Under the pieces are notes generated by a model. It saw only the letters and a list, made by a program, of their open reading frames with translations. It was not told the origin of the DNA and searched no databases. From the NCBI RefSeq assembly GCF_008014745.1, contig NZ_VPFD01000023.1, positions 1 to 64,000 of the forward strand: a DNA stretch of 64,000 nt, in the 5' to 3' direction. The stretch is from Massilia arenae. Lineage in GTDB: Bacteria; Pseudomonadota; Gammaproteobacteria; Burkholderiales; Burkholderiaceae_D. Positions 1-64,000 of this stretch are shown in pieces. How positions within the stretch are numbered: the stretch's first letter is position 1; each line of letters opens with the position of its first letter. Position numbers and translations under genes: made by a program.

Positions 1-1
1 C

Positions 2-262
2 GGCCCGGGCGCGGCTGCGGGCGCGACCGACGGCGACGCCCTGCCTGGCGGCGTGGCCGCCCTCGGCGCGCCGGACGGCGTGGCCGCTCCGGCCCGTCCG
101 GGCGCCGTGGTCCCGCTGCTGGAGAACTACGACCTGCCCCCGAGCGGTTCGGCGGTGGACGTCATGGTCGATCACCTGAAAGTCCTGGCCGGCAAGGAGC
201 CCGAGCGCGTTGCCGAAGTCGTCAAACAATGGGTACAGAAAAAACATGGCCGACCAGAATAA
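2..262 (+). CDS. fliF: Flagellar MS-ring protein FliF, C-terminal end only
   Basis: The window opens inside this gene; frame 2 is open from the first base to the stop at 260-262, giving the last 86 residues. FliF forms the membrane MS ring, and its cytoplasmic C-terminus binds FliG. The tail here, around DHLKVLAGKEPERVAEVVKQ, is the typical FliG-binding end of FliF. It is preceded by a Gly/Ala/Pro-rich linker, as is usual in the family. The gene overlaps the start of fliG by 17 bases, which indicates translational coupling. Membrane segments and ring-building domains lie upstream of the window. Confidence 0.85.
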   Translation, partial: GPGAAAGATDGDALPGGVAALGAPDGVAAPARPGAVVPLLENYDLPPSGSAVDVMVDHLKVLAGKEPERVAEVVKQWVQKKHGRPE

Positions 263-1271
263 TTTTGAGGACGACGACGCCGTCGTCCTGACGCCGGTCG
301 AACAGGCCGCGATCGTGTTGCTGTCGATCGGCGAGGAACAGGCGGCCGCCGTGCTGCGCTGCCTCGAGCGCGACGAATTGATGGAACTGACCCAGGTCAT
401 GTCGCGCATGAGCGGCATCAAGGTCGACGCCGTCAAGTCGGCGCTCCAGTCCTTCTTCGACGACTACCGCCAGCAGAGCGGCCTGCACGGCGCCTCGCGC
501 AGCTACCTCAAGCGCTCGCTCGACCTGGCGCTGGGCAGCGACATCGCCAATAGCGTGCTCAACACGATCTATGGCGATGCGATCCGCCCGATGATGGCGC
601 GCCTGCAGTACGCCTCGCCGCGCTGGCTGGCCGAATTCGTCTCGAGCGAGCACGTGCAGATGCAGGCCGTGTTCCTGGCCTTCCTGCCGCCGGCGCTGGC
701 CTCCCAGATCCTGGAGGCGCTGCCGGTCGAGGGTCGCGAATTGGTATTGCTGAACATGGCGCGTCTCGACGAGATCGACCGCGACGTGCTGCACGAACTC
801 GAAGAACTGGTCAATCGCTGCCTGGCCGCGCTGGATACCCAAAGCGCCAGCGTGGAAGGCGTGCGCCAGGTCGCCGACATCCTCAACCGCCTGCAGGACA
901 ACCGCGCCGGCATGGTCGAACTGCTGCGCGCCCACGATCCCGAGGTGGTCACGCAGATCGAGATGTCGATGTACGACTTCTTCATCCTGTCGCGCCAGAC
1001 CGAACAGGTCATCACGCGCCTGCTCGACGACGTGCCGCTGGAACAGTGGGCGATCGCGCTCAAGGGCGCCGAGGCGCCGCTGCGCGACGCCATCCTGGCC
1101 GCGATGCCGCGCCGCCAGGCCCAGAGCTTCGAAGACCTGATGCGCCGTTCGGGCCCGGTCCCGATGTCGCGCATCGAGCAGACCCGCCGCGAGATCATGG
1201 CCACCGTCAAGGAACTGGCCGACGCCGGCGAGATCGACATCCAGCTGTTTGCCGAGGCGACCGCGGAATGA
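246..1271 (+). CDS. fliG: Flagellar motor switch protein FliG, divergent form
   Basis: FliG sits between the MS ring and the C ring and takes torque from the MotA/MotB stator. The protein has 341 residues, close to the usual 330-340. The N-terminal part (PVEQAAIVLLSIG) and C-terminal part (IALKGAEAPLRDAIL, then GPVPMSRIEQ) match the family. I chose the ATG at 246, inside the fliF end, over an in-frame upstream codon at 210 because the family begins close to the PVEQAA motif. The middle-domain EHPQ motif reads EHVQ (residues 135-138). By eye, the torque helix keeps the equivalents of E. coli K264, R281 and D288 but has Leu and Pro where D289 and R297 stand. Its stop overlaps fliH (ATGA). Confidence 0.88.
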   Translation: MADQNNFEDDDAVVLTPVEQAAIVLLSIGEEQAAAVLRCLERDELMELTQVMSRMSGIKVDAVKSALQSFFDDYRQQSGLHGASRSYLKRSLDLALGSDIANSVLNTIYGDAIRPMMARLQYASPRWLAEFVSSEHVQMQAVFLAFLPPALASQILEALPVEGRELVLLNMARLDEIDRDVLHELEELVNRCLAALDTQSASVEGVRQVADILNRLQDNRAGMVELLRAHDPEVVTQIEMSMYDFFILSRQTEQVITRLLDDVPLEQWAIALKGAEAPLRDAILAAMPRRQAQSFEDLMRRSGPVPMSRIEQTRREIMATVKELADAGEIDIQLFAEATAE

Positions 1272-1942
1272 AGCAGTTCAGGTCCTATCACTTCCCGCCG
1301 CTGCACCAGTTCAGCGCGGCGCGCCCGGCTGGCTCGAACGGCACGGGCTCGCAGGAAGAATGGCAGAGCGCGCTGGCCGACGGCTACCGCCAAGGCCAGC
1401 GCGAGGGCTATGAGGCCGGCCTCGACCAGGGCCGCGCCGAAGGCTATCCGCGCGGCGAGGCCGAGGGCCGCGAGCGCGGGATGGAAGAAGGCCGCGCCGC
1501 GGCGCTGGCGCGCTTCGACGAACTGGCGCGCCCGGTCGAGGCCATGCTCGAGGGCCTGAGCCAGCTGAAGGCCGACCTGCGCGCAGCCCAGCGCAACGAA
1601 GTCGTCGAACTGGTCGGCAAGATCGCGCGCCAGGTGATCCGCGCCGAACTGGCGCTGCAGCCGGTGCAGCTGCTGGCCCTGGTGGAAGAAGCGCTGGCCG
1701 TGATGCCGCCTTCGCGCGACGAAGTCGAGGTCTTCCTCAACCCCGAGGAACTGCGCCGCGTGCAGGAACTCGATCCCAAGCGCGCGCGCACCTGGACCCT
1801 GCTGCCCGACCCTGCCCTGGAGCCGGGCGAATGCCGCGTGCGTGCGGGCGACAATGAAGTCGACGCCGGCTGCCAGGGCCGCCTGGCGGCGGTGATGGAG
1901 CAGGTCCACGACCAGCTCATGACGGAGGAGCCGACGGCATGA
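1268..1942 (+). CDS. fliH: Flagellar assembly protein FliH
   Basis: FliH is the cytoplasmic regulator that holds the export ATPase FliI and links it to the C ring and export gate. The protein has 224 residues. It shows the hallmark GxxxG-like repeat rich in Gly, Glu, Gln and Arg (residues about 35-75: YRQGQREGYEAGLDQGRAEG and on), followed by a conserved V-type-ATPase-E-like C-terminal domain with VVELVGKIARQVIRAEL. The start ATG overlaps the fliG stop (ATGA) and its stop overlaps the fliI start, so fliG-H-I are translationally coupled. Confidence 0.85.
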   Translation: MKQFRSYHFPPLHQFSAARPAGSNGTGSQEEWQSALADGYRQGQREGYEAGLDQGRAEGYPRGEAEGRERGMEEGRAAALARFDELARPVEAMLEGLSQLKADLRAAQRNEVVELVGKIARQVIRAELALQPVQLLALVEEALAVMPPSRDEVEVFLNPEELRRVQELDPKRARTWTLLPDPALEPGECRVRAGDNEVDAGCQGRLAAVMEQVHDQLMTEEPTA

Positions 1943-3255
1943 TGGCCCTGGCCGACAGCTTGCGTGCGGTCGACATCGGCGCGGTGCCGGTGGCGACGCC
2001 GACCGGACGCCTGGTGGGCGCCCAGGGACTCCTGCTGGAGTCCGTAGGCTGCCGCCTGCACACCGGCCAGCGCTGCCGCATCGAGACCGTCGACGGCGAA
2101 TGGCTCGACGCCCAGGTGGTGGGCTTTCGCGACAAGGTGTCGTACCTGATGCCGTTCAAGAAGGCGGCCGGCCTGGCCACCGGTGCGCGCGTGCTGCCCA
2201 CGCCCGACAAGAGCGACCTGATGATCGGTCCGTCCTGGCTGGGCCGCATGGTCAATGGCCTGGGCGAGCCGATCGATGGCCTGGGCCGCCTTGGCGGCGA
2301 CCAGCCGCTGTCGACCACCCCGCCGCGCGTCAATCCCCTGAGGAAGGCGCCGGTCGAGGAACCGCTCGACGTCGGCGTGCGCGCCATCAATGCCATGCTC
2401 ACCATCGGCAAGGGCCAGCGCGTCGGCCTGATGGCCGGCTCCGGGGTCGGCAAGTCGGTGCTGCTGGGCCTGATCACGCGCCAGACCGTGGCCGACGTGA
2501 TCGTGGTCGGCCTGATCGGCGAGCGTAACCGCGAGGTGCGCGAATTTGTCGAGCGCTCGCTCGGCCCCGATGGCCTGAAACGCGCCGTGCTGGTGGTGGC
2601 GCCGGCCGACGAAAGCCCGCTGATGCGCGTGATGGCGACCGAGATGTGCCATGCGGTCGCCGCCCACTTCCGCGACCGCGGCCTGAACGTGCTGCTGCTG
2701 TGCGATTCGCTGACCCGCTACGCGATGGCGCTGCGCGAAGTCGCGCTGTCGCTGGGCGAGCCGCCGGCCACGCGCGGCTATCCGCCGTCGGTGTTTTCCA
2801 ACCTGCCGCAGCTGGTGGAGTCGGCCGGCAATGGCGAGCACCCGCAAGGCAGCATGAGCGCCATTTACACGGTGCTGGCCGAGGGCGACGACCAGCAGGA
2901 TCCGGTGGTCGATTCGGCGCGCGCGATCCTCGACGGCCACATCGTGCTGACCCGCGAGCTGGCCGAGCGCGGCCACTACCCGGCGATCGACGTCGCCCAG
3001 TCGATCTCGCGCTGCATGGCCCAGGTGGTGCCGCAGGAACACGCGCTGGCCGCGCGCAAGCTGAAAGCCGCGCTGGCGCGCCATGCGCGCGTGCGCGACC
3101 TGATCCCGCTCGGCGCCTATGTGCCGGGCGCCGATCCCGAGACCGACCGCGCGGTGCAGCTGCAGCCGCAGATCGAAGCCTTCCTGTGCCAGGGCACGCG
3201 CGAAGAAGCCCCGATGGGCGACTGCATCGCCTCCCTGACCGCGATGATGGCATGA
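1939..3255 (+). CDS. fliI: Flagellum-specific export ATPase FliI
   Basis: FliI is the hexameric ATPase of the flagellar type III export apparatus. The 438-residue protein has the Walker A motif AGSGVGKS at about residues 166-173. It also has the F1-beta-like segments LIGERNREVREFVE, LLLCDSLTRYAMALREVALS and GEPPATRGYPPSVFSNLPQL that are diagnostic of FliI. Length is normal (E. coli FliI 457). The start at 1939 overlaps the fliH stop; a second ATG follows directly at 1942. fliJ begins 10 bases after the stop. Confidence 0.93.
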   Translation: MMALADSLRAVDIGAVPVATPTGRLVGAQGLLLESVGCRLHTGQRCRIETVDGEWLDAQVVGFRDKVSYLMPFKKAAGLATGARVLPTPDKSDLMIGPSWLGRMVNGLGEPIDGLGRLGGDQPLSTTPPRVNPLRKAPVEEPLDVGVRAINAMLTIGKGQRVGLMAGSGVGKSVLLGLITRQTVADVIVVGLIGERNREVREFVERSLGPDGLKRAVLVVAPADESPLMRVMATEMCHAVAAHFRDRGLNVLLLCDSLTRYAMALREVALSLGEPPATRGYPPSVFSNLPQLVESAGNGEHPQGSMSAIYTVLAEGDDQQDPVVDSARAILDGHIVLTRELAERGHYPAIDVAQSISRCMAQVVPQEHALAARKLKAALARHARVRDLIPLGAYVPGADPETDRAVQLQPQIEAFLCQGTREEAPMGDCIASLTAMMA

Positions 3256-3265
3256 GGACCGCACC

Positions 3266-3712
3266 ATGAAACGACAGAACACCATCCGCAGCCTCGACAC
3301 CCTGGTGCAGCTGCGCGGGGTCCAGGTCGACCGCCTGCAGGCCGACCTGGCCGGTCAGGAAGCGACCCGGGTGCGCTACCAGGTCAACCTCGAGCGCCTG
3401 GCCCTGCTGGCCGAAGGCAGCGGGGCGTCGGGCGCCAAGCTGGCGCTGAATCCGGCGCTGGCCTTGAATTGCGGCGCCTACAAGCAGGGCGTGCTGGCGC
3501 TGGCCGACAGCCACCGGGTCGACCTGTCGCTGCACGAAGCGAATATGGCGGTGGCGCAGGGCCGCCTGAAGGATGCCTGGGTGCGGCGCGAGCTGCTGGG
3601 CAAGGTGCTGGTGCGCGAGCAGGATGCGCACGCGGCGGAACAGGAACGCGCCACCAGGAAGCGCGAAGACGATATTGCCACCCAATCGTGGATGGCGGGA
3701 CGGGCGGCTTGA
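3266..3712 (+). CDS. fliJ: Flagellar export chaperone FliJ
   Basis: A 148-residue, mostly helical, charged protein in the position of FliJ, directly after fliI. FliJ is a small coiled-coil protein that binds FliI and FlhA and helps deliver substrates. The sequence (for example LDTLVQLRGVQVDRLQADLAGQ near the start and a Glu/Arg-rich C-terminal helix) fits that architecture. FliJ proteins are poorly conserved, so the call rests on length, coiled-coil character and context. Confidence 0.75.
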   Translation: MKRQNTIRSLDTLVQLRGVQVDRLQADLAGQEATRVRYQVNLERLALLAEGSGASGAKLALNPALALNCGAYKQGVLALADSHRVDLSLHEANMAVAQGRLKDAWVRRELLGKVLVREQDAHAAEQERATRKREDDIATQSWMAGRAA

Positions 3713-3739
3713 CCGCTGAATGAGAACCGGGAGAACAAC

Positions 3740-5161
3740 ATGGCATCAGTGATTACCGCACCTACCTACGATCCGATTACCACGGCAACAGCGCTGGCGG
3801 AAAAATACGTTGGCGCGCGGCGCGAACAGCTGGCGTCCCAGACCCGGATCGCCGCAGCGACCGAGCGTAGCCTGACCGACCTCGGATCGGCGATTTCGTC
3901 GTTCCAGACCAGCCTGGCGGCACTGACCGGGACGGGCAAGGCTTTGTACACCCAGACCGCCACCTTCAGCGACACCGCAATCGGTTCCGGCACCGCCAAG
4001 GCGAACGCGACGGCCGGCACCTACAGCTTCTTCGTGCAGCAGCTCGCCACCTCCAGTCAGGTGGCGTTTTCCGGCCTGACGGACGACCGTGGCGTTGGCG
4101 GCGAGCTCATCGTCAAGATGGGCACCGAATCGTTCGCAGTCGATCTGAAAAAGGCCGATACCGACAATGACGGCATCCTGAGCACGCGCGAGCTCGCCGC
4201 GGCGATCAATGCCGCTCCAGACAATGCATCCAGGCTTACCGCTTCGATCATCACCACTGGCGCAACGTCCGAACTCGTGCTTACAGCGAAAGGAACCGGC
4301 GCCAACACCGAAATCTCGCTCGACACGGCCGGCGTCACGGTTGCCGCCGGCGACCCCGATGCCCCCCCTCCGGCCTCCAGCCTGGTCACTGCCAACGGAT
4401 CGATGCGTAGGCTGGTACGGGCGCAGGACGCGATCATCCAGATTGGCGCCGGGGGCGCTGCGGACAGTACGTCGATTCAGCAGGCCAGCAACACGTTTAC
4501 CAATATCGACGGCGTGACGATGACGTTTGTCAAAGCGCAAGCTGCGGGAGACGCGCCGGTCACGATCACGGTCGGGCCGAACGATACCGCGACCACGGCC
4601 AATGTCCGTGCATTTGTCGACGCCTACAACAAGCTCACCACCAGCCTGGCGAAGCTGACCTATTCGGGGAACCCTGCAAGCGGCGCCGCCGCAGGCGTGT
4701 TTGCCAATGACGGCGGCGTGCGCGCCCTGCAGGACCGGCTGGTCAACCTGGTGCGCCCGGTCGGGGGCGCCAGCCTTGCTTCGTTCGGCATTGTCGCCGC
4801 CAAGGATGGCACTCTCGAGCTGAACAGCGACCGCCTGCTGAGCCAGCTCGCGACTTCTCCCAACGGACTGGACAAGCTCATAGGCAGCACCTCGGCCGCC
4901 GGCGCCAGCGGCATCGCGAGCGAGCTCGACAAATACCTCAAGGTCTGGAGCGATTCCGCAAATGGCCAGATCGGCAAGCGCAAGTCCGCGACCCAGGACC
5001 TGCAGTCCAAACTCGGCGAACGCGAAGCGCTGATCGACCAGCAATTCGACGCCGCCTATCAACGCTATCTGGGGCAATTCACCCAACTGCAAAACATGCA
5101 GAACATCATGAACAGCAACGTATCACTGTTCGACGCCCTGTTCGGCAACGACAAAGACTGA
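3740..5161 (+). CDS. fliD: Flagellar cap protein FliD (lateral-type), first of two
   Basis: FliD (HAP2) caps the growing filament and directs flagellin folding. The 473-residue protein has the FliD N-terminal segment starting at ITAPTYDPITTATALAEKYV, a central variable region with flagellin-hook-like repeats (TASIITTGATSELVLTAKGTGA; NTFTNIDGVTMTFVKAQAAG) and a conserved C-terminal helix (TQDLQSKLGEREALIDQQFDAAYQRY). Residues 140-151 read DTDNDGILSTRE, a perfect match to the EF-hand loop pattern DxDxDGx[ILV]xxxE. The gene heads the run fliD-fliS-fliT-fliK-fliL-fliA-motA-motB, the same order as lafBCDEFSTU of lateral systems. No flagellin gene precedes it. Confidence 0.85.
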   Translation: MASVITAPTYDPITTATALAEKYVGARREQLASQTRIAAATERSLTDLGSAISSFQTSLAALTGTGKALYTQTATFSDTAIGSGTAKANATAGTYSFFVQQLATSSQVAFSGLTDDRGVGGELIVKMGTESFAVDLKKADTDNDGILSTRELAAAINAAPDNASRLTASIITTGATSELVLTAKGTGANTEISLDTAGVTVAAGDPDAPPPASSLVTANGSMRRLVRAQDAIIQIGAGGAADSTSIQQASNTFTNIDGVTMTFVKAQAAGDAPVTITVGPNDTATTANVRAFVDAYNKLTTSLAKLTYSGNPASGAAAGVFANDGGVRALQDRLVNLVRPVGGASLASFGIVAAKDGTLELNSDRLLSQLATSPNGLDKLIGSTSAAGASGIASELDKYLKVWSDSANGQIGKRKSATQDLQSKLGEREALIDQQFDAAYQRYLGQFTQLQNMQNIMNSNVSLFDALFGNDKD

Positions 5162-5172
5162 AGAGAACCGCC

Positions 5173-5562
5173 ATGTCCTACCAAGAAGCCTACGGCAGCT
5201 ACCACGCCGTCAACCTGGACGCACAAACCGCGCGCGCCTCGCCGGTCGAGCTGGTGCTGCTGCTCACCGACGGGCTGCTCGACGAACTGGCGCGCGTCCG
5301 CGCCCACATCGAGGCACGACGCTACGAACAGAAGGCCGCCGGCATCGACAAATGCCTCGAGATCATCAATGGGCTGTCGAGTTCGCTCGACTTCGAGAGC
5401 GGCGGCGAGACTGTGGCCAACCTGGCGCGCATCTACGATTTTTGCGCGACCCGGTTGAACGGCGCCGGCATCAAGCTCGATCCAAGCATGGTCGACGAGG
5501 TGATTCAGGTGCTGACCACCATCCGCCAGGGATGGAAAGGTGTTCAGGAACGCAATGGATAG
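5173..5562 (+). CDS. fliS: Flagellin export chaperone FliS
   Basis: FliS binds the C-terminus of flagellin in the cytoplasm and prevents premature polymerisation. The 129-residue protein begins MSYQEAYGSYHAVNLDAQTARASPVELVLLLTDGLLDEL, written here across its two recognised parts: the SYQEAYGSYH start and the ASPVELVLLLTDGLLDEL helix, both typical of FliS. It lies 11 bases after fliD and overlaps the next gene by 8 bases. Its presence implies a flagellin partner, but no flagellin gene lies in this window. Confidence 0.88.
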   Translation: MSYQEAYGSYHAVNLDAQTARASPVELVLLLTDGLLDELARVRAHIEARRYEQKAAGIDKCLEIINGLSSSLDFESGGETVANLARIYDFCATRLNGAGIKLDPSMVDEVIQVLTTIRQGWKGVQERNG

Positions 5563-5872
5563 GAGTGTTGCCATCGAGCGCCTGGCCGCGCGACTGCGGG
5601 ATGCAGCGGCATGTGCCGACTGGGACCTGCTGGAGCGCGCCGTGCGTGAGCTCGGCCCGCAGGTACGGACGCTGGCCGAACGCGGCGCCTGGGGCGCGCG
5701 CGAGCGCGCTGCCCTGGCCGGCCTGCGCGCGGCCCACGACGGAGCCGCGAGCGCGGCCGCCTCGGCTAGCGCACAGCTGGAAGCGCAGATGGGCGAGATG
5801 CGCGACAACAAGGAAGGCTGGATGGCCTATGCCCTCGCGGGCGAACTCGAATCAGGTAGCACCACACGATGA
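5555..5872 (+). CDS. fliT: FliT-like flagellar chaperone
   Basis: A 105-residue helical protein in the fliT (lafD) position between fliS and fliK. FliT chaperones FliD and can restrain flagellar gene activation. The sequence alone is weakly diagnostic: a helical N-terminus (AIERLAARLRDAAACADWDLLERAVREL), an Ala-rich middle and a short acidic tail. I chose the ATG at 5555, which overlaps the fliS stop and has AGGA at 5546-5549. A GTG at 5540 in the same frame is the alternative. The stop overlaps the fliK start (ATGA). Confidence 0.6.
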   Translation: MDRSVAIERLAARLRDAAACADWDLLERAVRELGPQVRTLAERGAWGARERAALAGLRAAHDGAASAAASASAQLEAQMGEMRDNKEGWMAYALAGELESGSTTR

Positions 5873-7098
5873 ATTTCTCCATGAATAGCGCGATGAATGC
5901 CATCATCGCCGTCGGCAATGCTTCCGCCAAGGTCACCGCCAATGGCGCGCCGGCCGATTCAGCCCAAGTTCCCGAAGGCGTGGTCCTTCCGGGCGCCGGC
6001 CCCGCCCTCCTCCGGCCGGCGCTCCCGGTGCTGCCGTTCCAGCACTGGATCGGCGCCGATGGCGCGTTGCCGCAGCTCGATGCCGCCGCGCCGGTCGACG
6101 GCGCCGCGCCCGAGTCCAGCCCGGAACCGCTGGAGGACGAACAGGCGGACGAGACCCTGGCCGCGGAACAGGCGGTGGCGATCGATGCCGTGCTGGCCGC
6201 GATGACGCCGCAGGCCTCGCCGGCCGCGCTGCCGGCCATGATGCTGGCGATGTCGGGCGCCAAGCCGGGCGCCGCCAACGACGGCGCTGCGCCAGCCGCG
6301 CTGGCCGCCGTGACGGATGCGGCCGCGGCGCCCGAGGGCCAGCCGGTCGCCGCGACCAGCGCCGCGCCTGACGTTCCCGTCCTGCCGCTGCCGGTGGCGG
6401 CGGCCGTCCCGCGCGTGGATGCCGCGGCCCAGCCGCTGCCGGTAACGCCGGCCTCGGCCCCGGCCGCAGCTGCGACGCCGGGCGCAAACACAGCCGCAGA
6501 CGCAGCCGCAAACACGGCCACGAGCGCGGCCGTGGATGGCGCGCCGCTGGACAGCTCCGACAGCGCGCCCACCATCGGCGCCGCCGGCGTCGCTCCCGGC
6601 CAGCCGGCCGCCGCGCGCGGCGCCGCCAGCGCGGTGCTGGCCGGTCCGCCGACCGCCTGGCGCCAGACCCTGCACGAAGCGCTGGGCGAGCGGCTCCAGC
6701 TGCAAGTCGGGCGCGGCGTCGAGCAGGCGACCATCCGCCTCGAGCCGCCCATGCTGGGCCGGATCGACATCTCGGTACGCCACAGCGGCGGCAACCTCGA
6801 AGTACATATCGCCGCCACCAATACCGAGGTGCTGCGCCAGCTGAACACGGTCAGCGACAGCCTGCGCAACGACCTGGCCGGACGCCAGTACAGCAATGTC
6901 TCGGTCAATGTGAGCGAGGCCCCGCGCGCCCAGGCGAGCGCCCAGGCCGGCAACCAGCCGTCCGGCCAGCCGGGCGCCGACGCCCAGGGCCGCGGCCGCC
7001 AGCAAGAGCAAGAAGAACAGCGCCAGCGCACGCCCGGCCTGGCCCTGAACGATGCCGGCGACGCCGGTTCCCTGTTTTCGATGAATGACCGCGACTAG
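5869..7098 (+). CDS. fliK: Flagellar hook-length control protein FliK
   Basis: FliK is a secreted ruler that ends hook growth and switches export to filament-type substrates. The 409-residue protein has a long, low-complexity Ala/Pro-rich N-terminal region (about residues 20-255). A conserved hook-length domain follows at about residues 262-350 (LQLQVGRGVEQATIRLEPPM, then LGRIDISVRHSGGNLEVHI), which matches the Flg_hook domain. A Gln/Arg/Gly-rich tail closes the protein. An alternative start lies at the ATG at 5881. Context (fliT before, fliL after) agrees. Confidence 0.85.
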   Translation: MNFSMNSAMNAIIAVGNASAKVTANGAPADSAQVPEGVVLPGAGPALLRPALPVLPFQHWIGADGALPQLDAAAPVDGAAPESSPEPLEDEQADETLAAEQAVAIDAVLAAMTPQASPAALPAMMLAMSGAKPGAANDGAAPAALAAVTDAAAAPEGQPVAATSAAPDVPVLPLPVAAAVPRVDAAAQPLPVTPASAPAAAATPGANTAADAAANTATSAAVDGAPLDSSDSAPTIGAAGVAPGQPAAARGAASAVLAGPPTAWRQTLHEALGERLQLQVGRGVEQATIRLEPPMLGRIDISVRHSGGNLEVHIAATNTEVLRQLNTVSDSLRNDLAGRQYSNVSVNVSEAPRAQASAQAGNQPSGQPGADAQGRGRQQEQEEQRQRTPGLALNDAGDAGSLFSMNDRD

Positions 7099-7101
7099 AC
7101 C

Positions 7102-7551
7102 ATGAAAGCAAAACTGATCATTGCATTTGCCGGCGTCGCTGTAGCGGCGGCCGCCGCCGCGGGCGGCGCCATGTGGTACATGAAGCCGGCCCCGGCCAAC
7201 GGCGCCGTCGCCAGGCCGGCGCCGGAAAAGAAACCGACCAAGTACGTCACCCTGGACAAGGTGATCGTCATGCTGCGCCGCGCGCCGAACGAGCAGGCCG
7301 CGCACTACCTGTCGGTCGACCTGGTGCTGGCCACCACCCCGGCCGAAGAAAAGGAAGCAAAGGAGCAGTTGCCGCTGCTGCGCAGCATCGCCGTGTCGGC
7401 GCTGTCTTCGCGCACCCTGGCCGAAGCGTCCGCCATGACGGTCGACCAGTACGCGGACGAGCTGAACAAGGTATTCAACGCCAACTATGAAAAGGAAAAC
7501 CACGTCAAGCCGTTTTCCGAAGTCATGGTCGGCAAACTGATCATCGAGTGA
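7102..7551 (+). CDS. fliL: Flagellar basal body-associated protein FliL
   Basis: FliL is a single-pass inner-membrane protein that surrounds the stator and supports torque. The 149-residue protein has an N-terminal transmembrane helix (residues about 4-27, Ala/Gly/Val-rich, ending in MWYM). A short linker leads to the periplasmic FliL domain with YVTLDKVIVMLRR and HYLSVDLVLAT and a C-terminal VGKLIIE. It starts three bases after the fliK stop and precedes the sigma factor gene, as in lateral clusters (lafF). Confidence 0.85.
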   Translation: MKAKLIIAFAGVAVAAAAAAGGAMWYMKPAPANGAVARPAPEKKPTKYVTLDKVIVMLRRAPNEQAAHYLSVDLVLATTPAEEKEAKEQLPLLRSIAVSALSSRTLAEASAMTVDQYADELNKVFNANYEKENHVKPFSEVMVGKLIIE

Positions 7552-7573
7552 CGCGCACACCCCTGGTGACCAC

Positions 7574-8323
7574 GTGGCCTATATGACCGACTACCTCGAC
7601 GCTGGCGCCGGCGCCGCATTTGCCGAGTATGGCGAGGCGCAGGCCGCCGCCGGCATGAGCGCCCAGGAAGAGGGGCGCCACCTGCTGGCCTATGCGCCGC
7701 TGGTCAAGCGCATCGCGCGCCAGCTCGGCAGCCAGGTCTCGGGAGCGCTGGGGCGCGAGGACATGGAACAGATCGGGCTGATGGGCCTGCTCGAGGCGCT
7801 GCGCCGCTACGGCCAGCCCGATACCGGGTTTTCCAGCTATGCGGCGCTGCGCGTGCGCGGCGCCATCCTGGACGAGCTGCGGCGCCAGGACTGGCGCCCG
7901 CGCGCCGTGCGCCAGGACAGCCACCGCCAGCGCGACGCCCTGCGCGCGCTGACCCGCAGCCTGGGCCGCGAGCCGAACGAGAAGGAAGCGGCAGAGGCGC
8001 TCGGCTTGAGCCCGGAAGAATATCAACAGTATCTGCTCGACGACAGCGCCGAGGAAATGCTGAGCTTCGACGAAGTCTTGCAGGACGCGGTCGCCGAAGC
8101 CCACCATACCCCCGGTCCCGAAGAACAGTTCATGGTGCGGCGCAGCCTGGAGCAGGCGCTGTCCGCCCTCAACGAGAAGGAGCAGCGCGTGATCCAGATG
8201 ATCTACGAGTTCGAACTGAGCTACAAGGAAATCGCCGCCGTGCTCGACCTGTCCGACGCCCGCGTCTGCCAGCTCAACAAGAGTGCGCTGGCCAAGATGA
8301 AGGCCGCGCTGCAGCGCGACTGA
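7574..8323 (+). CDS. fliA: Flagellar sigma factor FliA (sigma-28; LafS-like)
   Basis: FliA directs RNA polymerase to late flagellar promoters. The protein has about 249 residues. It shows region 2 (YAPLVKRIARQLGSQV, LGREDMEQIGLMGLLEALRR, GFSSYAALRVRGAILDELRRQDW), region 3 (LTRSLGREPNEKEAAEALGLSPEEY) and region 4 (SALNEKEQRVIQMIYEFELSYKEIAAVLDLSDARVCQL). The start is uncertain: GTG at 7574 has GGTGA four bases upstream, and ATG at 7583 is the alternative. Its place directly ahead of motA/motB, not near fleN/flhF, matches lafS of lateral clusters. Confidence 0.92.
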   Translation: MAYMTDYLDAGAGAAFAEYGEAQAAAGMSAQEEGRHLLAYAPLVKRIARQLGSQVSGALGREDMEQIGLMGLLEALRRYGQPDTGFSSYAALRVRGAILDELRRQDWRPRAVRQDSHRQRDALRALTRSLGREPNEKEAAEALGLSPEEYQQYLLDDSAEEMLSFDEVLQDAVAEAHHTPGPEEQFMVRRSLEQALSALNEKEQRVIQMIYEFELSYKEIAAVLDLSDARVCQLNKSALAKMKAALQRD

Positions 8324-8360
8324 ACCGAATAACAGAGAAAAGCCAGAAAGGCCTTACGTC

Positions 8361-9272
8361 ATGCAGCAACTACTCGGAATCGCCATCGTGCTCGGCGCCG
8401 TCTTCGGCGGATTCACGATGATGGGCGGAACCTTCTCCGCGATCTTCCACCCGATCGAGATCCTGATCATCGGCGGCGCCGCCTTCGGCGCCCTGGTGCT
8501 CGGCAATCCGCGCCACGTGCTGGCCGAGATGGGCCACCAGCTCAAGAAGGTGGCGGCGCGCAAGAAGCACGACTCGGAATTCCAGCGCCAGCTGCTGCTC
8601 TTGATGTACGAACTGCTGCAGACCGCCGCCGGCGGCCTGAAAGCGCTCGACGCCCACGTCGAGGCGCCCGCCGAAAGCCCGCTGTTCCAGCGCTATCCGC
8701 TGATCCTGGAAGAGCCGAAGCTGCTGGCCTTCATCGTCGACAACTTCCGCCTGATGGCCATGGGCAAGATCAACGCCCATGAACTCGAAGGCGTGCTGGA
8801 GCAGGAACTGGAAGCCATCCACGAAGAGCTGACCCAGCCCTCGAAGTCGCTGCAGAAGATCGCCGAGGCGATGCCGGGCTTCGGCATCCTGGCCGCGGTG
8901 CTGGGCATCGTGATGGCCATGTTCTCGGTCTCGGGCGGCGCCGATTCGGGCGAGATCGCCGAGAAGGTGGGCGCGGCCATGGTCGGCACCTTCATCGGCA
9001 TCTTCTTCTGCTACGGCGTGCTGGAGCCGCTGGCCAACCTGATGAAGCAGACGGTCAACTCGGACGCCTCGACCATGGAAACGGTGAAGGTCGTGCTGTG
9101 CACCCACGTGGCCGGCAAGCCCGCCCTGCTGGCGATCGACGCCGGACGGCGCCTGATCCAACTGAACACCAAGCCCAGCTTTGCCCAGCTCGAACAGTGG
9201 ATCAACGCCATGGGCGGCGAGGACGAATCGCAGAACAAGCGGCGCCGCGGCGGCGACCGCATGACGGGGTAA
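8361..9272 (+). CDS. motA: Flagellar stator protein MotA (LafT-like)
   Basis: MotA is the multi-pass membrane part of the stator that converts ion flow into torque on FliG. The 303-residue protein has the usual four membrane segments: residues about 3-20 and 28-48, then the pair PGFGILAAVLGIVMAMFSV and VGAAMVGTFIGIFFCYGVL. Between the pairs lies the long cytoplasmic loop with LLLMYELLQTA and NFRLMAMGKINAHELE. The Pro before GFGILAAVLG corresponds to the conserved functional proline. An upstream AGAAAGG serves as ribosome site. motB follows after three bases. Confidence 0.92.
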   Translation: MQQLLGIAIVLGAVFGGFTMMGGTFSAIFHPIEILIIGGAAFGALVLGNPRHVLAEMGHQLKKVAARKKHDSEFQRQLLLLMYELLQTAAGGLKALDAHVEAPAESPLFQRYPLILEEPKLLAFIVDNFRLMAMGKINAHELEGVLEQELEAIHEELTQPSKSLQKIAEAMPGFGILAAVLGIVMAMFSVSGGADSGEIAEKVGAAMVGTFIGIFFCYGVLEPLANLMKQTVNSDASTMETVKVVLCTHVAGKPALLAIDAGRRLIQLNTKPSFAQLEQWINAMGGEDESQNKRRRGGDRMTG

Positions 9273-9275
9273 CAC

Positions 9276-10223
9276 GTGTCGAAGACCAACGACAAGCACG
9301 AATCGACCATCGTCAAGCGCGGCGGCGGCAAGCACCAGCACGACGAGCACGGCGGGGCCTGGAAGGTCGCGTTCGCCGACTTCTGCCTGGCGCTGATGGC
9401 CCTGTTCCTGGTGCTGTGGCTGATCGCCGCGCGCGAGCAGCAGAACCTGAAGGCGATCGTGCAGGACGCCACCGACAGCGGCATGCTCGAGGGCCAGGGC
9501 CAGAAGCCGGCCATCGCCAGCGAGCCGAGCGGCAGTCTGATCGAACGCTTCGAAGTGCCGCGCACCGGCAATGCCGGCACCAGCAATCCGGGCAGCCCGA
9601 GCGCACCGCGCACCGCCTACGAGACGCCGTCCGACCTGGCGGCCCTGTCGAAGGCCCTGACCGAGCTGTCGGTGAGCGCCGGACTGGCCTCGAACCTGGC
9701 GACCGTGGTCACGCCCTACGGCTTGCGCGTGATGCTGCACGACACCGACAAGCAGGGCATGTTCATGCGCGGCAGCGCGCTGCCCACCGGTCGCTTCGCG
9801 CGCCTGCTGCAGAAGATGGGGCCGCTGTTCGCCCAGATGCGCAACCAGATGCTGATCATCGGCCATACCGATTCCAGCCGCTACGCCGGTCCCGATACCG
9901 GCGGCTACTCGAACTGGGCGCTGTCGACCGACCGCGCGCTGGCCGCGCGCGCGCAACTGCTTACCGGCGGCATGCAGAGCACGACCATACTCCAGGTGGT
10001 CGGCATGGCCGACCGCGGCCCGCTGCACCCGGAAGAGCCGCTCGACGGCATGAACCGCCGCATCGAACTCCTGATCCTGACCAGCGCCCAGTCGCGCGCG
10101 GTGGCGAATATGTTCGGCGCTCCGAGCGGCCAGGGCACGGCGCTGGGCAGCGGCGCGACGGTCACCATGCCGGATGCGACGGCACTGGAAGAACTGCGCG
10201 GCCAGCTGCCGAAAACGCCATGA
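9276..10223 (+). CDS. motB: Flagellar stator protein MotB (LafU-like)
   Basis: MotB anchors the stator to peptidoglycan and carries the ion-binding Asp. The 315-residue protein starts at GTG 9276. It has one membrane helix in WKVAFADFCLALMALFLVLW, with the conserved Asp at residue 35. After the plug/linker region comes an OmpA-like peptidoglycan-binding domain (LIIGHTDSSRY, NWALSTDRALAARAQLL, VVGMADRGP, MNRRIELLIL). Side chains next to the Asp do not tell by eye whether H+ or Na+ drives it. The stop overlaps a possible early flgM start. Confidence 0.92.
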   Translation: MSKTNDKHESTIVKRGGGKHQHDEHGGAWKVAFADFCLALMALFLVLWLIAAREQQNLKAIVQDATDSGMLEGQGQKPAIASEPSGSLIERFEVPRTGNAGTSNPGSPSAPRTAYETPSDLAALSKALTELSVSAGLASNLATVVTPYGLRVMLHDTDKQGMFMRGSALPTGRFARLLQKMGPLFAQMRNQMLIIGHTDSSRYAGPDTGGYSNWALSTDRALAARAQLLTGGMQSTTILQVVGMADRGPLHPEEPLDGMNRRIELLILTSAQSRAVANMFGAPSGQGTALGSGATVTMPDATALEELRGQLPKTP

Positions 10224-10252
10224 CGATCCAAGCAAAATCCCGAGGTAACCGC

Positions 10253-10516
10253 ATGAAAATCACCGGCTCGCCCGTCTCCACCGTCACCATCGGCGCCCAG
10301 GCCGCGCCGGCGCCGGTCCAGGCCGAAGCGCCGGCCGCCCCGGCCGCCGCCCTGCAATCCGAGGTCCTGAAACCGGCCGCCGACGCCTTGCGCGCAATGC
10401 CCGACTTCGACGCCGCCCGCGTGGCCGAGCTGCGCGATGCGCTGGCGCGCGGCGAACTGCCGTTCGATCCGGGCCGCCTGGCCGGCCTGATCCAGAAATT
10501 CCACGGAGGTCGCTGA
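10253..10516 (+). CDS. flgM: Anti-sigma-28 factor FlgM
   Basis: FlgM binds and inhibits FliA until it is exported through the finished hook. The 87-residue protein begins MKITGSPVSTVTIG, a FlgM-like start. An Ala/Pro-rich linker and a C-terminal helical part follow (FDAARVAELRDALARGELPFDPGRLAGLI), which is the conserved sigma-binding region. I chose the ATG at 10253 because GAGGT lies eight bases upstream. An ATG at 10220 overlapping the motB stop would add 11 residues. The stop overlaps flgN. Here flgM is next to fliA-motAB rather than beside flgA. Confidence 0.85.
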   Translation: MKITGSPVSTVTIGAQAAPAPVQAEAPAAPAAALQSEVLKPAADALRAMPDFDAARVAELRDALARGELPFDPGRLAGLIQKFHGGR

Positions 10517-10944
10517 TGGCTACCCTGACCCGCCAGCAGGCCAATACGCTACTGCTCGAAGGCGTCCAGCGCGACCTGGGCGAAGCCACCACCATCCATA
10601 CGCTGCTGGAGAAACAGTTCGAAGCCGCGGTGCGCCACCGCAGCGCCGAGCTGACCGCGCTGGCCGATGGCCTGGCGCCCCTGCTGGAAAGCATGGAAGC
10701 GCGCCGCCAGCAGCGCCTGCAACTGGTGCGCGCCCTGCTGGGCCCGGATGCCACGATGGCGCACTACAGCGCCAGCCTGGACACGGCGGCGCGCGCAACC
10801 TTCGACGCCGCCTGGACCGAGCTGGAAACCATCGTGCGCGCCTGCAAGGAAGCGACCACCCGCAACAGCCAGTTGCTGGCAGAGCAGTATTCGGTCATGC
10901 AGCGCGTGCTGCACGGCGAGGACGAAGTCTATGCGCCACGCTGA
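10516..10944 (+). CDS. flgN: FlgN-type flagellar chaperone
   Basis: FlgN chaperones the hook-filament junction proteins FlgK and FlgL. The 142-residue, mostly helical protein starts at an ATG overlapping the flgM stop, with GGAGGT just upstream. Features consistent with FlgN are the N-terminal LLLEGVQRDLGEATTIHTLLEKQFEAA and a long helix with LVRALLGPDA. The family is poorly conserved; the strong support is its place after flgM. The next gene begins inside its last 14 bases. Confidence 0.75.
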   Translation: MATLTRQQANTLLLEGVQRDLGEATTIHTLLEKQFEAAVRHRSAELTALADGLAPLLESMEARRQQRLQLVRALLGPDATMAHYSASLDTAARATFDAAWTELETIVRACKEATTRNSQLLAEQYSVMQRVLHGEDEVYAPR

Positions 10945-11698
10945 TTTTTCGATCGCTGCCACGGCGCCGACCGCGGCCACCGCCGCTACCGCCGCTACCG
11001 CCTCCACCCGCCCGACCGCCGGCCTCGGCGGCGATGGCAGCTTCGGGCGCGTGTTCAACGAGCTGCAGGGCGAAGTGACTGCCTACATCCAGCATGGCGA
11101 CGCCGATGGCGGCGCTGCCAGCAGCCTCTCGGCCGAAGGCGCGCTGGTGCGCCTGCGCGCACGCGGCTTGATCATGGGAGAAGACGAGCAGGTGGACGGC
11201 GCCGCCGCCAGCGGCGGCGCGGCGGCCAACACGCCCGAGCAACAGGCCTTTTTGGATAGCATCGCGCCCTGGGCGCGCCAGGCCGCCGATCGCCTGGGCG
11301 TGGCGCCCGAGCTGGTCCAGGCCCATGCGGCGCTCGAATCGGGCTGGGGCCAGCGTCCGCTGCGCACCGCCGACGGCGCGAGCAGCCACAACCTGTTCGG
11401 GATCAAGGCCGGCGCCAGCTGGCAAGGCGCGACCGGCGACTCGACCACCACCGAATACATCAATGGCGCGGCGCTCAAGACGCGCGAACGGTTCCGCGCC
11501 TACCCGGACGCGGCCAGCGCCTTCCAGGACTACGCCCGCGTACTGACCGACAATCCGCGCTACCGCGCCGCCCTGAATACCGGCAACGACGCCCAGGCCT
11601 TCGCCCAGGGCCTGGCGCGCGGCGGCTATGCGACCGATCCCGGCTACGCGGCCAAGCTGGCCCGCATCGCGGGCAGCCTGCAGGGGACCGGCGAGTGA
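10931..11698 (+). CDS. Free-standing flagellar glucosaminidase (C-terminal half of a split FlgJ)
   Basis: A 255-residue protein whose C-terminal 150 residues are a GH73-type N-acetylglucosaminidase domain as in the C-terminal half of FlgJ: ELVQAHAALESGWGQRPL (probable catalytic Glu136), SSHNLFGIKAGASWQG, TTEYINGA and a closing QGLARGGYATDPGYAAKLARI. The N-terminal 95 residues are Ala/Thr/Gly-rich and carry no recognisable rod-binding domain. The rod-binding half is encoded separately at 18469-18825. The likely role is opening peptidoglycan for the rod. The start ATG 10931 lies within the flgN end. It converges with flgA, leaving four bases between the two genes. Confidence 0.85.
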   Translation: MRHADFSIAATAPTAATAATAATASTRPTAGLGGDGSFGRVFNELQGEVTAYIQHGDADGGAASSLSAEGALVRLRARGLIMGEDEQVDGAAASGGAAANTPEQQAFLDSIAPWARQAADRLGVAPELVQAHAALESGWGQRPLRTADGASSHNLFGIKAGASWQGATGDSTTTEYINGAALKTRERFRAYPDAASAFQDYARVLTDNPRYRAALNTGNDAQAFAQGLARGGYATDPGYAAKLARIAGSLQGTGE

Positions 11699-11702
11699 AG
11701 GC

Positions 11703-12410
11703 TTATTCGCCCAGCGGCATGTCGAGCGGCTGCACGGCGCCGGCGTCCAGCACCCGCATGCGCACGACCTGCCCGCTGGCGTTGTTCTTGACCCGCACCA
11801 CGGCGCCGCGCGCGCCGGCGTCGAGCGCCTCGCCCGCCATGCTGACCTCGATGCCGTCCTGGCGCGCCGTCATGACCACTGCGTCGCCGCGCTTGACGAC
11901 GATTGGCGCCACCAGCTGGCTGGCGCGCAAGACCTCGCCCGCGCGCAGGCTGCGCCGGCTTGACTGGCCCACGGCTTCATCGAGCATGCCGATCGGGTCG
12001 CGCACATTGGTGATGTCGCGCCGCTCGAGCGCGACGTCGGCTTCGGAAAGTTCGCGGTTGGCCGCCACCGGGGCCGCCGTCACCGCCACGAGCGCCGAGA
12101 CCCGCGCGCGCACCACGAAGTCATGGCGCCAGCCCTTGCCGTCCGGGCAGCGCGCGACGAAACGCATGCGCGCCGGCTGGCGCGTATCGATCGCCTCGAT
12201 GCTGGCCTCGCCCTTGCATACCGGCGCCGGCCGGCTGCTGGCCACCGTCAGGTCGAACTGCGGATCGCCCAGCCCGATCGCGTCGGCGCCCCGCTCGAGC
12301 TGCGCGCGCGCGGCGTCTTCTATCTGTACGGAAAGAGTTTGCGCCGACGATGCTGTGGCGCACAACAGACAGGTTACAATACTAAGAGTTGCCTTACGGA
12401 AAGCAATCAT
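11703..12410 (-). CDS. flgA: P-ring assembly chaperone FlgA
   Basis: FlgA is a periplasmic chaperone for P-ring protein FlgI. The 235-residue protein has a Sec signal peptide (MIAFRKATLSIVTCLLCATA, cleavage probably after SSA at residue 23). The C-terminal SAF-like region is typical: VAANRELSEADVALERRDI, RRSLRAGEVLRASQLV, and a closing segment with GEALDAGARGAVVRVKNNASG. It is the only minus-strand gene in the flagellar locus, divergent from flgB across 68 bases and convergent with the glucosaminidase gene. Confidence 0.9.
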   Translation of the reverse strand: MIAFRKATLSIVTCLLCATASSAQTLSVQIEDAARAQLERGADAIGLGDPQFDLTVASSRPAPVCKGEASIEAIDTRQPARMRFVARCPDGKGWRHDFVVRARVSALVAVTAAPVAANRELSEADVALERRDITNVRDPIGMLDEAVGQSSRRSLRAGEVLRASQLVAPIVVKRGDAVVMTARQDGIEVSMAGEALDAGARGAVVRVKNNASGQVVRMRVLDAGAVQPLDMPLGE

Positions 12411-12478
12411 TGGACAATACGGGTCAGGCGAAAAGACCCATTCTAACCAAACTCACTGCAGTCCACCGGAGAATCGCC

Positions 12479-12838
12479 ATGTCGATTAATTTCAAGGAAG
12501 CCCTCGGCGTCAGCGCCGACGCGCTACAACTGCGCGCCGAACGCACCCGTGTGCTGGCCGCGAACATCGCCAACGAGAGCACGCCGGGCTACACCGCGCG
12601 CGACATGGATTTCGCCAGCGTGATGCAGGCTCGGATGGATGCCGAGGATGGCGCCCCGACCCTGTCCGAGGATGGCCCCCTGTACCGCGTACCGTTTCAC
12701 CCGAGCGCCGACGGCAATACCGTCGAGATCGGCGTCGAGCAGGCGGCGTTCTCGCAGAACGCCTCCGATTTCCAGACCAGCCTGACCTTCATCAATATGA
12801 AGCTGCGCGGCCTGAACAAAGCCATCACTGGCCAATAA
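12479..12838 (+). CDS. flgB: Flagellar rod protein FlgB
   Basis: FlgB is a proximal rod protein. The 119-residue sequence has the rod/hook N-terminal signature (LRAERTRVLAANIANESTPGYTARDMDF) and the C-terminal helix that packs in the rod core (FQTSLTFINMKLRGLNKAIT). I chose the ATG at 12479, with CCGGAG about ten bases upstream; an upstream in-frame codon would add 30 residues overlapping flgA and does not resemble the family. It opens the flgB-to-flgL run, so a promoter is expected in the 68-base flgA-flgB gap. Confidence 0.92.
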   Translation: MSINFKEALGVSADALQLRAERTRVLAANIANESTPGYTARDMDFASVMQARMDAEDGAPTLSEDGPLYRVPFHPSADGNTVEIGVEQAAFSQNASDFQTSLTFINMKLRGLNKAITGQ

Positions 12839-12848
12839 GGAGCGCTGA

Positions 12849-13253
12849 ATGGGTTTCAAAGACATTTCCCTGATCGCCGGCTCGGCCATGGCGGCCCAGA
12901 CCGTGCGCATGAACACGATCGCCAGCAACCTGGCCAATGCAAATGCCTCGGCCACCACGGAAGCCGAGGCCTACCGCGCAAGGAAGCCCGTGTTTGCGGC
13001 CATGCTCGACGGCGAAGGCGTGGCCAAGGTGCAGGTGCTGGACGTGGTGCAATCGAGCGAGCCGCTGCGCCGCATGCACGAGCCTGATAATCCTTTGGCC
13101 GACGCCGACGGCATGGTGTATTACGCCAACGTGAATGAAGTGGCCGAAATGGCCGATATGATGGCCGCCTCGCGCGCCTTTGAAACGAACGTCGAGGTCA
13201 TGGGCCGCATCAAGTCGATGCAGCAGTCCCTGATCCGCATGGGAGAAAGCTGA
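12849..13253 (+). CDS. flgC: Flagellar rod protein FlgC
   Basis: FlgC is a proximal rod protein that co-assembles with FlgB, FlgF and FlgG. The 134-residue protein shows the rod signature at the start (AAQTVRMNTIASNLANANASATTEAEAYRARKPVF), the segment EPDNPLADADGMVYYANVNEVAEMADMMAASRAF and a C-terminal helix with MGRIKSMQQSLIRMGE. Length and motifs are normal. It starts ten bases after flgB, with AGGAG in that gap. Confidence 0.95.
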   Translation: MGFKDISLIAGSAMAAQTVRMNTIASNLANANASATTEAEAYRARKPVFAAMLDGEGVAKVQVLDVVQSSEPLRRMHEPDNPLADADGMVYYANVNEVAEMADMMAASRAFETNVEVMGRIKSMQQSLIRMGES

Positions 13254-13255
13254 TC

Positions 13256-13939
13256 ATGGTTACATCCACCAATGGCTTCGGCTTCAACAGCAATTACAGC
13301 AATACCAGCGACCGTCCGGCCGGCGTGCCGATGAGCGAGAACAAGGACATGTTCACCAAGCTGCTGGTGGCCCAGATCCGCAACCAGGATCCGCTGGCGC
13401 CATCCGATCCGGCCACCTTCGTGAACCAGCTGTCGCAGCTGTCGCAGACCGAGGCGCTGGAAAACATGACCCAGACCACCGCCGCCAGCGCCGCCATGCT
13501 GCAAAGCCTGCAGGTGCTGACGATGGGCGGCCAGGTCGGCAGCCTGGTCTCGGTCGAGACCAAGAGCGTGCAACTGGACGATACGCCGATCACCGGCAGC
13601 GTGCAGCTGGAAGGCGCCAGCACCCTCACCCATGTCGTGCTGAAGGACATCGCAGGCAAGGAGACCACGATCGAACTGCCGCCGCACGGCATCGGCGGCC
13701 AGGAATTCACGATCGATCCGGTCAAGCTCGGCCTGCCTCCCGGCAAGTACAGCATCGCCGCCAAGTCCTCGGACGAGACCGCGCCGGCGGTCGAGATCAA
13801 GGGCCGCCTGAACAATGTGCGCCTCGATTCGAGCGGCGGCATCCTGATGCATGTGGCCGGCGTCGGCGAAGTCGAGCCGGGCTGGATCACGGGCTTCCAC
13901 GGTAAAGACAAATCCGCCGACCTGGCGTTCACCAACTAA
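13256..13939 (+). CDS. flgD: Hook-capping protein FlgD
   Basis: FlgD is the scaffold that caps the growing hook. The 227-residue protein has the conserved N-terminal part MFTKLLVAQIRNQDPLAPSD, FVNQLSQLSQTEALENM and LQVLTMGGQVGSLVSVE. A C-terminal FlgD Ig-like/Tudor region follows (HVVLKDIAGKETTIELPPHG, ending in GWITGFHGKD). It starts two bases after flgC and is followed closely by flgE, the normal order. Confidence 0.93.
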   Translation: MVTSTNGFGFNSNYSNTSDRPAGVPMSENKDMFTKLLVAQIRNQDPLAPSDPATFVNQLSQLSQTEALENMTQTTAASAAMLQSLQVLTMGGQVGSLVSVETKSVQLDDTPITGSVQLEGASTLTHVVLKDIAGKETTIELPPHGIGGQEFTIDPVKLGLPPGKYSIAAKSSDETAPAVEIKGRLNNVRLDSSGGILMHVAGVGEVEPGWITGFHGKDKSADLAFTN

Positions 13940-13953
13940 ACAAAGGATTCCCC

Positions 13954-15150
13954 ATGAGCTTCAATATCGCCCTGTCGGGCATCCAGGCCATCAACGAGCA
14001 GCTGAACACCCTGTCGAACAATATCGCCAACGCCGGCACCTACGGCTTCAAGAGCAGCCGCGCCAACTTCTCGTCGGTGTATGCGGGTGAGCAGGCCAAT
14101 GGCGTGCAGGTCGGCTCGCTGACCCAGAACATCGGCCAGAACGGCAGCCTGCAGACCACCGGCCGCGGCCTCGACGCCGCCATCCTCGGCCGCGGCTTCT
14201 TCACCAGTCGCGACGCCCAGGGCGTGGTCTCGTACTCGCGGGTCGGCATCTTCAACACCAATGCCGACGGCTTCCTGGTCGATGCCACCGGCAAGCGCGT
14301 GCAGGGTTATGGCCCGACCCAGAACGGCGTCATGGGCACCATGGGCGACATCGCTATCCCGACTGGCCAGATTCCGGCCCAGGCCAGCACCCGCGTAGCC
14401 TACACCGGCAATATGTCGGATGACTGGCAGACGCCGGCTGGCGCCTTCGATATGGCCGATGCCAATACCTACAATATGGTCAAGCAATCGGTCGCCTATG
14501 ACTCGCTCGGCAACCAGCACACAATTTCGCAATACTTCGTCAAGGCTCCTCTGGGCGCGCCTCCTGCCCTACCAACCGTCAACGTCTACTACAGCGTCGA
14601 CGGCGGCGCGACTGGTGCCGCGCACCCGCTGGGTTTTGACCTCAATGGCCAGATCAGCACCGGCATGACCAGCCCGAATATCCCCATCACGGCGCCGGGC
14701 GCGGCTGCCCTTGCCATCAATATCGACTACTCCAACACCACCAAGTTCGCCGGCGAAGCCACCACCACCACCAACCGCGCCGACGGCTATGCTTCGGGCA
14801 CCTTCGTCGGCGTGGAACTGGCCGAGAACGGCTCGATCGTCGCGAAGTACAGCAACGAGCAGCAGCAGGTCGTGGGCACCGTGGCGATCGCCACCTTCCC
14901 CGACGAAGGCAGCCTGGTGCCGACCAGCGACACCACCTGGGTCGCCAACGCCAACTCGGGCGCGCCGCTGTACACCACCCCGGGCACCGGCCTGGCCGGC
15001 AAGCTGTCCAAGGGTTCGCTGGAAGGCTCGAACGTGGACATCACCTCGGAACTGGTCGGCCTGATGACCTCGCAGCGCAACTACCAGGCCAACTCGAAGG
15101 TGATCACCGCCGAGAACCAGATGATGCAGTCGCTGATGCAGGCGCTGTAA
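13954..15150 (+). CDS. flgE: Flagellar hook protein FlgE
   Basis: FlgE polymerises into the hook. The 398-residue protein has the axial N-terminal signature (IALSGIQAINEQLNTLSNNIANAGTYGFKSSR), the FlgE middle region (GRGFFTSRDAQGVVSYSRVGIF, SYDSLGNQHTISQYFVK) and the C-terminal LEGSNVDITSELVGLMTSQRNYQANSKVI. Length is about that of E. coli FlgE (402). A clear purine-rich ribosome site (AAAGGA) stands before the ATG. Confidence 0.95.
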   Translation: MSFNIALSGIQAINEQLNTLSNNIANAGTYGFKSSRANFSSVYAGEQANGVQVGSLTQNIGQNGSLQTTGRGLDAAILGRGFFTSRDAQGVVSYSRVGIFNTNADGFLVDATGKRVQGYGPTQNGVMGTMGDIAIPTGQIPAQASTRVAYTGNMSDDWQTPAGAFDMADANTYNMVKQSVAYDSLGNQHTISQYFVKAPLGAPPALPTVNVYYSVDGGATGAAHPLGFDLNGQISTGMTSPNIPITAPGAAALAINIDYSNTTKFAGEATTTTNRADGYASGTFVGVELAENGSIVAKYSNEQQQVVGTVAIATFPDEGSLVPTSDTTWVANANSGAPLYTTPGTGLAGKLSKGSLEGSNVDITSELVGLMTSQRNYQANSKVITAENQMMQSLMQAL

Positions 15151-15157
15151 GCGGCAT

Positions 15158-15883
15158 ATGGACAAGTTCATCTTCACCGCCGTCAGCGGCGCCCAGCGCA
15201 CCCTGCAAGCGCAGCAGGTGCGCGCCAACAACCTGGCCAATGCCGATACCCCGGGCTTTCGCGCCAATATCGAACTGGCGTCGGTACAGGCGCTGGCCGG
15301 CTACGGCTACGACGACGTGCACCTGTCGCGCACCGAGGCCGATGCCGTCTCGACCCGCAACGGCACGGTGCGCGACACCGGCCGCGCGCTGGACGTCGCC
15401 GTCAACGGCAACGGCTACCTGGCGGTGGAGTGGAACGAAGGCGAAGCCTATACCCGCGCCGGCGCGATCGCCATCGACGCCAACGGCGCGCTGTCGGTGG
15501 CGGGGCGGCCGCTGCTGGGCGAAGGCGGGCCGATCGTGCTGCCGCCGCACACCGCAGTCGACATCGCCAAGGACGGCACGATCTCGATCATGCCCGAAGG
15601 CGGCACCATCACCCAGATCATCGACCGCCTGCGCCTGGTCAGTGCCGAAGGCGGGCAGCTGGCCAAGAACGAGGCCGGCCTGATCGTGCCGCGCGACGGC
15701 GAACCGCTGGCGGCCGATCCGAACGTCACCGTGCGCGGCCGCGCGCTGGAAGGCAGCAATGTCTCGGCGGTGGAAGAAATGGTTGCCGTGATGAGCCTGA
15801 ACCGCAGCTTCGAGATGCAGATGAAGATGTTCAAGGCCAGCGACAGCATGAACGAGTCGGGCAACCGGCTCCTCGGCGCATAA
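15158..15883 (+). CDS. flgF: Flagellar rod protein FlgF
   Basis: FlgF is a proximal rod protein. The 241-residue protein has VSGAQRTLQAQQVRANNLANADTPGFRANI at the N-terminus, the core segment RDTGRALDVAVNGNGYLAVEW typical of FlgF/FlgG, and the C-terminal ALEGSNVSAVEEMVAVMSLNRSFEMQMKMFKASD. It differs from the neighbouring FlgG in lacking the longer middle insert. It lies seven bases after flgE. Confidence 0.93.
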   Translation: MDKFIFTAVSGAQRTLQAQQVRANNLANADTPGFRANIELASVQALAGYGYDDVHLSRTEADAVSTRNGTVRDTGRALDVAVNGNGYLAVEWNEGEAYTRAGAIAIDANGALSVAGRPLLGEGGPIVLPPHTAVDIAKDGTISIMPEGGTITQIIDRLRLVSAEGGQLAKNEAGLIVPRDGEPLAADPNVTVRGRALEGSNVSAVEEMVAVMSLNRSFEMQMKMFKASDSMNESGNRLLGA

Positions 15884-15912
15884 GCGTCGGCACACTCAAC
15901 TAGGGAGCAACC

Positions 15913-16698
15913 ATGAATCCAGCAATGTGGATCAGCAAGACCGGCGTGCAGGCGCAAGACGCCAAGCTGCAGGCGATCGCCAATAACCTGGCCAACGTCA
16001 ACACCGTCGGCTTCAAGCGCGACCGCGTCGTGTTCGAAGATCTGTTCTACCAGGTCGACGCCCAGCCGGGCGCCCAGAACGCGGACAACACCGTCAACGG
16101 CGGCGTCCAGCTCGGCAACGGCGTGCGCGTGGTCGGCACCCAGAAGGCCTTCACCGACGGCAGCCTGCAGACCACCAGCCAGCCGCTCGACGTCGCCATC
16201 TCGGGCGCCGGCTTCCTGCAGGTGCTGCGTCCGAACGGCGAACCGGCCTACACCCGCGCCGGGCAGCTGAAGGTCGATCCGAACGGCACCCTGACCAATG
16301 CCCAGGGCCTGGCCATCGTGCCGCAGATCACGATTCCGCAAACCGCGCAGCGCGTGACCATCGGCGAAAACGGCGTGGTCTCGGTGACCTTCGCCAACCA
16401 GCCGAATCCGCAAGAGGTCGGCCAGATCAACCTGACCGGCTTCATCAACCCGACGGGCCTGCTGGCCCTGGGCGACAACCTGTTCCAGGAAACCGCCGCC
16501 AGCGGCGCGCCCAACGAAGGCCGTCCGGGCGACGACGCTTTCGGCCAGCTCAAGCAGGGTATGCTGGAAGGCTCGAACGTGCAGGTGGTCGAAGAAATGG
16601 TCGACATGATCGCCGCCCAGCGCACCTACGAGATGAACACCAAGGTGCTGTCGGCGGCCGACAATATGCTGCAATACCTGTCGCAGGCGGCGCGCTGA
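15913..16698 (+). CDS. flgG: Flagellar distal rod protein FlgG
   Basis: FlgG forms the distal rod. The 261-residue protein (E. coli 260) has [34 protein letters not shown], the segment [37 protein letters not shown] and the C-terminal [34 protein letters not shown]. An AGGGAG ribosome site precedes the ATG. The stop overlaps the first base of flgH (TGATG). Confidence 0.96.
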
Positions 16699-17351
16699 TG
16701 AAACTGCCCGCCGCCCTGCTGTGCGTCCTGCTGCTGGCCGGCTGCGCCTCGCCGGCGCAGGTCGCCATGCGCGACGACGACGACGACCACATGCCGCTGC
16801 AGCGCATGACGCGCGGCGGCGTCTCGGGCGGCGTGTTTACCGCCGACACCGTCTCGCTGACCTCGGACAGCCGCGCCTACCGCGTGGGCGACGCCGTCAC
16901 CGTGATCCTGCAAGAGACCACCCAGGCCAGCAAGCGCGCCGGCACCAGCATTTCCAAGGGCTCGTCGATCGGTATTTCCCCTCTCGCGGCGCTGGGCAAG
17001 GTCTACGACAAGGCCGCGATCGATATCAGCGCCGACCGCGATTTCCAGGGCGACGCCACCAGCACCCAGCAGAACGCCCTGTCCGGCTCGCTGACCGTGA
17101 TCGTGCAGGAAGTGCTGCCCAACGGCCTGTTGCGCGTGGCCGGCGAAAAGAACCTGATGCTGAACCAGGGCGAGGAATTCGTGCGCCTGAAGGGCTTCGT
17201 GCGCGCGGCCGATGTCGACGCCGACAACCGCGTGTCGTCGCTGCGCGTGGCCAATGCCCGCATCGCCTATTCGGCGCGCGGCGCGCTGGCCGACGCCAAC
17301 CAGCCGGGCTGGCTGACGCGCTTCTTCAACAGCCCCCTGATGCCGTTCTGA
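16698..17351 (+). CDS. flgH: Flagellar L-ring lipoprotein FlgH
   Basis: FlgH builds the outer-membrane L ring. The 217-residue protein has a lipoprotein signal with lipobox LLAGC (acylated Cys16). The mature part shows [74 protein letters not shown] and the closing [31 protein letters not shown], all diagnostic. The start overlaps the flgG stop, and flgI follows nine bases after. Confidence 0.95.
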
Positions 17352-17359
17352 GGACAACC

Positions 17360-18469
17360 ATGAAACTGCGCCGCATTGCTCCATTCATGCTCGCCGCCCT
17401 GCTCGGCTGCGCCGCCCTGCCCGTGCAGGCCGCGCAAGCCCTGCGCAACCTGGTCAGCGTCGAAGGCGTGCGCGAAAACCCACTGGTCGGCTATGGCCTG
17501 GTGGTCGGCCTGAACGGCTCGGGCGACTCGACCCAGGTCAAGTTCGCCAGCCAGTCGGTCGTCAATATGCTCAAGCAGTTCGGCGTGCGCCTGCCGGAAG
17601 GCCAGGACGCCAAGAACAAGAACGTGGCCGCCGTCATGGTCTCGGCCACCTTCCCGCCCGGCTACCGCCGCGGCCAGGCCATCGACGTCACGGTCTCGTC
17701 GCTGGGCGACGCCAAGAGCCTGCGCGGCGGCACCCTGCTGCTGACGCAACTGCGTGCGGCCGACAACGAAATCTACGCCCTGGCCCAGGGCAATGTGGTG
17801 GTCGGCGGCCTGAACGCCACCGGCCGCAGCGGCTCCTCGGTCACCGTCAATACCCCGACCGCCGGCCGGGTGCCGAATGGCGCCCTGATCGAGCGCGAGA
17901 TCGCGACCGACTTCGCAACCCGCCCGCAAGTGATGCTGCGCCTGCGCCAACCGCATTTCGAGACCGCCACCAACGTGGTCAACGCGATCAACAAGCGCTA
18001 CGGCCCGATCGCCACCACCCTCGACGGCACCAGCGTCGAAGTCATCGCACCCGAAAATCCAACCGAGCGCGTGGCCTTCGTGGCCAGCCTGAGCGCCATG
18101 AGCGTGGAAGCCGGGATCGAAGTGCCGAAGGTCGTGTTCAATTCGCGCACCGGCACCGTCGTCATCGCCGACGGCCTGCGCGTGAAGGCGGCCGCCGTGA
18201 CCCATGGTTCGCTCAAGGTGATCATCTCGGAAAGCTCGCGCGTCAGCCAGCCTGCCCCGTTCGGGCGCGGCCAGACCGCGGTCACGCCGGAGTCGAAGCT
18301 GTCGGTCGACCAGGGCTCGGGCCAGATGTTCCGCTGGCCGCCGGGCGCGCGCCTGCAAACCATCATCGATACCGTCAACAGCCTGGGCGCCTCGCCCGAC
18401 GACATCATGGCGATCCTGCAGGCCCTGGACCAGGCCGGCGCGATCGAAGGCGAACTGGTGGTGATCTGA
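17360..18469 (+). CDS. flgI: Flagellar P-ring protein FlgI
   Basis: FlgI builds the periplasmic P ring. The protein has 369 residues, with a Sec signal peptide ([20 protein letters not shown], cleavage probably after VQA). Motifs include [70 protein letters not shown] and the C-terminal [28 protein letters not shown] chose the ATG at 17360, preceded by AGGACAACC, and not the much longer open frame that runs through flgH. flgJ starts on its last base. Confidence 0.96.
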
Positions 18470-18825
18470 TGCGCATCGACGATATCCACAACGGCCTGCC
18501 GGTGGGCCTGCAAGGCGCCGCCATTGACGGCCCGGTCGCCCCCGCCGCGGGGCAGCCGGAACACGACCCGGCCTATGTGGCGAAAGCCACCCAGGCAGCG
18601 GTCGAGTTCGAGCGCTTCTTCATCAGCCACATGCTGCGCACGATGCGCGCCTCGACCCGCGAGATGGCCAGCGAGGACAGCGTGTTCAACAACCGCGTCA
18701 ACCAGGACATGCAGGACATGGCCGACGACCTGGTGGCCGGCAATATGGCCGGCCAGCGCGCCTTTGGCATCGCCGACGCCATCCTGCGCCAGCTGGTGCC
18801 TGGCGCTATTACCGGCAAGCGCTGA
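18469..18825 (+). CDS. flgJ: Rod-binding protein FlgJ, N-terminal domain only
   Basis: This 118-residue protein corresponds to the rod-capping (N-terminal) domain of FlgJ: ATQAAVEFERFFISHMLRTMRASTREM, then VFNNRVNQDMQDMADDLVAGNMAGQRAFGIADAILRQL. It stops there; the muramidase half that follows in enterobacterial FlgJ (about 313 residues) is absent and occurs as a separate gene at 10931-11698. It starts on the last base of flgI. The single-domain form is common in alphaproteobacteria and lateral systems, so this is a split arrangement and not a truncation. Confidence 0.88.
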   Translation: MRIDDIHNGLPVGLQGAAIDGPVAPAAGQPEHDPAYVAKATQAAVEFERFFISHMLRTMRASTREMASEDSVFNNRVNQDMQDMADDLVAGNMAGQRAFGIADAILRQLVPGAITGKR

Positions 18826-18937
18826 GCGCTGCCGGAGCCAGGACAATCCGGTTACATAAAAAACTTAATAAACTGCAATAATCGGTCGCCCTACTAGGTT
18901 AACGCAGGTCGAGCCTGTCCAAGGACGAATTCCCACC
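18826..18937 (+). promoter_or_regulatory. Probable flgK promoter region
   Basis: This 112-base gap is the largest between flgB and flgL, and it has a distinctly AT-rich core at about 18855-18882 in otherwise GC-rich DNA. The place fits a separate late-class promoter for flgK-flgL. I could not find a clean sigma-28 box (TAAA then GCCGATAA) or a clean sigma-70 pair, so the promoter class is open. Confidence 0.35.
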
Positions 18938-20338
18938 ATGACGATCATCAATAATGCCCTCTCCGGCGCCCTTGCTGCCCAGCTTGCCCTGTCAGCCAGC
19001 AGCCACAATATCGCCAACTTGCAAACCAAGGGCTATACCCGCCAGTCGGCGCTCCTGATGGCGGTGGGACCGGATGCCAGCGGCCGCTCGGCCGGCAACG
19101 GGGTCCAGGTGACCTCACTGCTGCGCTTCTCGGACAACTACAAGACCCAGGCCATGTGGCGCGCCAATTCGGAACAGGGTCTGTACTCGCAATCGCAGCC
19201 CTACCTGACCCAGTTGGAGAGCGTGATGGGCGACTCGTCGGCCAGCCTGTCGGCCGGCATCGACGACTTCTTCAAGGCCATCAATGCCGTGGCGGGCGAC
19301 CCGGGTTCGACCCCGCTGCGCCAGCAAGTGCTGACTGCTGCCAGCCTGATGGGCGAGCGCTTCAACGGCCTGAACAACGTATTCAATTCGCAGCTGACCT
19401 CGGTGCGCCAGCAGCGCGGCGCGCTGGTCGACAGCGCCAATAGCGATATCGCCGCGATCGCGACCCTGAACAAGCAGATCATCGAGACCCAGGCTGGCGG
19501 CGTGTCGGCATCGAGCCTGATCGATGCGCGCGACCAGGCCATCGATGAGCTATCGAGCAAGATGGCACTGGAAGTCTCCAACAATCCGGACGGCAGCCGC
19601 GACGTGTCGCTCAAGAGCGGTCAGGCGCTGGTGATCGGCAGCATGAGCGGCAAACTCAAGGCGGCTGCGACCGCCGATTCGCCGCAGGCGTTCTCGATCA
19701 CTTTCGCCAATTCCACCTTCGTACTCGATCCCAGCAAGATGGGCGGCCAGCTCGGCGGCCTGACGCAGTTCGAGCAGACCACCCTGCTGCCGCTGCAAGA
19801 GGATGTCGCTGACCTGGCCGAGGAAATCGCCACGCGCGTCAACAGCCAGCTGGCGACCGGCTTCACCGGCGAGCCGCATCCAACCCTTCCCGGCACGCCT
19901 TGGGCGCCGGGCAAGCCGCTGTTCGTCTACCCACTGGGTGACGGCGCGAGCATGCTCAAGACGGTCGCCGGCTTCAAGGCTGAGGACCTGGCCTTCTCGA
20001 GCGACGGCACGCCGGGCGACACCGGTAACCTGCAGGCGCTGGCCGCGCTCAAGACGAAGCCGATCACCCTGACGAACATCGGCGCCGTGCTGCTGAGCGA
20101 CGCCGACACCCAACTGCTGGGCAAACTGGCCGTGGACAGCAAACTCAACAAGGCTGCCCTGAAGACCACAGACACCGTGCGCCTGCAGTCGATCAACGAC
20201 TGGCAGTCGACCAGCGGCGTCAACGAGGACGAGGAAGCGGTCAAGCTGGTCGAATTCCAGCGCATGTACCAGGCGAACATGCAGGTGATCTCGATTGCCA
20301 ACTCGCTGTTCGACGCCACCCTGGCAATGATGGGCTAA
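18938..20338 (+). CDS. flgK: Hook-filament junction protein FlgK (HAP1)
   Basis: FlgK is the first junction protein between hook and filament. The 466-residue protein begins with the axial signature IINNALSGALAAQLALSASSHNIANLQTKGYTRQSALL. Its N-terminal third has GVQVTSLLRFSDNYKTQAMWRANSEQ, and it ends with the C-terminal EEAVKLVEFQRMYQANMQVISIANSLFDATLAMMG. It is shorter than E. coli FlgK (547), with a reduced middle domain. The order flgJ-flgK-flgL is standard. AAGGA lies upstream of the ATG. Confidence 0.93.
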   Translation: MTIINNALSGALAAQLALSASSHNIANLQTKGYTRQSALLMAVGPDASGRSAGNGVQVTSLLRFSDNYKTQAMWRANSEQGLYSQSQPYLTQLESVMGDSSASLSAGIDDFFKAINAVAGDPGSTPLRQQVLTAASLMGERFNGLNNVFNSQLTSVRQQRGALVDSANSDIAAIATLNKQIIETQAGGVSASSLIDARDQAIDELSSKMALEVSNNPDGSRDVSLKSGQALVIGSMSGKLKAAATADSPQAFSITFANSTFVLDPSKMGGQLGGLTQFEQTTLLPLQEDVADLAEEIATRVNSQLATGFTGEPHPTLPGTPWAPGKPLFVYPLGDGASMLKTVAGFKAEDLAFSSDGTPGDTGNLQALAALKTKPITLTNIGAVLLSDADTQLLGKLAVDSKLNKAALKTTDTVRLQSINDWQSTSGVNEDEEAVKLVEFQRMYQANMQVISIANSLFDATLAMMG

Positions 20339-20348
20339 GGAGAAAAAT

Positions 20349-21260
20349 ATGCGTATCGCCTCGTCCCAATATCAGTCGACGATGAACCAGTCGCTCCAGG
20401 TGAACCAGGAGCGGGTCAGCTACATCATGCAACAGCTGGCAACCAACAAGCGCATCCTGTTGCCGTCAGACGACCCGGTCGACAGCGTGCGCCTGTCGCG
20501 CCTGGCGCGCGAAGAGTCCACAGTCCAGCAATACCGCGACAATATCGCCTCGCTCAAGTTGCGTCTGACGAAGTCGGAGGGCTATCTGAGCAATATGGTA
20601 AATGAAATGTTGCCGGGCCGCGACTTGCTGGTCTGGGCGTCGGATGGCAGCAATGCGCCAGACGACCTCAAGGCCATGGTGACCCCGCTCACTTCGCTGC
20701 GCGACAGTCTGTTCTACACCGCCAATACGATTGACCAGGAAGGCAACCACCTGTTCTCCGGCACCCTGACCAAGACCGCACCGATGGTCTTCGATCCTGT
20801 CGGCGATCCCGGCGAACGTTACAAGTTCGTGGGCAATACTGCGACCCAAGAAGTGGTGATCGGCAGCGGGCTGACCCAGCCTGCCAATGAGAACCTGGCT
20901 GGATTGGAAAAGCTGCTGAACCAGCTCGACGAGAGCATTCGCGTGCTGTCGGTGCCAGGCGTGTCGGCCAACGACCCCGCGGTGCGCGCCATCCTGAAGG
21001 CCAACCTGGACAGTTTCGACGCCGCCCAGGCCCTCGTCTCGGACAAGGTCGCCAACCTGGGGGGGCGCCAGAACATCATGAAGACGCTGGACGCCAATCA
21101 CGCCAATATCAGCCTCTCGAACAAGATGGCGATCACCGACATAGGGCAGCTCGACGTGGGTCTGGCCGCCACTGAGCTCAACGGTTATTCTAGCGCCCTG
21201 CAGGCGACTTACAAGGCGTACGCGAAGATCGGCAACCTGTCGCTGTTCAATGCGATTTGA
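20349..21260 (+). CDS. flgL: Hook-filament junction protein FlgL (HAP3)
   Basis: FlgL joins FlgK to the flagellin filament. The 303-residue protein has the flagellin-like N-terminus (MRIASSQYQSTMNQSLQVNQERVSYIMQQL, then ATNKRILLPSDDPVDSVRLSRLAREES). It ends in the flagellin-like C-terminal helix (IGQLDVGLAATELNGYSSALQATYKAYAKIGNLSLFNAI). An AAGGAG ribosome site stands before the ATG. Its stop overlaps a possible TTG start of the next gene. Confidence 0.93.
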   Translation: MRIASSQYQSTMNQSLQVNQERVSYIMQQLATNKRILLPSDDPVDSVRLSRLAREESTVQQYRDNIASLKLRLTKSEGYLSNMVNEMLPGRDLLVWASDGSNAPDDLKAMVTPLTSLRDSLFYTANTIDQEGNHLFSGTLTKTAPMVFDPVGDPGERYKFVGNTATQEVVIGSGLTQPANENLAGLEKLLNQLDESIRVLSVPGVSANDPAVRAILKANLDSFDAAQALVSDKVANLGGRQNIMKTLDANHANISLSNKMAITDIGQLDVGLAATELNGYSSALQATYKAYAKIGNLSLFNAI

Positions 21261-21265
21261 AACCC

Positions 21266-22300
21266 ATGGAAGCATTGTCCAGACCAGCCAGCACCGGCGC
21301 GCCAGGCGCCAACGCTAGCAGCGCCGCGATCAGCGGCAACACCGGCGCCCAGAGCACCGTCGCCACAGGCCGCGCCCATGCCGTGCCGCCGGCGCTGTCC
21401 GACAGCCGCGCGGTCAGCCGCCCCCCGCCGAGCGCGGGCCCGCTGCGCCGCAGCCTCGGCCAGAACCCGAACCTGCAAAGCCAGGTGGCGCGCGCCCAGC
21501 AGGCGATCGACTACCTCGAACGCGTGGCCAGCCAGCTCGAGGCGCTCAAGTCCGACCTGAGCGCAAGGATTTCCGGCCGCGGCGCCGCCTCGCGCGAGCT
21601 CGAAGCGCGGACGCGTCAGCTCGCCGCGGCGCTCGAAGGGCGCCGCCAGCAGGCCGGCGACGGCATCGACGCCCAGCTCGACTTCGACGCCGAGGGCGCG
21701 CAGCAACGCTTCCGCATCCATGGCATGGACATCGCCTCGCTCAAGGCTGGCGGCAGCCAGACCCTTGGCTTCTCGGTCGGCAGCGCCGGTGGCCCGCAAT
21801 TAGCGGCCACGATCGAACCGAACATGACGCCGGAAGAAATCGCGAGGCGCCTCGACCGCACCCTGGCCCCGGTCAAGGTGCGCGCCAACCTGGACCAGGA
21901 CCGCGAACTGGTGTTTACTACCCGCGAATCCGGATACGCCCAGGTCAAGGATGCGATCGCTGTGACCGGCCGCGGACGGGTCGACACGGCCCCCCTGCCG
22001 GCCTCCCTCGCACCCGGGAACTGGGAGCTGGGCAACCCAGACGCCCTGCGCCAGGGGCTGCGCGAAGTGGTGCAGGCCCTGGCCCGCGTGCGGCGTTCGC
22101 AGGACGCCGCTTCGCTGGCCCTGAGCGTCGCCATGGCGCGCACTGCCCAGCCCGCGCTTCCGACGGCCGAACTGGCCATCATCGCCAACGACTTCACCGC
22201 CACTGCCGCCAGCCACGACTACGAGTCGCTGCTGGCCATCACCTCGGCCCTGGTCGGCGTCAGCCGCGACCGGGTGACGGCCCTGCTCGGCCTGCGCTGA
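21266..22300 (+). CDS. Unrecognised protein in the flagellar operon, after flgL
   Basis: I do not recognise this 344-residue protein. Residues 1-65 are Ala/Ser/Pro-rich and probably disordered. About 65-130 look like a coiled coil (QVARAQQAIDYLERVASQLE and on). About 135-235 form an alpha/beta part with RFRIHGMDIASLKAGGSQTL and VRANLDQDRELVFTTRESGY, whose 'grLvFtsrES' style resembles the outer-domain repeats of flagellins and FliD. The C-terminus is helical. No signal peptide or membrane helix is seen. The start is ATG 21266 or TTG 21257, which overlaps the flgL stop. The position between flgL and a cap gene matches lafW of Flag-2 loci, so a hook-associated role is my guess. Confidence 0.7.
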   Translation: MEALSRPASTGAPGANASSAAISGNTGAQSTVATGRAHAVPPALSDSRAVSRPPPSAGPLRRSLGQNPNLQSQVARAQQAIDYLERVASQLEALKSDLSARISGRGAASRELEARTRQLAAALEGRRQQAGDGIDAQLDFDAEGAQQRFRIHGMDIASLKAGGSQTLGFSVGSAGGPQLAATIEPNMTPEEIARRLDRTLAPVKVRANLDQDRELVFTTRESGYAQVKDAIAVTGRGRVDTAPLPASLAPGNWELGNPDALRQGLREVVQALARVRRSQDAASLALSVAMARTAQPALPTAELAIIANDFTATAASHDYESLLAITSALVGVSRDRVTALLGLR

Positions 22301-22362
22301 ATTGCGCCGGATGGCCGGGACTTGACCGTTCCGGCCACCGATACAATCGATGACTGTTCACG

Positions 22363-22380
22363 ATCGCATTTTCATGCGAT
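22363..22380. repeat. Perfect inverted repeat upstream of the second fliD
   Basis: ATCGCAT at 22363-22369 and ATGCGAT at 22374-22380 form a perfect 7-base inverted repeat around a 4-base loop, 57 bases before the chosen fliD2 start and within a 136-base non-coding gap. It could be an operator or a short mRNA hairpin. The gap also holds a GC-rich hairpin, TGGCCGG/CCGGCCA, at about 22312-22338, without a T-run. Confidence 0.45.
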
Positions 22381-22436
22381 AAAGCAAGGGTAGCGACCTC
22401 CGGTTGCACGGCATTCCCAACCAGGATTATCGAGCC

Positions 22437-23765
22437 ATGCTGACAACTTCCACCACGGGACTCGCGTCCCAGCCCGCCGCCAGACAATACGGCGATATCC
22501 GCACCAACCTGACGCAGTCGCTGCTGGCCCAGAATCCCGGGCTGAAAGTCCTCGACGCCCAGGTCAAGCGCGACGACGCACGCCTGTCGTCGATCGGCAA
22601 GACGGCGCTGGCGCTGGACGGCTTCCGCTCGGTCGCGGCCGGCCTCACCGGCGGCAAGCTCGACATGCTCGCCACCGCCAGCGGCAGTGCCCTGACGGCC
22701 AAGCTGAGCGCCGCTTCCGCCACGCCCGGCAAGTACACGGTCGACGTCCAGCAACTGGCCCAGGGCCAGAAGCTGCAAACCAAGGGAGTCGCGGACAAGG
22801 ATGCGGCGCTAGGCAGTGGCGACGCCAGCACGATCACGGTCGAGACCGGATCCGGCGCCAATGCCAAGAAGACGACGGTGCGCATCGACCCAAGCGACAG
22901 CAGCCTCGAAGGCATTGCCAAGGCCATGCGCGAGGCCGGCCTGGATGCCGATGTCGCCAAGGATGGCGACGGCTATTCGCTGAGCCTGACCGGCGAGACG
23001 GGCGCCGCCAACGGCATGCGCATCAGCGTCGCCGGCGACCCGGTGCTGAAAGGGCTGCTCGCTTACCAGCCCGACAAGGAAGGCGGCATGCAGCAAGTGG
23101 CCGCGGCCCAGGATGCACGCGTGGTGGTCGGCGACAAGACCGTCACCTCCGCCACCAACTCGGTCACCGAGGCCATCCCGGGCCTGAACCTGACCCTGAA
23201 AGAGACCGGCAAGAGCGAGGTCGAGGTGCGCAGCGATCCGGCCGCCATGGCAGGCAACGTCAAGGATTTCGTCAAGGCCTTCAATGAGCTGAACACCCAG
23301 CTGGGCAAGCTGGAAACGGGCGACGCCCGCTCCGACACCACGCTGCTGCGGATGAAAGCCCAGATCGGCAACATCGTCAACAGCAGCAGCCTGCGTGAGC
23401 TGGCGGCTTTTGGCATCACCCAAAAGGATGGCGCACTGGCGCTGGACGAGGACAAGCTCAAGGCAGCCATCGCCGCCGACCCGGCGCGCGCCAACAAGGT
23501 GTTCAGCGACAAGGGCGGCCTGGCCGAGCGCCTGGTCAGCCAGGTCGACAAGCAGATCGGCACCACCGGCACCCTGGGCGTCGAAGCGGCCAGCGTGCTG
23601 CGCGAACGCGACCGCCTGCTCGACCAGCGCGACAAGGTGATCGACACCGTGACCCGCCAGGCCACGCTCATGGCCCAGCAATACCAGATGGCCGGCAGCG
23701 GCAACGGGCTGTTGTTCGGCGGCGGCGCGGGGCGGCCGATGTCGCTGTTCGATTACATGGCATAA
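22437..23765 (+). CDS. fliD: Second FliD-like filament cap protein
   Basis: The 442-residue protein has FliD features. The N-terminal region has LKVLDAQVKRDDARLSSIGK and FRSVAAGLTGGKLDMLATAS, followed by ATPGKYTVDVQQLAQGQKLQTKG. Repeated outer domains include TVRIDPSDSSLEGIAKAMREAGLDADV and GYSLSLTGETGAANGMRISV. The FliD_C-type end has VKDFVKAFNELNTQLGKLETG, AAFGITQKDGALALDEDKLKAAI and MAQQYQMAGSGNGLLFGGG. I chose the ATG at 22437; an earlier in-frame start would add 11 residues. It lacks the EF-hand-like insert of the first FliD. It could also be a FliD-related hook-associated protein with another role. A strong terminator follows. Confidence 0.8.
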   Translation: MLTTSTTGLASQPAARQYGDIRTNLTQSLLAQNPGLKVLDAQVKRDDARLSSIGKTALALDGFRSVAAGLTGGKLDMLATASGSALTAKLSAASATPGKYTVDVQQLAQGQKLQTKGVADKDAALGSGDASTITVETGSGANAKKTTVRIDPSDSSLEGIAKAMREAGLDADVAKDGDGYSLSLTGETGAANGMRISVAGDPVLKGLLAYQPDKEGGMQQVAAAQDARVVVGDKTVTSATNSVTEAIPGLNLTLKETGKSEVEVRSDPAAMAGNVKDFVKAFNELNTQLGKLETGDARSDTTLLRMKAQIGNIVNSSSLRELAAFGITQKDGALALDEDKLKAAIAADPARANKVFSDKGGLAERLVSQVDKQIGTTGTLGVEAASVLRERDRLLDQRDKVIDTVTRQATLMAQQYQMAGSGNGLLFGGGAGRPMSLFDYMA

Positions 23766-23778
23766 GGCGTCTCGAATC

Positions 23779-23814
23779 AAAAAAAATCCCGCTGCATGCA
23801 GCGGGATTTTTTTC
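23779..23814. terminator. Bidirectional intrinsic terminator between fliD2 and typA
   Basis: A perfect stem TCCCGCTGCA / TGCAGCGGGA (23787-23806) is flanked by an A-run on the left and a T-run on the right. It therefore works for both the + strand flagellar operon and the convergent - strand typA gene. Confidence 0.93.
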
Positions 23815-23848
23815 GTCCAGGGACGGCGAACCGCCCCCGAGTGATTGC

Positions 23849-25681
23849 TTACGCCTCGCGGCTGGCCTTCTTGCGCTCGTGCTCTTTCAGGTAGCGCTTG
23901 CGCAGGCGGATCGATTTCGGGGTGATCTCGACCAGTTCGTCGTCCTCGATGAACTCGACGGCGTATTCCAGCGACATCTGGATCGGCGGCACCAGGCGCA
24001 CTGCTTCGTCGGTACCCGACGAACGCACGTTGGTCAGCTGCTTGCCCTTGATCGGGTTGACGACCAGGTCGTTGTCGCGCGAGTGGATGCCGATGATCAT
24101 GCCTTCGTACACCGGGGTGTTGTGCTCGACGAACATACGGCCGCGGTCTTGCAGCTTCCAGATCGCGTAGGCCACGGCGGCGCCGTCGTCCTGCGAGATC
24201 AGCACGCCGTTACGGCGGCCAGCCAGTTCGCCCTTGCTGTTGTCGACGGCAGCGTATTCGTGGAACACGTGGCTCATCAGGCCGGTGCCGCGGGTCAGGG
24301 TCATGAACTCGCCCTGGAAGCCGATCAGGCCACGGGCCGGGATCAGGTATTCCAGACGCACGCGACCTTTACCATCGGATTCCATGTTCTGCAGGTCGCC
24401 ACGACGGCGGCCCAGTTCTTCCATCACGCCGCCCTGGTTGGCTTCTTCGACGTCAACGGTCAGGTTCTCGTATGGCTCTTGACGGACGCCATCAACCATC
24501 TTGTACACGACGCGTGGACGCGACACTGCCAGCTCGAAGCCTTCGCGACGCATGTTTTCCAGCAGGATGGTCAGGTGCAGCTCGCCGCGGCCCGAGACTT
24601 CGAAGGTGGTGTCGTCGTCGGTCGGCAGCACGCGCAGCGCGACGTTGGCCTTCAGTTCACGTTCCAGGCGCTCGCGCAGCTGGCGGCTGGTGACGAACTT
24701 GCCTTCGCGGCCGGCCAGTGGCGAGTTGTTGACCATGAAGTTCATGGTCAGGGTCGGCTCGTCGACGGTCAGCATCGGCAGCGCTTCTGGCGTGTCCACG
24801 GCGCAGACGGTCGAACCGATGCCGATGTCTTCGATACCGTTGATCAGGCAGATGTCGCCGGCGACAGCCGAGTCGACCAGCACGCGCTCCAGGCCCTTGA
24901 AGTTCAGCACCTGGTTGATGCGGCCTTTGATCGGGGTCGAATCAGGGCCATTCAGGATGAGCACATCCTGGCCGGTCTTGACGGTGCCGCGATTGACGCG
25001 GCCGATGCCGATCTTGCCGACGTACGACGAGTAGTCGAGCGAGGTGATCTGCATCTGCAGCGGGCCGTCCGGGTTGTCGTCACGCACCGGCACGTATTTC
25101 AGGATGGCGTCGAACAGCGGCTTCATATCGCCTTCGCGCACGCTTTCGTCCAGGCCGGCATAGCCGTTCAGGCCCGAAGCGTAGACGATCGGGAAGTCCA
25201 GCTGCTCGTCGTTCGCGCCCAGCTTGTCGAACAGTTCGAAGGTCTGGTTGATGGCCCAGTCGGCGCGCGCGCCCGGACGGTCGACCTTGTTGACGACCAC
25301 GATTGGCTTCAGGCCCAGGGCCAGCGCCTTGCGGGTCACGAAGCGGGTCTGCGGCATCGGGCCTTCCTGCGCATCGACCAGCAGCAGCACCGAGTCGACC
25401 ATCGACAGCACGCGCTCGACTTCACCGCCGAAGTCGGCGTGGCCTGGGGTGTCGACGATGTTGATGTGGGTGCCTTCGTACTCGACGGCGCAGTTCTTCG
25501 ACAGAATGGTAATGCCGCGCTCTTTCTCGAGATCGTTCGAGTCCATCACGCGGGTGTCCACGGCCTGGTTTTCACGGAAGGTGCCGGACTGACGCAGCAG
25601 TTGGTCGACGAGCGTGGTCTTGCCGTGGTCAACGTGGGCAATGATTGCGATATTACGAATCGCGCGTTTGGTGTTTGACAT
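23849..25681 (-). CDS. typA: Ribosome-associated GTPase TypA/BipA
   Basis: TypA is an EF-G-like GTPase that binds the ribosome and aids 50S assembly and stress adaptation. The 610-residue protein has the G1 loop [20 protein letters not shown] (from residue 14), the effector region [11 protein letters not shown]3 [13 protein letters not shown]4 NKVDR and the TypA C-terminal part ([41 protein letters not shown]). Length equals the family norm. It lies downstream of truB on the same strand but has its own promoter-like sequence at 25771-25799. Confidence 0.97.
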
Positions 25682-25770
25682 GATTTTTGAGAAGTAGCGT
25701 GGAGTACAGAATGTACTGGAACTGCAAGTCCGATGCTGCCGCTTACTGAAACAGATTTCGGAAACCGACT

Positions 25771-25800
25771 AGTATAGCATGGGAAGCGGCCCAGTCTGAA
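25771..25800 (-). promoter_or_regulatory. Probable typA promoter
   Basis: On the minus strand a -10 TATACT (25776-25771) follows a -35-like TTCAGA at an 18-base spacing, about 90 bases before the typA start. The match is good at -10 and moderate at -35. Confidence 0.5.
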
Positions 25801-25846
25801 TCTTGCGCGGGAAAGACACGTTTTTTTGGCGGACTGCCGGCGCGTC

Positions 25847-25878
25847 GTCACCGCAGCAGCTTAGCCGCTGCCGGTGAC
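25847..25878 (-). terminator. Hairpin after truB
   Basis: GTCACCG / CGGTGAC with an inner GCAGC / GCTGC forms a strong hairpin about 40 bases past the truB stop on the minus strand. No T-run follows, so termination at this point is possible but not certain. Confidence 0.4.
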
Positions 25879-25915
25879 AGGCGCATGACATGCGCTCAGG
25901 CAAGGTTCGCGCAAG

Positions 25916-26842
25916 TCAGGCCGGCGCCGCGGTCGAGATCAGGCGCTCCGGCGCCAGGATCGCATACTCGCCCAGCTGGCCGGTGCCGAGCAGGCGGCCG
26001 TCGTGGTAGATGCGCACCCTGCCCTGTTGTTCCGGCACGGCGAAGTTCTCCTTGCCCAGGGCCAGGCGCTGGCCCTGCAGGAAGCGCTTCGCCAGTTCCG
26101 GCGTCAGCTCGATGGCCGGGAAGGTCGACAGCAGCGCGTCCACTGGCCGCAGCAGCGACAGGGGATCGGGATGGGTCAGCAGATCGTCCAGCGTGATCAT
26201 GCCGGTGACGTCCAGCGCACCGACCTCGATCCGGCGCAGCGCGTTCAGGTGCGCTCCACAGCCGAGTGCGGCGCCGATGTCTTCGCCCAGCACGCGCACA
26301 TAAGTGCCCTTGCTGCACGTGACGCGGATCTTCAGGAATGGCGCCTGGTAGTCGATCATCGACAGTGCGTGGATGGTCACCGGCCGCGCCTCGCGCTCGA
26401 GCGTGATGCCCTCGCGCGCATATTCGTACAGGGCCTTGCCGTCGCGCTTGAGCGCCGAGTACATCGGCGGCACCTGCTGGATCGGACCGCGGAAACGCGC
26501 CAGCGCCGCCTCGATCTGCTCGATCGTGACGTCGACCGGCAGGGTCTCGATCGCCTCGCCTTCGGTGTCGCCCGTCGTCGTCATGATGCCCAGGTGAACC
26601 GTGGCTTCATAGGTCTTGTCGGCCTCGAGCAGGTCTTGCGAGAACTTGGTCGCTTCACCGAAGCACAGCGGCAGCAAGCCGGTGGCGAACGGGTCGAGCG
26701 TGCCGGTGTGGCCGGCCTTCTTCGCGTTCAGCACGCGCTTGGCCTTGATCAGGGCGTCGTTCGACGACAGGCCGACCGGCTTGTCGAGCAGCAGCACGCC
26801 ATTGACCAGGTCGCGCGGTTTTTTCGCGGGACGTCCGTTCAC
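25916..26842 (-). CDS. truB: tRNA pseudouridine-55 synthase TruB
   Basis: TruB makes pseudouridine 55 in the T-loop of tRNAs. The 308-residue protein has the catalytic motif [20 protein letters not shown] with the nucleophile Asp50. It also has the family segments [36 protein letters not shown] and [21 protein letters not shown], and a C-terminal PUA-like region. The start overlaps the rbfA stop (ATGA), so it is translated with the nusA-infB-rbfA operon. Confidence 0.96.
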
Positions 26843-27279
26843 TCTTTGTCCGCCGGGTCGGCTGCCTGAACGTCGGGATGCAATTCGGGATTCGACTCCG
26901 GATCGTCCTTGGCGCGGGTGGCGTTGGCCTGGTCGATCAGGGCCGACATCGCCAGGCCGCGCACGGTCGAGGTGTCGTGCAGGAAGTGCAGCGACGGCAG
27001 CGTATGGATGTGCAGGCGCTTGCCCAGCATATTGCGCAGGTAGCCGGAGGCCTTGTTCAAGCCTTCCAGGGTCTGGCGCACGTCTTCCGCGCTGTCCTTG
27101 AGCAGGGTGAAATAGATCTTGGCGTGGGCGTAGTCCGGGGTCAGCTGGACTTCGCTGATTGTGACCATGCCGACGCGCGGGTCCTTCAGTTCGAAGGCGA
27201 TGAGTTCCGACAAATCCTTCTGGATCTGGTCGGCCACGCGCAGGCCGCGCTGTGGAATGCTTTTACTGTGTTTAGCCAT
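26839..27279 (-). CDS. rbfA: 30S ribosome-binding factor RbfA
   Basis: RbfA binds immature 30S subunits and is needed for 16S 5'-end maturation. The 146-residue protein has [49 protein letters not shown] and the KH-like [20 protein letters not shown], followed by an acidic tail. It lies between infB and truB, as is normal. A 241-base gap from infB contains that gene's terminator and a repeat pair. Confidence 0.95.
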
Positions 27280-27308
27280 GATGGTTCACTACTTTATTCT
27301 TTTGTTAG

Positions 27309-27414
27309 CGTCGTCCCCGCGCAGGCGGGGACCCAAGTTTTTTAGCTCAGCAGCTGCGCTTGCGGGTAACGGTCAAGCGAACAAACCTGGGTTCCCGCCT
27401 TCGCGGGAACGACG
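27309..27414. repeat. Pair of inverted REP-like palindromic repeats
   Basis: Two near-identical units of about 32 bases lie head to head: 27309-27340 (core GTCCCCGCGCAGGCGGGGAC) and 27383-27414 (core GTTCCCGCCTTCGCGGGAAC). Each is itself a palindrome with an arm of about 8 bases, followed by the CCCAAGTTT / CCTGGGTTT motif. Dispersed intergenic palindromes of this type are known from many proteobacteria. No further copy was noticed in the window. Confidence 0.75.
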
Positions 27415-27448
27415 TGCTCGGGCCGGTGGGCGCCCCGTTCCTGTACGG

Positions 27449-27498
27449 ATAAAAAAGGGCCAGGCCCTCCGCGGCATTGCCGCGAAGCGTCCTGGCCC
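27449..27498 (-). terminator. Intrinsic terminator after infB
   Basis: On the minus strand an outer stem GGGCCAGG (27498-27491) / CCTGGCCC (27464-27457) encloses an inner palindrome (27470-27484) and is followed by six T's (27456-27451). It begins about 22 bases after the infB stop. Read-through would be needed for rbfA-truB unless those have their own promoter. Confidence 0.8.
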
Positions 27499-27520
27499 CA
27501 TGGTACGCCAACGGCGTGAC

Positions 27521-30352
27521 TTACAGCGTACGCGCCACTTCGGTGACTTCGAACACCTCCAGGACGTCGCCGACCTGGATTTCGTTGTTGCCCTTCAGCG
27601 ACAGACCGCACTCGAGACCGGCGCGCACTTCTTTCGCGTCGTCCTTGAAGCGTTTCAGCGAATCGATCTCGCCGGTCCAGATCACGATATTGTTGCGCAG
27701 CAGGCGAACCGACGAGGAACGCTTGACCACGCCATCGGTGACCAGGCAGCCCGCAATCGCGCCGACCTTCGACACCAGGATGACCTGGCGAATCTCGACC
27801 TGGCCGGTGATGGTCTCGCGCTTTTCTGGCGCCAGCATACCCGACAGTGCGGTCTTGATCTCGTCGATCGCATCGTAAATGATGCTGTAGTAACGGATGT
27901 CGACACCGTTCGCTTCGGCCAGCTTGCGCGCCTGGGCGTCGGCACGGGCATTGAAGCCGATGATGACTGCCTTCGACGCGGTTGCCAGGTTGACGTCCGA
28001 CTCGGTGATGCCGCCGACCGCGGCGTGCACGATCTGCACCCGGACTTCGGAAGTCGACAACTTCTGCAGCGAGCCGACCAGCGCTTCCTGCGAACCCTGC
28101 ACGTCGGTCTTGACGATCAGCGGCAGGTTCTTGACTTCGCCTTCGGCCATCTGCTCGAACATGTTCTCGAGTTTCGCGGCTTGCTGCTTGGCCAGTTTCA
28201 CGTCACGGAACTTACCTTGACGGAACAGGGCGATTTCACGCGCCTTGCGCTCGTCGGCCATGACCATGACTTCTTCACCGGCGCTCGGCACTTCGGTCAG
28301 GCCCTGGATCTCGACCGGAATCGATGGACCGGCTGCGGCGATCGTCTTGCCGTTTTCGTCCAGCATGGCACGAACGCGACCGAACGAGGAACCGGCCAGC
28401 ACGACGTCGCCGCGCTTCAAGGTACCCGACTGCACCAGGATCGTCGCGACCGGGCCACGGCCCTTGTCCAGACGGGCCTCGACCACCAGGCCACGGGCCG
28501 GGGCTTCGGTTGGCGCCTTCAGTTCCAGCACTTCGGCCTGCAGCAGCACTTGCTCGAGCAGGTCGTCGACGCCGGTACCGATCTTGGCCGACACTGGCAC
28601 GAATGGCGACTCGCCACCGTATTCTTCCGGCACCACGCCTTCGGCGACCAGCTCTTGCGTCACACGGTCGGTGTTGGCGCCCGGCTTGTCGATCTTGTTG
28701 ATCGCCACCACCAGTGGGACACCAGCGGCTTTTGCGTGAGCAATCGCCTCTTTGGTTTGCGGCATCACGCCGTCGTCCGCAGCCACCACCAGGATGACGA
28801 TGTCGGTCGCCTTGGCGCCACGGGCACGCATCGCGGTGAACGCTTCGTGGCCCGGGGTATCCAGGAAAGTGATCATGCCGCGCGGGGTGTCCACGTGGTA
28901 TGCACCGATGTGCTGGGTAATGCCGCCGGCTTCGCCCGAAGCGACTTTCGCACGACGGATGTAGTCCAGCAGCGAGGTCTTACCATGGTCGACGTGACCC
29001 ATGACGGTGACCACCGGTGCGCGCGAGCTCGATTCGTACTCGGTGTGCTCGCCCTGGTCGGCCAGCAGCGCTTCCGGATCGTCCTCGGCGGCGGCGAAGG
29101 CCTTGTGGCCCATCTCTTCCACCAGGATCATCGCGGTTTCCTGATCCAGCACCTGGTTGATGGTGCACATCTGGCCCAGCTTCATCAGCTGCTTGATGAC
29201 CTCGGATGCCTTGACCGACATCTTGTGGGCCAGTTCGGCCACGGTGATGGTTTCAGGAACGTGGACGTCCTTCACGATCGCCTCGGTAGGCGCCTGGAAG
29301 TTCGATTCACGATCGTCGCCATGACCGCGACGGCCGCCACGGCCACCGCTGCGCCAGCCGTCACGGCCACCGCCGCCGGCAGGTGCGCCACGGGTTTTCA
29401 GGCCGGTGCCGCCACGCTTCTTGTCGTCCGACCAGGTCGACGACACATTGGCCGACTTGATCGACTTCTTGTCGCCCGGCTTCTTGGCGTCGTCCTTCTT
29501 GACTTCGCCCGGTTTTTTATCCGCAGGCTTGTGCAGCGTGCCGGCGGGAGCCGCCGGAGCGGCTGGCTTGGCGACCGGTTCCGGCGCCTTGATCACGCGG
29601 CGCGGCTGGCTCATCATGAGCTTGATCTGCGCCACTTCATCGGCCACGGCCTTGCGTGCACGCTCGGTGGCGGCAGCGCGCTCGGCAGCTTCCTTGGCAG
29701 CGACTTCTTTCGCAGCCTTGGCGTCGTCGGCAACTTTCTTGGCGGCCTCATCGGCGCCAGCAGCGGCTTCCTTGCCGGCAGCAGCTTCCTTGGCGGCAGC
29801 AGCAACAGCGGCCTTTTCGGCGGCGTCGCGCTTGGCCTGTTCGGCAGCTTCGCGCTTGGCCTGCTCTTCAGCGGCCGCGGCTTGCGCCTTTTCTTCGGCT
29901 TCCAGCTTGGCCAGGCGTTCCTGCTTTTCACGCAGGTCAGCTTCCTGACGGGCGATCAGCTCGTTCTGGCGGGCCGCATCTTCTTCGCGGCGCGCCTGTT
30001 CGGCAGGGTCGATCACCTGTTCTTCGGCCGCCTTGGTCGTGACCAGGTCGTCGCGCTGCACGAAGGTGCGCTTCTTGCGGACTTCGACCTGGATGGTGCG
30101 CGATTTACCCGACGAATCGGCTTGCTTGATTTCGCTGGTTTCCTTGCGCGTCACCGTGATCTTCTTTTTCTCGCCGGTATCGGCTGCGCCGTGGGTACGG
30201 CGCAGATGGTTCAGCAGCTTGTCCTTATCATCTTTCGACAAGGGATCTGACGTCGAGCTTTTCTCGACGCCGGCCGAACGCAGCTGGGTCAGCAGCAGGT
30301 CTGCAGGCATCTTCAGCTCGGTGGCAAATTGGGCTACGTTGTTACTCGCCAT
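27521..30352 (-). CDS. infB: Translation initiation factor IF-2
   Basis: IF-2 places initiator tRNA on the 30S subunit and promotes 50S joining. The 943-residue protein has an N-terminal IF2_N domain ([23 protein letters not shown]). A long charged Ala/Glu/Lys helical linker follows (about residues 110-300), then a Gly/Arg-rich patch (about 315-345) and a second IF2_N-like domain. The G domain has G1 [17 protein letters not shown]3 DTPGHEAF and G4 NKIDK. The C-terminal beta-barrel domains end in [16 protein letters not shown]. It lies 44 bases after nusA. Confidence 0.98.
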
Positions 30353-30396
30353 TCAGTCCTCTTTTCTACGTGTCGCGACAGATGATAAAGAAATTT

Positions 30397-32447
<2,051 letters not shown>

Positions 32448-32479
32448 GGCACTTCTCCAGGGCTTTAAAACGATTTACC

Positions 32480-32510
32480 AAAAAAAAAATGGGCATCTGC
32501 CCATCTTTTT
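32480..32510 (-). terminator. Terminator-like hairpin in the rimP leader
   Basis: On the minus strand ATGGGC / GCCCAT around a 4-base loop (32504-32489) is followed by ten T's, ending 32 bases before the rimP start codon. It is flanked by an A-run on the other side, so it is bidirectional in form. Since it lies after the promoter and before the first gene, it may attenuate the operon. Confidence 0.65.
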
Positions 32511-32608
32511 GTACTTACAACCCAACCAGATGAAAGCACTTGCACCAGTGTCACGCGAATCTCGACTCGCGGATACAACATTCGGGAAGGACTTCGATTA
32601 GGCTGCAA

Positions 32609-32637
32609 ATTATACTGCTTTTCCACCTCTCTCGCAA
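32609..32637 (-). promoter_or_regulatory. Promoter of rimP-nusA-infB operon
   Basis: On the minus strand TTGCGA (32637-32632), a 17-base spacer and a perfect TATAAT (32614-32609) make a good sigma-70 promoter. Transcription would start near 32602, leaving a leader of about 155 bases before the rimP GTG. Confidence 0.75.
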
Positions 32638-32763
32638 TCTCCATACCACAAATGAGATTTTAAACAACAGTTGGCGAGATGATATGGGCTACGAAACATT
32701 TTACGCCGATCGGACGGCGGATGCGCGGCCTGCGCGTCCTTGCGCAGGCCGGTCAACCCGAGC

Positions 32764-34758
32764 TTAGCCGCGACGGCCGCGGCGCGGCAGGCCGTGTTCC
32801 GAGCCGCGCGGGCCCTGGCCGCCACGACGACCGCCACCACCGCTGCCGGCGAAGCCGAAGGTCGTCTGCAGCGGGTCCGGCTGGCGCGGACGGCTGCTGC
32901 TGGCGCCGCTGTTGCCACCGCCTTTGCCGCCACCAGCGGCCGCGCCACGGCCCTTGCCGCCACCCTGACCGCCCTGACCACCGAAGCCGCCCTGGCGACC
33001 GCCGGCAGGCTTGCCGCCCGGCACTGGGCCGTTCAGGATGCCCTGGCCACGGGTGCTGCCGACGCGCGCCACCTGCGGGCCGAAAGGATCGACGTTGCGG
33101 TTGGCGTCGGCGCGGTCGATGCGATTGCCGTCGCTGCGGTCGTTGCTGCGTTCGGCGCCATGGTTGACCTCGGCGCGCATGCCATTCGGACGCGGGCCCT
33201 TGCCCTTGTGGCCGCCCTTGACGTGCTTCTCGGGAGCAGCGCCCTTCTTTTCGACGCCGAAGGCCGTCATCAGCGCGCGCACATCGTTTTCCTCGAACTC
33301 TTCCCAGCGACCACGCTTGAGGCCGCTCGGCAGGGTCATGGCGCCGTAGCGGGTGCGGATCAGGCGCGAAACGGTCAGGCCGACCGCCTCGAACATGCGG
33401 CGCACCTCGCGGTTACGGCCTTCGCCGATCACCACGCGGTACCAGCGGTTGATGCCTTCGCCGCCGCCGTTCTGGATCTTCGAGAACGCGGCCTTGCCGT
33501 CGTCCAGCTCGACGCCGGACAGCAGCTTCTGGCGCATGCCTTCTTCGAGCTCGCCCAGGGTGCGCACCGCGTATTCGCGGTCGATGTTGTAGCGCGGGTG
33601 CATCAGCCGGTTGGCCAGGTCGCCCGAGGTCGTAAACAGCAGCAGGCCTTCGGTATTGAAGTCGAGGCGGCCGACGGCCAGCCACTTGCCGGCCTTCATG
33701 GTCGGCAGGCGGTCGAACACCGATGGACGGCCTTCCGGATCGTCATGGCTGACGATCTCGCCGGCCGGCTTGTGGTAGACCAGCACGCGCGGTGGCTTGC
33801 TGCTCACGCGGCGCTGGATCAGCTTGCCGTTGATGCGGACCGCGTCGGTCGGCAGGATGCGCTGGCCGATATGGGCCGGCTCGCCATTGACCGACACGCG
33901 GCCGGCGACGATCAGGTCTTCCATGTCGCGGCGCGAACCCAGGCCGGCCTCGGCCAGCACCTTGTGCAGCTTCGGCGCATCGTCGTCGGCGGTCAGGTCG
34001 CGGCGCACCGGCTTTGCCTGGACATTGCTGCGCGCGCCTTCGTTGGCGTCGAAGTCGTCCGAGGTCACGAAGGAGAACACATTGTCGGCTTCGCTGCCCG
34101 GCTGCTGCTTGCCACCCCTGCCCTGCGGCTGCTGCTTGCCGCCGCGGCCGATCTGCTTGGCCGGACGTCCGCCCTCGGTTGGACGAGCGCTTTGCTGGGT
34201 CGGACGGCCGCTTTGCTGGCCGCGCTTGCCCTGCTTGGGCTGGCCGCGGCCGCGTGCATCTTGCTTACCTTCTTGATTACCCTCTTGCGCGCCTTCCGGC
34301 GCAGCATCGACGCCAGCGTCGGGCGCCGGAGCGGCCTGCTCGGCGACAGCCGGCGCGGCGGCCTGCTGCAGCGCTTCGCGTTCGGCGCGCTTTTCGCGCA
34401 TCTGGCGCGGGCCGCGCGGCTTGCGCGCTTCCTGGGCCGGGGCGACGTCGGCGGTGGCCGGCGCTTCGGCTGCTGCCGGCGCGGCGGCCGACTCGTCTTT
34501 CGCGGCCTTGGTGGCGCGCGGCTTGCGGGCCTTCGGCGCCGGCGCTTCGGCGGCCGGCGCAGCCTGCTCGGCGGCGACCGGCTCGGCGGCGACGGCCGCC
34601 TTGCGGGTGCGCTTCGGCTTGGCCGGCGCCTCGGCCGCTACGGCCTCGCCTGGCGCAGTGTCGGCAACGGCGGCCGCCTTGCGCGTACGCTTCGGCTTGG
34701 CTGCTGCTGGCTCGCCTGCATCCACAGGCTTGGTCTCGTTTTGTTCAGTTGGGTTCAT
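32764..34758 (-). CDS. rluB: 23S rRNA pseudouridine-2605 synthase RluB, with long tails
   Basis: RluB-family enzymes modify U2605 of 23S rRNA. The core has an S4 RNA-binding domain ([31 protein letters not shown]) and the catalytic [20 protein letters not shown], then [15 protein letters not shown] and [27 protein letters not shown]. The protein has 664 residues against about 290 in E. coli. It has an N-terminal Ala/Lys/Pro-rich tail of about 225 residues with two KPKRTRKAA repeats, and a C-terminal tail of about 150 residues rich in Gly and Arg. I chose the ATG at 34758, which overlaps the scpB end by 14 bases; an earlier codon would overlap it by 86. Confidence 0.9.
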
Positions 34759-35485
34759 CGTTCGTGTCTTTATTGTGCTGACCCGCCTCGGCAATCCCGT
34801 CATCAAGCGTGTCGCGGATCGGAACTTCAACGGGTGAAGTAGCTAAATCTATATCATCGGCGGGCGCGGAGGCGCCCACCTTGTCAAAATTGTCGTTCAA
34901 TGCCGCCTCGAGGGCTTCCAGGCTGCGGCTGTCGGGGCCTTCGGCCAGCGGTTGCAGGGGCGGCAGCTGCGACAGCGACGCCAGGCCCAGGTCGTCCAGG
35001 AACTGGCGCGTGGTACCCAGCAGCGCCGGCCGCCCCACCACTTCGCGGTGGCCGAGGACGTCGATCCAGCCGCGGTCTTCCAGCATCTTGACGGTCTGCG
35101 AATTGACCGCGACGCCGCGGATCTCTTCGATGTCGCCGCGCGTGACTGGCTGGCGGTAGGCGATGATCGCCAGCGTTTCCAGCGTCGCCCGCGAATACCT
35201 GGGCGGCTTTTCGGGCGACAGCCGGTCGAGATAGGGCTTCATCTCGGGACGGCTCTGGAAGCGCCAGCCCGATGCCAGGCTGACGATCTCGATGCCTCGC
35301 CCATCCCAGTCCTGGCGCAGTTCTTCCAGCAAGATTTTGATCGTATCGGCGCCGACGCCGGCGCCAACCTGCCGTCCTTGCAGGTCGACCTCGGCGAACA
35401 GTTTCTTCATGCCATGGATCGACATCGGCTCGCGGGCGCATAGCAAGGCGGTTTCGAGGACTCTCTTGGCCTCGTCAGTATTCAT
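34745..35485 (-). CDS. scpB: Segregation and condensation protein ScpB
   Basis: ScpB is the winged-helix partner of ScpA and Smc in chromosome condensation. The 246-residue protein has [104 protein letters not shown] in pieces typical of ScpB, and [23 protein letters not shown]. It ends in a disordered acidic tail. scpA is not adjacent. It is coupled to rluB by a 14-base overlap. Confidence 0.95.
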
Positions 35486-35928
35486 ATCGCGATGTCGTCA
35501 ATCAAACAATTCGGCCAATCGGGGTCGGGACAGCATCAATGCGAGTGACGCGCATGCCTGCATGCCATGCGCCGGCCTTGCCTGCGCTCTGCTGCCTGAA
35601 ACCGGAATCCGTGGGCCCGGCGCGCTGAGCACCGGAGCTATTACATGGCGGGCAAGGAACCCGCCAGGGGCAACCCGCCTGCGCGACGGGCCGCTGGTGT
35701 TGATCTTCATTGCGAAACGAGGAACTCGGCGAGACTCGGCGAAACCCGGCAAAACTCTACTGTCTCTCAGGCACGCCCGCGATCGGGGCTTCGCCGGGGA
35801 GCGACTTGTGTTGCACGAGAGTGCGGCACGCGAGCGGACGACGTCGTTTCTTCCAACTGGCGGCCATTGTAACCGATAAAACCCCGCAGCGGACAAGGGG
35901 GCGGCGCTGCGATGCGCGCCTATTTGCG
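35486..35928. other. Intergenic region between scpB and glk (no gene seen)
   Basis: About 440 bases without a supportable gene. The minus strand has a 70-codon open frame from 35710 that ends 12 bases before scpB, but it has no ribosome site and no recognisable protein features. Two close direct repeats, CTCGGCGAGACTCGGCGAAAC, here split as CTCGGCGAGA and CTCGGCGAAA, lie near 35725-35745. The scpB promoter must lie here, but no clear -35/-10 pair was found. Confidence 0.5.
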
Positions 35929-36942
35929 TCAGTCGGACAGTTTTTCCGACAAAATCGCCGATACGCCAAGGAATGCGGGATACTCGGCGGTGATCACATA
36001 GGTCGGCACGTCGGCCAGGTAACGGACGAAACGCCCCTTCTGTTCGAAGCGGCGGCGGAACGAGGAACGGTCGAAGCGCTCCCCAAGACGCGGCACGATG
36101 CCGCCGCCGATGTACACGCCGCCCTGGGCGCCGAGGGTGACGGCGAGATTGCCGGCCACGGTGCCGAGCATGCCGCAAAAGGCTTCCAGCACTTCGTCGC
36201 ACAGCGCACATTCACCCGTGAGCGCACGGCGCGAGATCTCGGCCGCGCCGAGGCGCTCGCCGGGACGGCCGGCGCGCTCGGCCAGCGCACGGTAGATGAG
36301 CTCGACGCCGGCGCCGGACAGGAAGCGCTCGAACGAGACGTGTTCGAACTCGCGCCAGGCATATTGCAGGATCGCGATTTCCTGCTCGTTCACAGGCGCG
36401 AAGCTGACGTGGCCGCCTTCGCTGCGCAGCGCGGTCCAGCTGTCGCCGCACGGCACCAGGCCGGAAACGCCGAGGCCGGTGCCGGCGCCCAGCAGGCCCA
36501 GCGCCGCGTCCGGCTGCGGCGTGCCGCCGCCCACCTGGCGCTTTTGCTCGCCCAGGTGCGGCAGCGAACGGGCCAGGGCCGAGAAATCGTTGACCACCAG
36601 CAGGATCTCGAAACCGCATTCCTGCCGCAAGGCTTCAGTAGAAAATTCCCAGTGATGATTAGTCATGCGCACATAGTCGCCGCTCACCGGGTTGGCGATG
36701 GCGATTGCGGCGTGACGAATCGGCGCCGCGCTGCAAGCCTTGACCGCCGCACTGCCCAGGTAGGCGCGCATGGCCTCGCCCAGGGTCGCATAGTCGGCGC
36801 AAGGCAGCACCTCGACCGCCTCGAGCCGGCCCGGACCCAGTTCCAGCACGAAGCGGCAGTTGGTGCCGCCGACATCGGCAAGCAGGCGGGCGCCGCCGCG
36901 GTGAAGGCGGTCGGTGGATGGGTTGAGCGGGGAGGCAGTCAT
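35929..36942 (-). CDS. glk: Glucokinase
   Basis: Glk phosphorylates cytoplasmic glucose with ATP. The 337-residue protein (E. coli 321) has the nucleotide-binding [19 protein letters not shown], the segment [16 protein letters not shown] with the catalytic Asp, [19 protein letters not shown] and the C-terminal [35 protein letters not shown] in parts, all of the bacterial Glk (not ROK) type. It stands alone; no transporter or pathway gene is adjacent. It lies about 190 bases downstream of the DedA-like gene on the same strand. Confidence 0.93.
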
Positions 36943-37135
36943 GGTGGAGCGTGATTAAGAGACGCCCAAGCTTACTAAATTTTTTGCCCTCAAGACAAGT
37001 GTTTTCTGTAGTTTAGGTACACCACCCGCAACAGGGCGGATGAAAACACGCCGCCCGCCTATCAGTGCGAAGTAGTAGAACTACTTTTTTATGACAGTTG
37101 GAGAGCATCGCGCCACCTGCCGGGCAGCGTGCCGG

Positions 37136-38080
37136 TCAGCAAGTCGCCGGATCGAGCTCGGGATCGTTGCCGCGCTGGGCATTCCAGGCGTCGAGCCCGC
37201 CCTTAAGCGGTCGGGCACGGTGGAAACCGTTGACCATGAACTGGCGCGCCACTTCGGCGGCGGTGACGTCGTCCGGACAGCTGCAATAGACGACGATGTG
37301 GCGGTCGCGGTCGAGCGAGGCCATCAGGTGTTCGGGCTGGCAGGCCTTGAAGATCACCGCGCCCGGGATCGCGGCTTCCATCTGTTGCGCGCTCAGGCTG
37401 CGCGCATCGATGATCACCGGATCGTGGCCGGCGTCGATCAGGGCCAGCACCTCGTCGATGTCGATGCGCTCGATCGCGCTGCGCGAGCGGTGGCGGCGCC
37501 GTTCGGCATACTTGAAGGCGATGAACAGGGCCAGCAAGCCGGCCACGATGGTCAGCGCCGTGCTGCCCATGGTCGAGAGCGTATCGAGCACGCCGTCGAC
37601 GCTGTTATGGAACCAGACGCCGAGCAGGATGCCGGTGCCGCTCCAGAGCGCCGCGCCGCTCACCGCATACAGCAGGAACAGGCGCGGGTTGACGCCCATG
37701 GCGCCCGACAGCGGCGCCGCGATGGTATTGAAGCCGGGGACGAACTTGGACACCAGCAGCGACTTGACGCCGAACTTGCTGAAGCGGTCTTCGGTCTGGT
37801 TGACGCAGGAATCGGGGGACAGCGAGATCTTGCACAGCAGCCGCAGGATGCGCTTGCCGTAGAAGCGGCCGGCGCGGAACCAGAACGCGTCGCAGATCAG
37901 GCAGGCCAGGATGGCCGCCATCCATACCATCTGCCAGCTCACGTCGGCGGTGACCGAGAGCGCGCCGGCCACGATCAGGACCGGGTAGGCGGGTATGGGC
38001 AGACCGAACTGTTCGACGAGGACGATGCCGAACACGATCAGCACGCCATAGACTTGGAGGAGTTCGGCTAGCTGGGGCAT
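37136..38080 (-). CDS. DedA-family membrane protein fused to a rhodanese domain
   Basis: The 314-residue protein joins two domains. Residues 1-200 are a DedA/SNARE-associated (VTT) membrane domain with LVEQFGLPIPAYPVLIVAGAL, FRAGRFYGKRILRLLCKI, and the conserved SKFVPGFNTIAAPLSGAMG followed by further membrane helices. Residues about 210-305 are a rhodanese domain with IDIDEVLALIDAGHDPVIIDARS and VVYCSCPDDVTAAEVARQF, where the first Cys of CSC is the likely catalytic residue. DedA proteins are linked to undecaprenyl-phosphate or phospholipid scrambling; what the sulfur-transfer domain adds is not known to me. An AT-rich sequence with TAATAT lies just upstream. Confidence 0.88.
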   Translation of the reverse strand: MPQLAELLQVYGVLIVFGIVLVEQFGLPIPAYPVLIVAGALSVTADVSWQMVWMAAILACLICDAFWFRAGRFYGKRILRLLCKISLSPDSCVNQTEDRFSKFGVKSLLVSKFVPGFNTIAAPLSGAMGVNPRLFLLYAVSGAALWSGTGILLGVWFHNSVDGVLDTLSTMGSTALTIVAGLLALFIAFKYAERRRHRSRSAIERIDIDEVLALIDAGHDPVIIDARSLSAQQMEAAIPGAVIFKACQPEHLMASLDRDRHIVVYCSCPDDVTAAEVARQFMVNGFHRARPLKGGLDAWNAQRGNDPELDPATC

Positions 38081-38171
38081 TTTTGTATATTAGCGCAATT
38101 GTGTGGTCGGCACAGGAACACCCCCTATTCCCTTTGGCGTAAGCGCAACGCCGGGGACGGATGAGCGAATT

Positions 38172-39878
38172 TTACAAGACACCGCGCGGAATCGCCGCCA
38201 GCAGCGAGCGCGTGTAGGGATGCTGCGGGTCGCGGTACAGCGTGTCGGAATCGGCCATCTCGACCACGCTGCCATGATGCATCACCATCACCTGGTCCGA
38301 GATGTACTTGACCACCGACAGGTCGTGCGAGATGAAGATATAGCTCATGCCGTATTCGTCCTGCAGGTCTTGCAGCAGGTTCAGCACCTGGGCCTGGACC
38401 GAGACGTCGAGCGCCGATACCGATTCGTCGCACACCAGGATCTCGGGCCGCATGGTCAGGCAGCGCGCGATCGCGATGCGCTGACGCTGGCCGCCCGAGA
38501 ACTCGTGCGGATAGCGGCCATAGGCGGCGTCCGGCAGGCCCACCCGCCCCAGCAACTGGCGCGCCAGTGCTGTGCGCTCCATCTCGTCGGCGCCGATGCC
38601 GTGGATGCGCATCGGTTCCAGCAAGATCTGCCCCACCGTAAAACGCGGATTGAGCGAGGCATAGGGATTCTGGAAGATGATCTGGATCCGCCGTTTATAC
38701 GCCTGGTATTCGCGGTCGGACATGGCCAGCAGGTCGCGCCCCTCGAACAGCGCCGATCCGCCGCTCGCGCGGTGCAGGCGCAGCAGGGTCAGGCCCACCG
38801 TGGTCTTGCCCGAGCCCGACTCGCCCACCACACCCAGGGTCTTGCCGCGGCCCAGGGTGAACGAGACGTCATTGACCGCCTTGAATTCGCGCTTGCCGAA
38901 CAGGCCTTCGCGCAGCCAGAAACTCTTGGCCAGGTTATTGACCACCAGCACCGGCTGGTCGTCCGGCGTGGTGCCGCGCGCGCGCTGCACCTGGTCCGGC
39001 ATCTGATCCGGCAAGATGCGGCCGCCCAGATAATCGTCGATCACCGGCAGGCGCAGCGGCCGCGCATCGAGCGAAGGCCGGCAATGCAGCAAGGCCTTGG
39101 TATACGCGTCGGCCGGGGCGCCGAACACCTGGCCGGCGGCGCCCTCCTCGCGCACCTCGCCGTGGCGCATCACGATCACGCGGTCGGCGATCTCGCCCAC
39201 CAGCCCCAGGTCGTGGGTGATGAACAGCACCGCCATGCGGCGCTCGCGTTGCAGGCGCGCGATCAGGTCCATGATCTGCTTCTGGATCGTCACGTCCAGC
39301 GCCGTGGTCGGCTCGTCGGCGATCAGGAGGCGCGGCTCGCAGGCGATCGCCATCGCGATCATCACCCGCTGCTGCTGGCCGCCCGACATCTGGCTCGGGT
39401 AGGCATCGATCTTGCGCTGGGGATCGGGAATGCCGACCTCATGCAACAGTTCCAGGGTGCGCGCCCGCGCCGCGCGCTTCGTCATGCCCATGTGCAGGCG
39501 CAGGACTTCGCCGATCTGGAAGCCGACCGTGAACACCGGATTGAGCGAGGACATCGGCTCCTGGAAGATCATCGCGATGTCCTTGCCGCACAGCGCGCGC
39601 TGCTCGCGCAGGGGCAGGCCGAGCAGTTCGCGGCCGGCGAAACGGATGCTGGAAGCGGGATCGATGACGGTGGTCTGCGCCGGCAGCAGGCCCATCACGG
39701 CCAGCGAGCTGACCGACTTGCCGCTGCCCGACTCGCCCACCAGCGCCACCGTGCCGGTCGCCGGCACGTCGAAGGAAATGCCTTTCAGGGCCTCGAAGGT
39801 GTTGTGCTTGTCGATGCGAAAGGCAATGCGCAGGTCTCGCACTTGCAGCAATGGTTCCTGGGTCATAGTGAGGGTCAT
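38172..39878 (-). CDS. Peptide-type ABC transporter, fused double ATPase
   Basis: The 568-residue protein has two complete ABC ATPase domains in tandem, as in YejF. NBD1 has Walker A GESGSGKS (residues 48-55) and signature MSGGQQQR. NBD2 has Walker A GESGSGKTT, signature FSGGQRQR and Walker B-type LVCDES. Each NBD ends with an oligopeptide-transporter C-terminal extension. It should power the two permeases encoded upstream for uptake of peptides or similar solutes. The start at 39878 overlaps the upstream permease stop (ATGA); ATG 39866 is an alternative. Confidence 0.93.
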   Translation of the reverse strand: MTLTMTQEPLLQVRDLRIAFRIDKHNTFEALKGISFDVPATGTVALVGESGSGKSVSSLAVMGLLPAQTTVIDPASSIRFAGRELLGLPLREQRALCGKDIAMIFQEPMSSLNPVFTVGFQIGEVLRLHMGMTKRAARARTLELLHEVGIPDPQRKIDAYPSQMSGGQQQRVMIAMAIACEPRLLIADEPTTALDVTIQKQIMDLIARLQRERRMAVLFITHDLGLVGEIADRVIVMRHGEVREEGAAGQVFGAPADAYTKALLHCRPSLDARPLRLPVIDDYLGGRILPDQMPDQVQRARGTTPDDQPVLVVNNLAKSFWLREGLFGKREFKAVNDVSFTLGRGKTLGVVGESGSGKTTVGLTLLRLHRASGGSALFEGRDLLAMSDREYQAYKRRIQIIFQNPYASLNPRFTVGQILLEPMRIHGIGADEMERTALARQLLGRVGLPDAAYGRYPHEFSGGQRQRIAIARCLTMRPEILVCDESVSALDVSVQAQVLNLLQDLQDEYGMSYIFISHDLSVVKYISDQVMVMHHGSVVEMADSDTLYRDPQHPYTRSLLAAIPRGVL

Positions 39879-40906
39879 TTGATCTTGGGATCCAGTGCAT
39901 CGCGCAGGGCATCGGCGAACAGCGAGAAGCTCGTCACCAGCAGCGCCATCGCGCCAGCGGCGGCGGCCAGCTGCCACCATTTGCCAAGGATCAGTTCATT
40001 CTGCGCCTCGTTGAGCATGCTGCCCCATGAGACGGTTCCGACCGGCACGCCGAAGCCCAGGAAGGACAGGATCACCTCGGCCTTGATGAAACCGACCACC
40101 AGGATCGACATCTGCACCAGCGCCACGTGCGAGACATTGGGCAGGATGTGGCCGAACATGCGCTGCCAGGCGGAAGCGCCGATGGCATCGGCCGCCATCA
40201 CGTATTCGCGCGCGCCGTGCTTGATGTATTCGGCGCGCATCAGGCGGTAGGGGCCGGTCCAGCCGGTCAGGCCGAGGATCAGCACGATGGTGGCCACGCC
40301 TTTTTGCTGGAGCACGGCGGCCACGGTCAGGATCATGAGGATCGCCGGGATGGCCGTGAAGATGCTGTAGAACCAGTTGAACAGGTCGTCGACCCAGCCG
40401 CCATAAAATCCCGAGACGGCGCCGAACAGGGTGCCCAGCGCCACCGCCAGCAGGGCCGCCACCAGACCCACCACGATCGAAGTCTCGCCGCCCTTGATGG
40501 TCTTCTTGACGATGTCGTGGCCCCATTTATCGGCGCCGAACGGCAGGGTCGTGCGTTTTTCCACTGGCGGATGGGTCTGCGCCACCTGTGCCTCGAGCTC
40601 TGCCAGTTCGGCAGCCAGCGGATCGAAGGCGTTCGGCGGCGTGGCGCGCGGCAGCTGGGCCTGGGCCAGCGCGCGCGCCGCGGCATCGGCGCCGACGAAA
40701 GTCGGCGGCGCATAGTTGACCGCCACCTCGTCTTCCCAATCGCTGGCCAGCATGCCCGTGGCGGACAACAGCACCAGCAGCAGGAAGCCGGCGACGACGG
40801 CCAGCGCCGCCATCCCGACGCGATCGGCGCACAGGCGCCGCCATGCCAGCGCCCACAGCCCGGGCGAATGCGCTTGCATATTCATGTGCATGGTCGTCAT
40901 CGTCAT
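39875..40906 (-). CDS. Peptide-type ABC transporter permease (DppC/YejE-like)
   Basis: The 343-residue inner-membrane protein has an N-terminal helix (MAALAVVAGFLLLVLLSATG), then a periplasmic insert of about 90 residues, then a five-helix permease domain with GGETSIVVGLVAALLAVALGTLFGA and the EAA-type loop EYVMAADAIGASAWQRMFGHILPN. The family segment ILSFLGFGVPVGTVSWGSML marks it as DppC/OppC-like. The long insert between helix 1 and the core resembles YejE. Both ends overlap neighbouring genes by ATGA. Confidence 0.92.
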   Translation of the reverse strand: MTMTTMHMNMQAHSPGLWALAWRRLCADRVGMAALAVVAGFLLLVLLSATGMLASDWEDEVAVNYAPPTFVGADAAARALAQAQLPRATPPNAFDPLAAELAELEAQVAQTHPPVEKRTTLPFGADKWGHDIVKKTIKGGETSIVVGLVAALLAVALGTLFGAVSGFYGGWVDDLFNWFYSIFTAIPAILMILTVAAVLQQKGVATIVLILGLTGWTGPYRLMRAEYIKHGAREYVMAADAIGASAWQRMFGHILPNVSHVALVQMSILVVGFIKAEVILSFLGFGVPVGTVSWGSMLNEAQNELILGKWWQLAAAAGAMALLVTSFSLFADALRDALDPKIK

Positions 40907-41841
40907 TTGAGCTGCACGCGCGGATCGACCGCCTGGTACAGCAGGTCGGCCAGCAGGTTGAACACCATGGTCGCGGCGGCCACATAGACCGTGATCGCCT
41001 TGATCACCGGGAAGTCGCTGCGTTCGACGGCCAGGATCACTTCGCGGCCGATGCCGGGAATGCCGAAGAAGCGCTCGAGCAGGAAGGCGCCGATCAGCAG
41101 CGCCGGCAGGTTGGCCATCACGTGGGTGATGATCGGGATCGCGGCATTGCGCAGCACGTGGACCCAGACGATCCTGCCCTCCGGCAAGCCCTTGGCGCGC
41201 GCGGTGCGCACATAGTCCTGCCCTGCCTCGTCGAGCACGAAGCTGCGGTACAGGCGCAGGGTCGGCGCGATCGACACCGCCAGGCCGATGATGATCGGCA
41301 GCAGCGCGTAGCGCAGCAGGTTCTCGCCCAGGCTATTGCCCCAGCCCTGGACCGGAAACAGCCCCAGCTGGTAGGCAAACACGTACTGGAACACGATGAT
41401 ATAGACCAGGATCGAGATCGACATCCCGACCGTGCAGGCGACCATCACGGCGCGGTCGGTCAGCGAGCCGCGCACGAAGGCGATCGCCAGCGCCAGCGCG
41501 ATGCCGAATACGGTTTCCAGCACCGTCAGCGGGATCAGCACGGTAAGCGACGGGCCCAGTCGGCTGCTGATGATATGGGATACCGGCTCGCCCGTGCTCC
41601 AGGCGTTGCCGAAGTCGAAGGTCAGGATCTGCTTGACGAAGATCCAGAGCTGCACGGCATAGGGCTGGTCGGTGCCGAGCTGGCGCCGGATGTTCTCGAT
41701 CGCGCCCGCGTCGGCCATTTTGCCCGCCAGCAGGTAGGCCGGATCGCCGCCGACCCAGTTGAACAAGAAAAACACCAGCAGCACGACGCCGGCCATCGTC
41801 GGCAGCATCTGCCACAAGCGGCGCAGGACATAAGCGAGCAT
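40903..41841 (-). CDS. Peptide-type ABC transporter permease (DppB/OppB-like)
   Basis: The 312-residue protein starts MLAYVLRRLWQMLPTMAGVVLLVFFLF, a classic DppB/OppB first helix. It has RRQLGTDQPYAVQLWIFVKQIL and the EAA loop DYVRTARAKGLPEGRIVWVHVLRNA, and ends in LADLLYQAVDPRVQLK. I chose the ATG at 41841 with CGGGAG upstream; the longer open frame adds 40 residues unlike the family. It is the first gene of the three-gene transporter operon. No periplasmic binding-protein gene is adjacent, though such a gene is usually needed. Confidence 0.92.
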   Translation of the reverse strand: MLAYVLRRLWQMLPTMAGVVLLVFFLFNWVGGDPAYLLAGKMADAGAIENIRRQLGTDQPYAVQLWIFVKQILTFDFGNAWSTGEPVSHIISSRLGPSLTVLIPLTVLETVFGIALALAIAFVRGSLTDRAVMVACTVGMSISILVYIIVFQYVFAYQLGLFPVQGWGNSLGENLLRYALLPIIIGLAVSIAPTLRLYRSFVLDEAGQDYVRTARAKGLPEGRIVWVHVLRNAAIPIITHVMANLPALLIGAFLLERFFGIPGIGREVILAVERSDFPVIKAITVYVAAATMVFNLLADLLYQAVDPRVQLK

Positions 41842-42373
41842 CGCACTCCCGAATTTGCGGATTGGGCGAATGGCCCGCCTCCAGGGTTTGCCACCAAGCG
41901 AAATCCACGGTGGCCAAAACGACACGATAGCGCATATCCGTACGCGCCAACAGACGCGCAATCTTATGCCTCGATCACTCCAAGTTATTGCAACGTAATG
42001 ACATAACTATCACTGATTCGTATAAGAAGCTTGCGCTACCCGCCAAACATGCACATCGCATTTATGGCAATTTCATACCAATGAAATATAGTTTGCTCGA
42101 ACTAAATTTCATATCAAACTTTATTTTCCGCTTTATATTCCACATTCCGAGTTTTGTGACTTTTGTGTGACTAGCACCAAAGAAATGAATTGTAAAGACA
42201 AGTTATCAAGTAGTTGTATTTTGGATCTGTGCATACTTTGCTGATTGACACTATCTATCGGTAAATGTTTTTATTGCCAAGTAGTAAAAACATGTCGCGT
42301 CCATATCACGCGGCGATTCACTGACTTTACTGGCAGCGTGACCCGCTGCCAGGTCTTACGGGGAAGACTGACT
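41842..42373. other. AT-rich intergenic region between ABC operon and receptor 1
   Basis: About 530 bases without a supportable gene. From about 41990 to 42290 the base composition drops strongly (runs such as TTTATTTTCCGCTTTATATT), in contrast with both flanks. TTGACA at 42245-42250 is a candidate -35 box for receptor 1, but no good -10 lies 16-18 bases after it. A 60-codon open frame at 41988-42170 follows from the low GC and has no ribosome site. Divergent promoters for the ABC operon (-) and receptor 1 (+) are expected here. Confidence 0.6.
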
Positions 42374-45286
42374 ATGATGGTTGAAACTGTGTTATCTCGA
42401 TCGGTGCGCCTGATCTGTGCCGGCGGCCTGGCCGTCGCCTGCACGACGGCGTACGCCCAGGAAACGGCGCCTGGCGCCGAATCGCTCCAACGTGTGGAAG
42501 TGACCGGCTCGCGCATCGCGACCGCCAACCTGGAAAGCGTCAGCCCGGTGACCGTGGTCAACGCCAAGGACATCAAGATGGAAGGTGTCCGGTCGGTCGA
42601 GAACCTGCTGAACAACCTGCCCCAGGTCTTCGCCGACCAGGGTGGCTCGGTCTCGAACGGCTCATCCGGCACCGCCACCGTCAACCTGCGTAACTTCGGC
42701 GCCGACCGCACCCTGGTGCTGGTCAACGGCCGTCGCCTGCCAGCCGGCAGCCCGCGCAATACCGCGGCCGACTTGAACCAGATCCCGGTGGGCCTGATCA
42801 AGCGCGTCGAAGTGCTGACCGGCGGCGCCGGCGCCATCTACGGCTCGGACGCCGTGGCCGGCGTGGTCAACTTCATCATGGACGACCGCTTCCAGGGCGT
42901 CCAGATCGACGCCAACTACCAGTTCTACAACCACGACCAGAACGGCGGCCCGGCCGCCGATGCCGCCAACCGCCGCAACTTCGCGCTGCCTGGCGACAAG
43001 GGCGCTGATGGCAAGGTCAAGGACATCACCCTGACCATGGGTGGCAACTTTGCCGATGGCAAGGGCAATGCCGTCGTGTTCTTCGGCTACAAGAAAGAAG
43101 ACGCGCTGCTGCAATCGGAGCGTGACTTCACCGCCTGCTCGCTGGGCGGCTCGAGTTCGGGCGACAGCTTCAACTGCGGTGGTTCGGGCACCAGCTTCCC
43201 GGGCCGCTTCCTGCTCGGCAGCCAGGGCTTCACGGTGGCCGATGCCGCCGGTGGCGTGCGTCCCTACAATGCCGCGACCGACGCCTACAACTTCGGCCCG
43301 CTGAACTACTTCCGCCGTCCGTCGGAACGCTACACCTTCAGCTCGTTCACCCACTACGACATCAACGACAAGGCCCGCCTGTACGCCGAGGCCAGCTTCC
43401 ACGACGACAGCACCGTGGCCCAGATCGCCCCATCCGGCCTGTTCGGCCTGGACGCATCGGGCGCCAACGCCATCCGCTTCGAGAATCCGCTGCTGTCGGA
43501 CGCATGGCGCCGCACCCTGGGCCTGAACGCCCCTGGCGACACCGCCGACATGGTGATCTTCCGCCGCAACGTCGAAGGCGGTGGCCGTCGCGACGACCTG
43601 AACCACACTTCCTACCGCGGCGTGGTTGGCGTCAAGGGCGACATCGGCAACTGGCAGTACGACGCCTTTGCCCAGGTCGGCCGCGTGCTGTACTCGGAAA
43701 CCTATTTCAACGACTTCTCGGTCTCGCGCAGCGCACGCGCACTGGATGTGGTCCCGGGCGCCAACGGCCAGCCAGTCTGCCGCAGCACCCTTAACGGCGT
43801 CGATCCAAATTGCGTTCCGTACAATATCTGGAGCCTGGGCGGCGTGACCCCGGAAGCGCTGACCTATCTGCAGACCCCTGGCTTCCAGAAGGGCCACACC
43901 TCGCAGACCGTGCAGGGCATCAACCTGTCGTCGGATCTGGGCGAATACGGCATCAAGCTGCCAAGCAGCAAAGAAGGCGTGGGCGTGGCTTTCGGTTGGG
44001 AACACCGCACTGAGAAGCTGGAACTGAACTCGGACGTCGCGTTCGAGTCGGGTGACCTGGCCGGCCAGGGCGGCCCGACCAAGAACGTCAGCGGCCAGTT
44101 CAGCGTGCGCGACTACTTCGCCGAAACCCGTATCCCGATCCTGCAGGACGTGCCTTTCGCCGACCAGCTGACGCTGACCGGCAGCTACCGCAAATCGGAT
44201 TACTCGACCGGCCAGGACACCGATTCGTATGGTGTGGGCCTCGAGTGGGCGCCAGTCAAGGAAGCCAAGTTCCGCTTCAGCTACCAGCGCGCGGCGCGTG
44301 CGGCCAATGTGGTCGAGCTGTTCACCCCGGCGGGCCTGGCACTGTTCGGCATGTCGTCCGATCCTTGCGCCGGCGCCAACCCGAGCGCCTCGCTGGCGCA
44401 GTGCCAGCTGACCGGCGTCACCGCTGCCCAGTACGGCAACATCCTGAACTCGCCAGCACAGCAGTACAACCAGATCATCGGTGGTAACACGGCGCTGGAA
44501 CCGGAAGAGTCGGACTCCTACACCCTGGGCGTTGTGCTGCAGCCTACCCGCAACACCTCGGTCACCATCGACGCGTTCGACATGAAGGTCAAGGGCGTCA
44601 TCGGCGGCCTGCCGGCGTCGACCACGCTGACCCAGTGCTTGAACACTGGCAATGCGCAGTTCTGCGACCTGATCACGCGTGACCGTCTGGGCAGCCTGTG
44701 GGCCCTGGAAACCGCCAACATCGTCGCCACCAACCAGAACCTGGGCATGAGCTCGACCAAGGGTATCGACCTGGGCGCCAACTGGAACACCAAGCTGGGC
44801 GCATGGGGCGGCCTGAACCTGTCGCTGATGGGCACCTACCTGAAAGAGTTCAAGCAGGAAGACTTCCCGGGTTCGGGCGAGTATAACTGCGCCGGCCTGC
44901 ACGGCACCACCTGCGGTGTGCCGCTGCCGAAATGGCGTCACAAACTGCGCGCTTCGTGGGCTACCCCATGGCGCGGCGTGGAACTGGGCGCTACCTGGCG
45001 CTACGTGCGCGGCACCGACCTCGACTCGACCAGCAGCAATCCATTGCTGGCCGGCGATTTCGAAGCGGCCGATGCACGCCTTGGCGCACGCAACTACCTG
45101 GACCTGACCGCCGGTTGGCAGATCACCCCGATCTTCGCCCTGCGCGCCGGTATGAACAACGCGCTGGATAAAGATCCTCCGCTGTCGGGCGTGGTCGCCG
45201 AGGTGTTCGGTAATGGCAACACCTACCCACAAGTGTACGACTCGATGGGCCGTCACGTGTTCCTGAACCTGACCGCCAAGTTCTAA
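42374..45286 (+). CDS. TonB-dependent outer-membrane receptor 1
   Basis: TonB-dependent receptors import scarce substrates across the outer membrane using energy from TonB-ExbBD. The 970-residue protein has a signal peptide (about residues 1-29, ending AYAQ) and a likely TonB box near [12 protein letters not shown]. The plug domain has VENLLNNLPQVFADQGG, NLRNFGADRTLVLVNGRRLP and IKRVEVLTGGAGAIYGSDAVAGVVNFIM. A large beta-barrel follows and ends in an aromatic residue (FLNLTAKF). A Cys pair with CVPYNIW is present in an extracellular loop region. I chose ATG 42374, with GGAAG eight bases upstream. The substrate cannot be told. Confidence 0.93.
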   Translation: MMVETVLSRSVRLICAGGLAVACTTAYAQETAPGAESLQRVEVTGSRIATANLESVSPVTVVNAKDIKMEGVRSVENLLNNLPQVFADQGGSVSNGSSGTATVNLRNFGADRTLVLVNGRRLPAGSPRNTAADLNQIPVGLIKRVEVLTGGAGAIYGSDAVAGVVNFIMDDRFQGVQIDANYQFYNHDQNGGPAADAANRRNFALPGDKGADGKVKDITLTMGGNFADGKGNAVVFFGYKKEDALLQSERDFTACSLGGSSSGDSFNCGGSGTSFPGRFLLGSQGFTVADAAGGVRPYNAATDAYNFGPLNYFRRPSERYTFSSFTHYDINDKARLYAEASFHDDSTVAQIAPSGLFGLDASGANAIRFENPLLSDAWRRTLGLNAPGDTADMVIFRRNVEGGGRRDDLNHTSYRGVVGVKGDIGNWQYDAFAQVGRVLYSETYFNDFSVSRSARALDVVPGANGQPVCRSTLNGVDPNCVPYNIWSLGGVTPEALTYLQTPGFQKGHTSQTVQGINLSSDLGEYGIKLPSSKEGVGVAFGWEHRTEKLELNSDVAFESGDLAGQGGPTKNVSGQFSVRDYFAETRIPILQDVPFADQLTLTGSYRKSDYSTGQDTDSYGVGLEWAPVKEAKFRFSYQRAARAANVVELFTPAGLALFGMSSDPCAGANPSASLAQCQLTGVTAAQYGNILNSPAQQYNQIIGGNTALEPEESDSYTLGVVLQPTRNTSVTIDAFDMKVKGVIGGLPASTTLTQCLNTGNAQFCDLITRDRLGSLWALETANIVATNQNLGMSSTKGIDLGANWNTKLGAWGGLNLSLMGTYLKEFKQEDFPGSGEYNCAGLHGTTCGVPLPKWRHKLRASWATPWRGVELGATWRYVRGTDLDSTSSNPLLAGDFEAADARLGARNYLDLTAGWQITPIFALRAGMNNALDKDPPLSGVVAEVFGNGNTYPQVYDSMGRHVFLNLTAKF

Positions 45287-45303
45287 TCGGCTGAGATGGA
45301 ACA

Positions 45304-45333
45304 AAAACGGCGCACCTCGGTGCGCCGTTTTTT
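45304..45333. terminator. Bidirectional terminator between receptor 1 and aroG
   Basis: AAACGGCGCAC / GTGCGCCGTTT (45306-45330), with an A-run before and a T-run after. It serves the + strand receptor and the convergent - strand aroG, whose stop lies 15 bases further on. Confidence 0.92.
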
Positions 45334-45347
45334 ATGTCCGCTTATTT

Positions 45348-46406
45348 TTATTCTTGCCGCAACCGGCGCTGGCGCACCGCCGCCGCCAGTCCTTCCAGCA
45401 CGCCCACGCTGGTGTCCCAGTCGATGCAGCCATCGGTCACCGACTGGCCATAGGTCAGTTCCTTGCCCGGCACCAGGTCTTGCCGTCCGGCCACCAGGTG
45501 CGACTCGATCATCACGCCGACGATGCGGTCGTCGCCGCCCGCGATCTGGGCCGCGATGTCGGCGCACACCGGCACCTGGTTCTCGGGCTTCTTGGAACTG
45601 TTCGCATGCGAGGCGTCGATCATCAGGCGGCTGGCCAGGCCGAGCGCGGCGATCTGGCGACAGGCCTCCTCGACGCTGGCGGCATCGTAGTTCGGCGTCT
45701 TGCCACCGCGCAGGATGATGTGGCAATCCTCGTTGCCGGCGGTCGACACGATGGCCGAGTGGCCGCCCTTGGTCACCGACAGGAAGTGGTGCGGCTGCGA
45801 TGCAGCCTTGATCGCCTCGGTCGCGATCTTGATATTGCCGTCGGTACCGTTCTTGAAACCGACGGGGCACGACAGGCCGGAGGCGAGCTCGCGGTGCACC
45901 TGCGACTCGGTGGTGCGGGCGCCGATCGCGCCCCAGCTGACCAGGTCGGCGATGTACTGCGGGCTGATCACGTCGAGGAACTCGGTGCCGGCCGGCAGGC
46001 CCATCTCGTTGATGTCGCGCAGCAGCTCGCGCGCCATGCGCAGGCCGTCGTTGATGCGGAAGCTGTTGTCCATGTACGGGTCGTTGATCAGGCCTTTCCA
46101 GCCGACCGTGGTGCGCGGCTTCTCGAAATAGACCCGCATCACGATCTCGAGCTCGCCGGCAAAGCGCTGGCGTTCCTTGACCAGCCGGCGCGCGTACTCG
46201 AGCGCCGCCTTCGGATCGTGGATCGAGCACGGTCCGATCACCACCATAAGGCGGTCGTCCTGGCCGTGCAGGATGCGGTGCAGGTCGACGCGCGCGCCGG
46301 CCGCGGTCTGCTCGGCCTGCGGGGTCACCGGGAACTCGCGGATCAGGTGCGAGGGCGGCGTCAGTTCCTTCATTTCACGGATGCGTAAATCGTCGGTGCG
46401 GGGCAT
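45348..46406 (-). CDS. aroG: DAHP synthase (class I, AroF/G/H family)
   Basis: 3-Deoxy-D-arabino-heptulosonate 7-phosphate synthase condenses phosphoenolpyruvate and erythrose 4-phosphate, the first step of aromatic amino acid synthesis. The 352-residue protein (E. coli AroG 350) has VVIGPCSIHDPKAALEYARRL, MRVYFEKPRTTVGWKGLIND, GARTTESQVHRELASGLSCPVGFKNGTDG, DCHIILRGG and IDASHANSSKKP. These contain the metal- and phosphate-binding residues of class I enzymes. An N-terminal extension allows feedback control. Its mRNA leader encodes a Phe-rich peptide followed by a terminator, which suggests attenuation by aromatic amino acid supply. The symbol aroG is by family; aroF/aroH cannot be excluded. 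Confidence 0.93.
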   Translation of the reverse strand: MPRTDDLRIREMKELTPPSHLIREFPVTPQAEQTAAGARVDLHRILHGQDDRLMVVIGPCSIHDPKAALEYARRLVKERQRFAGELEIVMRVYFEKPRTTVGWKGLINDPYMDNSFRINDGLRMARELLRDINEMGLPAGTEFLDVISPQYIADLVSWGAIGARTTESQVHRELASGLSCPVGFKNGTDGNIKIATEAIKAASQPHHFLSVTKGGHSAIVSTAGNEDCHIILRGGKTPNYDAASVEEACRQIAALGLASRLMIDASHANSSKKPENQVPVCADIAAQIAGGDDRIVGVMIESHLVAGRQDLVPGKELTYGQSVTDGCIDWDTSVGVLEGLAAAVRQRRLRQE

Positions 46407-46458
46407 GCTGGGACTCCCTTTCGTGCTGTTCTGTGCTGGTCTTGTTCAGGACTGGAAA

Positions 46459-46485
46459 TAAAAAAACCGCCATCGCTGGCGGTTT
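46459..46485 (-). terminator. Attenuator terminator in the aroG leader
   Basis: On the minus strand AAACCGCCA (46485-46477), loop GCGA, TGGCGGTTT (46472-46464) and a run of T's. It lies between the leader peptide stop (46507) and the aroG start (46406). The 5' arm element ACCGCC can instead pair with GGCGGT inside the leader peptide gene (46538-46533), giving a possible antiterminator. Confidence 0.88.
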
Positions 46486-46506
46486 GTCTGGATGCTGCCG
46501 GGACGT

Positions 46507-46590
46507 TTACTCCGCGTACCCGCCGCTACTCCACCGCCTGAGGCTGGAATGGCTAAAGTAAAAAAAGCGGGTAAAGAAAGCGTGGCGCAT
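46507..46590 (-). CDS. Phe-rich leader peptide of aroG (attenuator)
   Basis: A 27-residue open frame on the minus strand, ATG 46590 to TAA 46507, too short for normal gene calling. It begins MRHA and continues FFTRFFYF. It holds five Phe, two Tyr and one Trp, with four Phe codons and one Tyr codon within eight positions. This composition is what ribosome-mediated attenuation needs, as in pheL. It follows a promoter by about 25 bases and precedes a terminator. The ribosome site is weak (GGACG). The clustered Phe codons point to phenylalanine as the main signal. Confidence 0.82.
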   Translation of the reverse strand: MRHAFFTRFFYFSHSSLRRWSSGGYAE

Positions 46591-46616
46591 GGTGTCGTCC
46601 GGGTTTGGTCGAATTG

Positions 46617-46646
46617 ACTATAACAACAAGGCATGAAAGTTGGCAA
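46617..46646 (-). promoter_or_regulatory. aroG leader promoter
   Basis: On the minus strand TTGCCA (46646-46641), an 18-base spacer and TATAGT (46622-46617). Both boxes match sigma-70 consensus at five of six positions. Transcription would start near 46610, about 20 bases before the leader peptide ATG. Confidence 0.7.
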
Positions 46647-46921
46647 GCCTTTTGTCGCTGGTTCCACGCTTGTACAGACAACAATCGGTTGCAGCGAACT
46701 GACATCCCTCCTTGCGCATGAGCGCCACCTTACGCGCATCTTGCGCTACCTCATTCCCGACGCGGCTACCGATGCAACAGTCGATTCAAGCCCGGCTGCC
46801 GCTCGTGTTGATTGTAGACACAAACAGGTACCAAGAGGTGCCAAGGAAATTGATCGGCGATAAGGATCAAGCCCTCCACCGCGCGGCATCCGAATCTTCC
46901 CATCCACTGGAGTGTCGGACC

Positions 46922-49789
46922 ATGACTGAAACCCTGCTTTCCCGTTCCGTGCGCCGCCTGTTCGCGGGCGGCGGCGCCGCCGGCCTGGCGCTCGCCGGCC
47001 CCGTGCTGCTGGCCCTTCCCCACCCTGCTCTCGCACAGGAAGCCGCTCCCGTGGCCCGGGTCGAGATCACCGGCTCGAACATCCGCCGCGCCCAGGCCGA
47101 GACCGCGTCCAGCGTGCTCACCGTCAACCGCGCCGACATCGAGCGCTCGGGCAAGACCACGGTGGCCGAGCTGCTGCAGACCCTGGCGGTCGACAACCAG
47201 GGCTCGGTGCCGATGAGCTTCGGCAGCGGCTTCGCGGCCGGCGCCTCCGGCATCTCGCTGCGCGGCCTGGGCACGGCCTCGACCCTGGTGCTGCTCAACG
47301 GCCGCCGCATGGCGCCCTACGGCCTGGCCGACGACGGCCAGAAGGTGTTCGCCGACCTCAACGTGATCCCGACCGACGCCGTCGAGCGTATCGAGATCCT
47401 CAAGGACGGCGCCTCGGCCATCTATGGCTCGGACGCGATCGCCGGCGTGGTCAACATCATCCTGCGCCGCAACTTCCAGGGCACCAGCGCGCGCGCCCTG
47501 TACGGCAGCGGCGAGGCCGGCGACGGCCAGCAGCACAACCTGGCCCTGGCCTGGGGCTTCGGCAACCTCGAGACCGACCGCTACAACGTGCTGGTCAACG
47601 TCGAGTACAAGCACACGCAAGAAATCTGGTACCGCAACCGCGGCAACCGCGACTACATCGGCAAGATCGACCTGCGGCCCTATGGCTATTCGGCCCAGGA
47701 AGGCTTCGGCGGCACCGGCGCCATCACCGGCAACAACCAGTCGGGCAATGCCATCAACGGCAATGTGCGCAACCCCGACACGCTGGAGTACTACAACCGC
47801 GGCAACCTGGCCGGGCCCGGCTTCACGCGCACCTTCCCGGGCGCCGCCTGCGGCAACTTCACCAACCACCCGCAGGGCGATCCGGGCGGCGGCTGCCTGG
47901 TCGATTCGGCCTTCCTGTACAACCAGATCCAGCCCGACAGCGAAAACCTGTCGCTGTACACCCGCGGCACGCTCAAGCTGCAGGGCAATACCGAGGCCTA
48001 TGCCGAACTGAATCTGTACAACAGCCTGGCCCAGTCCAGCACCACGCCGAACCCGATCGCAGCCAGCGTCGGCTATCCCGGCGGCCCGGTCAGCAACGCC
48101 GGCGTCCAGTTCGGCGCCGAGCATCCCGACAACCCGTATTTCGGCCGCGCCGCGCGGCTGCGCTACCTGCCCTTCGACGTCGGTCCGCGCCAGTCCGACA
48201 TCTCCTCGAACTTCCTGCGCGCCCTGTTCGGCGCGCGCGGCACCAGTGGCGCCTGGGACTGGGATACCTCGCTGCTGTATTCGACCAGCAGGGTCGACAA
48301 CGACCGCCGCGGCTACCTGCAGCGCGACGCCACCTTTGCCCTGCTCGACCCGTCGGCCGCGAACGTGGCGGCGGCCCAGGCCAATCCCGGCTACCGCGCC
48401 CTGCCGGCCGGCACCTATTGGCGCATCGGCGAAAGCGCGGGCCTCAATTCTCCGGGCGTGTACGCCGCCCTGTCGCCGACCATCTCCAACGATGCCAAGA
48501 CCGAGATCGCCCAGGTCGACTTCAAGGCCTCGCGCGAGATCGGCAAGCTGGCCGGCGGCGCGGTGGGCGTGGCCCTGGGCGCCGAATTCCGCCACGAATC
48601 GGCGCGCCTGGATCCGACGGCAGGCACCGAGCGCGGCAATATCATCGGCCTGGGCTATTCGGCCTACGACGGCCAGCGCAACGTCACCGGGCTGTACGGC
48701 GAAGTGCTGGCCCCGGTGCTGCCGGGGCTGGAACTGACCGGCGCCATGCGCTACGACCACTTCACCGACGTGGGCGACGCCTGGACCCCGAAGGTGGGTG
48801 TCAAGTGGAACCCGCGCCGCGAACTGGCGTTGCGCGCCACCTGGGCCAAGGGCTTCCGCGCGCCAAGCCCGGCCGAGAATGGCGTCGGCGGCCTGGCGGC
48901 CTTCGCCAACGCCACCGATCCGGTGCGCTGTGCGCTGGGCGTGCAGACCGCCTGCAACCCGGGATCGGTGTCGGTCATCACCTCGCCCAACCAGGACCTG
49001 AGCCCGGAACGCTCGAAGAGCTGGAATATCGGCGCGATCTGGGATCCGCTGCCGCGCACCAGTTTCTCGCTCGACTTCTGGAACATCAAGCGCAAGAACG
49101 AGATCAACCAGCAGCAGATCGACGCCGCGATCGCGGCCGGCGACGTGGCGCGCGATCCGAGCACGGCGGTGCCGACGATCCCGGGCGACCCGGGCGCGAT
49201 CACGGCGGTGCTGGCCGAATACGTGAACTCGGCCGAGACCGAGGTGCGCGGCATCGACCTCGACGCGCGCCAGGGCTTCGGGCTGCCGAACAACTGGGGC
49301 ACGCTGACCTTCGACGTCAAGTACACCTACCTCGACAAATGGGAGCGCACCGAACAGGACGGCACCACGCGTGACTACGCCGGCACCCACGGCAACTGCG
49401 ACGTTAGCAACTGCATGGGCACGCCGGACCACAAGGCCAACCTGCGCGCGACCTGGGAGCGCGCCAACTGGCGCGTGTCGGCCAACGTCAACTACCGGGG
49501 CCCGATCGACAACACCTTCTTCAAGGATGATCCGGAAGGCTGCGCCAGCCACTTCGCCAACGGCATTGACGCGCCAAGCGATTGCGAACTGGCCTCGTTC
49601 ACGACGGTCGACCTGGTGTTCCGCTGGAAGCCGCAGCCGCGCTGGGAAATCTACGGCTCGATCCAGAACCTGTTCGACAAGCAGGCGCCGCTCGATCCGC
49701 TGACCTATGGCGCGGTGTCGTACAACCCGCTCGACTACTACGGTGCGATCGGCCGCTTCTTCACGCTGGGGGCGAGATACGCGTTCTGA
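46922..49789 (+). CDS. TonB-dependent outer-membrane receptor 2
   Basis: The 955-residue protein starts at ATG 46922. It has a signal peptide (residues about 1-38, ending ALAQ), a TonB-box-like RVEITGSNIRRAQ and a plug with KTTVAELLQTLAVDNQG, GISLRGLGTASTLVLLNGRR and [30 protein letters not shown] long barrel follows with a conserved late segment (LRATWAKGFRAPSPAENGVGGL) and the C-terminal aromatic FTLGARYAF. Two acidic/Cys loops (CGNFTNHPQGDPGGGC; CDVSNCMG) may be extracellular. The substrate is unknown. It lies between the aroG leader and the convergent receptor 3. Confidence 0.93.
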   Translation: MTETLLSRSVRRLFAGGGAAGLALAGPVLLALPHPALAQEAAPVARVEITGSNIRRAQAETASSVLTVNRADIERSGKTTVAELLQTLAVDNQGSVPMSFGSGFAAGASGISLRGLGTASTLVLLNGRRMAPYGLADDGQKVFADLNVIPTDAVERIEILKDGASAIYGSDAIAGVVNIILRRNFQGTSARALYGSGEAGDGQQHNLALAWGFGNLETDRYNVLVNVEYKHTQEIWYRNRGNRDYIGKIDLRPYGYSAQEGFGGTGAITGNNQSGNAINGNVRNPDTLEYYNRGNLAGPGFTRTFPGAACGNFTNHPQGDPGGGCLVDSAFLYNQIQPDSENLSLYTRGTLKLQGNTEAYAELNLYNSLAQSSTTPNPIAASVGYPGGPVSNAGVQFGAEHPDNPYFGRAARLRYLPFDVGPRQSDISSNFLRALFGARGTSGAWDWDTSLLYSTSRVDNDRRGYLQRDATFALLDPSAANVAAAQANPGYRALPAGTYWRIGESAGLNSPGVYAALSPTISNDAKTEIAQVDFKASREIGKLAGGAVGVALGAEFRHESARLDPTAGTERGNIIGLGYSAYDGQRNVTGLYGEVLAPVLPGLELTGAMRYDHFTDVGDAWTPKVGVKWNPRRELALRATWAKGFRAPSPAENGVGGLAAFANATDPVRCALGVQTACNPGSVSVITSPNQDLSPERSKSWNIGAIWDPLPRTSFSLDFWNIKRKNEINQQQIDAAIAAGDVARDPSTAVPTIPGDPGAITAVLAEYVNSAETEVRGIDLDARQGFGLPNNWGTLTFDVKYTYLDKWERTEQDGTTRDYAGTHGNCDVSNCMGTPDHKANLRATWERANWRVSANVNYRGPIDNTFFKDDPEGCASHFANGIDAPSDCELASFTTVDLVFRWKPQPRWEIYGSIQNLFDKQAPLDPLTYGAVSYNPLDYYGAIGRFFTLGARYAF

Positions 49790-49808
49790 TGTGATTGCGC
49801 TTGAACGC

Positions 49809-49845
49809 GAAGAGTTGCTCGTGCCAGTGGCACGAACAACTCTTC
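49809..49845. terminator. Hairpin between convergent receptors 2 and 3
   Basis: GAAGAGTTG (49809-49817) / CAACTCTTC (49837-49845) encloses CGTGCC / GGCACG. It is a long, nearly perfect hairpin without a T-run, 20 bases after the receptor 2 stop and 18 before the receptor 3 stop. It probably acts as a shared transcript end or as an mRNA-stabilising structure. Confidence 0.6.
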
Positions 49846-49862
49846 TCGTCAGCGGACGTCGA

Positions 49863-52568
49863 TCAACCGCCGAAGTCGTAATTCAACTCGACCCAGCCGG
49901 TCCGTCCTGCCGGGCTGTAGCTGCCCACCGCATAATTCGGCCAGCCGCCGGTGGTATCGTGCTTGATGCGGTCGAACACATTGTTGACGATGGCCGACAG
50001 GGTCAGGCGGTCGTTCACGCGATACACGACGCTCGCGTTGACCAGGGTAGTCGGCGTCAGGTAGTCGGTCTGCGCCGAGTTCGGGATCTTGCCGTAGCGG
50101 GTCGCGAACACGGTCGACGACCAAGCGCCGCCGTTCCAGTTCAGGCTGGCCGCCAGCTTGTCCGGCCAATCCGAGCTGGTGAGCGAATTGAGTTCGTCGC
50201 GCACCGTGTCGCCGGCAAACTGTTTCGAGCGGCGGGTCAGGGTTTTCGAGTAATTGCCGCGCAAGGTGAACGTGCCCCATCCCGTGGTGCGCAACGCATA
50301 GCGCGCGCTGACGTCGATGCCGCTGCTCGATTCCTGGGCCGCATTGATCGGATTGACGCGGATCTCGCGGATCTCGCCCGGACGCACCGGCGAATTGGCC
50401 GCGTAGCGGGTGATGCGCGAGATCGTGTCCGCGCACAGCGAAGAGCCGATGTCCAGCGAGCCCAGGCGGCAGGCCGCTTCGTCACGCAGCAACTGATCGG
50501 CCGACAGATTGGTCACCAGGTCGTCGATCTTGATGTCCCAGTAGTCGACCGAGGCATCGAAGTTCGTGCTCGGCGACCAGACGATGCCGGCGCCATACGA
50601 CTTGCCCTGCTCAGGCTTGAGGTCGGCGCTGCCGTACTGGACGTAGTCGGCGCCCGGCGAATAGCTGGCGAATTCGCAGTTCGCCAGCGGCTGGCCGGTC
50701 ACGCCGCAGCGGTAGTGGTCGGTGGTCGACGAGTAATAGCCGGTGCCGCGCGCCTTGTAGATGTAGTTCATGTCCGGTGCACGGAAGCTGGTGGCGTAGT
50801 TGGCGCGCACCAGCAGCTCGCGCGTCGGCCGCAGTTCCAGGCCGCCGGCATAGGTGAACTTGCCGCTGTCGCGCTCGGCGAATTCGTAACGGTCGTAGCG
50901 GCCGGCCAGGGTCGCGGTCAGGATCTTGTGCAGGGGAATGCTGGCCTCGGTGCCGAGCGCATAGCGGTTGCGGGTGCCGGCCGTGACGGCGGTGTTCGGC
51001 GCCAGGTTGAAGTAACCCGCGTTGATGCGCTCGTCGGGCGCATTGGTGAATCCCTGGCGGCCGGCCTCGGCCACCACCGCCAGTTGCAGCGGACCGGCCG
51101 GCAGTTGCAGTACTTCGCCGTTGGCGCTGGCCGATACTGTGTGGGTCCAGGATTCGTCGTCGCTTTCGGCATAGCCGGTGATGGTCCCGAACTCGTCCGG
51201 GTTCACGCGGGTCGCCAGCCGCGCCGGGTCCGGCGCGTAGATGGCGACGCCGCTGGCATCCGTTCCCAGGCGCGGCCCGAGGAAGAAGCTGTCGATGGTC
51301 GACAGCGCGCGCGGGGTCTTGCCCTTGCTTTCGTACCACGAGGCGCTGTAGCCGGCTTCCCACTTCCAGCTGGTGCCGGGCACGATGCCGCGCGCGCCGA
51401 GCGAGGCGGCGACGGCGCCGTCTTCCCAGAAGCGGTTGTAGCGCGACAGGCCGCCCATCTCTTCCGGCGAAATATAACGGGTCCAGGCCTCGTAATGCCC
51501 CGTGCCCTGGTTCAGGAAATAACCATTGTTCAGGGAATTCGAGGTCCACGAGGGTCCGCGCGTATTGTTGACGGTGTTGTTGCGGCCCAGCAGGACGTCG
51601 GCGAACAGCGTCGTGTTCTCGTCGAGCTCATAGGTGGCGCTGCCGAACGCGTTCTTGCTCTGGTTCTCGGTCTGCACCGACCAGTAGGTGGGGCTCACTT
51701 TATTGCTGGCGCAGTAGTTGCCGGTGCGCGAAGCGTAGTTGACGACGCTGCCGCCGAACAGGTCGCCCAGTTGCCCGCAGGTCGCGCCCGGATCGATGTA
51801 GCGGCCGACGGTGGCGTCGCGGCGCGACAGCATATTGGTCGGCGTGCCCGAGCGTTCGGCCATGAAGTCGCGCTGGTAGGCGCCGATCGGATTGCGTTCT
51901 GAGTACTCGAGCGCGAACACGGTGCTCAGGCGGTCGAACTGCTTGCCGCCCGTGACTTGCACGCGCCGCTCGGAGCCGCCGCCGCGGCTGGTGCCACCGA
52001 GCTTGACGTTGACGTCGACGCCTTCGGCCTTCTTCTTGAGGATGATGTTCACGACGCCGGCGATCGCATCCGAACCATAGATGGCCGAGGCGCCGCCGGA
52101 CAGGATCTCGATGCGCTCGACGATGGACGACGGGATATTGGCCAGGTTGGTGAAGTTGACCGTGCCCTCGTAGGCGATCGGAAAATCGGCCAGGCGCCGG
52201 CCGTTGAGCAGGACCAGCGTGTGGTTCGGCCCCAGGCCGCGCAGGCTGATGGTGTTGGCCGACGGCGTGAAGGTATTGCCGAAGTCGGCGCCCTGCACGA
52301 AGCCGCTGTTCTGCACCTGGTTGTTCAGGGCGTCGAACACGTTCTTGTAACCCTGGCGCGTGATCTCGTCGCCGGTGATGACGGTGACGGCCGACGGACC
52401 GTCCAGCTGCGCGCGGGCGATGCGCGAACCGGTGACGAGGACCGACGCGGGCGCGGCGTTGGTGGTGGCAGCGGCGGCGGCCGGCGCATCGGCGGAGGTC
52501 GACGCCGTCTGGGCGTGGGCCAGCAGCGGCGCGCCGATGGCGGCGGCCAGGAGGTAGGTATGTTTCAT
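49863..52568 (-). CDS. TonB-dependent outer-membrane receptor 3
   Basis: The 901-residue protein has a signal peptide (MKHTYLLAAAIGAPLLAHAQ), an Ala/Thr-rich spacer, a TonB-box-like SVLVTGSRIARAQ and a plug with VFDALNNQVQNSGFVQG, ISLRGLGPNHTLVLLNGRRL and [31 protein letters not shown] in parts. Barrel motifs include LLVRANYATSFRAPDMNYIY and the C-terminal GWVELNYDFGG. It is related in kind to receptors 1, 2 and 4 but is clearly a distinct sequence. The region upstream (52569-52660) is AT-rich, with TTATAA as a possible -10. Confidence 0.93.
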   Translation of the reverse strand: MKHTYLLAAAIGAPLLAHAQTASTSADAPAAAAATTNAAPASVLVTGSRIARAQLDGPSAVTVITGDEITRQGYKNVFDALNNQVQNSGFVQGADFGNTFTPSANTISLRGLGPNHTLVLLNGRRLADFPIAYEGTVNFTNLANIPSSIVERIEILSGGASAIYGSDAIAGVVNIILKKKAEGVDVNVKLGGTSRGGGSERRVQVTGGKQFDRLSTVFALEYSERNPIGAYQRDFMAERSGTPTNMLSRRDATVGRYIDPGATCGQLGDLFGGSVVNYASRTGNYCASNKVSPTYWSVQTENQSKNAFGSATYELDENTTLFADVLLGRNNTVNNTRGPSWTSNSLNNGYFLNQGTGHYEAWTRYISPEEMGGLSRYNRFWEDGAVAASLGARGIVPGTSWKWEAGYSASWYESKGKTPRALSTIDSFFLGPRLGTDASGVAIYAPDPARLATRVNPDEFGTITGYAESDDESWTHTVSASANGEVLQLPAGPLQLAVVAEAGRQGFTNAPDERINAGYFNLAPNTAVTAGTRNRYALGTEASIPLHKILTATLAGRYDRYEFAERDSGKFTYAGGLELRPTRELLVRANYATSFRAPDMNYIYKARGTGYYSSTTDHYRCGVTGQPLANCEFASYSPGADYVQYGSADLKPEQGKSYGAGIVWSPSTNFDASVDYWDIKIDDLVTNLSADQLLRDEAACRLGSLDIGSSLCADTISRITRYAANSPVRPGEIREIRVNPINAAQESSSGIDVSARYALRTTGWGTFTLRGNYSKTLTRRSKQFAGDTVRDELNSLTSSDWPDKLAASLNWNGGAWSSTVFATRYGKIPNSAQTDYLTPTTLVNASVVYRVNDRLTLSAIVNNVFDRIKHDTTGGWPNYAVGSYSPAGRTGWVELNYDFGG

Positions 52569-52678
52569 GATTGGCTTGTTTTTATTGGGAAACGAACTCT
52601 AACAAGCCAACAAGTCAGCACAAACGAATTATTCTGAGCAACTTTATAACAATAATGTTTGGCGCTGGCCGCACCAAT

Positions 52679-52709
52679 AAAAACGCCCGGTGGAAGGCCG
52701 GGCGTTTTT
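52679..52709 (-). terminator. Intrinsic terminator after tldD
   Basis: AAACGCCCGG (52681-52690) / CCGGGCGTTT (52698-52707), with T's on the minus-strand 3' side, 22 bases after the tldD stop. It lies upstream of receptor 3 on the same strand and so insulates the receptor from tldD. Confidence 0.88.
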
Positions 52710-52729
52710 ATCGAAGAATGGAAAACGGA

Positions 52730-54190
52730 TCAGGCCGTACCGCCCACCGTCACCCCATCGATGCGCAGGGTCGGCTGGCCGACGCCCACCGGCACGCTCT
52801 GGCCTTCCTTGCCGCACACGCCGACGCCCGAATCCAGGCGCATGTCGTTGCCGATCATCGAGATGCGGTTCATCACGTCCGGGCCGTTGCCGATCAGGGT
52901 CGCGCCCTTCACCGGATAGGTGATCTTGCCGTCCTCGATCATATAGGCCTCGCTGGCCGAGAACACGAACTTGCCGTTGGTGATGTCGACCTGGCCGCCG
53001 CCGAAATTGGCTGCGTAGATGCCGTTCTTGACCGAGGCCAGGATCTCCTGCGGGTCCTTGTCGCCGGCGAGCATATAGGTATTGGTCATGCGCGGCATCG
53101 GCAGGTGGGCGAACGATTCGCGGCGCGCATTGCCGGTGACCGGCATCTTCATCAGGCGCGCATTCATCGTGTCCTGGATATAGCCTTTCAGGATCCCGTC
53201 CTCGATCAGCGTGGTGCACTGGGTCGGGTTGCCTTCGTCGTCGATGTTCAGCGAACCGCGGCGGTCCTGCAGGGTGCCGTCGTCGACCACGGTCACGCCC
53301 TTGGCCGCCACGCGCTGGCCGATCATACCGGCATACGAGGACGATCCCTTGCGGTTGAAGTCGCCCTCCAGGCCGTGGCCGACCGCCTCGTGCAGCAGCA
53401 CGCCGGGCCAGCCCGGTCCCAGCACGATGGTCATCGGACCGGCCGGCGCCGGACGCGCCTCCAGGTTGACGCAGGCCGACTTGACCGCCTCGGTGGCGTA
53501 GCGGTCGAGCACCTCGTCGTCGAAATAGCCGTAGTCGAAACGGCCGCCGCCGCCAGATGAGCCGACTTCGCGCCGGCCGTTCTGCTCGGCGATCACGGTC
53601 ACCGACACGCGCACCAGCGGACGGATGTCGGCCGCCAGCACGCCGTCGCTGCGCACCACCAGCACCACGTCGTATTCGCCGGCCAGGCCCGCCATCACCT
53701 GCACCACGCGCGGATCTTTTGCGCGCGCCATCTTTTCCACGCGCTCGAGCAGTTTCACTTTCGCGGTGGCGTCGAGCGATGCCAGCGGATCGTTGGGCAG
53801 GTACAGCGAACGGCCGCCGGTGGGCAGCGCGCTGCCGGCCACCTTGATGCGGCCGGCGCCCTGGCGACCGATGGTGCGGGTGGCGGCGGCAGCGTCGAGC
53901 AGCGCCGCTTCGGAAATCTCGTCGGAATACGCAAACGCGGTCTTGTCGCCCGAGATGGCGCGCACGCCGACGCCCTGGTCGATCGAGAAGCTGCCGGTCT
54001 TGACGATGCCCTCTTCCAGGCTCCAGCCTTCGCTCTTGGTGAACTGGAAGTACAGGTCGGCGTAGTCGACCTTGTGCGTGAACATCGTTCCCAGCGCGCG
54101 CAGCAGCTTGCCTTCGTCGAGGCCGAATGGCGTCAACAGCACGTCGCGCGCGACGGCGATGGAAGAAAGATTCGGTTCGAATGGAGTCAT
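52730..54190 (-). CDS. tldD: Metalloprotease TldD
   Basis: TldD, with TldE/PmbA, is a cytoplasmic zinc protease that degrades unfolded peptides; in some bacteria it matures microcins and affects gyrase-inhibitor sensitivity. The protein has 486 residues (E. coli 481) with the HExxxH-type zinc motif [20 protein letters not shown], the N-terminal [22 protein letters not shown] and the C-terminal [13 protein letters not shown] chose the ATG at 54190 to match family length; ATG 54223 and 54277 are in frame. pmbA is not adjacent. It lies downstream of the nitrilase gene. Confidence 0.95.
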
Positions 54191-54280
54191 GTTTGCGTTC
54201 GGTCTTTCATATGGATAGGTCATTGTGCCATATCCAGTTCTTTCACACTGGACGCATGCTAGACGCGTCCATGTCATTCC

Positions 54281-55078
54281 TTACATCTTGCGATGCCGCA
54301 ATGCCGGCAAGCTTTCGCGCACTCCGGCCAGGTAGGCCGGATCGAGTTCGCCGCTAATCACGCCCTCGCCTTCCGGCAGCACCGCCTTGACCTCGCCCCA
54401 GGGATCGACCAGCATGCTGTGTCCATAGGTGCGGCGGCCGTTGACGTGCAGGCCGCCCTGGGCCGCGGCCAGCACATAGCATTGGTTCTCGATCGCACGG
54501 GCGCGCAGCAGCACTTCCCAGTGCGCGCGGCCGGTGGTGTGGGTGAAGGCGGCCGGCACGATGATCAGCGCGCACTCGCCCATCGCGCGGTACAGCTCGG
54601 GAAAACGCAGGTCGTAGCACACCGACAGGCCGACCCGGCCGAACGGCGCATCGAACACGCCCACCGTCTCGCCCGGCACGATGGTGCGCGCTTCGTCATA
54701 CGATTCGGCGCCCTTGTTGAAGCCGAACAGGTGGATCTTGTCGTAGCGGCTCATCGACTGGCCCTGCGGGTCATAGACCAGGGTGGTGTTGAGCACCTTG
54801 CCGGCCTGGGGCGAGACCATCGGCAGGGTGCCGCCGACCAGCCAGATCCCGTGTTCGCGCGCCAGCTGCGCCATGCAATCCTGGATCGGACCGCTGCCCG
54901 GCTGCTCCGCGTGCGCGACCTTGTCGGCATCGCTCATGCCCATGATCGGCCAGTATTCCGGCAGGGCCACCAGGGTGGCGCCCCGGCCGGCGGCCTCGGC
55001 CACCAGGCGGCGCATGGTGGCCAGGTTCTCGCCGACCTCGGGGGTGGATACCATCTGGATCGCGGCTACGGTCGTCAT
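54281..55078 (-). CDS. Nitrilase-superfamily amidase (Nit1-like)
   Basis: The 265-residue protein has the nitrilase catalytic triad: Glu41 (ALPEYW), Lys114 (YDKIHLF) and Cys154 (SVCYDLRFPE). SVCYDLRFPELYR and FTHTTGRAHWEVLLRARAIENQCY are typical of the Nit1/YbeM group, whose members hydrolyse deaminated glutathione. That substrate is likely but not proven here. It is tightly linked to yhdP (one base apart) and followed by tldD, so the three probably form one operon. Confidence 0.88.
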   Translation of the reverse strand: MTTVAAIQMVSTPEVGENLATMRRLVAEAAGRGATLVALPEYWPIMGMSDADKVAHAEQPGSGPIQDCMAQLAREHGIWLVGGTLPMVSPQAGKVLNTTLVYDPQGQSMSRYDKIHLFGFNKGAESYDEARTIVPGETVGVFDAPFGRVGLSVCYDLRFPELYRAMGECALIIVPAAFTHTTGRAHWEVLLRARAIENQCYVLAAAQGGLHVNGRRTYGHSMLVDPWGEVKAVLPEGEGVISGELDPAYLAGVRESLPALRHRKM

Positions 55079-55079
55079 A

Positions 55080-58000
55080 TCACTCCTTCTTGGCTGGCTC
55101 AGTGACTGGTGCAGCGGCGGCGGCCGCCGCCGGGTTATCGATTTTGGTGATGACCGGCGCCTTCCACGGCCCCGTCACCTGCATTTCATAGGTCAGCGCC
55201 TTCATCACCGGCGCGCGCAGGAACAGCTGGGCCAGATAGCCTCCCAGGCCGATCACCGGGTTGACCGCCAGGCCATATACCAGCGGCCCGGTGCCCAGGT
55301 TGAACTCGGGGATCACCACCACGCGCAGGTTGGTCGATTCGTTGGCGATGTCGGCGCTGCCGTTCATCAGGACGGTGGCCGCCACCCCATGCATTCTAAG
55401 GTTGTCGGTGCGCACCACCCCGCGCTGGATCATGGCGTTGGCGCTGATGCCGTCGAACGCCAGGCCTTCCGAGAACACGTCGTGGAAATCGAGCTTGAGC
55501 AGGCGCGGCAGCGCTTGCAGGCTGAGCACGCCCAGCAGCTTGGCGGCGCCCGGGTCCTGCTTGAGGAACTGGCCCGATTCCACGTTCATCTCGATCTGCC
55601 CCGACAGGCTCGGGATGTCCATCGCATACGGCAGGCCGGCCCACGAGATATCGCCGCTCAGGGTGCCATTGCCGCGCCCGATGGTGCCGGGAAAGCCCAG
55701 GCGGTCCAGCAGCTTGCCGGCGTCGTCCATGTGGAGCGCGAAGTTCAGGCTGGTATTGCTCTTGCCATCCTTGGTCAGCCAGCGGCCATTCGCCTTCAGC
55801 TGGCCATCCGGATTGGCGAGCAGGACGCGGTCGATGCGCCATTCGCGACCCGCCAGCGCGCGCACATTGCTGGCGCGTAGTTCGAGCCGGCCGAGGCGCT
55901 TGTCGAACAGTTCGAACTGCTCGGCCACGATGTCGAGCGAAGGGATGGTGGCGCTGGCGCCGCGGTTCGACTCCAGCAAGTCCTTGACCTCGGCCTCGGC
56001 CGATTCGGGAATCGTGAGCGAGGCCAGGCGCGCCGTGACCTTGCCCAGGCCGCTCTTCGTCTCGGTCCAGGTGAGGTAGCCGCTGGCCTGGCGCGAATGC
56101 AGGTTCGCCTGCCAGGTGTCGCCCGTATGGGTGGCGCCGACCACCACGTCGGCCACGCGCCGCTCGCCGATGGTCAGTTCGCTGATGCGTCCGGCCAGCA
56201 CGGTCGGCAGGATGTACTGGGTGAAGTCGGCGCCGCCGGCAGCCGTCGCCGGTCCGGCCATCGCGCCCGGCGACGGCAGTGCGGCGCCTGCCGCCTCGTC
56301 CTCGCCGGCGATGGCGCGTCCGGCCGCCAGCCAGTGGTCGATATTGAGCACCTTCGAGTCGACGTGGACCATCATGCCTTCGTCCGGCAGCGGCGCCGGC
56401 ACGTTCACGCCGATGCCGCCCTGGGTCACCCGCCACGGGCCCTTGCCCTGCTTCTCGCGCAGGTAGCGCGCCGCCAGGTTGGGGCCGACGCCGACGCGGA
56501 TCTCGTCGCGCGCCAGGCCGGCCATGGTCGGCGCGCCTTCCAGCACGAAGCTGAGCGGCAGGCTGGCGTCCGCGACCTTGTTGAGCGGGTGCGGCAGTTC
56601 GACGCCCAGGCCCGCCAGGCTGGAATCGATGGCGATCGTGCGCCGGCCTTCGCGCACCACGATCGAGCCGGTGTAGTGGGTGCTGCCCGACAGGCGCTCG
56701 GCCAGGCGCCCCAGCGCCGGCGCCGGCGCCGTGCGGCGCATGCCCTCGGCCGACAGCACGCCGTCGAGCAGCACCCGGGTGCTGCCGTCGCGCTGGGTGC
56801 CGCCGGCCACCGAGACCGGCTCGCCCAGGAAGTTCGCGCGGATCGCCTCGAGGCCGAAGCCGTGATCGTGGAAATCGATCCGGCCCTGGGCCGCCTGCAG
56901 GGTCGGCAGTTCGGGGAACAGGCTGACGTCGTTGTTCTGCAATTGCAGGCTGCCCTGCACCTTGGTGTCTGCCAGGTGCGACAGCGGCATGCGCAATTTC
57001 AGGCCGAGCCTGGCGTTGCCGCTGCCGCGCGTGTCTTCGGTGAAGTGGCCGATCCAGTCCAGCACCGGCGTCACCGACACATAGCGCAGGAATTCCTGCA
57101 GCGGCCCGGCGCCCTGGCCGTCGATCTCGAGCATCATGTTCTCATGGGCGCCGAGGTCGGGGATCACCGCCTTGACGTTCGACAGCGCCACGCCCAGCGT
57201 GCGCAGGGTCTTGCCGTGGATTTCCATGCGCGCCCGGTCGAACGCGATGCTGCCGTCGATCGCCTCGGCCAGCGGCCACAGCGGCGTGCCGTCCGGATGG
57301 CGGTGGCCGGGCGCGTATTCGAGGCGCGCCCCTTCCAGCCGGCCGCTCACATTGAATTCGCCGCGCGCGCGTTCGGCGGCGTTGGCGGCATAAAACGGGA
57401 AGTGCGCCAGGTCGCCGCGCAGGCGCAGGCTGGCGTCACGCAGGCGTCCGCCCTGCAGGGCGCCGACCAGCCAGTCGTGCAGGCTGTGCGGGGTGGCCAG
57501 CGGCAGATAGCGCCCGATCTGGTCGATCGCAAAGCCATCCAGGCTGCCCGTGAAATCGGCAGTGCCGGGGCCGTGGCCGGGCTCGAGCGGCAGCACGTGG
57601 CTGCCCGAGATCTCGCCGCTGAACCCGCCCTGGCGGAAGCTCAGGTCGTCGACCTCGACCTGCAGCTGCTTGCCCGGCTCGAGCGTCCAGCCGGCCTTGA
57701 CCGCCAGCCGGTCGAAGGCCATGCGCGGCTCGGCGAACCAGGCCGGCATGAACAGCGCCAGTCCCTGCGAATCCAGCGCCACGTTGCCGCCGCGCTCGTT
57801 CGCATCGATGTGGCCGCTCAAGTGCTCGAAGCCGGGCGTGGCGGGCCGCGCCGGCAGCGCCGGCACGCCGCCCTGGGCGTTTCTCGCCGGGCGCGCGGCC
57901 ACGGCATTGAGCGCCAGGTCGGCGACGTCGCCGCGGATGCGCCAGCCGCTCACGTTCGGGTAGCGCCCATCCCATTCGGCGCTGACGTCGCTCAGCATGC

Positions 58001-59279
58001 CGCGCGGCGCATAGTCGGCCAGCAGCTGGCGCTGCACCGGCGTGACCGGCAGGTACTGGGCCAGCGCCGCCAGCGCGCCGATGTCGAGCCCGCGCGCGCG
58101 CAGGGCGCCGCGTTCGGGCTGGCCATTCTTCGCCGGGCGCCAGGTTTCTTCGAGCGTGGCCGGCGGCAGCGCGCGGCCGCCCTGCACCGCCACCGAGAAA
58201 TTATCGAGACGGATCGTGTGGCCGTGGGCGCCGAAGGTCGGCTTGCCGTCGGCCCCGTTCGGCAGCAATTCCTCGCGCGCCGACAGGCGGCCGCTGACCC
58301 GCGCCAGCTGCAGCGGCGCGATGTCCTTGCCGAGCCGCGCATTGACCCCGGCCAGGGCCAGGTCGGCGGTGAAGCCGGCCAGGCGCGCCTGGTCGAAGCT
58401 GAGCCAGGCGCGCAGCGAACCGCGGCCGCGCTCGAGCTGGATCGGATAGTCGACGAAGCGTTTCCATGCGCCGAGGTCGACGTCGCGCAGGTCGGCGTAC
58501 AGCTCGCCCTTCCAGCGCAGCACGTCCGACGGCCGCTCGCCGAAGCGGTGGCGGAACTGGGCGCGCACGTCGATCGGGCTGCCCAGCGCGCGCGGCGGCG
58601 TGGCCTGCAGCGCGAAGTGGTGGGTGCCCCAGCGATTGAGCAGCGCCAGCGTCACGCCTTCCAGCGCCAGCGGCGGTGTGCCGCGCAATTCGTCGGTCCA
58701 GTCGACCCGGCCGTCGCGGATCACGATCTCGCGCTGGCGCAGCAGCCAGTCGGCGCCGCCGCCGCCGTCGGCCTTGTTGGGGTCGAGCCGGACGCCGGCG
58801 ACCTCGATCACGCCGTCCAGCCCGCGCCGCACCGCCAGCCGCGGGCCCTTGATCTCGAGCGAGGCGAAGCGCGGCTCGAAGGCAGCCACGCTCCACCAGC
58901 CCAGGGTCGCATCGACCTGCGGCAGCGCCAGCACCTGGCGCCCGTCGCGGTCGTGCAGGCGCACCTCGCTCAGTGCCAGGGCCGGCCGCATGCCGTGCCA
59001 GGACGCGGCCAGGCGCGCGATCGTGACCCGGCTGCCGAGGGCATTGCCGGCCATGCGCTCGATGTCGCCTTTATATAAGTCGATGTTCGGGAGAATGGCG
59101 TAGCGCAGCACCAGGAACAGCACGGCGAGCGCGAAATACACCAGCAGCACGAGCTTGATGGTAAAGCCGAGCACGTGGTGCGAGGCCAGGTTGGCCATGC
59201 GGTAGGCCGAACGCAGCCGCCGCCAGCGCACGGCGAGCGGCGATGCCGCAGTGGGCGCCTGCGGATCCGGGTTGTGCAT
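55080..59279 (-). CDS. yhdP: AsmA-like envelope protein YhdP
   Basis: YhdP-type proteins are very large, inner-membrane-anchored, beta-rich AsmA/VPS13-like proteins thought to carry phospholipids to the outer membrane. The protein has 1399 residues from ATG 59279 (E. coli YhdP 1266). An N-terminal transmembrane helix lies at about residues 39-62 (KLVLLVYFALAVLFLVLRYA). A DUF3971-type periplasmic body follows with KGDIERMAGNALGSRVTIARL, and the AsmA-like C-terminal part has LSLQALPRLLKLDFHDVFSEGLAFD and VYGLAVNPVIGLGGYLAQLFLRAP. No strong ribosome site marks the start; an in-frame codon at 59342 would add 21 residues. It is divergent from glnE. Confidence 0.92.
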   Translation of the reverse strand: MHNPDPQAPTAASPLAVRWRRLRSAYRMANLASHHVLGFTIKLVLLVYFALAVLFLVLRYAILPNIDLYKGDIERMAGNALGSRVTIARLAASWHGMRPALALSEVRLHDRDGRQVLALPQVDATLGWWSVAAFEPRFASLEIKGPRLAVRRGLDGVIEVAGVRLDPNKADGGGGADWLLRQREIVIRDGRVDWTDELRGTPPLALEGVTLALLNRWGTHHFALQATPPRALGSPIDVRAQFRHRFGERPSDVLRWKGELYADLRDVDLGAWKRFVDYPIQLERGRGSLRAWLSFDQARLAGFTADLALAGVNARLGKDIAPLQLARVSGRLSAREELLPNGADGKPTFGAHGHTIRLDNFSVAVQGGRALPPATLEETWRPAKNGQPERGALRARGLDIGALAALAQYLPVTPVQRQLLADYAPRGMLSDVSAEWDGRYPNVSGWRIRGDVADLALNAVAARPARNAQGGVPALPARPATPGFEHLSGHIDANERGGNVALDSQGLALFMPAWFAEPRMAFDRLAVKAGWTLEPGKQLQVEVDDLSFRQGGFSGEISGSHVLPLEPGHGPGTADFTGSLDGFAIDQIGRYLPLATPHSLHDWLVGALQGGRLRDASLRLRGDLAHFPFYAANAAERARGEFNVSGRLEGARLEYAPGHRHPDGTPLWPLAEAIDGSIAFDRARMEIHGKTLRTLGVALSNVKAVIPDLGAHENMMLEIDGQGAGPLQEFLRYVSVTPVLDWIGHFTEDTRGSGNARLGLKLRMPLSHLADTKVQGSLQLQNNDVSLFPELPTLQAAQGRIDFHDHGFGLEAIRANFLGEPVSVAGGTQRDGSTRVLLDGVLSAEGMRRTAPAPALGRLAERLSGSTHYTGSIVVREGRRTIAIDSSLAGLGVELPHPLNKVADASLPLSFVLEGAPTMAGLARDEIRVGVGPNLAARYLREKQGKGPWRVTQGGIGVNVPAPLPDEGMMVHVDSKVLNIDHWLAAGRAIAGEDEAAGAALPSPGAMAGPATAAGGADFTQYILPTVLAGRISELTIGERRVADVVVGATHTGDTWQANLHSRQASGYLTWTETKSGLGKVTARLASLTIPESAEAEVKDLLESNRGASATIPSLDIVAEQFELFDKRLGRLELRASNVRALAGREWRIDRVLLANPDGQLKANGRWLTKDGKSNTSLNFALHMDDAGKLLDRLGFPGTIGRGNGTLSGDISWAGLPYAMDIPSLSGQIEMNVESGQFLKQDPGAAKLLGVLSLQALPRLLKLDFHDVFSEGLAFDGISANAMIQRGVVRTDNLRMHGVAATVLMNGSADIANESTNLRVVVIPEFNLGTGPLVYGLAVNPVIGLGGYLAQLFLRAPVMKALTYEMQVTGPWKAPVITKIDNPAAAAAAAPVTEPAKKE

Positions 59280-59504
59280 CAAGGTGCTAATAACAAAGGC
59301 TCGCCGTAAATTTAACTCTTTAATAAAACAGGTCGCTTGCAACAGTCGCGGCGTCTACCTTACCATCGGTGCAACCCCAGGCAGCGATGGCCTGGCCATG
59401 GCCAGCAGCTCATCCCGTGCCCCTGCCATGCCCATGAAGCGGGCCATTCTACCGCATCGCAAATGACCCGCACCTTAAACCGCCCTCATCTACCAGGATC
59501 GACG

Positions 59505-62237
59505 ATGACCACAGCTTCCCCCGCCTGCGCTTCACGTTTCGTCCAGCGCTGGCTCGATGCCGCGCCGGAGCGGGCCGCCCAACTGGCCGAATTGTCATCA
59601 TTATCGCTGGGCGGCGCCGATTTCCGCGCGCTATTGGAGCGCGAACTGGGCAAGGGGCTGCCGCTGGAACGGGCCATGCGCCGCGTGCGCAACCTGCTGG
59701 TCTCGACCATCGTGGCGCGCGACCTGGGCGGCCAGGCCGACCTCGACGAGGTGGTCACGGCGATGACGGCCTTCGCCGACTTCGCGATCCAGACCCACGT
59801 CGCCGCCCTCACCGACGAGCTGGTGGCCAGCCACGGCATGCCGATGGGCGAGGAATCCGGCCGCCCCCAGCACCTGATGGTGCTGGCCATGGGCAAGCAG
59901 GGCGGTGGCGAACTCAATGTCTCGTCGGACATCGACCTGATCTTCGTCTATCCGGAAGACGGCGAGACCGCGGCCGGTCCCGGCCAGCGGCAGTTGTCGA
60001 ACCACGAGTTCTTCGTGCGCCTCGGGCGGCGCCTGAACGCGGCCCTGTCCGAGGTGATCGAGGACGGCTTCACGTTCCGGGTCGATATGGCGCTGCGTCC
60101 CAACGGCAAGTCCGGCCCGCTGGCGGCCAGCCTGGGCATGGTCGAGGAATACCTGATCGTCCAGGGCCGCGAATGGGAGCGCTATGCCTGGGTCAAGGCG
60201 CGCGCCGTCACCGGCACGCCCGACGACATCGCGGCGCTCGACGCCATCGTGCGGCCCTTCGTGTTCCGGCGCTACCTCGACTTCGGCGTGATCGACGCGA
60301 TCCGCAATATGCACGCCCAGATCCGCACCGAGGTGAAGCGCCAGGAGCGCCTGCATCCCGAGCGCAGCCACAACGTCAAGCTGGGGCGCGGCGGCATCCG
60401 CGAGATCGAGTTCCTGGCCCAGGTGTTCCAGCTGATCCGGGGCGGGCGCGATCCGGCCCTGCGCGAGCGTTCCACCCGCAAGACCCTGCTGCTGCTGGCC
60501 GAGCGCGAGCTGCTGCCGCAAGAGACGGTCCTGCGCCTGCTGCAGGCCTATGTGTTCCTGCGCAATCTCGAGCACCGGGTGCAATACCTGGAAGACGCCC
60601 AGACCCACACCCTGCCGGCCAATCCGGACGACCGGCTGGCGGTGGCGCGCATGATGGGGTGCGCGGACGAAGCCACCCTGCTGGACGAACTCGACGCGCA
60701 GCGCAGCTATGTGGCCCAGCAGTTCGACGCCATCTTCGCCGACAAGGAAAAACCCGACGACAAGCCGGATGCCCCGGCCCTGGCCGACGAACTGGACAAT
60801 ATAGACGCGCTCGCCGCCCGCCTGGCCGCGCTCGGCTTCGACGACGCCCGCACCGCCGCCAGCCGCCTGGCCGCCACCCTGCAGGGGCCGCGCCTGTCGA
60901 ACCTGCCCGACGCCAGCCGAACCAGGCTGGAAGCATTGGTGGAAGCCTCCCTGCCCCTGGTGACCACCGTGGTGGTCGAGGCCGGGATCGGCAGCCAGGC
61001 CGCCACCCTGGGCCGCCTGCTCGACCTGTTCGAGGCGATCGCGCGCCGCTCGGCCTACCTGTCGCTGCTGACCGAATACCCGCACACGCTCGAGCGCGTG
61101 ATCCGGATGATCAATGCCAGCGGCTGGGCCGCCACCTTCCTCACCCAGCACCCGATCCTGCTCGACGAACTGCTGGACGACCGCAATGCCGGCGCCGGCG
61201 ACCTCGGGCAGCTGGCCGCGCTGCTCGACGAGCACCTGGGCGAGGCGGCCGGCGATACCGAGCGCCAGCTCGACATCCTGCGCGAAGCCCACCATGCGCA
61301 GCTGTTCCGCCTGCTTGCCCTGGACCTGGGCGGGGAGCTGTCGGTGGAGCACCTGGCCGACCACCTGTCGGCCCTGGCCGACATGATCGTCGGCGCCGTG
61401 GTCAAGCATGCCTGGCGCGCGGTCAACGGCCGCCACCGCGAGGAACCGGCATTCGCCGTCATCGCCTACGGCAAGCTGGGCGGCAAAGAGCTGGGCTATG
61501 TGTCGGACCTCGACGTGATCTTCCTGTACGACGACGAGGACCAGGACGCCCCGCCCCTGTATGCGCGCCTGGCCCAGCGCTTCATCACCTGGATGACGGC
61601 GCACACCGCGGCCGGCATCCTGTTCGACGTCGACATCGCCCTGCGGCCGGATGGCGCCAGCGGCATGCTGGTGTCGTCCGTGGCCGCCTTCGAGCGCTAC
61701 CAGAACGATGCCGCCTGGCTGTGGGAGCACCAGGCCCTGACACGGGCCCGCTTCTGCGCCGGCGAGCCGGCCATCGGCGCGCGCTTCGAGGCGATCCGCG
61801 AGCAGGTGCTGCGCAAGGACCGCGCCGCGCAAGAGGCCCAGCTCAGGGAAGAAGTGGTGAACATGCGCCAGCGCATGCGCGACGCCAACGTCAACCGCAG
61901 CGAGCAGTTCGACCTCAAGCACGACGCCGGCGGCATGATCGACATCGAGTTCATCGTGCAATACCTGGTGCTGCGCCACGCCGCGCACTACCCGCAGCTG
62001 ACCGCGAACGCCGGCAATATCGCCCTGCTGCGCGTCTGCGGCGAACTGGGCCTGATCGATGCCGGCCTGGCGGCCGAGGTCGCCGACGCCTACCGCGCCA
62101 TGCGCAAGCTGCAGCACAGCGTGCGGCTGCAGGGCCAGGACAAGACCCGGGTCGAATCCGGCCTGGTGGGCGCCCATCCCGACAGCGTACGGGCGCTTTG
62201 GCAAGCCTGTTTCGGCGACTCCCACCTACCGGGATAG
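59505..62237 (+). CDS. glnE: Glutamine synthetase adenylyltransferase/adenylyl-removing enzyme GlnE
   Basis: GlnE adds and removes AMP on glutamine synthetase in response to PII and glutamine. The 910-residue protein (E. coli 946) has two nucleotidyltransferase domains. The N-terminal deadenylylation domain has GKQGGGELNVSSDIDLIFVY (from residue 130). The C-terminal adenylylation domain has YGKLGGKELGYVSDLDVIFL (from about 655). Central GlnE segments are LGRGGIREIEFLAQVFQLIRGG and NLEHRVQYLEDAQTHTLP; the C-terminal part has MIDIEFIVQYLVLRHA. I chose ATG 59505 with AGGA eight bases upstream. It is divergent from yhdP. Confidence 0.96.
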   Translation: MTTASPACASRFVQRWLDAAPERAAQLAELSSLSLGGADFRALLERELGKGLPLERAMRRVRNLLVSTIVARDLGGQADLDEVVTAMTAFADFAIQTHVAALTDELVASHGMPMGEESGRPQHLMVLAMGKQGGGELNVSSDIDLIFVYPEDGETAAGPGQRQLSNHEFFVRLGRRLNAALSEVIEDGFTFRVDMALRPNGKSGPLAASLGMVEEYLIVQGREWERYAWVKARAVTGTPDDIAALDAIVRPFVFRRYLDFGVIDAIRNMHAQIRTEVKRQERLHPERSHNVKLGRGGIREIEFLAQVFQLIRGGRDPALRERSTRKTLLLLAERELLPQETVLRLLQAYVFLRNLEHRVQYLEDAQTHTLPANPDDRLAVARMMGCADEATLLDELDAQRSYVAQQFDAIFADKEKPDDKPDAPALADELDNIDALAARLAALGFDDARTAASRLAATLQGPRLSNLPDASRTRLEALVEASLPLVTTVVVEAGIGSQAATLGRLLDLFEAIARRSAYLSLLTEYPHTLERVIRMINASGWAATFLTQHPILLDELLDDRNAGAGDLGQLAALLDEHLGEAAGDTERQLDILREAHHAQLFRLLALDLGGELSVEHLADHLSALADMIVGAVVKHAWRAVNGRHREEPAFAVIAYGKLGGKELGYVSDLDVIFLYDDEDQDAPPLYARLAQRFITWMTAHTAAGILFDVDIALRPDGASGMLVSSVAAFERYQNDAAWLWEHQALTRARFCAGEPAIGARFEAIREQVLRKDRAAQEAQLREEVVNMRQRMRDANVNRSEQFDLKHDAGGMIDIEFIVQYLVLRHAAHYPQLTANAGNIALLRVCGELGLIDAGLAAEVADAYRAMRKLQHSVRLQGQDKTRVESGLVGAHPDSVRALWQACFGDSHLPG

Positions 62238-62590
62238 GCTCTCATAGCAGCGCTTCCTTCCTCTCTCCTTCCTGTTTCGCGCACGCACCACTCCGGTGCG
62301 TGTGCGCTCTCCGCGCACCGAATTTACTCGTAAGTACACCTTTTTTGCACCATCGTTAAGCCATTGAATTTCCTGACTTTTTGGTCATTTAATTTCTTTT
62401 TGATAACTGTTGTTTTTGCCACTAATTCCAGCCTTCAACGCGTTGACACTGATCAACACGGAATGGTTTTATATAGATGTGTATGCACGACGGAAACCCC
62501 GTTATCCACGGGGCGTCCGCATGCGCACGGGTTGCACCTATTAATCATAAAAAGTCGTTCCACACCCGTGGAATGCAGGATGGAGAGCAC
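62238..62590 (+). other. Region between glnE and receptor 4
   Basis: About 350 bases without a gene. It holds a GC-rich hairpin 42 bases after glnE (GCGCACGCACC / GGTGCGTGTGCGC, about 62279-62308, no T-run), a possible terminator. An AT-rich stretch follows (62320-62420), then TTGACA at 62443-62448 with TTTATA 19 bases later, a candidate receptor 4 promoter. GTTGA/TCAAC (62442-62457) is an inverted repeat covering the -35 box and could be an operator. Confidence 0.55.
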
Positions 62591-64000
62591 ATGCAACAAC
62601 GAACGAAGATCGCATTGGCCGTCGCGCTTGCGCTGCCGGCAATGAGCGCCATCGCGCAGGAAGCACTGCAGCGCGTCGAAGTGACCGGTTCCCGCATTCG
62701 CCAGGTCGACCTCGAGACCGCACAGCCGGTCCAGGTGATGAGCCAGGAACAGATCCAGAAGAGCGGCCTGGTCACCGTCGGTGACATCATCAACAGCATG
62801 TCCTCGGCGGGCGTTCCGGCGTTCAGCAAGGGCACGGCACTCGGCGCAGGCCGCGAACAGGGCGGTCAGTTCCTCGACATGCGCAACCTCGGCTCGCAAC
62901 GCCTGCTGGTGCTGGTCGATGGCAAGCGCTGGAGCCAGTCGGTCAACGGCTATACCGACATGTCGACCATCCCGTCGGCACTGATCGAACGCGTCGAGAT
63001 CCTGAAGGACGGCGCCTCGTCGATCTACGGTTCGGACGCGATCTCGGGCGTGGTCAACATCATCCTGAAGAAATCCATGCAGGGCGGCCAGGCCAGCATC
63101 TACCACGGCCAGAACGAAAAGAATGACGGCAAGACCAAGGATTACTCGATCTCCTACGGCGCCGGCGACGACAAGGCTTCGCTGCTGTTCGGCCTGACCC
63201 ATACCGACCAGGGTCCGGTCTGGGCCAAGACCCGCGACATCACCGCCAGCACCAACGGCCCTGAGCGCGCGAACATCGGCCTGGGAACTGGCCCATGGGG
63301 CCGCATCCGCCAGGTCAGCGCGACCGGCGGTCCGACCGGCTTCGACCGCGTCATCAACCATACCGGCGGTCCCCTGGGCGATGGCGTCGGCGCCGATTCC
63401 CGCGATCCCAACAACTACCACACGTTCGCGAACAACGTAAACGACCTGTTCAACTCGACGAGCCAGATGCACTTCCTGACGCCGAGCAAGCTGACCTCGA
63501 TCTTCGTCAAGGGCGAAGTGGCGTTGCCGTGGAATATGAACTTCAAGACCACCGCGATGTATGCCGACCGCCAGTCGTCGCGTAGCGTCGCCGGTTATCC
63601 GCTGAGCTCGACCTCGCAGGCGGCCTACCCGGTCTATGTCGACAAGGGCAGCTACTACAACCCGTACGGCAACTCGGTCGCCGGCGCCGGCAACGGCCAG
63701 GACCTGTTCTTCTACCGCCGCACCATCGACGTGCCGCGCGTGACCGACAATACCAACCGCACCCTGCACATCGACGCGACGTTGGAAGGCGAATTCGCCA
63801 TCGCCAACAATCCGTGGAACTGGAGCGTCGGCTACAACCACAGCAAAGTCGAAGGCTCGGTCCGCGGCTACGGCGACCTGAACCTGCTGAACCTGAAGAA
63901 AGCCCTGGGTCCATCGTTCATGAACGCCTCGGGCGTCGTGCAGTGCGGCACCCCTGACGCGCCGATCGGCCTGGCCGCCTGCGTGCCGTTCAACATCCTG
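62591..64000 (+). CDS. TonB-dependent outer-membrane receptor 4 (cut by window end)
   Basis: The frame from ATG 62591 stays open to the last base, giving 470 residues. GGAGAGC stands just before the start. It has a signal peptide ([20 protein letters not shown], ending AIAQ), a TonB-box-like [13 protein letters not shown] and a plug with [39 protein letters not shown] and [31 protein letters not shown] in parts. The first barrel strands follow, up to a Cys loop with CVPFNIL, similar to CVPYNIW in receptor 1. The rest of the barrel lies beyond the window. Confidence 0.92.

Follow-up and report, generated by a model that had tools for sequence, protein, structure and literature searches.

A predicted phenylalanine-sensing transcription attenuator upstream of the DAHP synthase gene aroG in Massilia arenae and other Burkholderiales

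Leader region of aroG in Massilia arenae

The window, i.e. the whole stretch of 64,000 nucleotides of Massilia arenae DNA that was analysed, carries on its minus strand a gene for a type I DAHP synthase, aroG, which is preceded, in the order of transcription, by a promoter, a short leader ORF and an intrinsic terminator. The region is composed of the following parts:

46617..46646, minus strand: sigma70-type promoter of the leader transcript, TTGCCA-18-TATAGT (10/12 in the sigma-70 consensus scan)
46507..46590, minus strand: leader peptide ORF of 27 codons, MRHAFFTRFFYFSHSSLRRWSSGGYAE (ORF call)
46542..46549, minus strand: region 1 (TTCCAGCC), which would pair with region 2 to form a protector hairpin (MFE folds of the window; conserved in alignment A1)
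46530..46538, minus strand: region 2 (GGCGGTGGA), 5' strand of the predicted antiterminator within the leader ORF (fold and alignment)
46478..46483, minus strand: region 3 (ACCGCC), 5' arm of the terminator and 3' strand of the predicted antiterminator (terminator scan and fold)
46464..46485, minus strand: intrinsic terminator hairpin formed by regions 3:4, AAACCGCCA-GCGA-TGGCGGTTT, followed by a T-run (terminator scan)
45348..46406, minus strand: aroG, type I DAHP synthase, the gene proposed to be attenuated (NCBIfam AroG, NF006723)

Promoter, Phe-rich leader of 27 codons, terminator with T-run and aroG had been named in this order in a preliminary description of the sequence, and all of them were found on the minus strand. 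The antiterminator pairing proposed there between GGCGGT of the leader and ACCGCC of the terminator arm was right as well: in the nascent-RNA fold, GGCGG (inside 46538-46533) paired with CCGCC (inside 46483-46478) with P = 1.0. The sensing run of the window leader comprises the Phe codons 5, 6, 9, 10 and 12 together with Tyr codon 11. Besides TTGCCA-18-TATAGT, the consensus scan detected no second sigma-70-like site in 46300-47000, and to this extent gave no sign of an aroG start downstream of the terminator, which the preliminary description had named as contrary evidence. Taken alone, the terminator scan was not significant in the window (1 found, where shuffles averaged 0.7), and the energy of the whole-leader fold indicated no unusual stability (z = -0.85). 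Because the whole-leader fold is unremarkable, the significance of the element rests on comparison, namely on conservation, reading frame and association with aroG.

The product of the window aroG scored 587.6 bits against the NCBIfam AroG equivalog model NF006723 (cut-off 568), and with its role in aromatic synthesis the structural gene fits the pathway of the amino acid that the leader is predicted to sense. A second DAHP synthase of the same genome, 50% identical, is encoded on contig C12, and no aromatic leader was noticed upstream of it when the DNA was read by eye. In another genome of the genus (G020), rated 100% complete, the only DAHP synthase seen was the distant paralog, and AroG had no match.

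Conservation among aroG loci

For comparison, we assembled 80 named aroG loci, the best 80 among the matches listed, from Massilia, Janthinobacterium, Duganella, Rugamonas, Collimonas, Herminiimonas, Undibacterium, Noviherbaspirillum, Caballeronia, Paraburkholderia and other genera. A strict rule, which demanded a terminator and, within ten residues, five aromatic ones including three Phe, was passed by 76/80 of these loci, and the conservation of a Phe/Tyr-rich short frame with a terminator upstream of aroG, on which the preliminary description had made its reading depend, was thereby borne out. Among the four loci that failed (L045, L063, L065 and L073), L065 has a disrupted and L073 an overlong frame, and in L045 and L063 the attenuator is truly absent, aroG following 36 and 76 nt behind tldD, so that the whole leader was apparently lost. 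A looser script combined with the covariance model found leader and terminator in 78/80 named loci. Over all scored loci, the looser script found both in 103/109, with L065 counted as positive in spite of its broken-up frame, and the remaining four misses (L107, L109, L110 and L111) belong to other families. This scoring omits L002, a paralog, and L010, which was missed by the motif filter and recovered by the covariance model R1; the leader picks of L073, L087 and L105 were set by hand. In G124 (L143), no attenuator was detected by the scans.

The inconspicuous terminator scan and fold energy of the window by themselves would be compatible with a short frame and a hairpin that had come together by chance. 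The strict rule was passed by 0/580 dinucleotide shuffles and by 0/116 reverse complements, which compared with the named loci refutes a chance origin and makes its probability practically nil.

TTGCCA/TATAGT was the best promoter site in 60/94 distinct loci scanned, and the best site reached at least 9/12 in 67/94 of them, versus 3% of mononucleotide shuffles. In alignment A1, which comprises 65 of 83 non-redundant sequences, GGCGG was invariant across all 65 loci, and RNAalifold recovered the terminator alone, with a covariation term of -0.07. As there is no variation in GGCGG or in most of the arm, covariation within the family says little, and we therefore resorted to a swap test between families (see below). 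Between the leader stop and the terminator (about 46530-46480 in the window), the relatives aligned in A1 additionally contain conserved boxes resembling GGTTCACG and AACCGAATTC.

Reading frame of the leader

The core motif TTTAGC...GGCGGT was present in 78 distinct loci (109 loci scanned, 23 without core motif, 8 duplicates), and in 78/78 the nearest ATG was located in frame, 33, 36 or 39 nt before TTTAGC. Across the same loci, the distance separating core and terminator arm occurred in all three phases (30/27/21). Since the distance to the ATG is always in frame, length changes before TTTAGC have been restricted to whole codons, whereas later ones have been free. Loss of the frame had been named in the preliminary description as evidence against attenuation, and the frame was found to be kept throughout. 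Counting synonymous and non-synonymous changes did not single out the leader frame (0.51 versus 0.56 and 0.67). Phe codons of 95 distinct leaders were mostly TTT (342 TTT versus 104 TTC), while TTC was favoured 519 to 107 in the first 350 codons of aroG at the same loci, a contrast that is descriptive because the loci are related.

At its C-terminus, the window peptide carries SSLRRWSSGGYAE, with a Trp and a second Tyr, in place of SSLQAVE* of its relatives (common form SSxxAVE*). One base is missing before GGCGG, which places the window leader among the longer ones. A frame shift of the SSLRRWSSGGYAE type was common to L083 and L005/L086 only among the peptides compared, and because this shift is lineage-specific, Trp and the second Tyr can be regarded as its by-products.

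Predicted folding of the leader RNA

In a one-sided fold, in which the RNA segment began 13 nt past the A-site codon and ended with the terminator loop, ribosomes stalled at codons 3-14 of the window leader, a range that includes all Phe codons, led to sequestration of the 5' arm with P = 0.96-1.00, and stalls at codons 15-18 with P = 0.52-0.99. At the last Phe codon the value was 1.00, compared to 0.15 at the stop codon and 0.19 without ribosome, and 0/20 shuffles were as high. Trp and the second Tyr had been named along with the Phe-rich run in the preliminary description; they lie outside the conserved sensor, and stalls at Trp20 and Tyr25 yielded 0.62 and 0.64 with weak structures of -7 and -4 kcal/mol only, so that this part of the claim was abandoned. 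For 102 of 103 loci (L073 was left out of the fold sets), mean arm sequestration in the one-sided fold was 0.93 at the last Phe codon, 0.24 at the stop codon, 0.43 without ribosome and 0.62 with shuffled mid-segments, and the Phe stall exceeded the stop in 101/102 loci. In L060 and L106, the predicted switch was absent even in the one-sided fold. In silico, the antiterminator thus makes use of the terminator 5' arm and is free upon a stall at the cognate codons.

When folding was permitted both upstream and downstream of the ribosome (two-sided fold), a switch persisted in the 74 leaders whose stop lies at region 2 (0.90 at Phe versus 0.31 at the stop codon), whereas the 28 leaders without an AVE(KR) end hardly switched (0.87 versus 0.74). 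With eight leaders of the Caballeronia/Paraburkholderia type, no clean switch was obtained in this fold (Phe 0.97, stop 0.80, no ribosome 0.95), and L005 was high in every state, with 1.00 at the stop codon and 0.99 without ribosome. For the window itself, the antiterminator still had a probability of 0.95 with the ribosome at the stop codon. From the switch between GGCGGT and ACCGCC put forward in the preliminary description, the pairing therefore stands, but the two-sided fold of the window does not show clearly enough that a ribosome at the stop codon blocks it. For the longer leaders, termination would follow release of the ribosome, as the low one-sided value of the window without ribosome would allow, or pairing across the ribosome would be blocked sterically, or the equilibrium folds may be misleading.

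From family to family, region 2 varies in step with region 3, the pairs being CCTGGCGG/CCGCCAGG in f12, CCGGCGG/CCGCCGG in f3 and GGCGGT/ACCGCC in f1. In the swap test, performed with the 28 strict hits plus 8 loci picked by the author, the match of region 2 with its own arm was longer than the mean for arms of other families in 26/36 rows (6.25 versus 5.64 bp; Wilcoxon p = 5e-4, with rows that are related and not independent). Judged by energy, the own arm was better in 22/36 rows, and the rows of family f1 were not better. In G136 and L079, region 2 had no long Watson-Crick match with the arm.

A tldD-type C-terminus is encoded on the same strand within 1.5 kb upstream in 46/79 scanned named loci, so that a terminator at this position might serve tldD. 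Hence, the hairpin could end an upstream transcription unit or act as a constitutive partial terminator, with an ORF that is incidental or serves translational reinitiation, and both the indecisive count of synonymous changes and the lineages without a switch in the two-sided fold would agree with this. Against it, the hairpin is conserved together with frame, Phe run and region 2, a promoter is present upstream of the ORF in most loci scanned, region 2 changes with the terminator arm between families, and the tldD of the window lies at a distance of 6.3 kb from aroG, all of which renders such roles of hairpin and ORF very unlikely. The window tldD (52730-54277, minus strand; NCBIfam NF008006, 676.7 bits) is separated from aroG by a TonB-receptor-like gene.

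Distribution of the element

A search of 150 genomes of the order with the covariance model R1, which was built from 65 loci, gave a match at E <= 0.01 in 49 of them. Of 32 full-length matches in these genomes, 30 lay on the strand of aroG and no more than 500 nt upstream of it. The 30 contain at least two training rows of R1, the window and G012, and the leader of G041 is identical to that of the training row L047, but most of the 30 came from other families. The strict rule was passed by 28/110 upstream regions of AroG-like genes in the order, from 13/32 families; 82/110 regions failed, and most sampled families were negative by these rules. For more distant DAHP synthases, six upstream regions were taken from among those listed, and 0/6 passed the strict rule. 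Looser rules yielded 15 candidates, from which only the five that also had model hits were counted as further regions (G092, G156, G111, G116 and G126).

In a class-wide run of R1 on 274 genomes with stricter filters, seven genomes had matches at E <= 0.001. Two of these matches belong to family f63, which lies outside the order; both are followed by an AroG-like ORF, and their leaders contain WYYFPKPxAEEG. The matches in G235 and G283 had no leader-like appearance. One R1 match away from aroG (L265, G140:C20:48227-48359) comprises a Tyr-rich leader-like ORF, MVTFSVVYNVYFYWYRSSGGAKGC, with a terminator, and precedes an ORF of 204 aa that matched nothing in Pfam.

Discussion

Based on sequence comparison and modelled folds, the element upstream of aroG is very probably a transcription attenuator of the classical ribosome-mediated type, with charged tRNA-Phe as its signal and aroG as the gene under control. 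In this scheme, RNA polymerase would start a few bases past the -10 box, at about 46610, and produce a leader RNA on which a ribosome would translate the Phe-rich leader. If Phe-tRNA is short, the ribosome would stall in codons 5-12 and leave region 2 free to pair with region 3, so that the terminator could not form and aroG would be transcribed. If Phe is plentiful, the ribosome would pass region 2 and leave, region 2 would be covered or folded back on upstream RNA, and regions 3:4 would then form the terminator and shut off aroG.

The mixed FFYF or FYFYF run raises the question whether the attenuator may answer to Tyr, or to both amino acids alike, rather than mainly to Phe, through stalling whenever either tRNA is uncharged. 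Of 110 distinct leaders, 103 have Tyr within the first 18 residues, the window's Tyr11 falls inside the effective stall zone of the fold, and E. coli also possesses a Tyr-sensitive DAHP synthase. However, the best NCBIfam model for the window gene is AroG, which in E. coli is the Phe-sensitive isozyme. In the same 110 leaders, Phe was never absent, Tyr was lacking in 7, Trp in 65 and both of these in 3, and residue totals were 504 for Phe versus 212 for Tyr; that no leader is without Phe is in part a result of selection because the scans asked for aromatic residues and the strict scan for three Phe. For the aroR leader of Corynebacterium glutamicum (Phe-Tyr-Phe), a review describes the availability of Tyr as being without effect (PMC11802643). 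A Tyr signal or an equal Phe and Tyr signal thus appears rather unlikely, and Phe is the best-supported signal, to which Tyr may possibly contribute.

It is also conceivable, although highly improbable, that the aroG leader is of old age and has been widely retained as a Phe sensor where the shikimate pathway begins, and that its terminated leader RNA or peptide additionally acts in trans, as reported for peTrpL of Sinorhizobium (PMC7298713). Such a role would explain why leader DNA such as TTTTACTTTAGC and the boxes that lie between the stop of the leader and the terminator seem more strongly conserved than a switch would require, and why the element persists in some lineages despite folds that make poor simple switches.

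The first step of aromatic synthesis is controlled by repressors in E. coli, and the Phe attenuators of this species, pheL-pheA and pheST, are located on the terminal branch and on a tRNA synthetase. With the aroG element they share a leader with Phe codons and a mutually exclusive antiterminator and terminator. For a DAHP synthase gene, Neshat et al. reportedly described in 2014 an attenuator with the aroR leader upstream of aroF of C. glutamicum. The preliminary description regarded a Phe attenuator at the first step of the pathway as a new design, a view that cannot be upheld in light of the precedents that follow. According to two publications, Phe attenuation of a DAHP synthase gene was reported for aroR-aroF of C. 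glutamicum, where a Phe-containing leader precedes the gene and Phe limitation enhances transcription (PMC11802643, PMC4046766); the former also names the E. coli attenuators. The likeness was judged by description, and C. glutamicum differs in being an Actinobacterium with an aromatic run of three residues. For aroF of Acholeplasma, Phe attenuation was suggested by the authors of the uORFC-13-1 motif, which similarly combines (PMC8632094) a uORF containing at least one Phe codon, a possible promoter and an intrinsic terminator with a DAHP synthase gene. This motif, likewise compared by description, differs by an extra conserved structure and by its occurrence, with 24 unique sequences, in Acholeplasma and in environmental DNA. 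For aroF of Shewanella, an 'Attenuator sensing tyr-tRNA' was predicted computationally (Table 3 of PMC2659441), which also places attenuation at a DAHP synthase gene, there with Tyr as signal and a Tyr-sensitive isozyme.

Since Phe attenuation of DAHP synthase genes has already been reported or proposed, the element in Burkholderiales represents a new and widespread case of a familiar type of switch. In Rfam (release 15), no leader family matched 46000-47000 of the window up to E 5, and L003, L034, L070, L166 and L220 had no match up to E 1. Among the open-access papers listed by our searches, none was on an aroG attenuator in Burkholderiales; Vitreschak 2004 and Lopatovskaya 2010 might contain a description, and neither aroG nor aroF appears in the main texts of PMC2965389, PMC4833913 and PMC1262725.

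If our interpretation is correct, a large group of proteobacteria gates the first aromatic step through RNA by the charging of Phe-tRNA, where E. coli uses repressors, and the group would extend over the 13/32 sampled families of the order with AroG-like genes plus one family outside. The element would then also offer a test case for whether Actinobacteria, Acholeplasma and these proteobacteria evolved the same logic of attenuation at DAHP synthase genes separately. For metabolic engineering, it predicts that removal of the terminator should raise aromatic flux.

Other aromatic genes of the genome

Upstream of the genome's own pheA and pheS, no aromatic leader was present in the scanned DNA of L258 and L259, with L258 beginning just before serC of the serC-pheA cluster. 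Upstream of trpE (L260, G000:C32), the reverse strand contains at nt 1237-1323 the ORF MFFTKKHTVNQTGALEAWLWRRWQSWAN, followed by CTGCCGGG...CCCGGCAG and a T-run, and this element of the same genome is probably a Trp attenuator.
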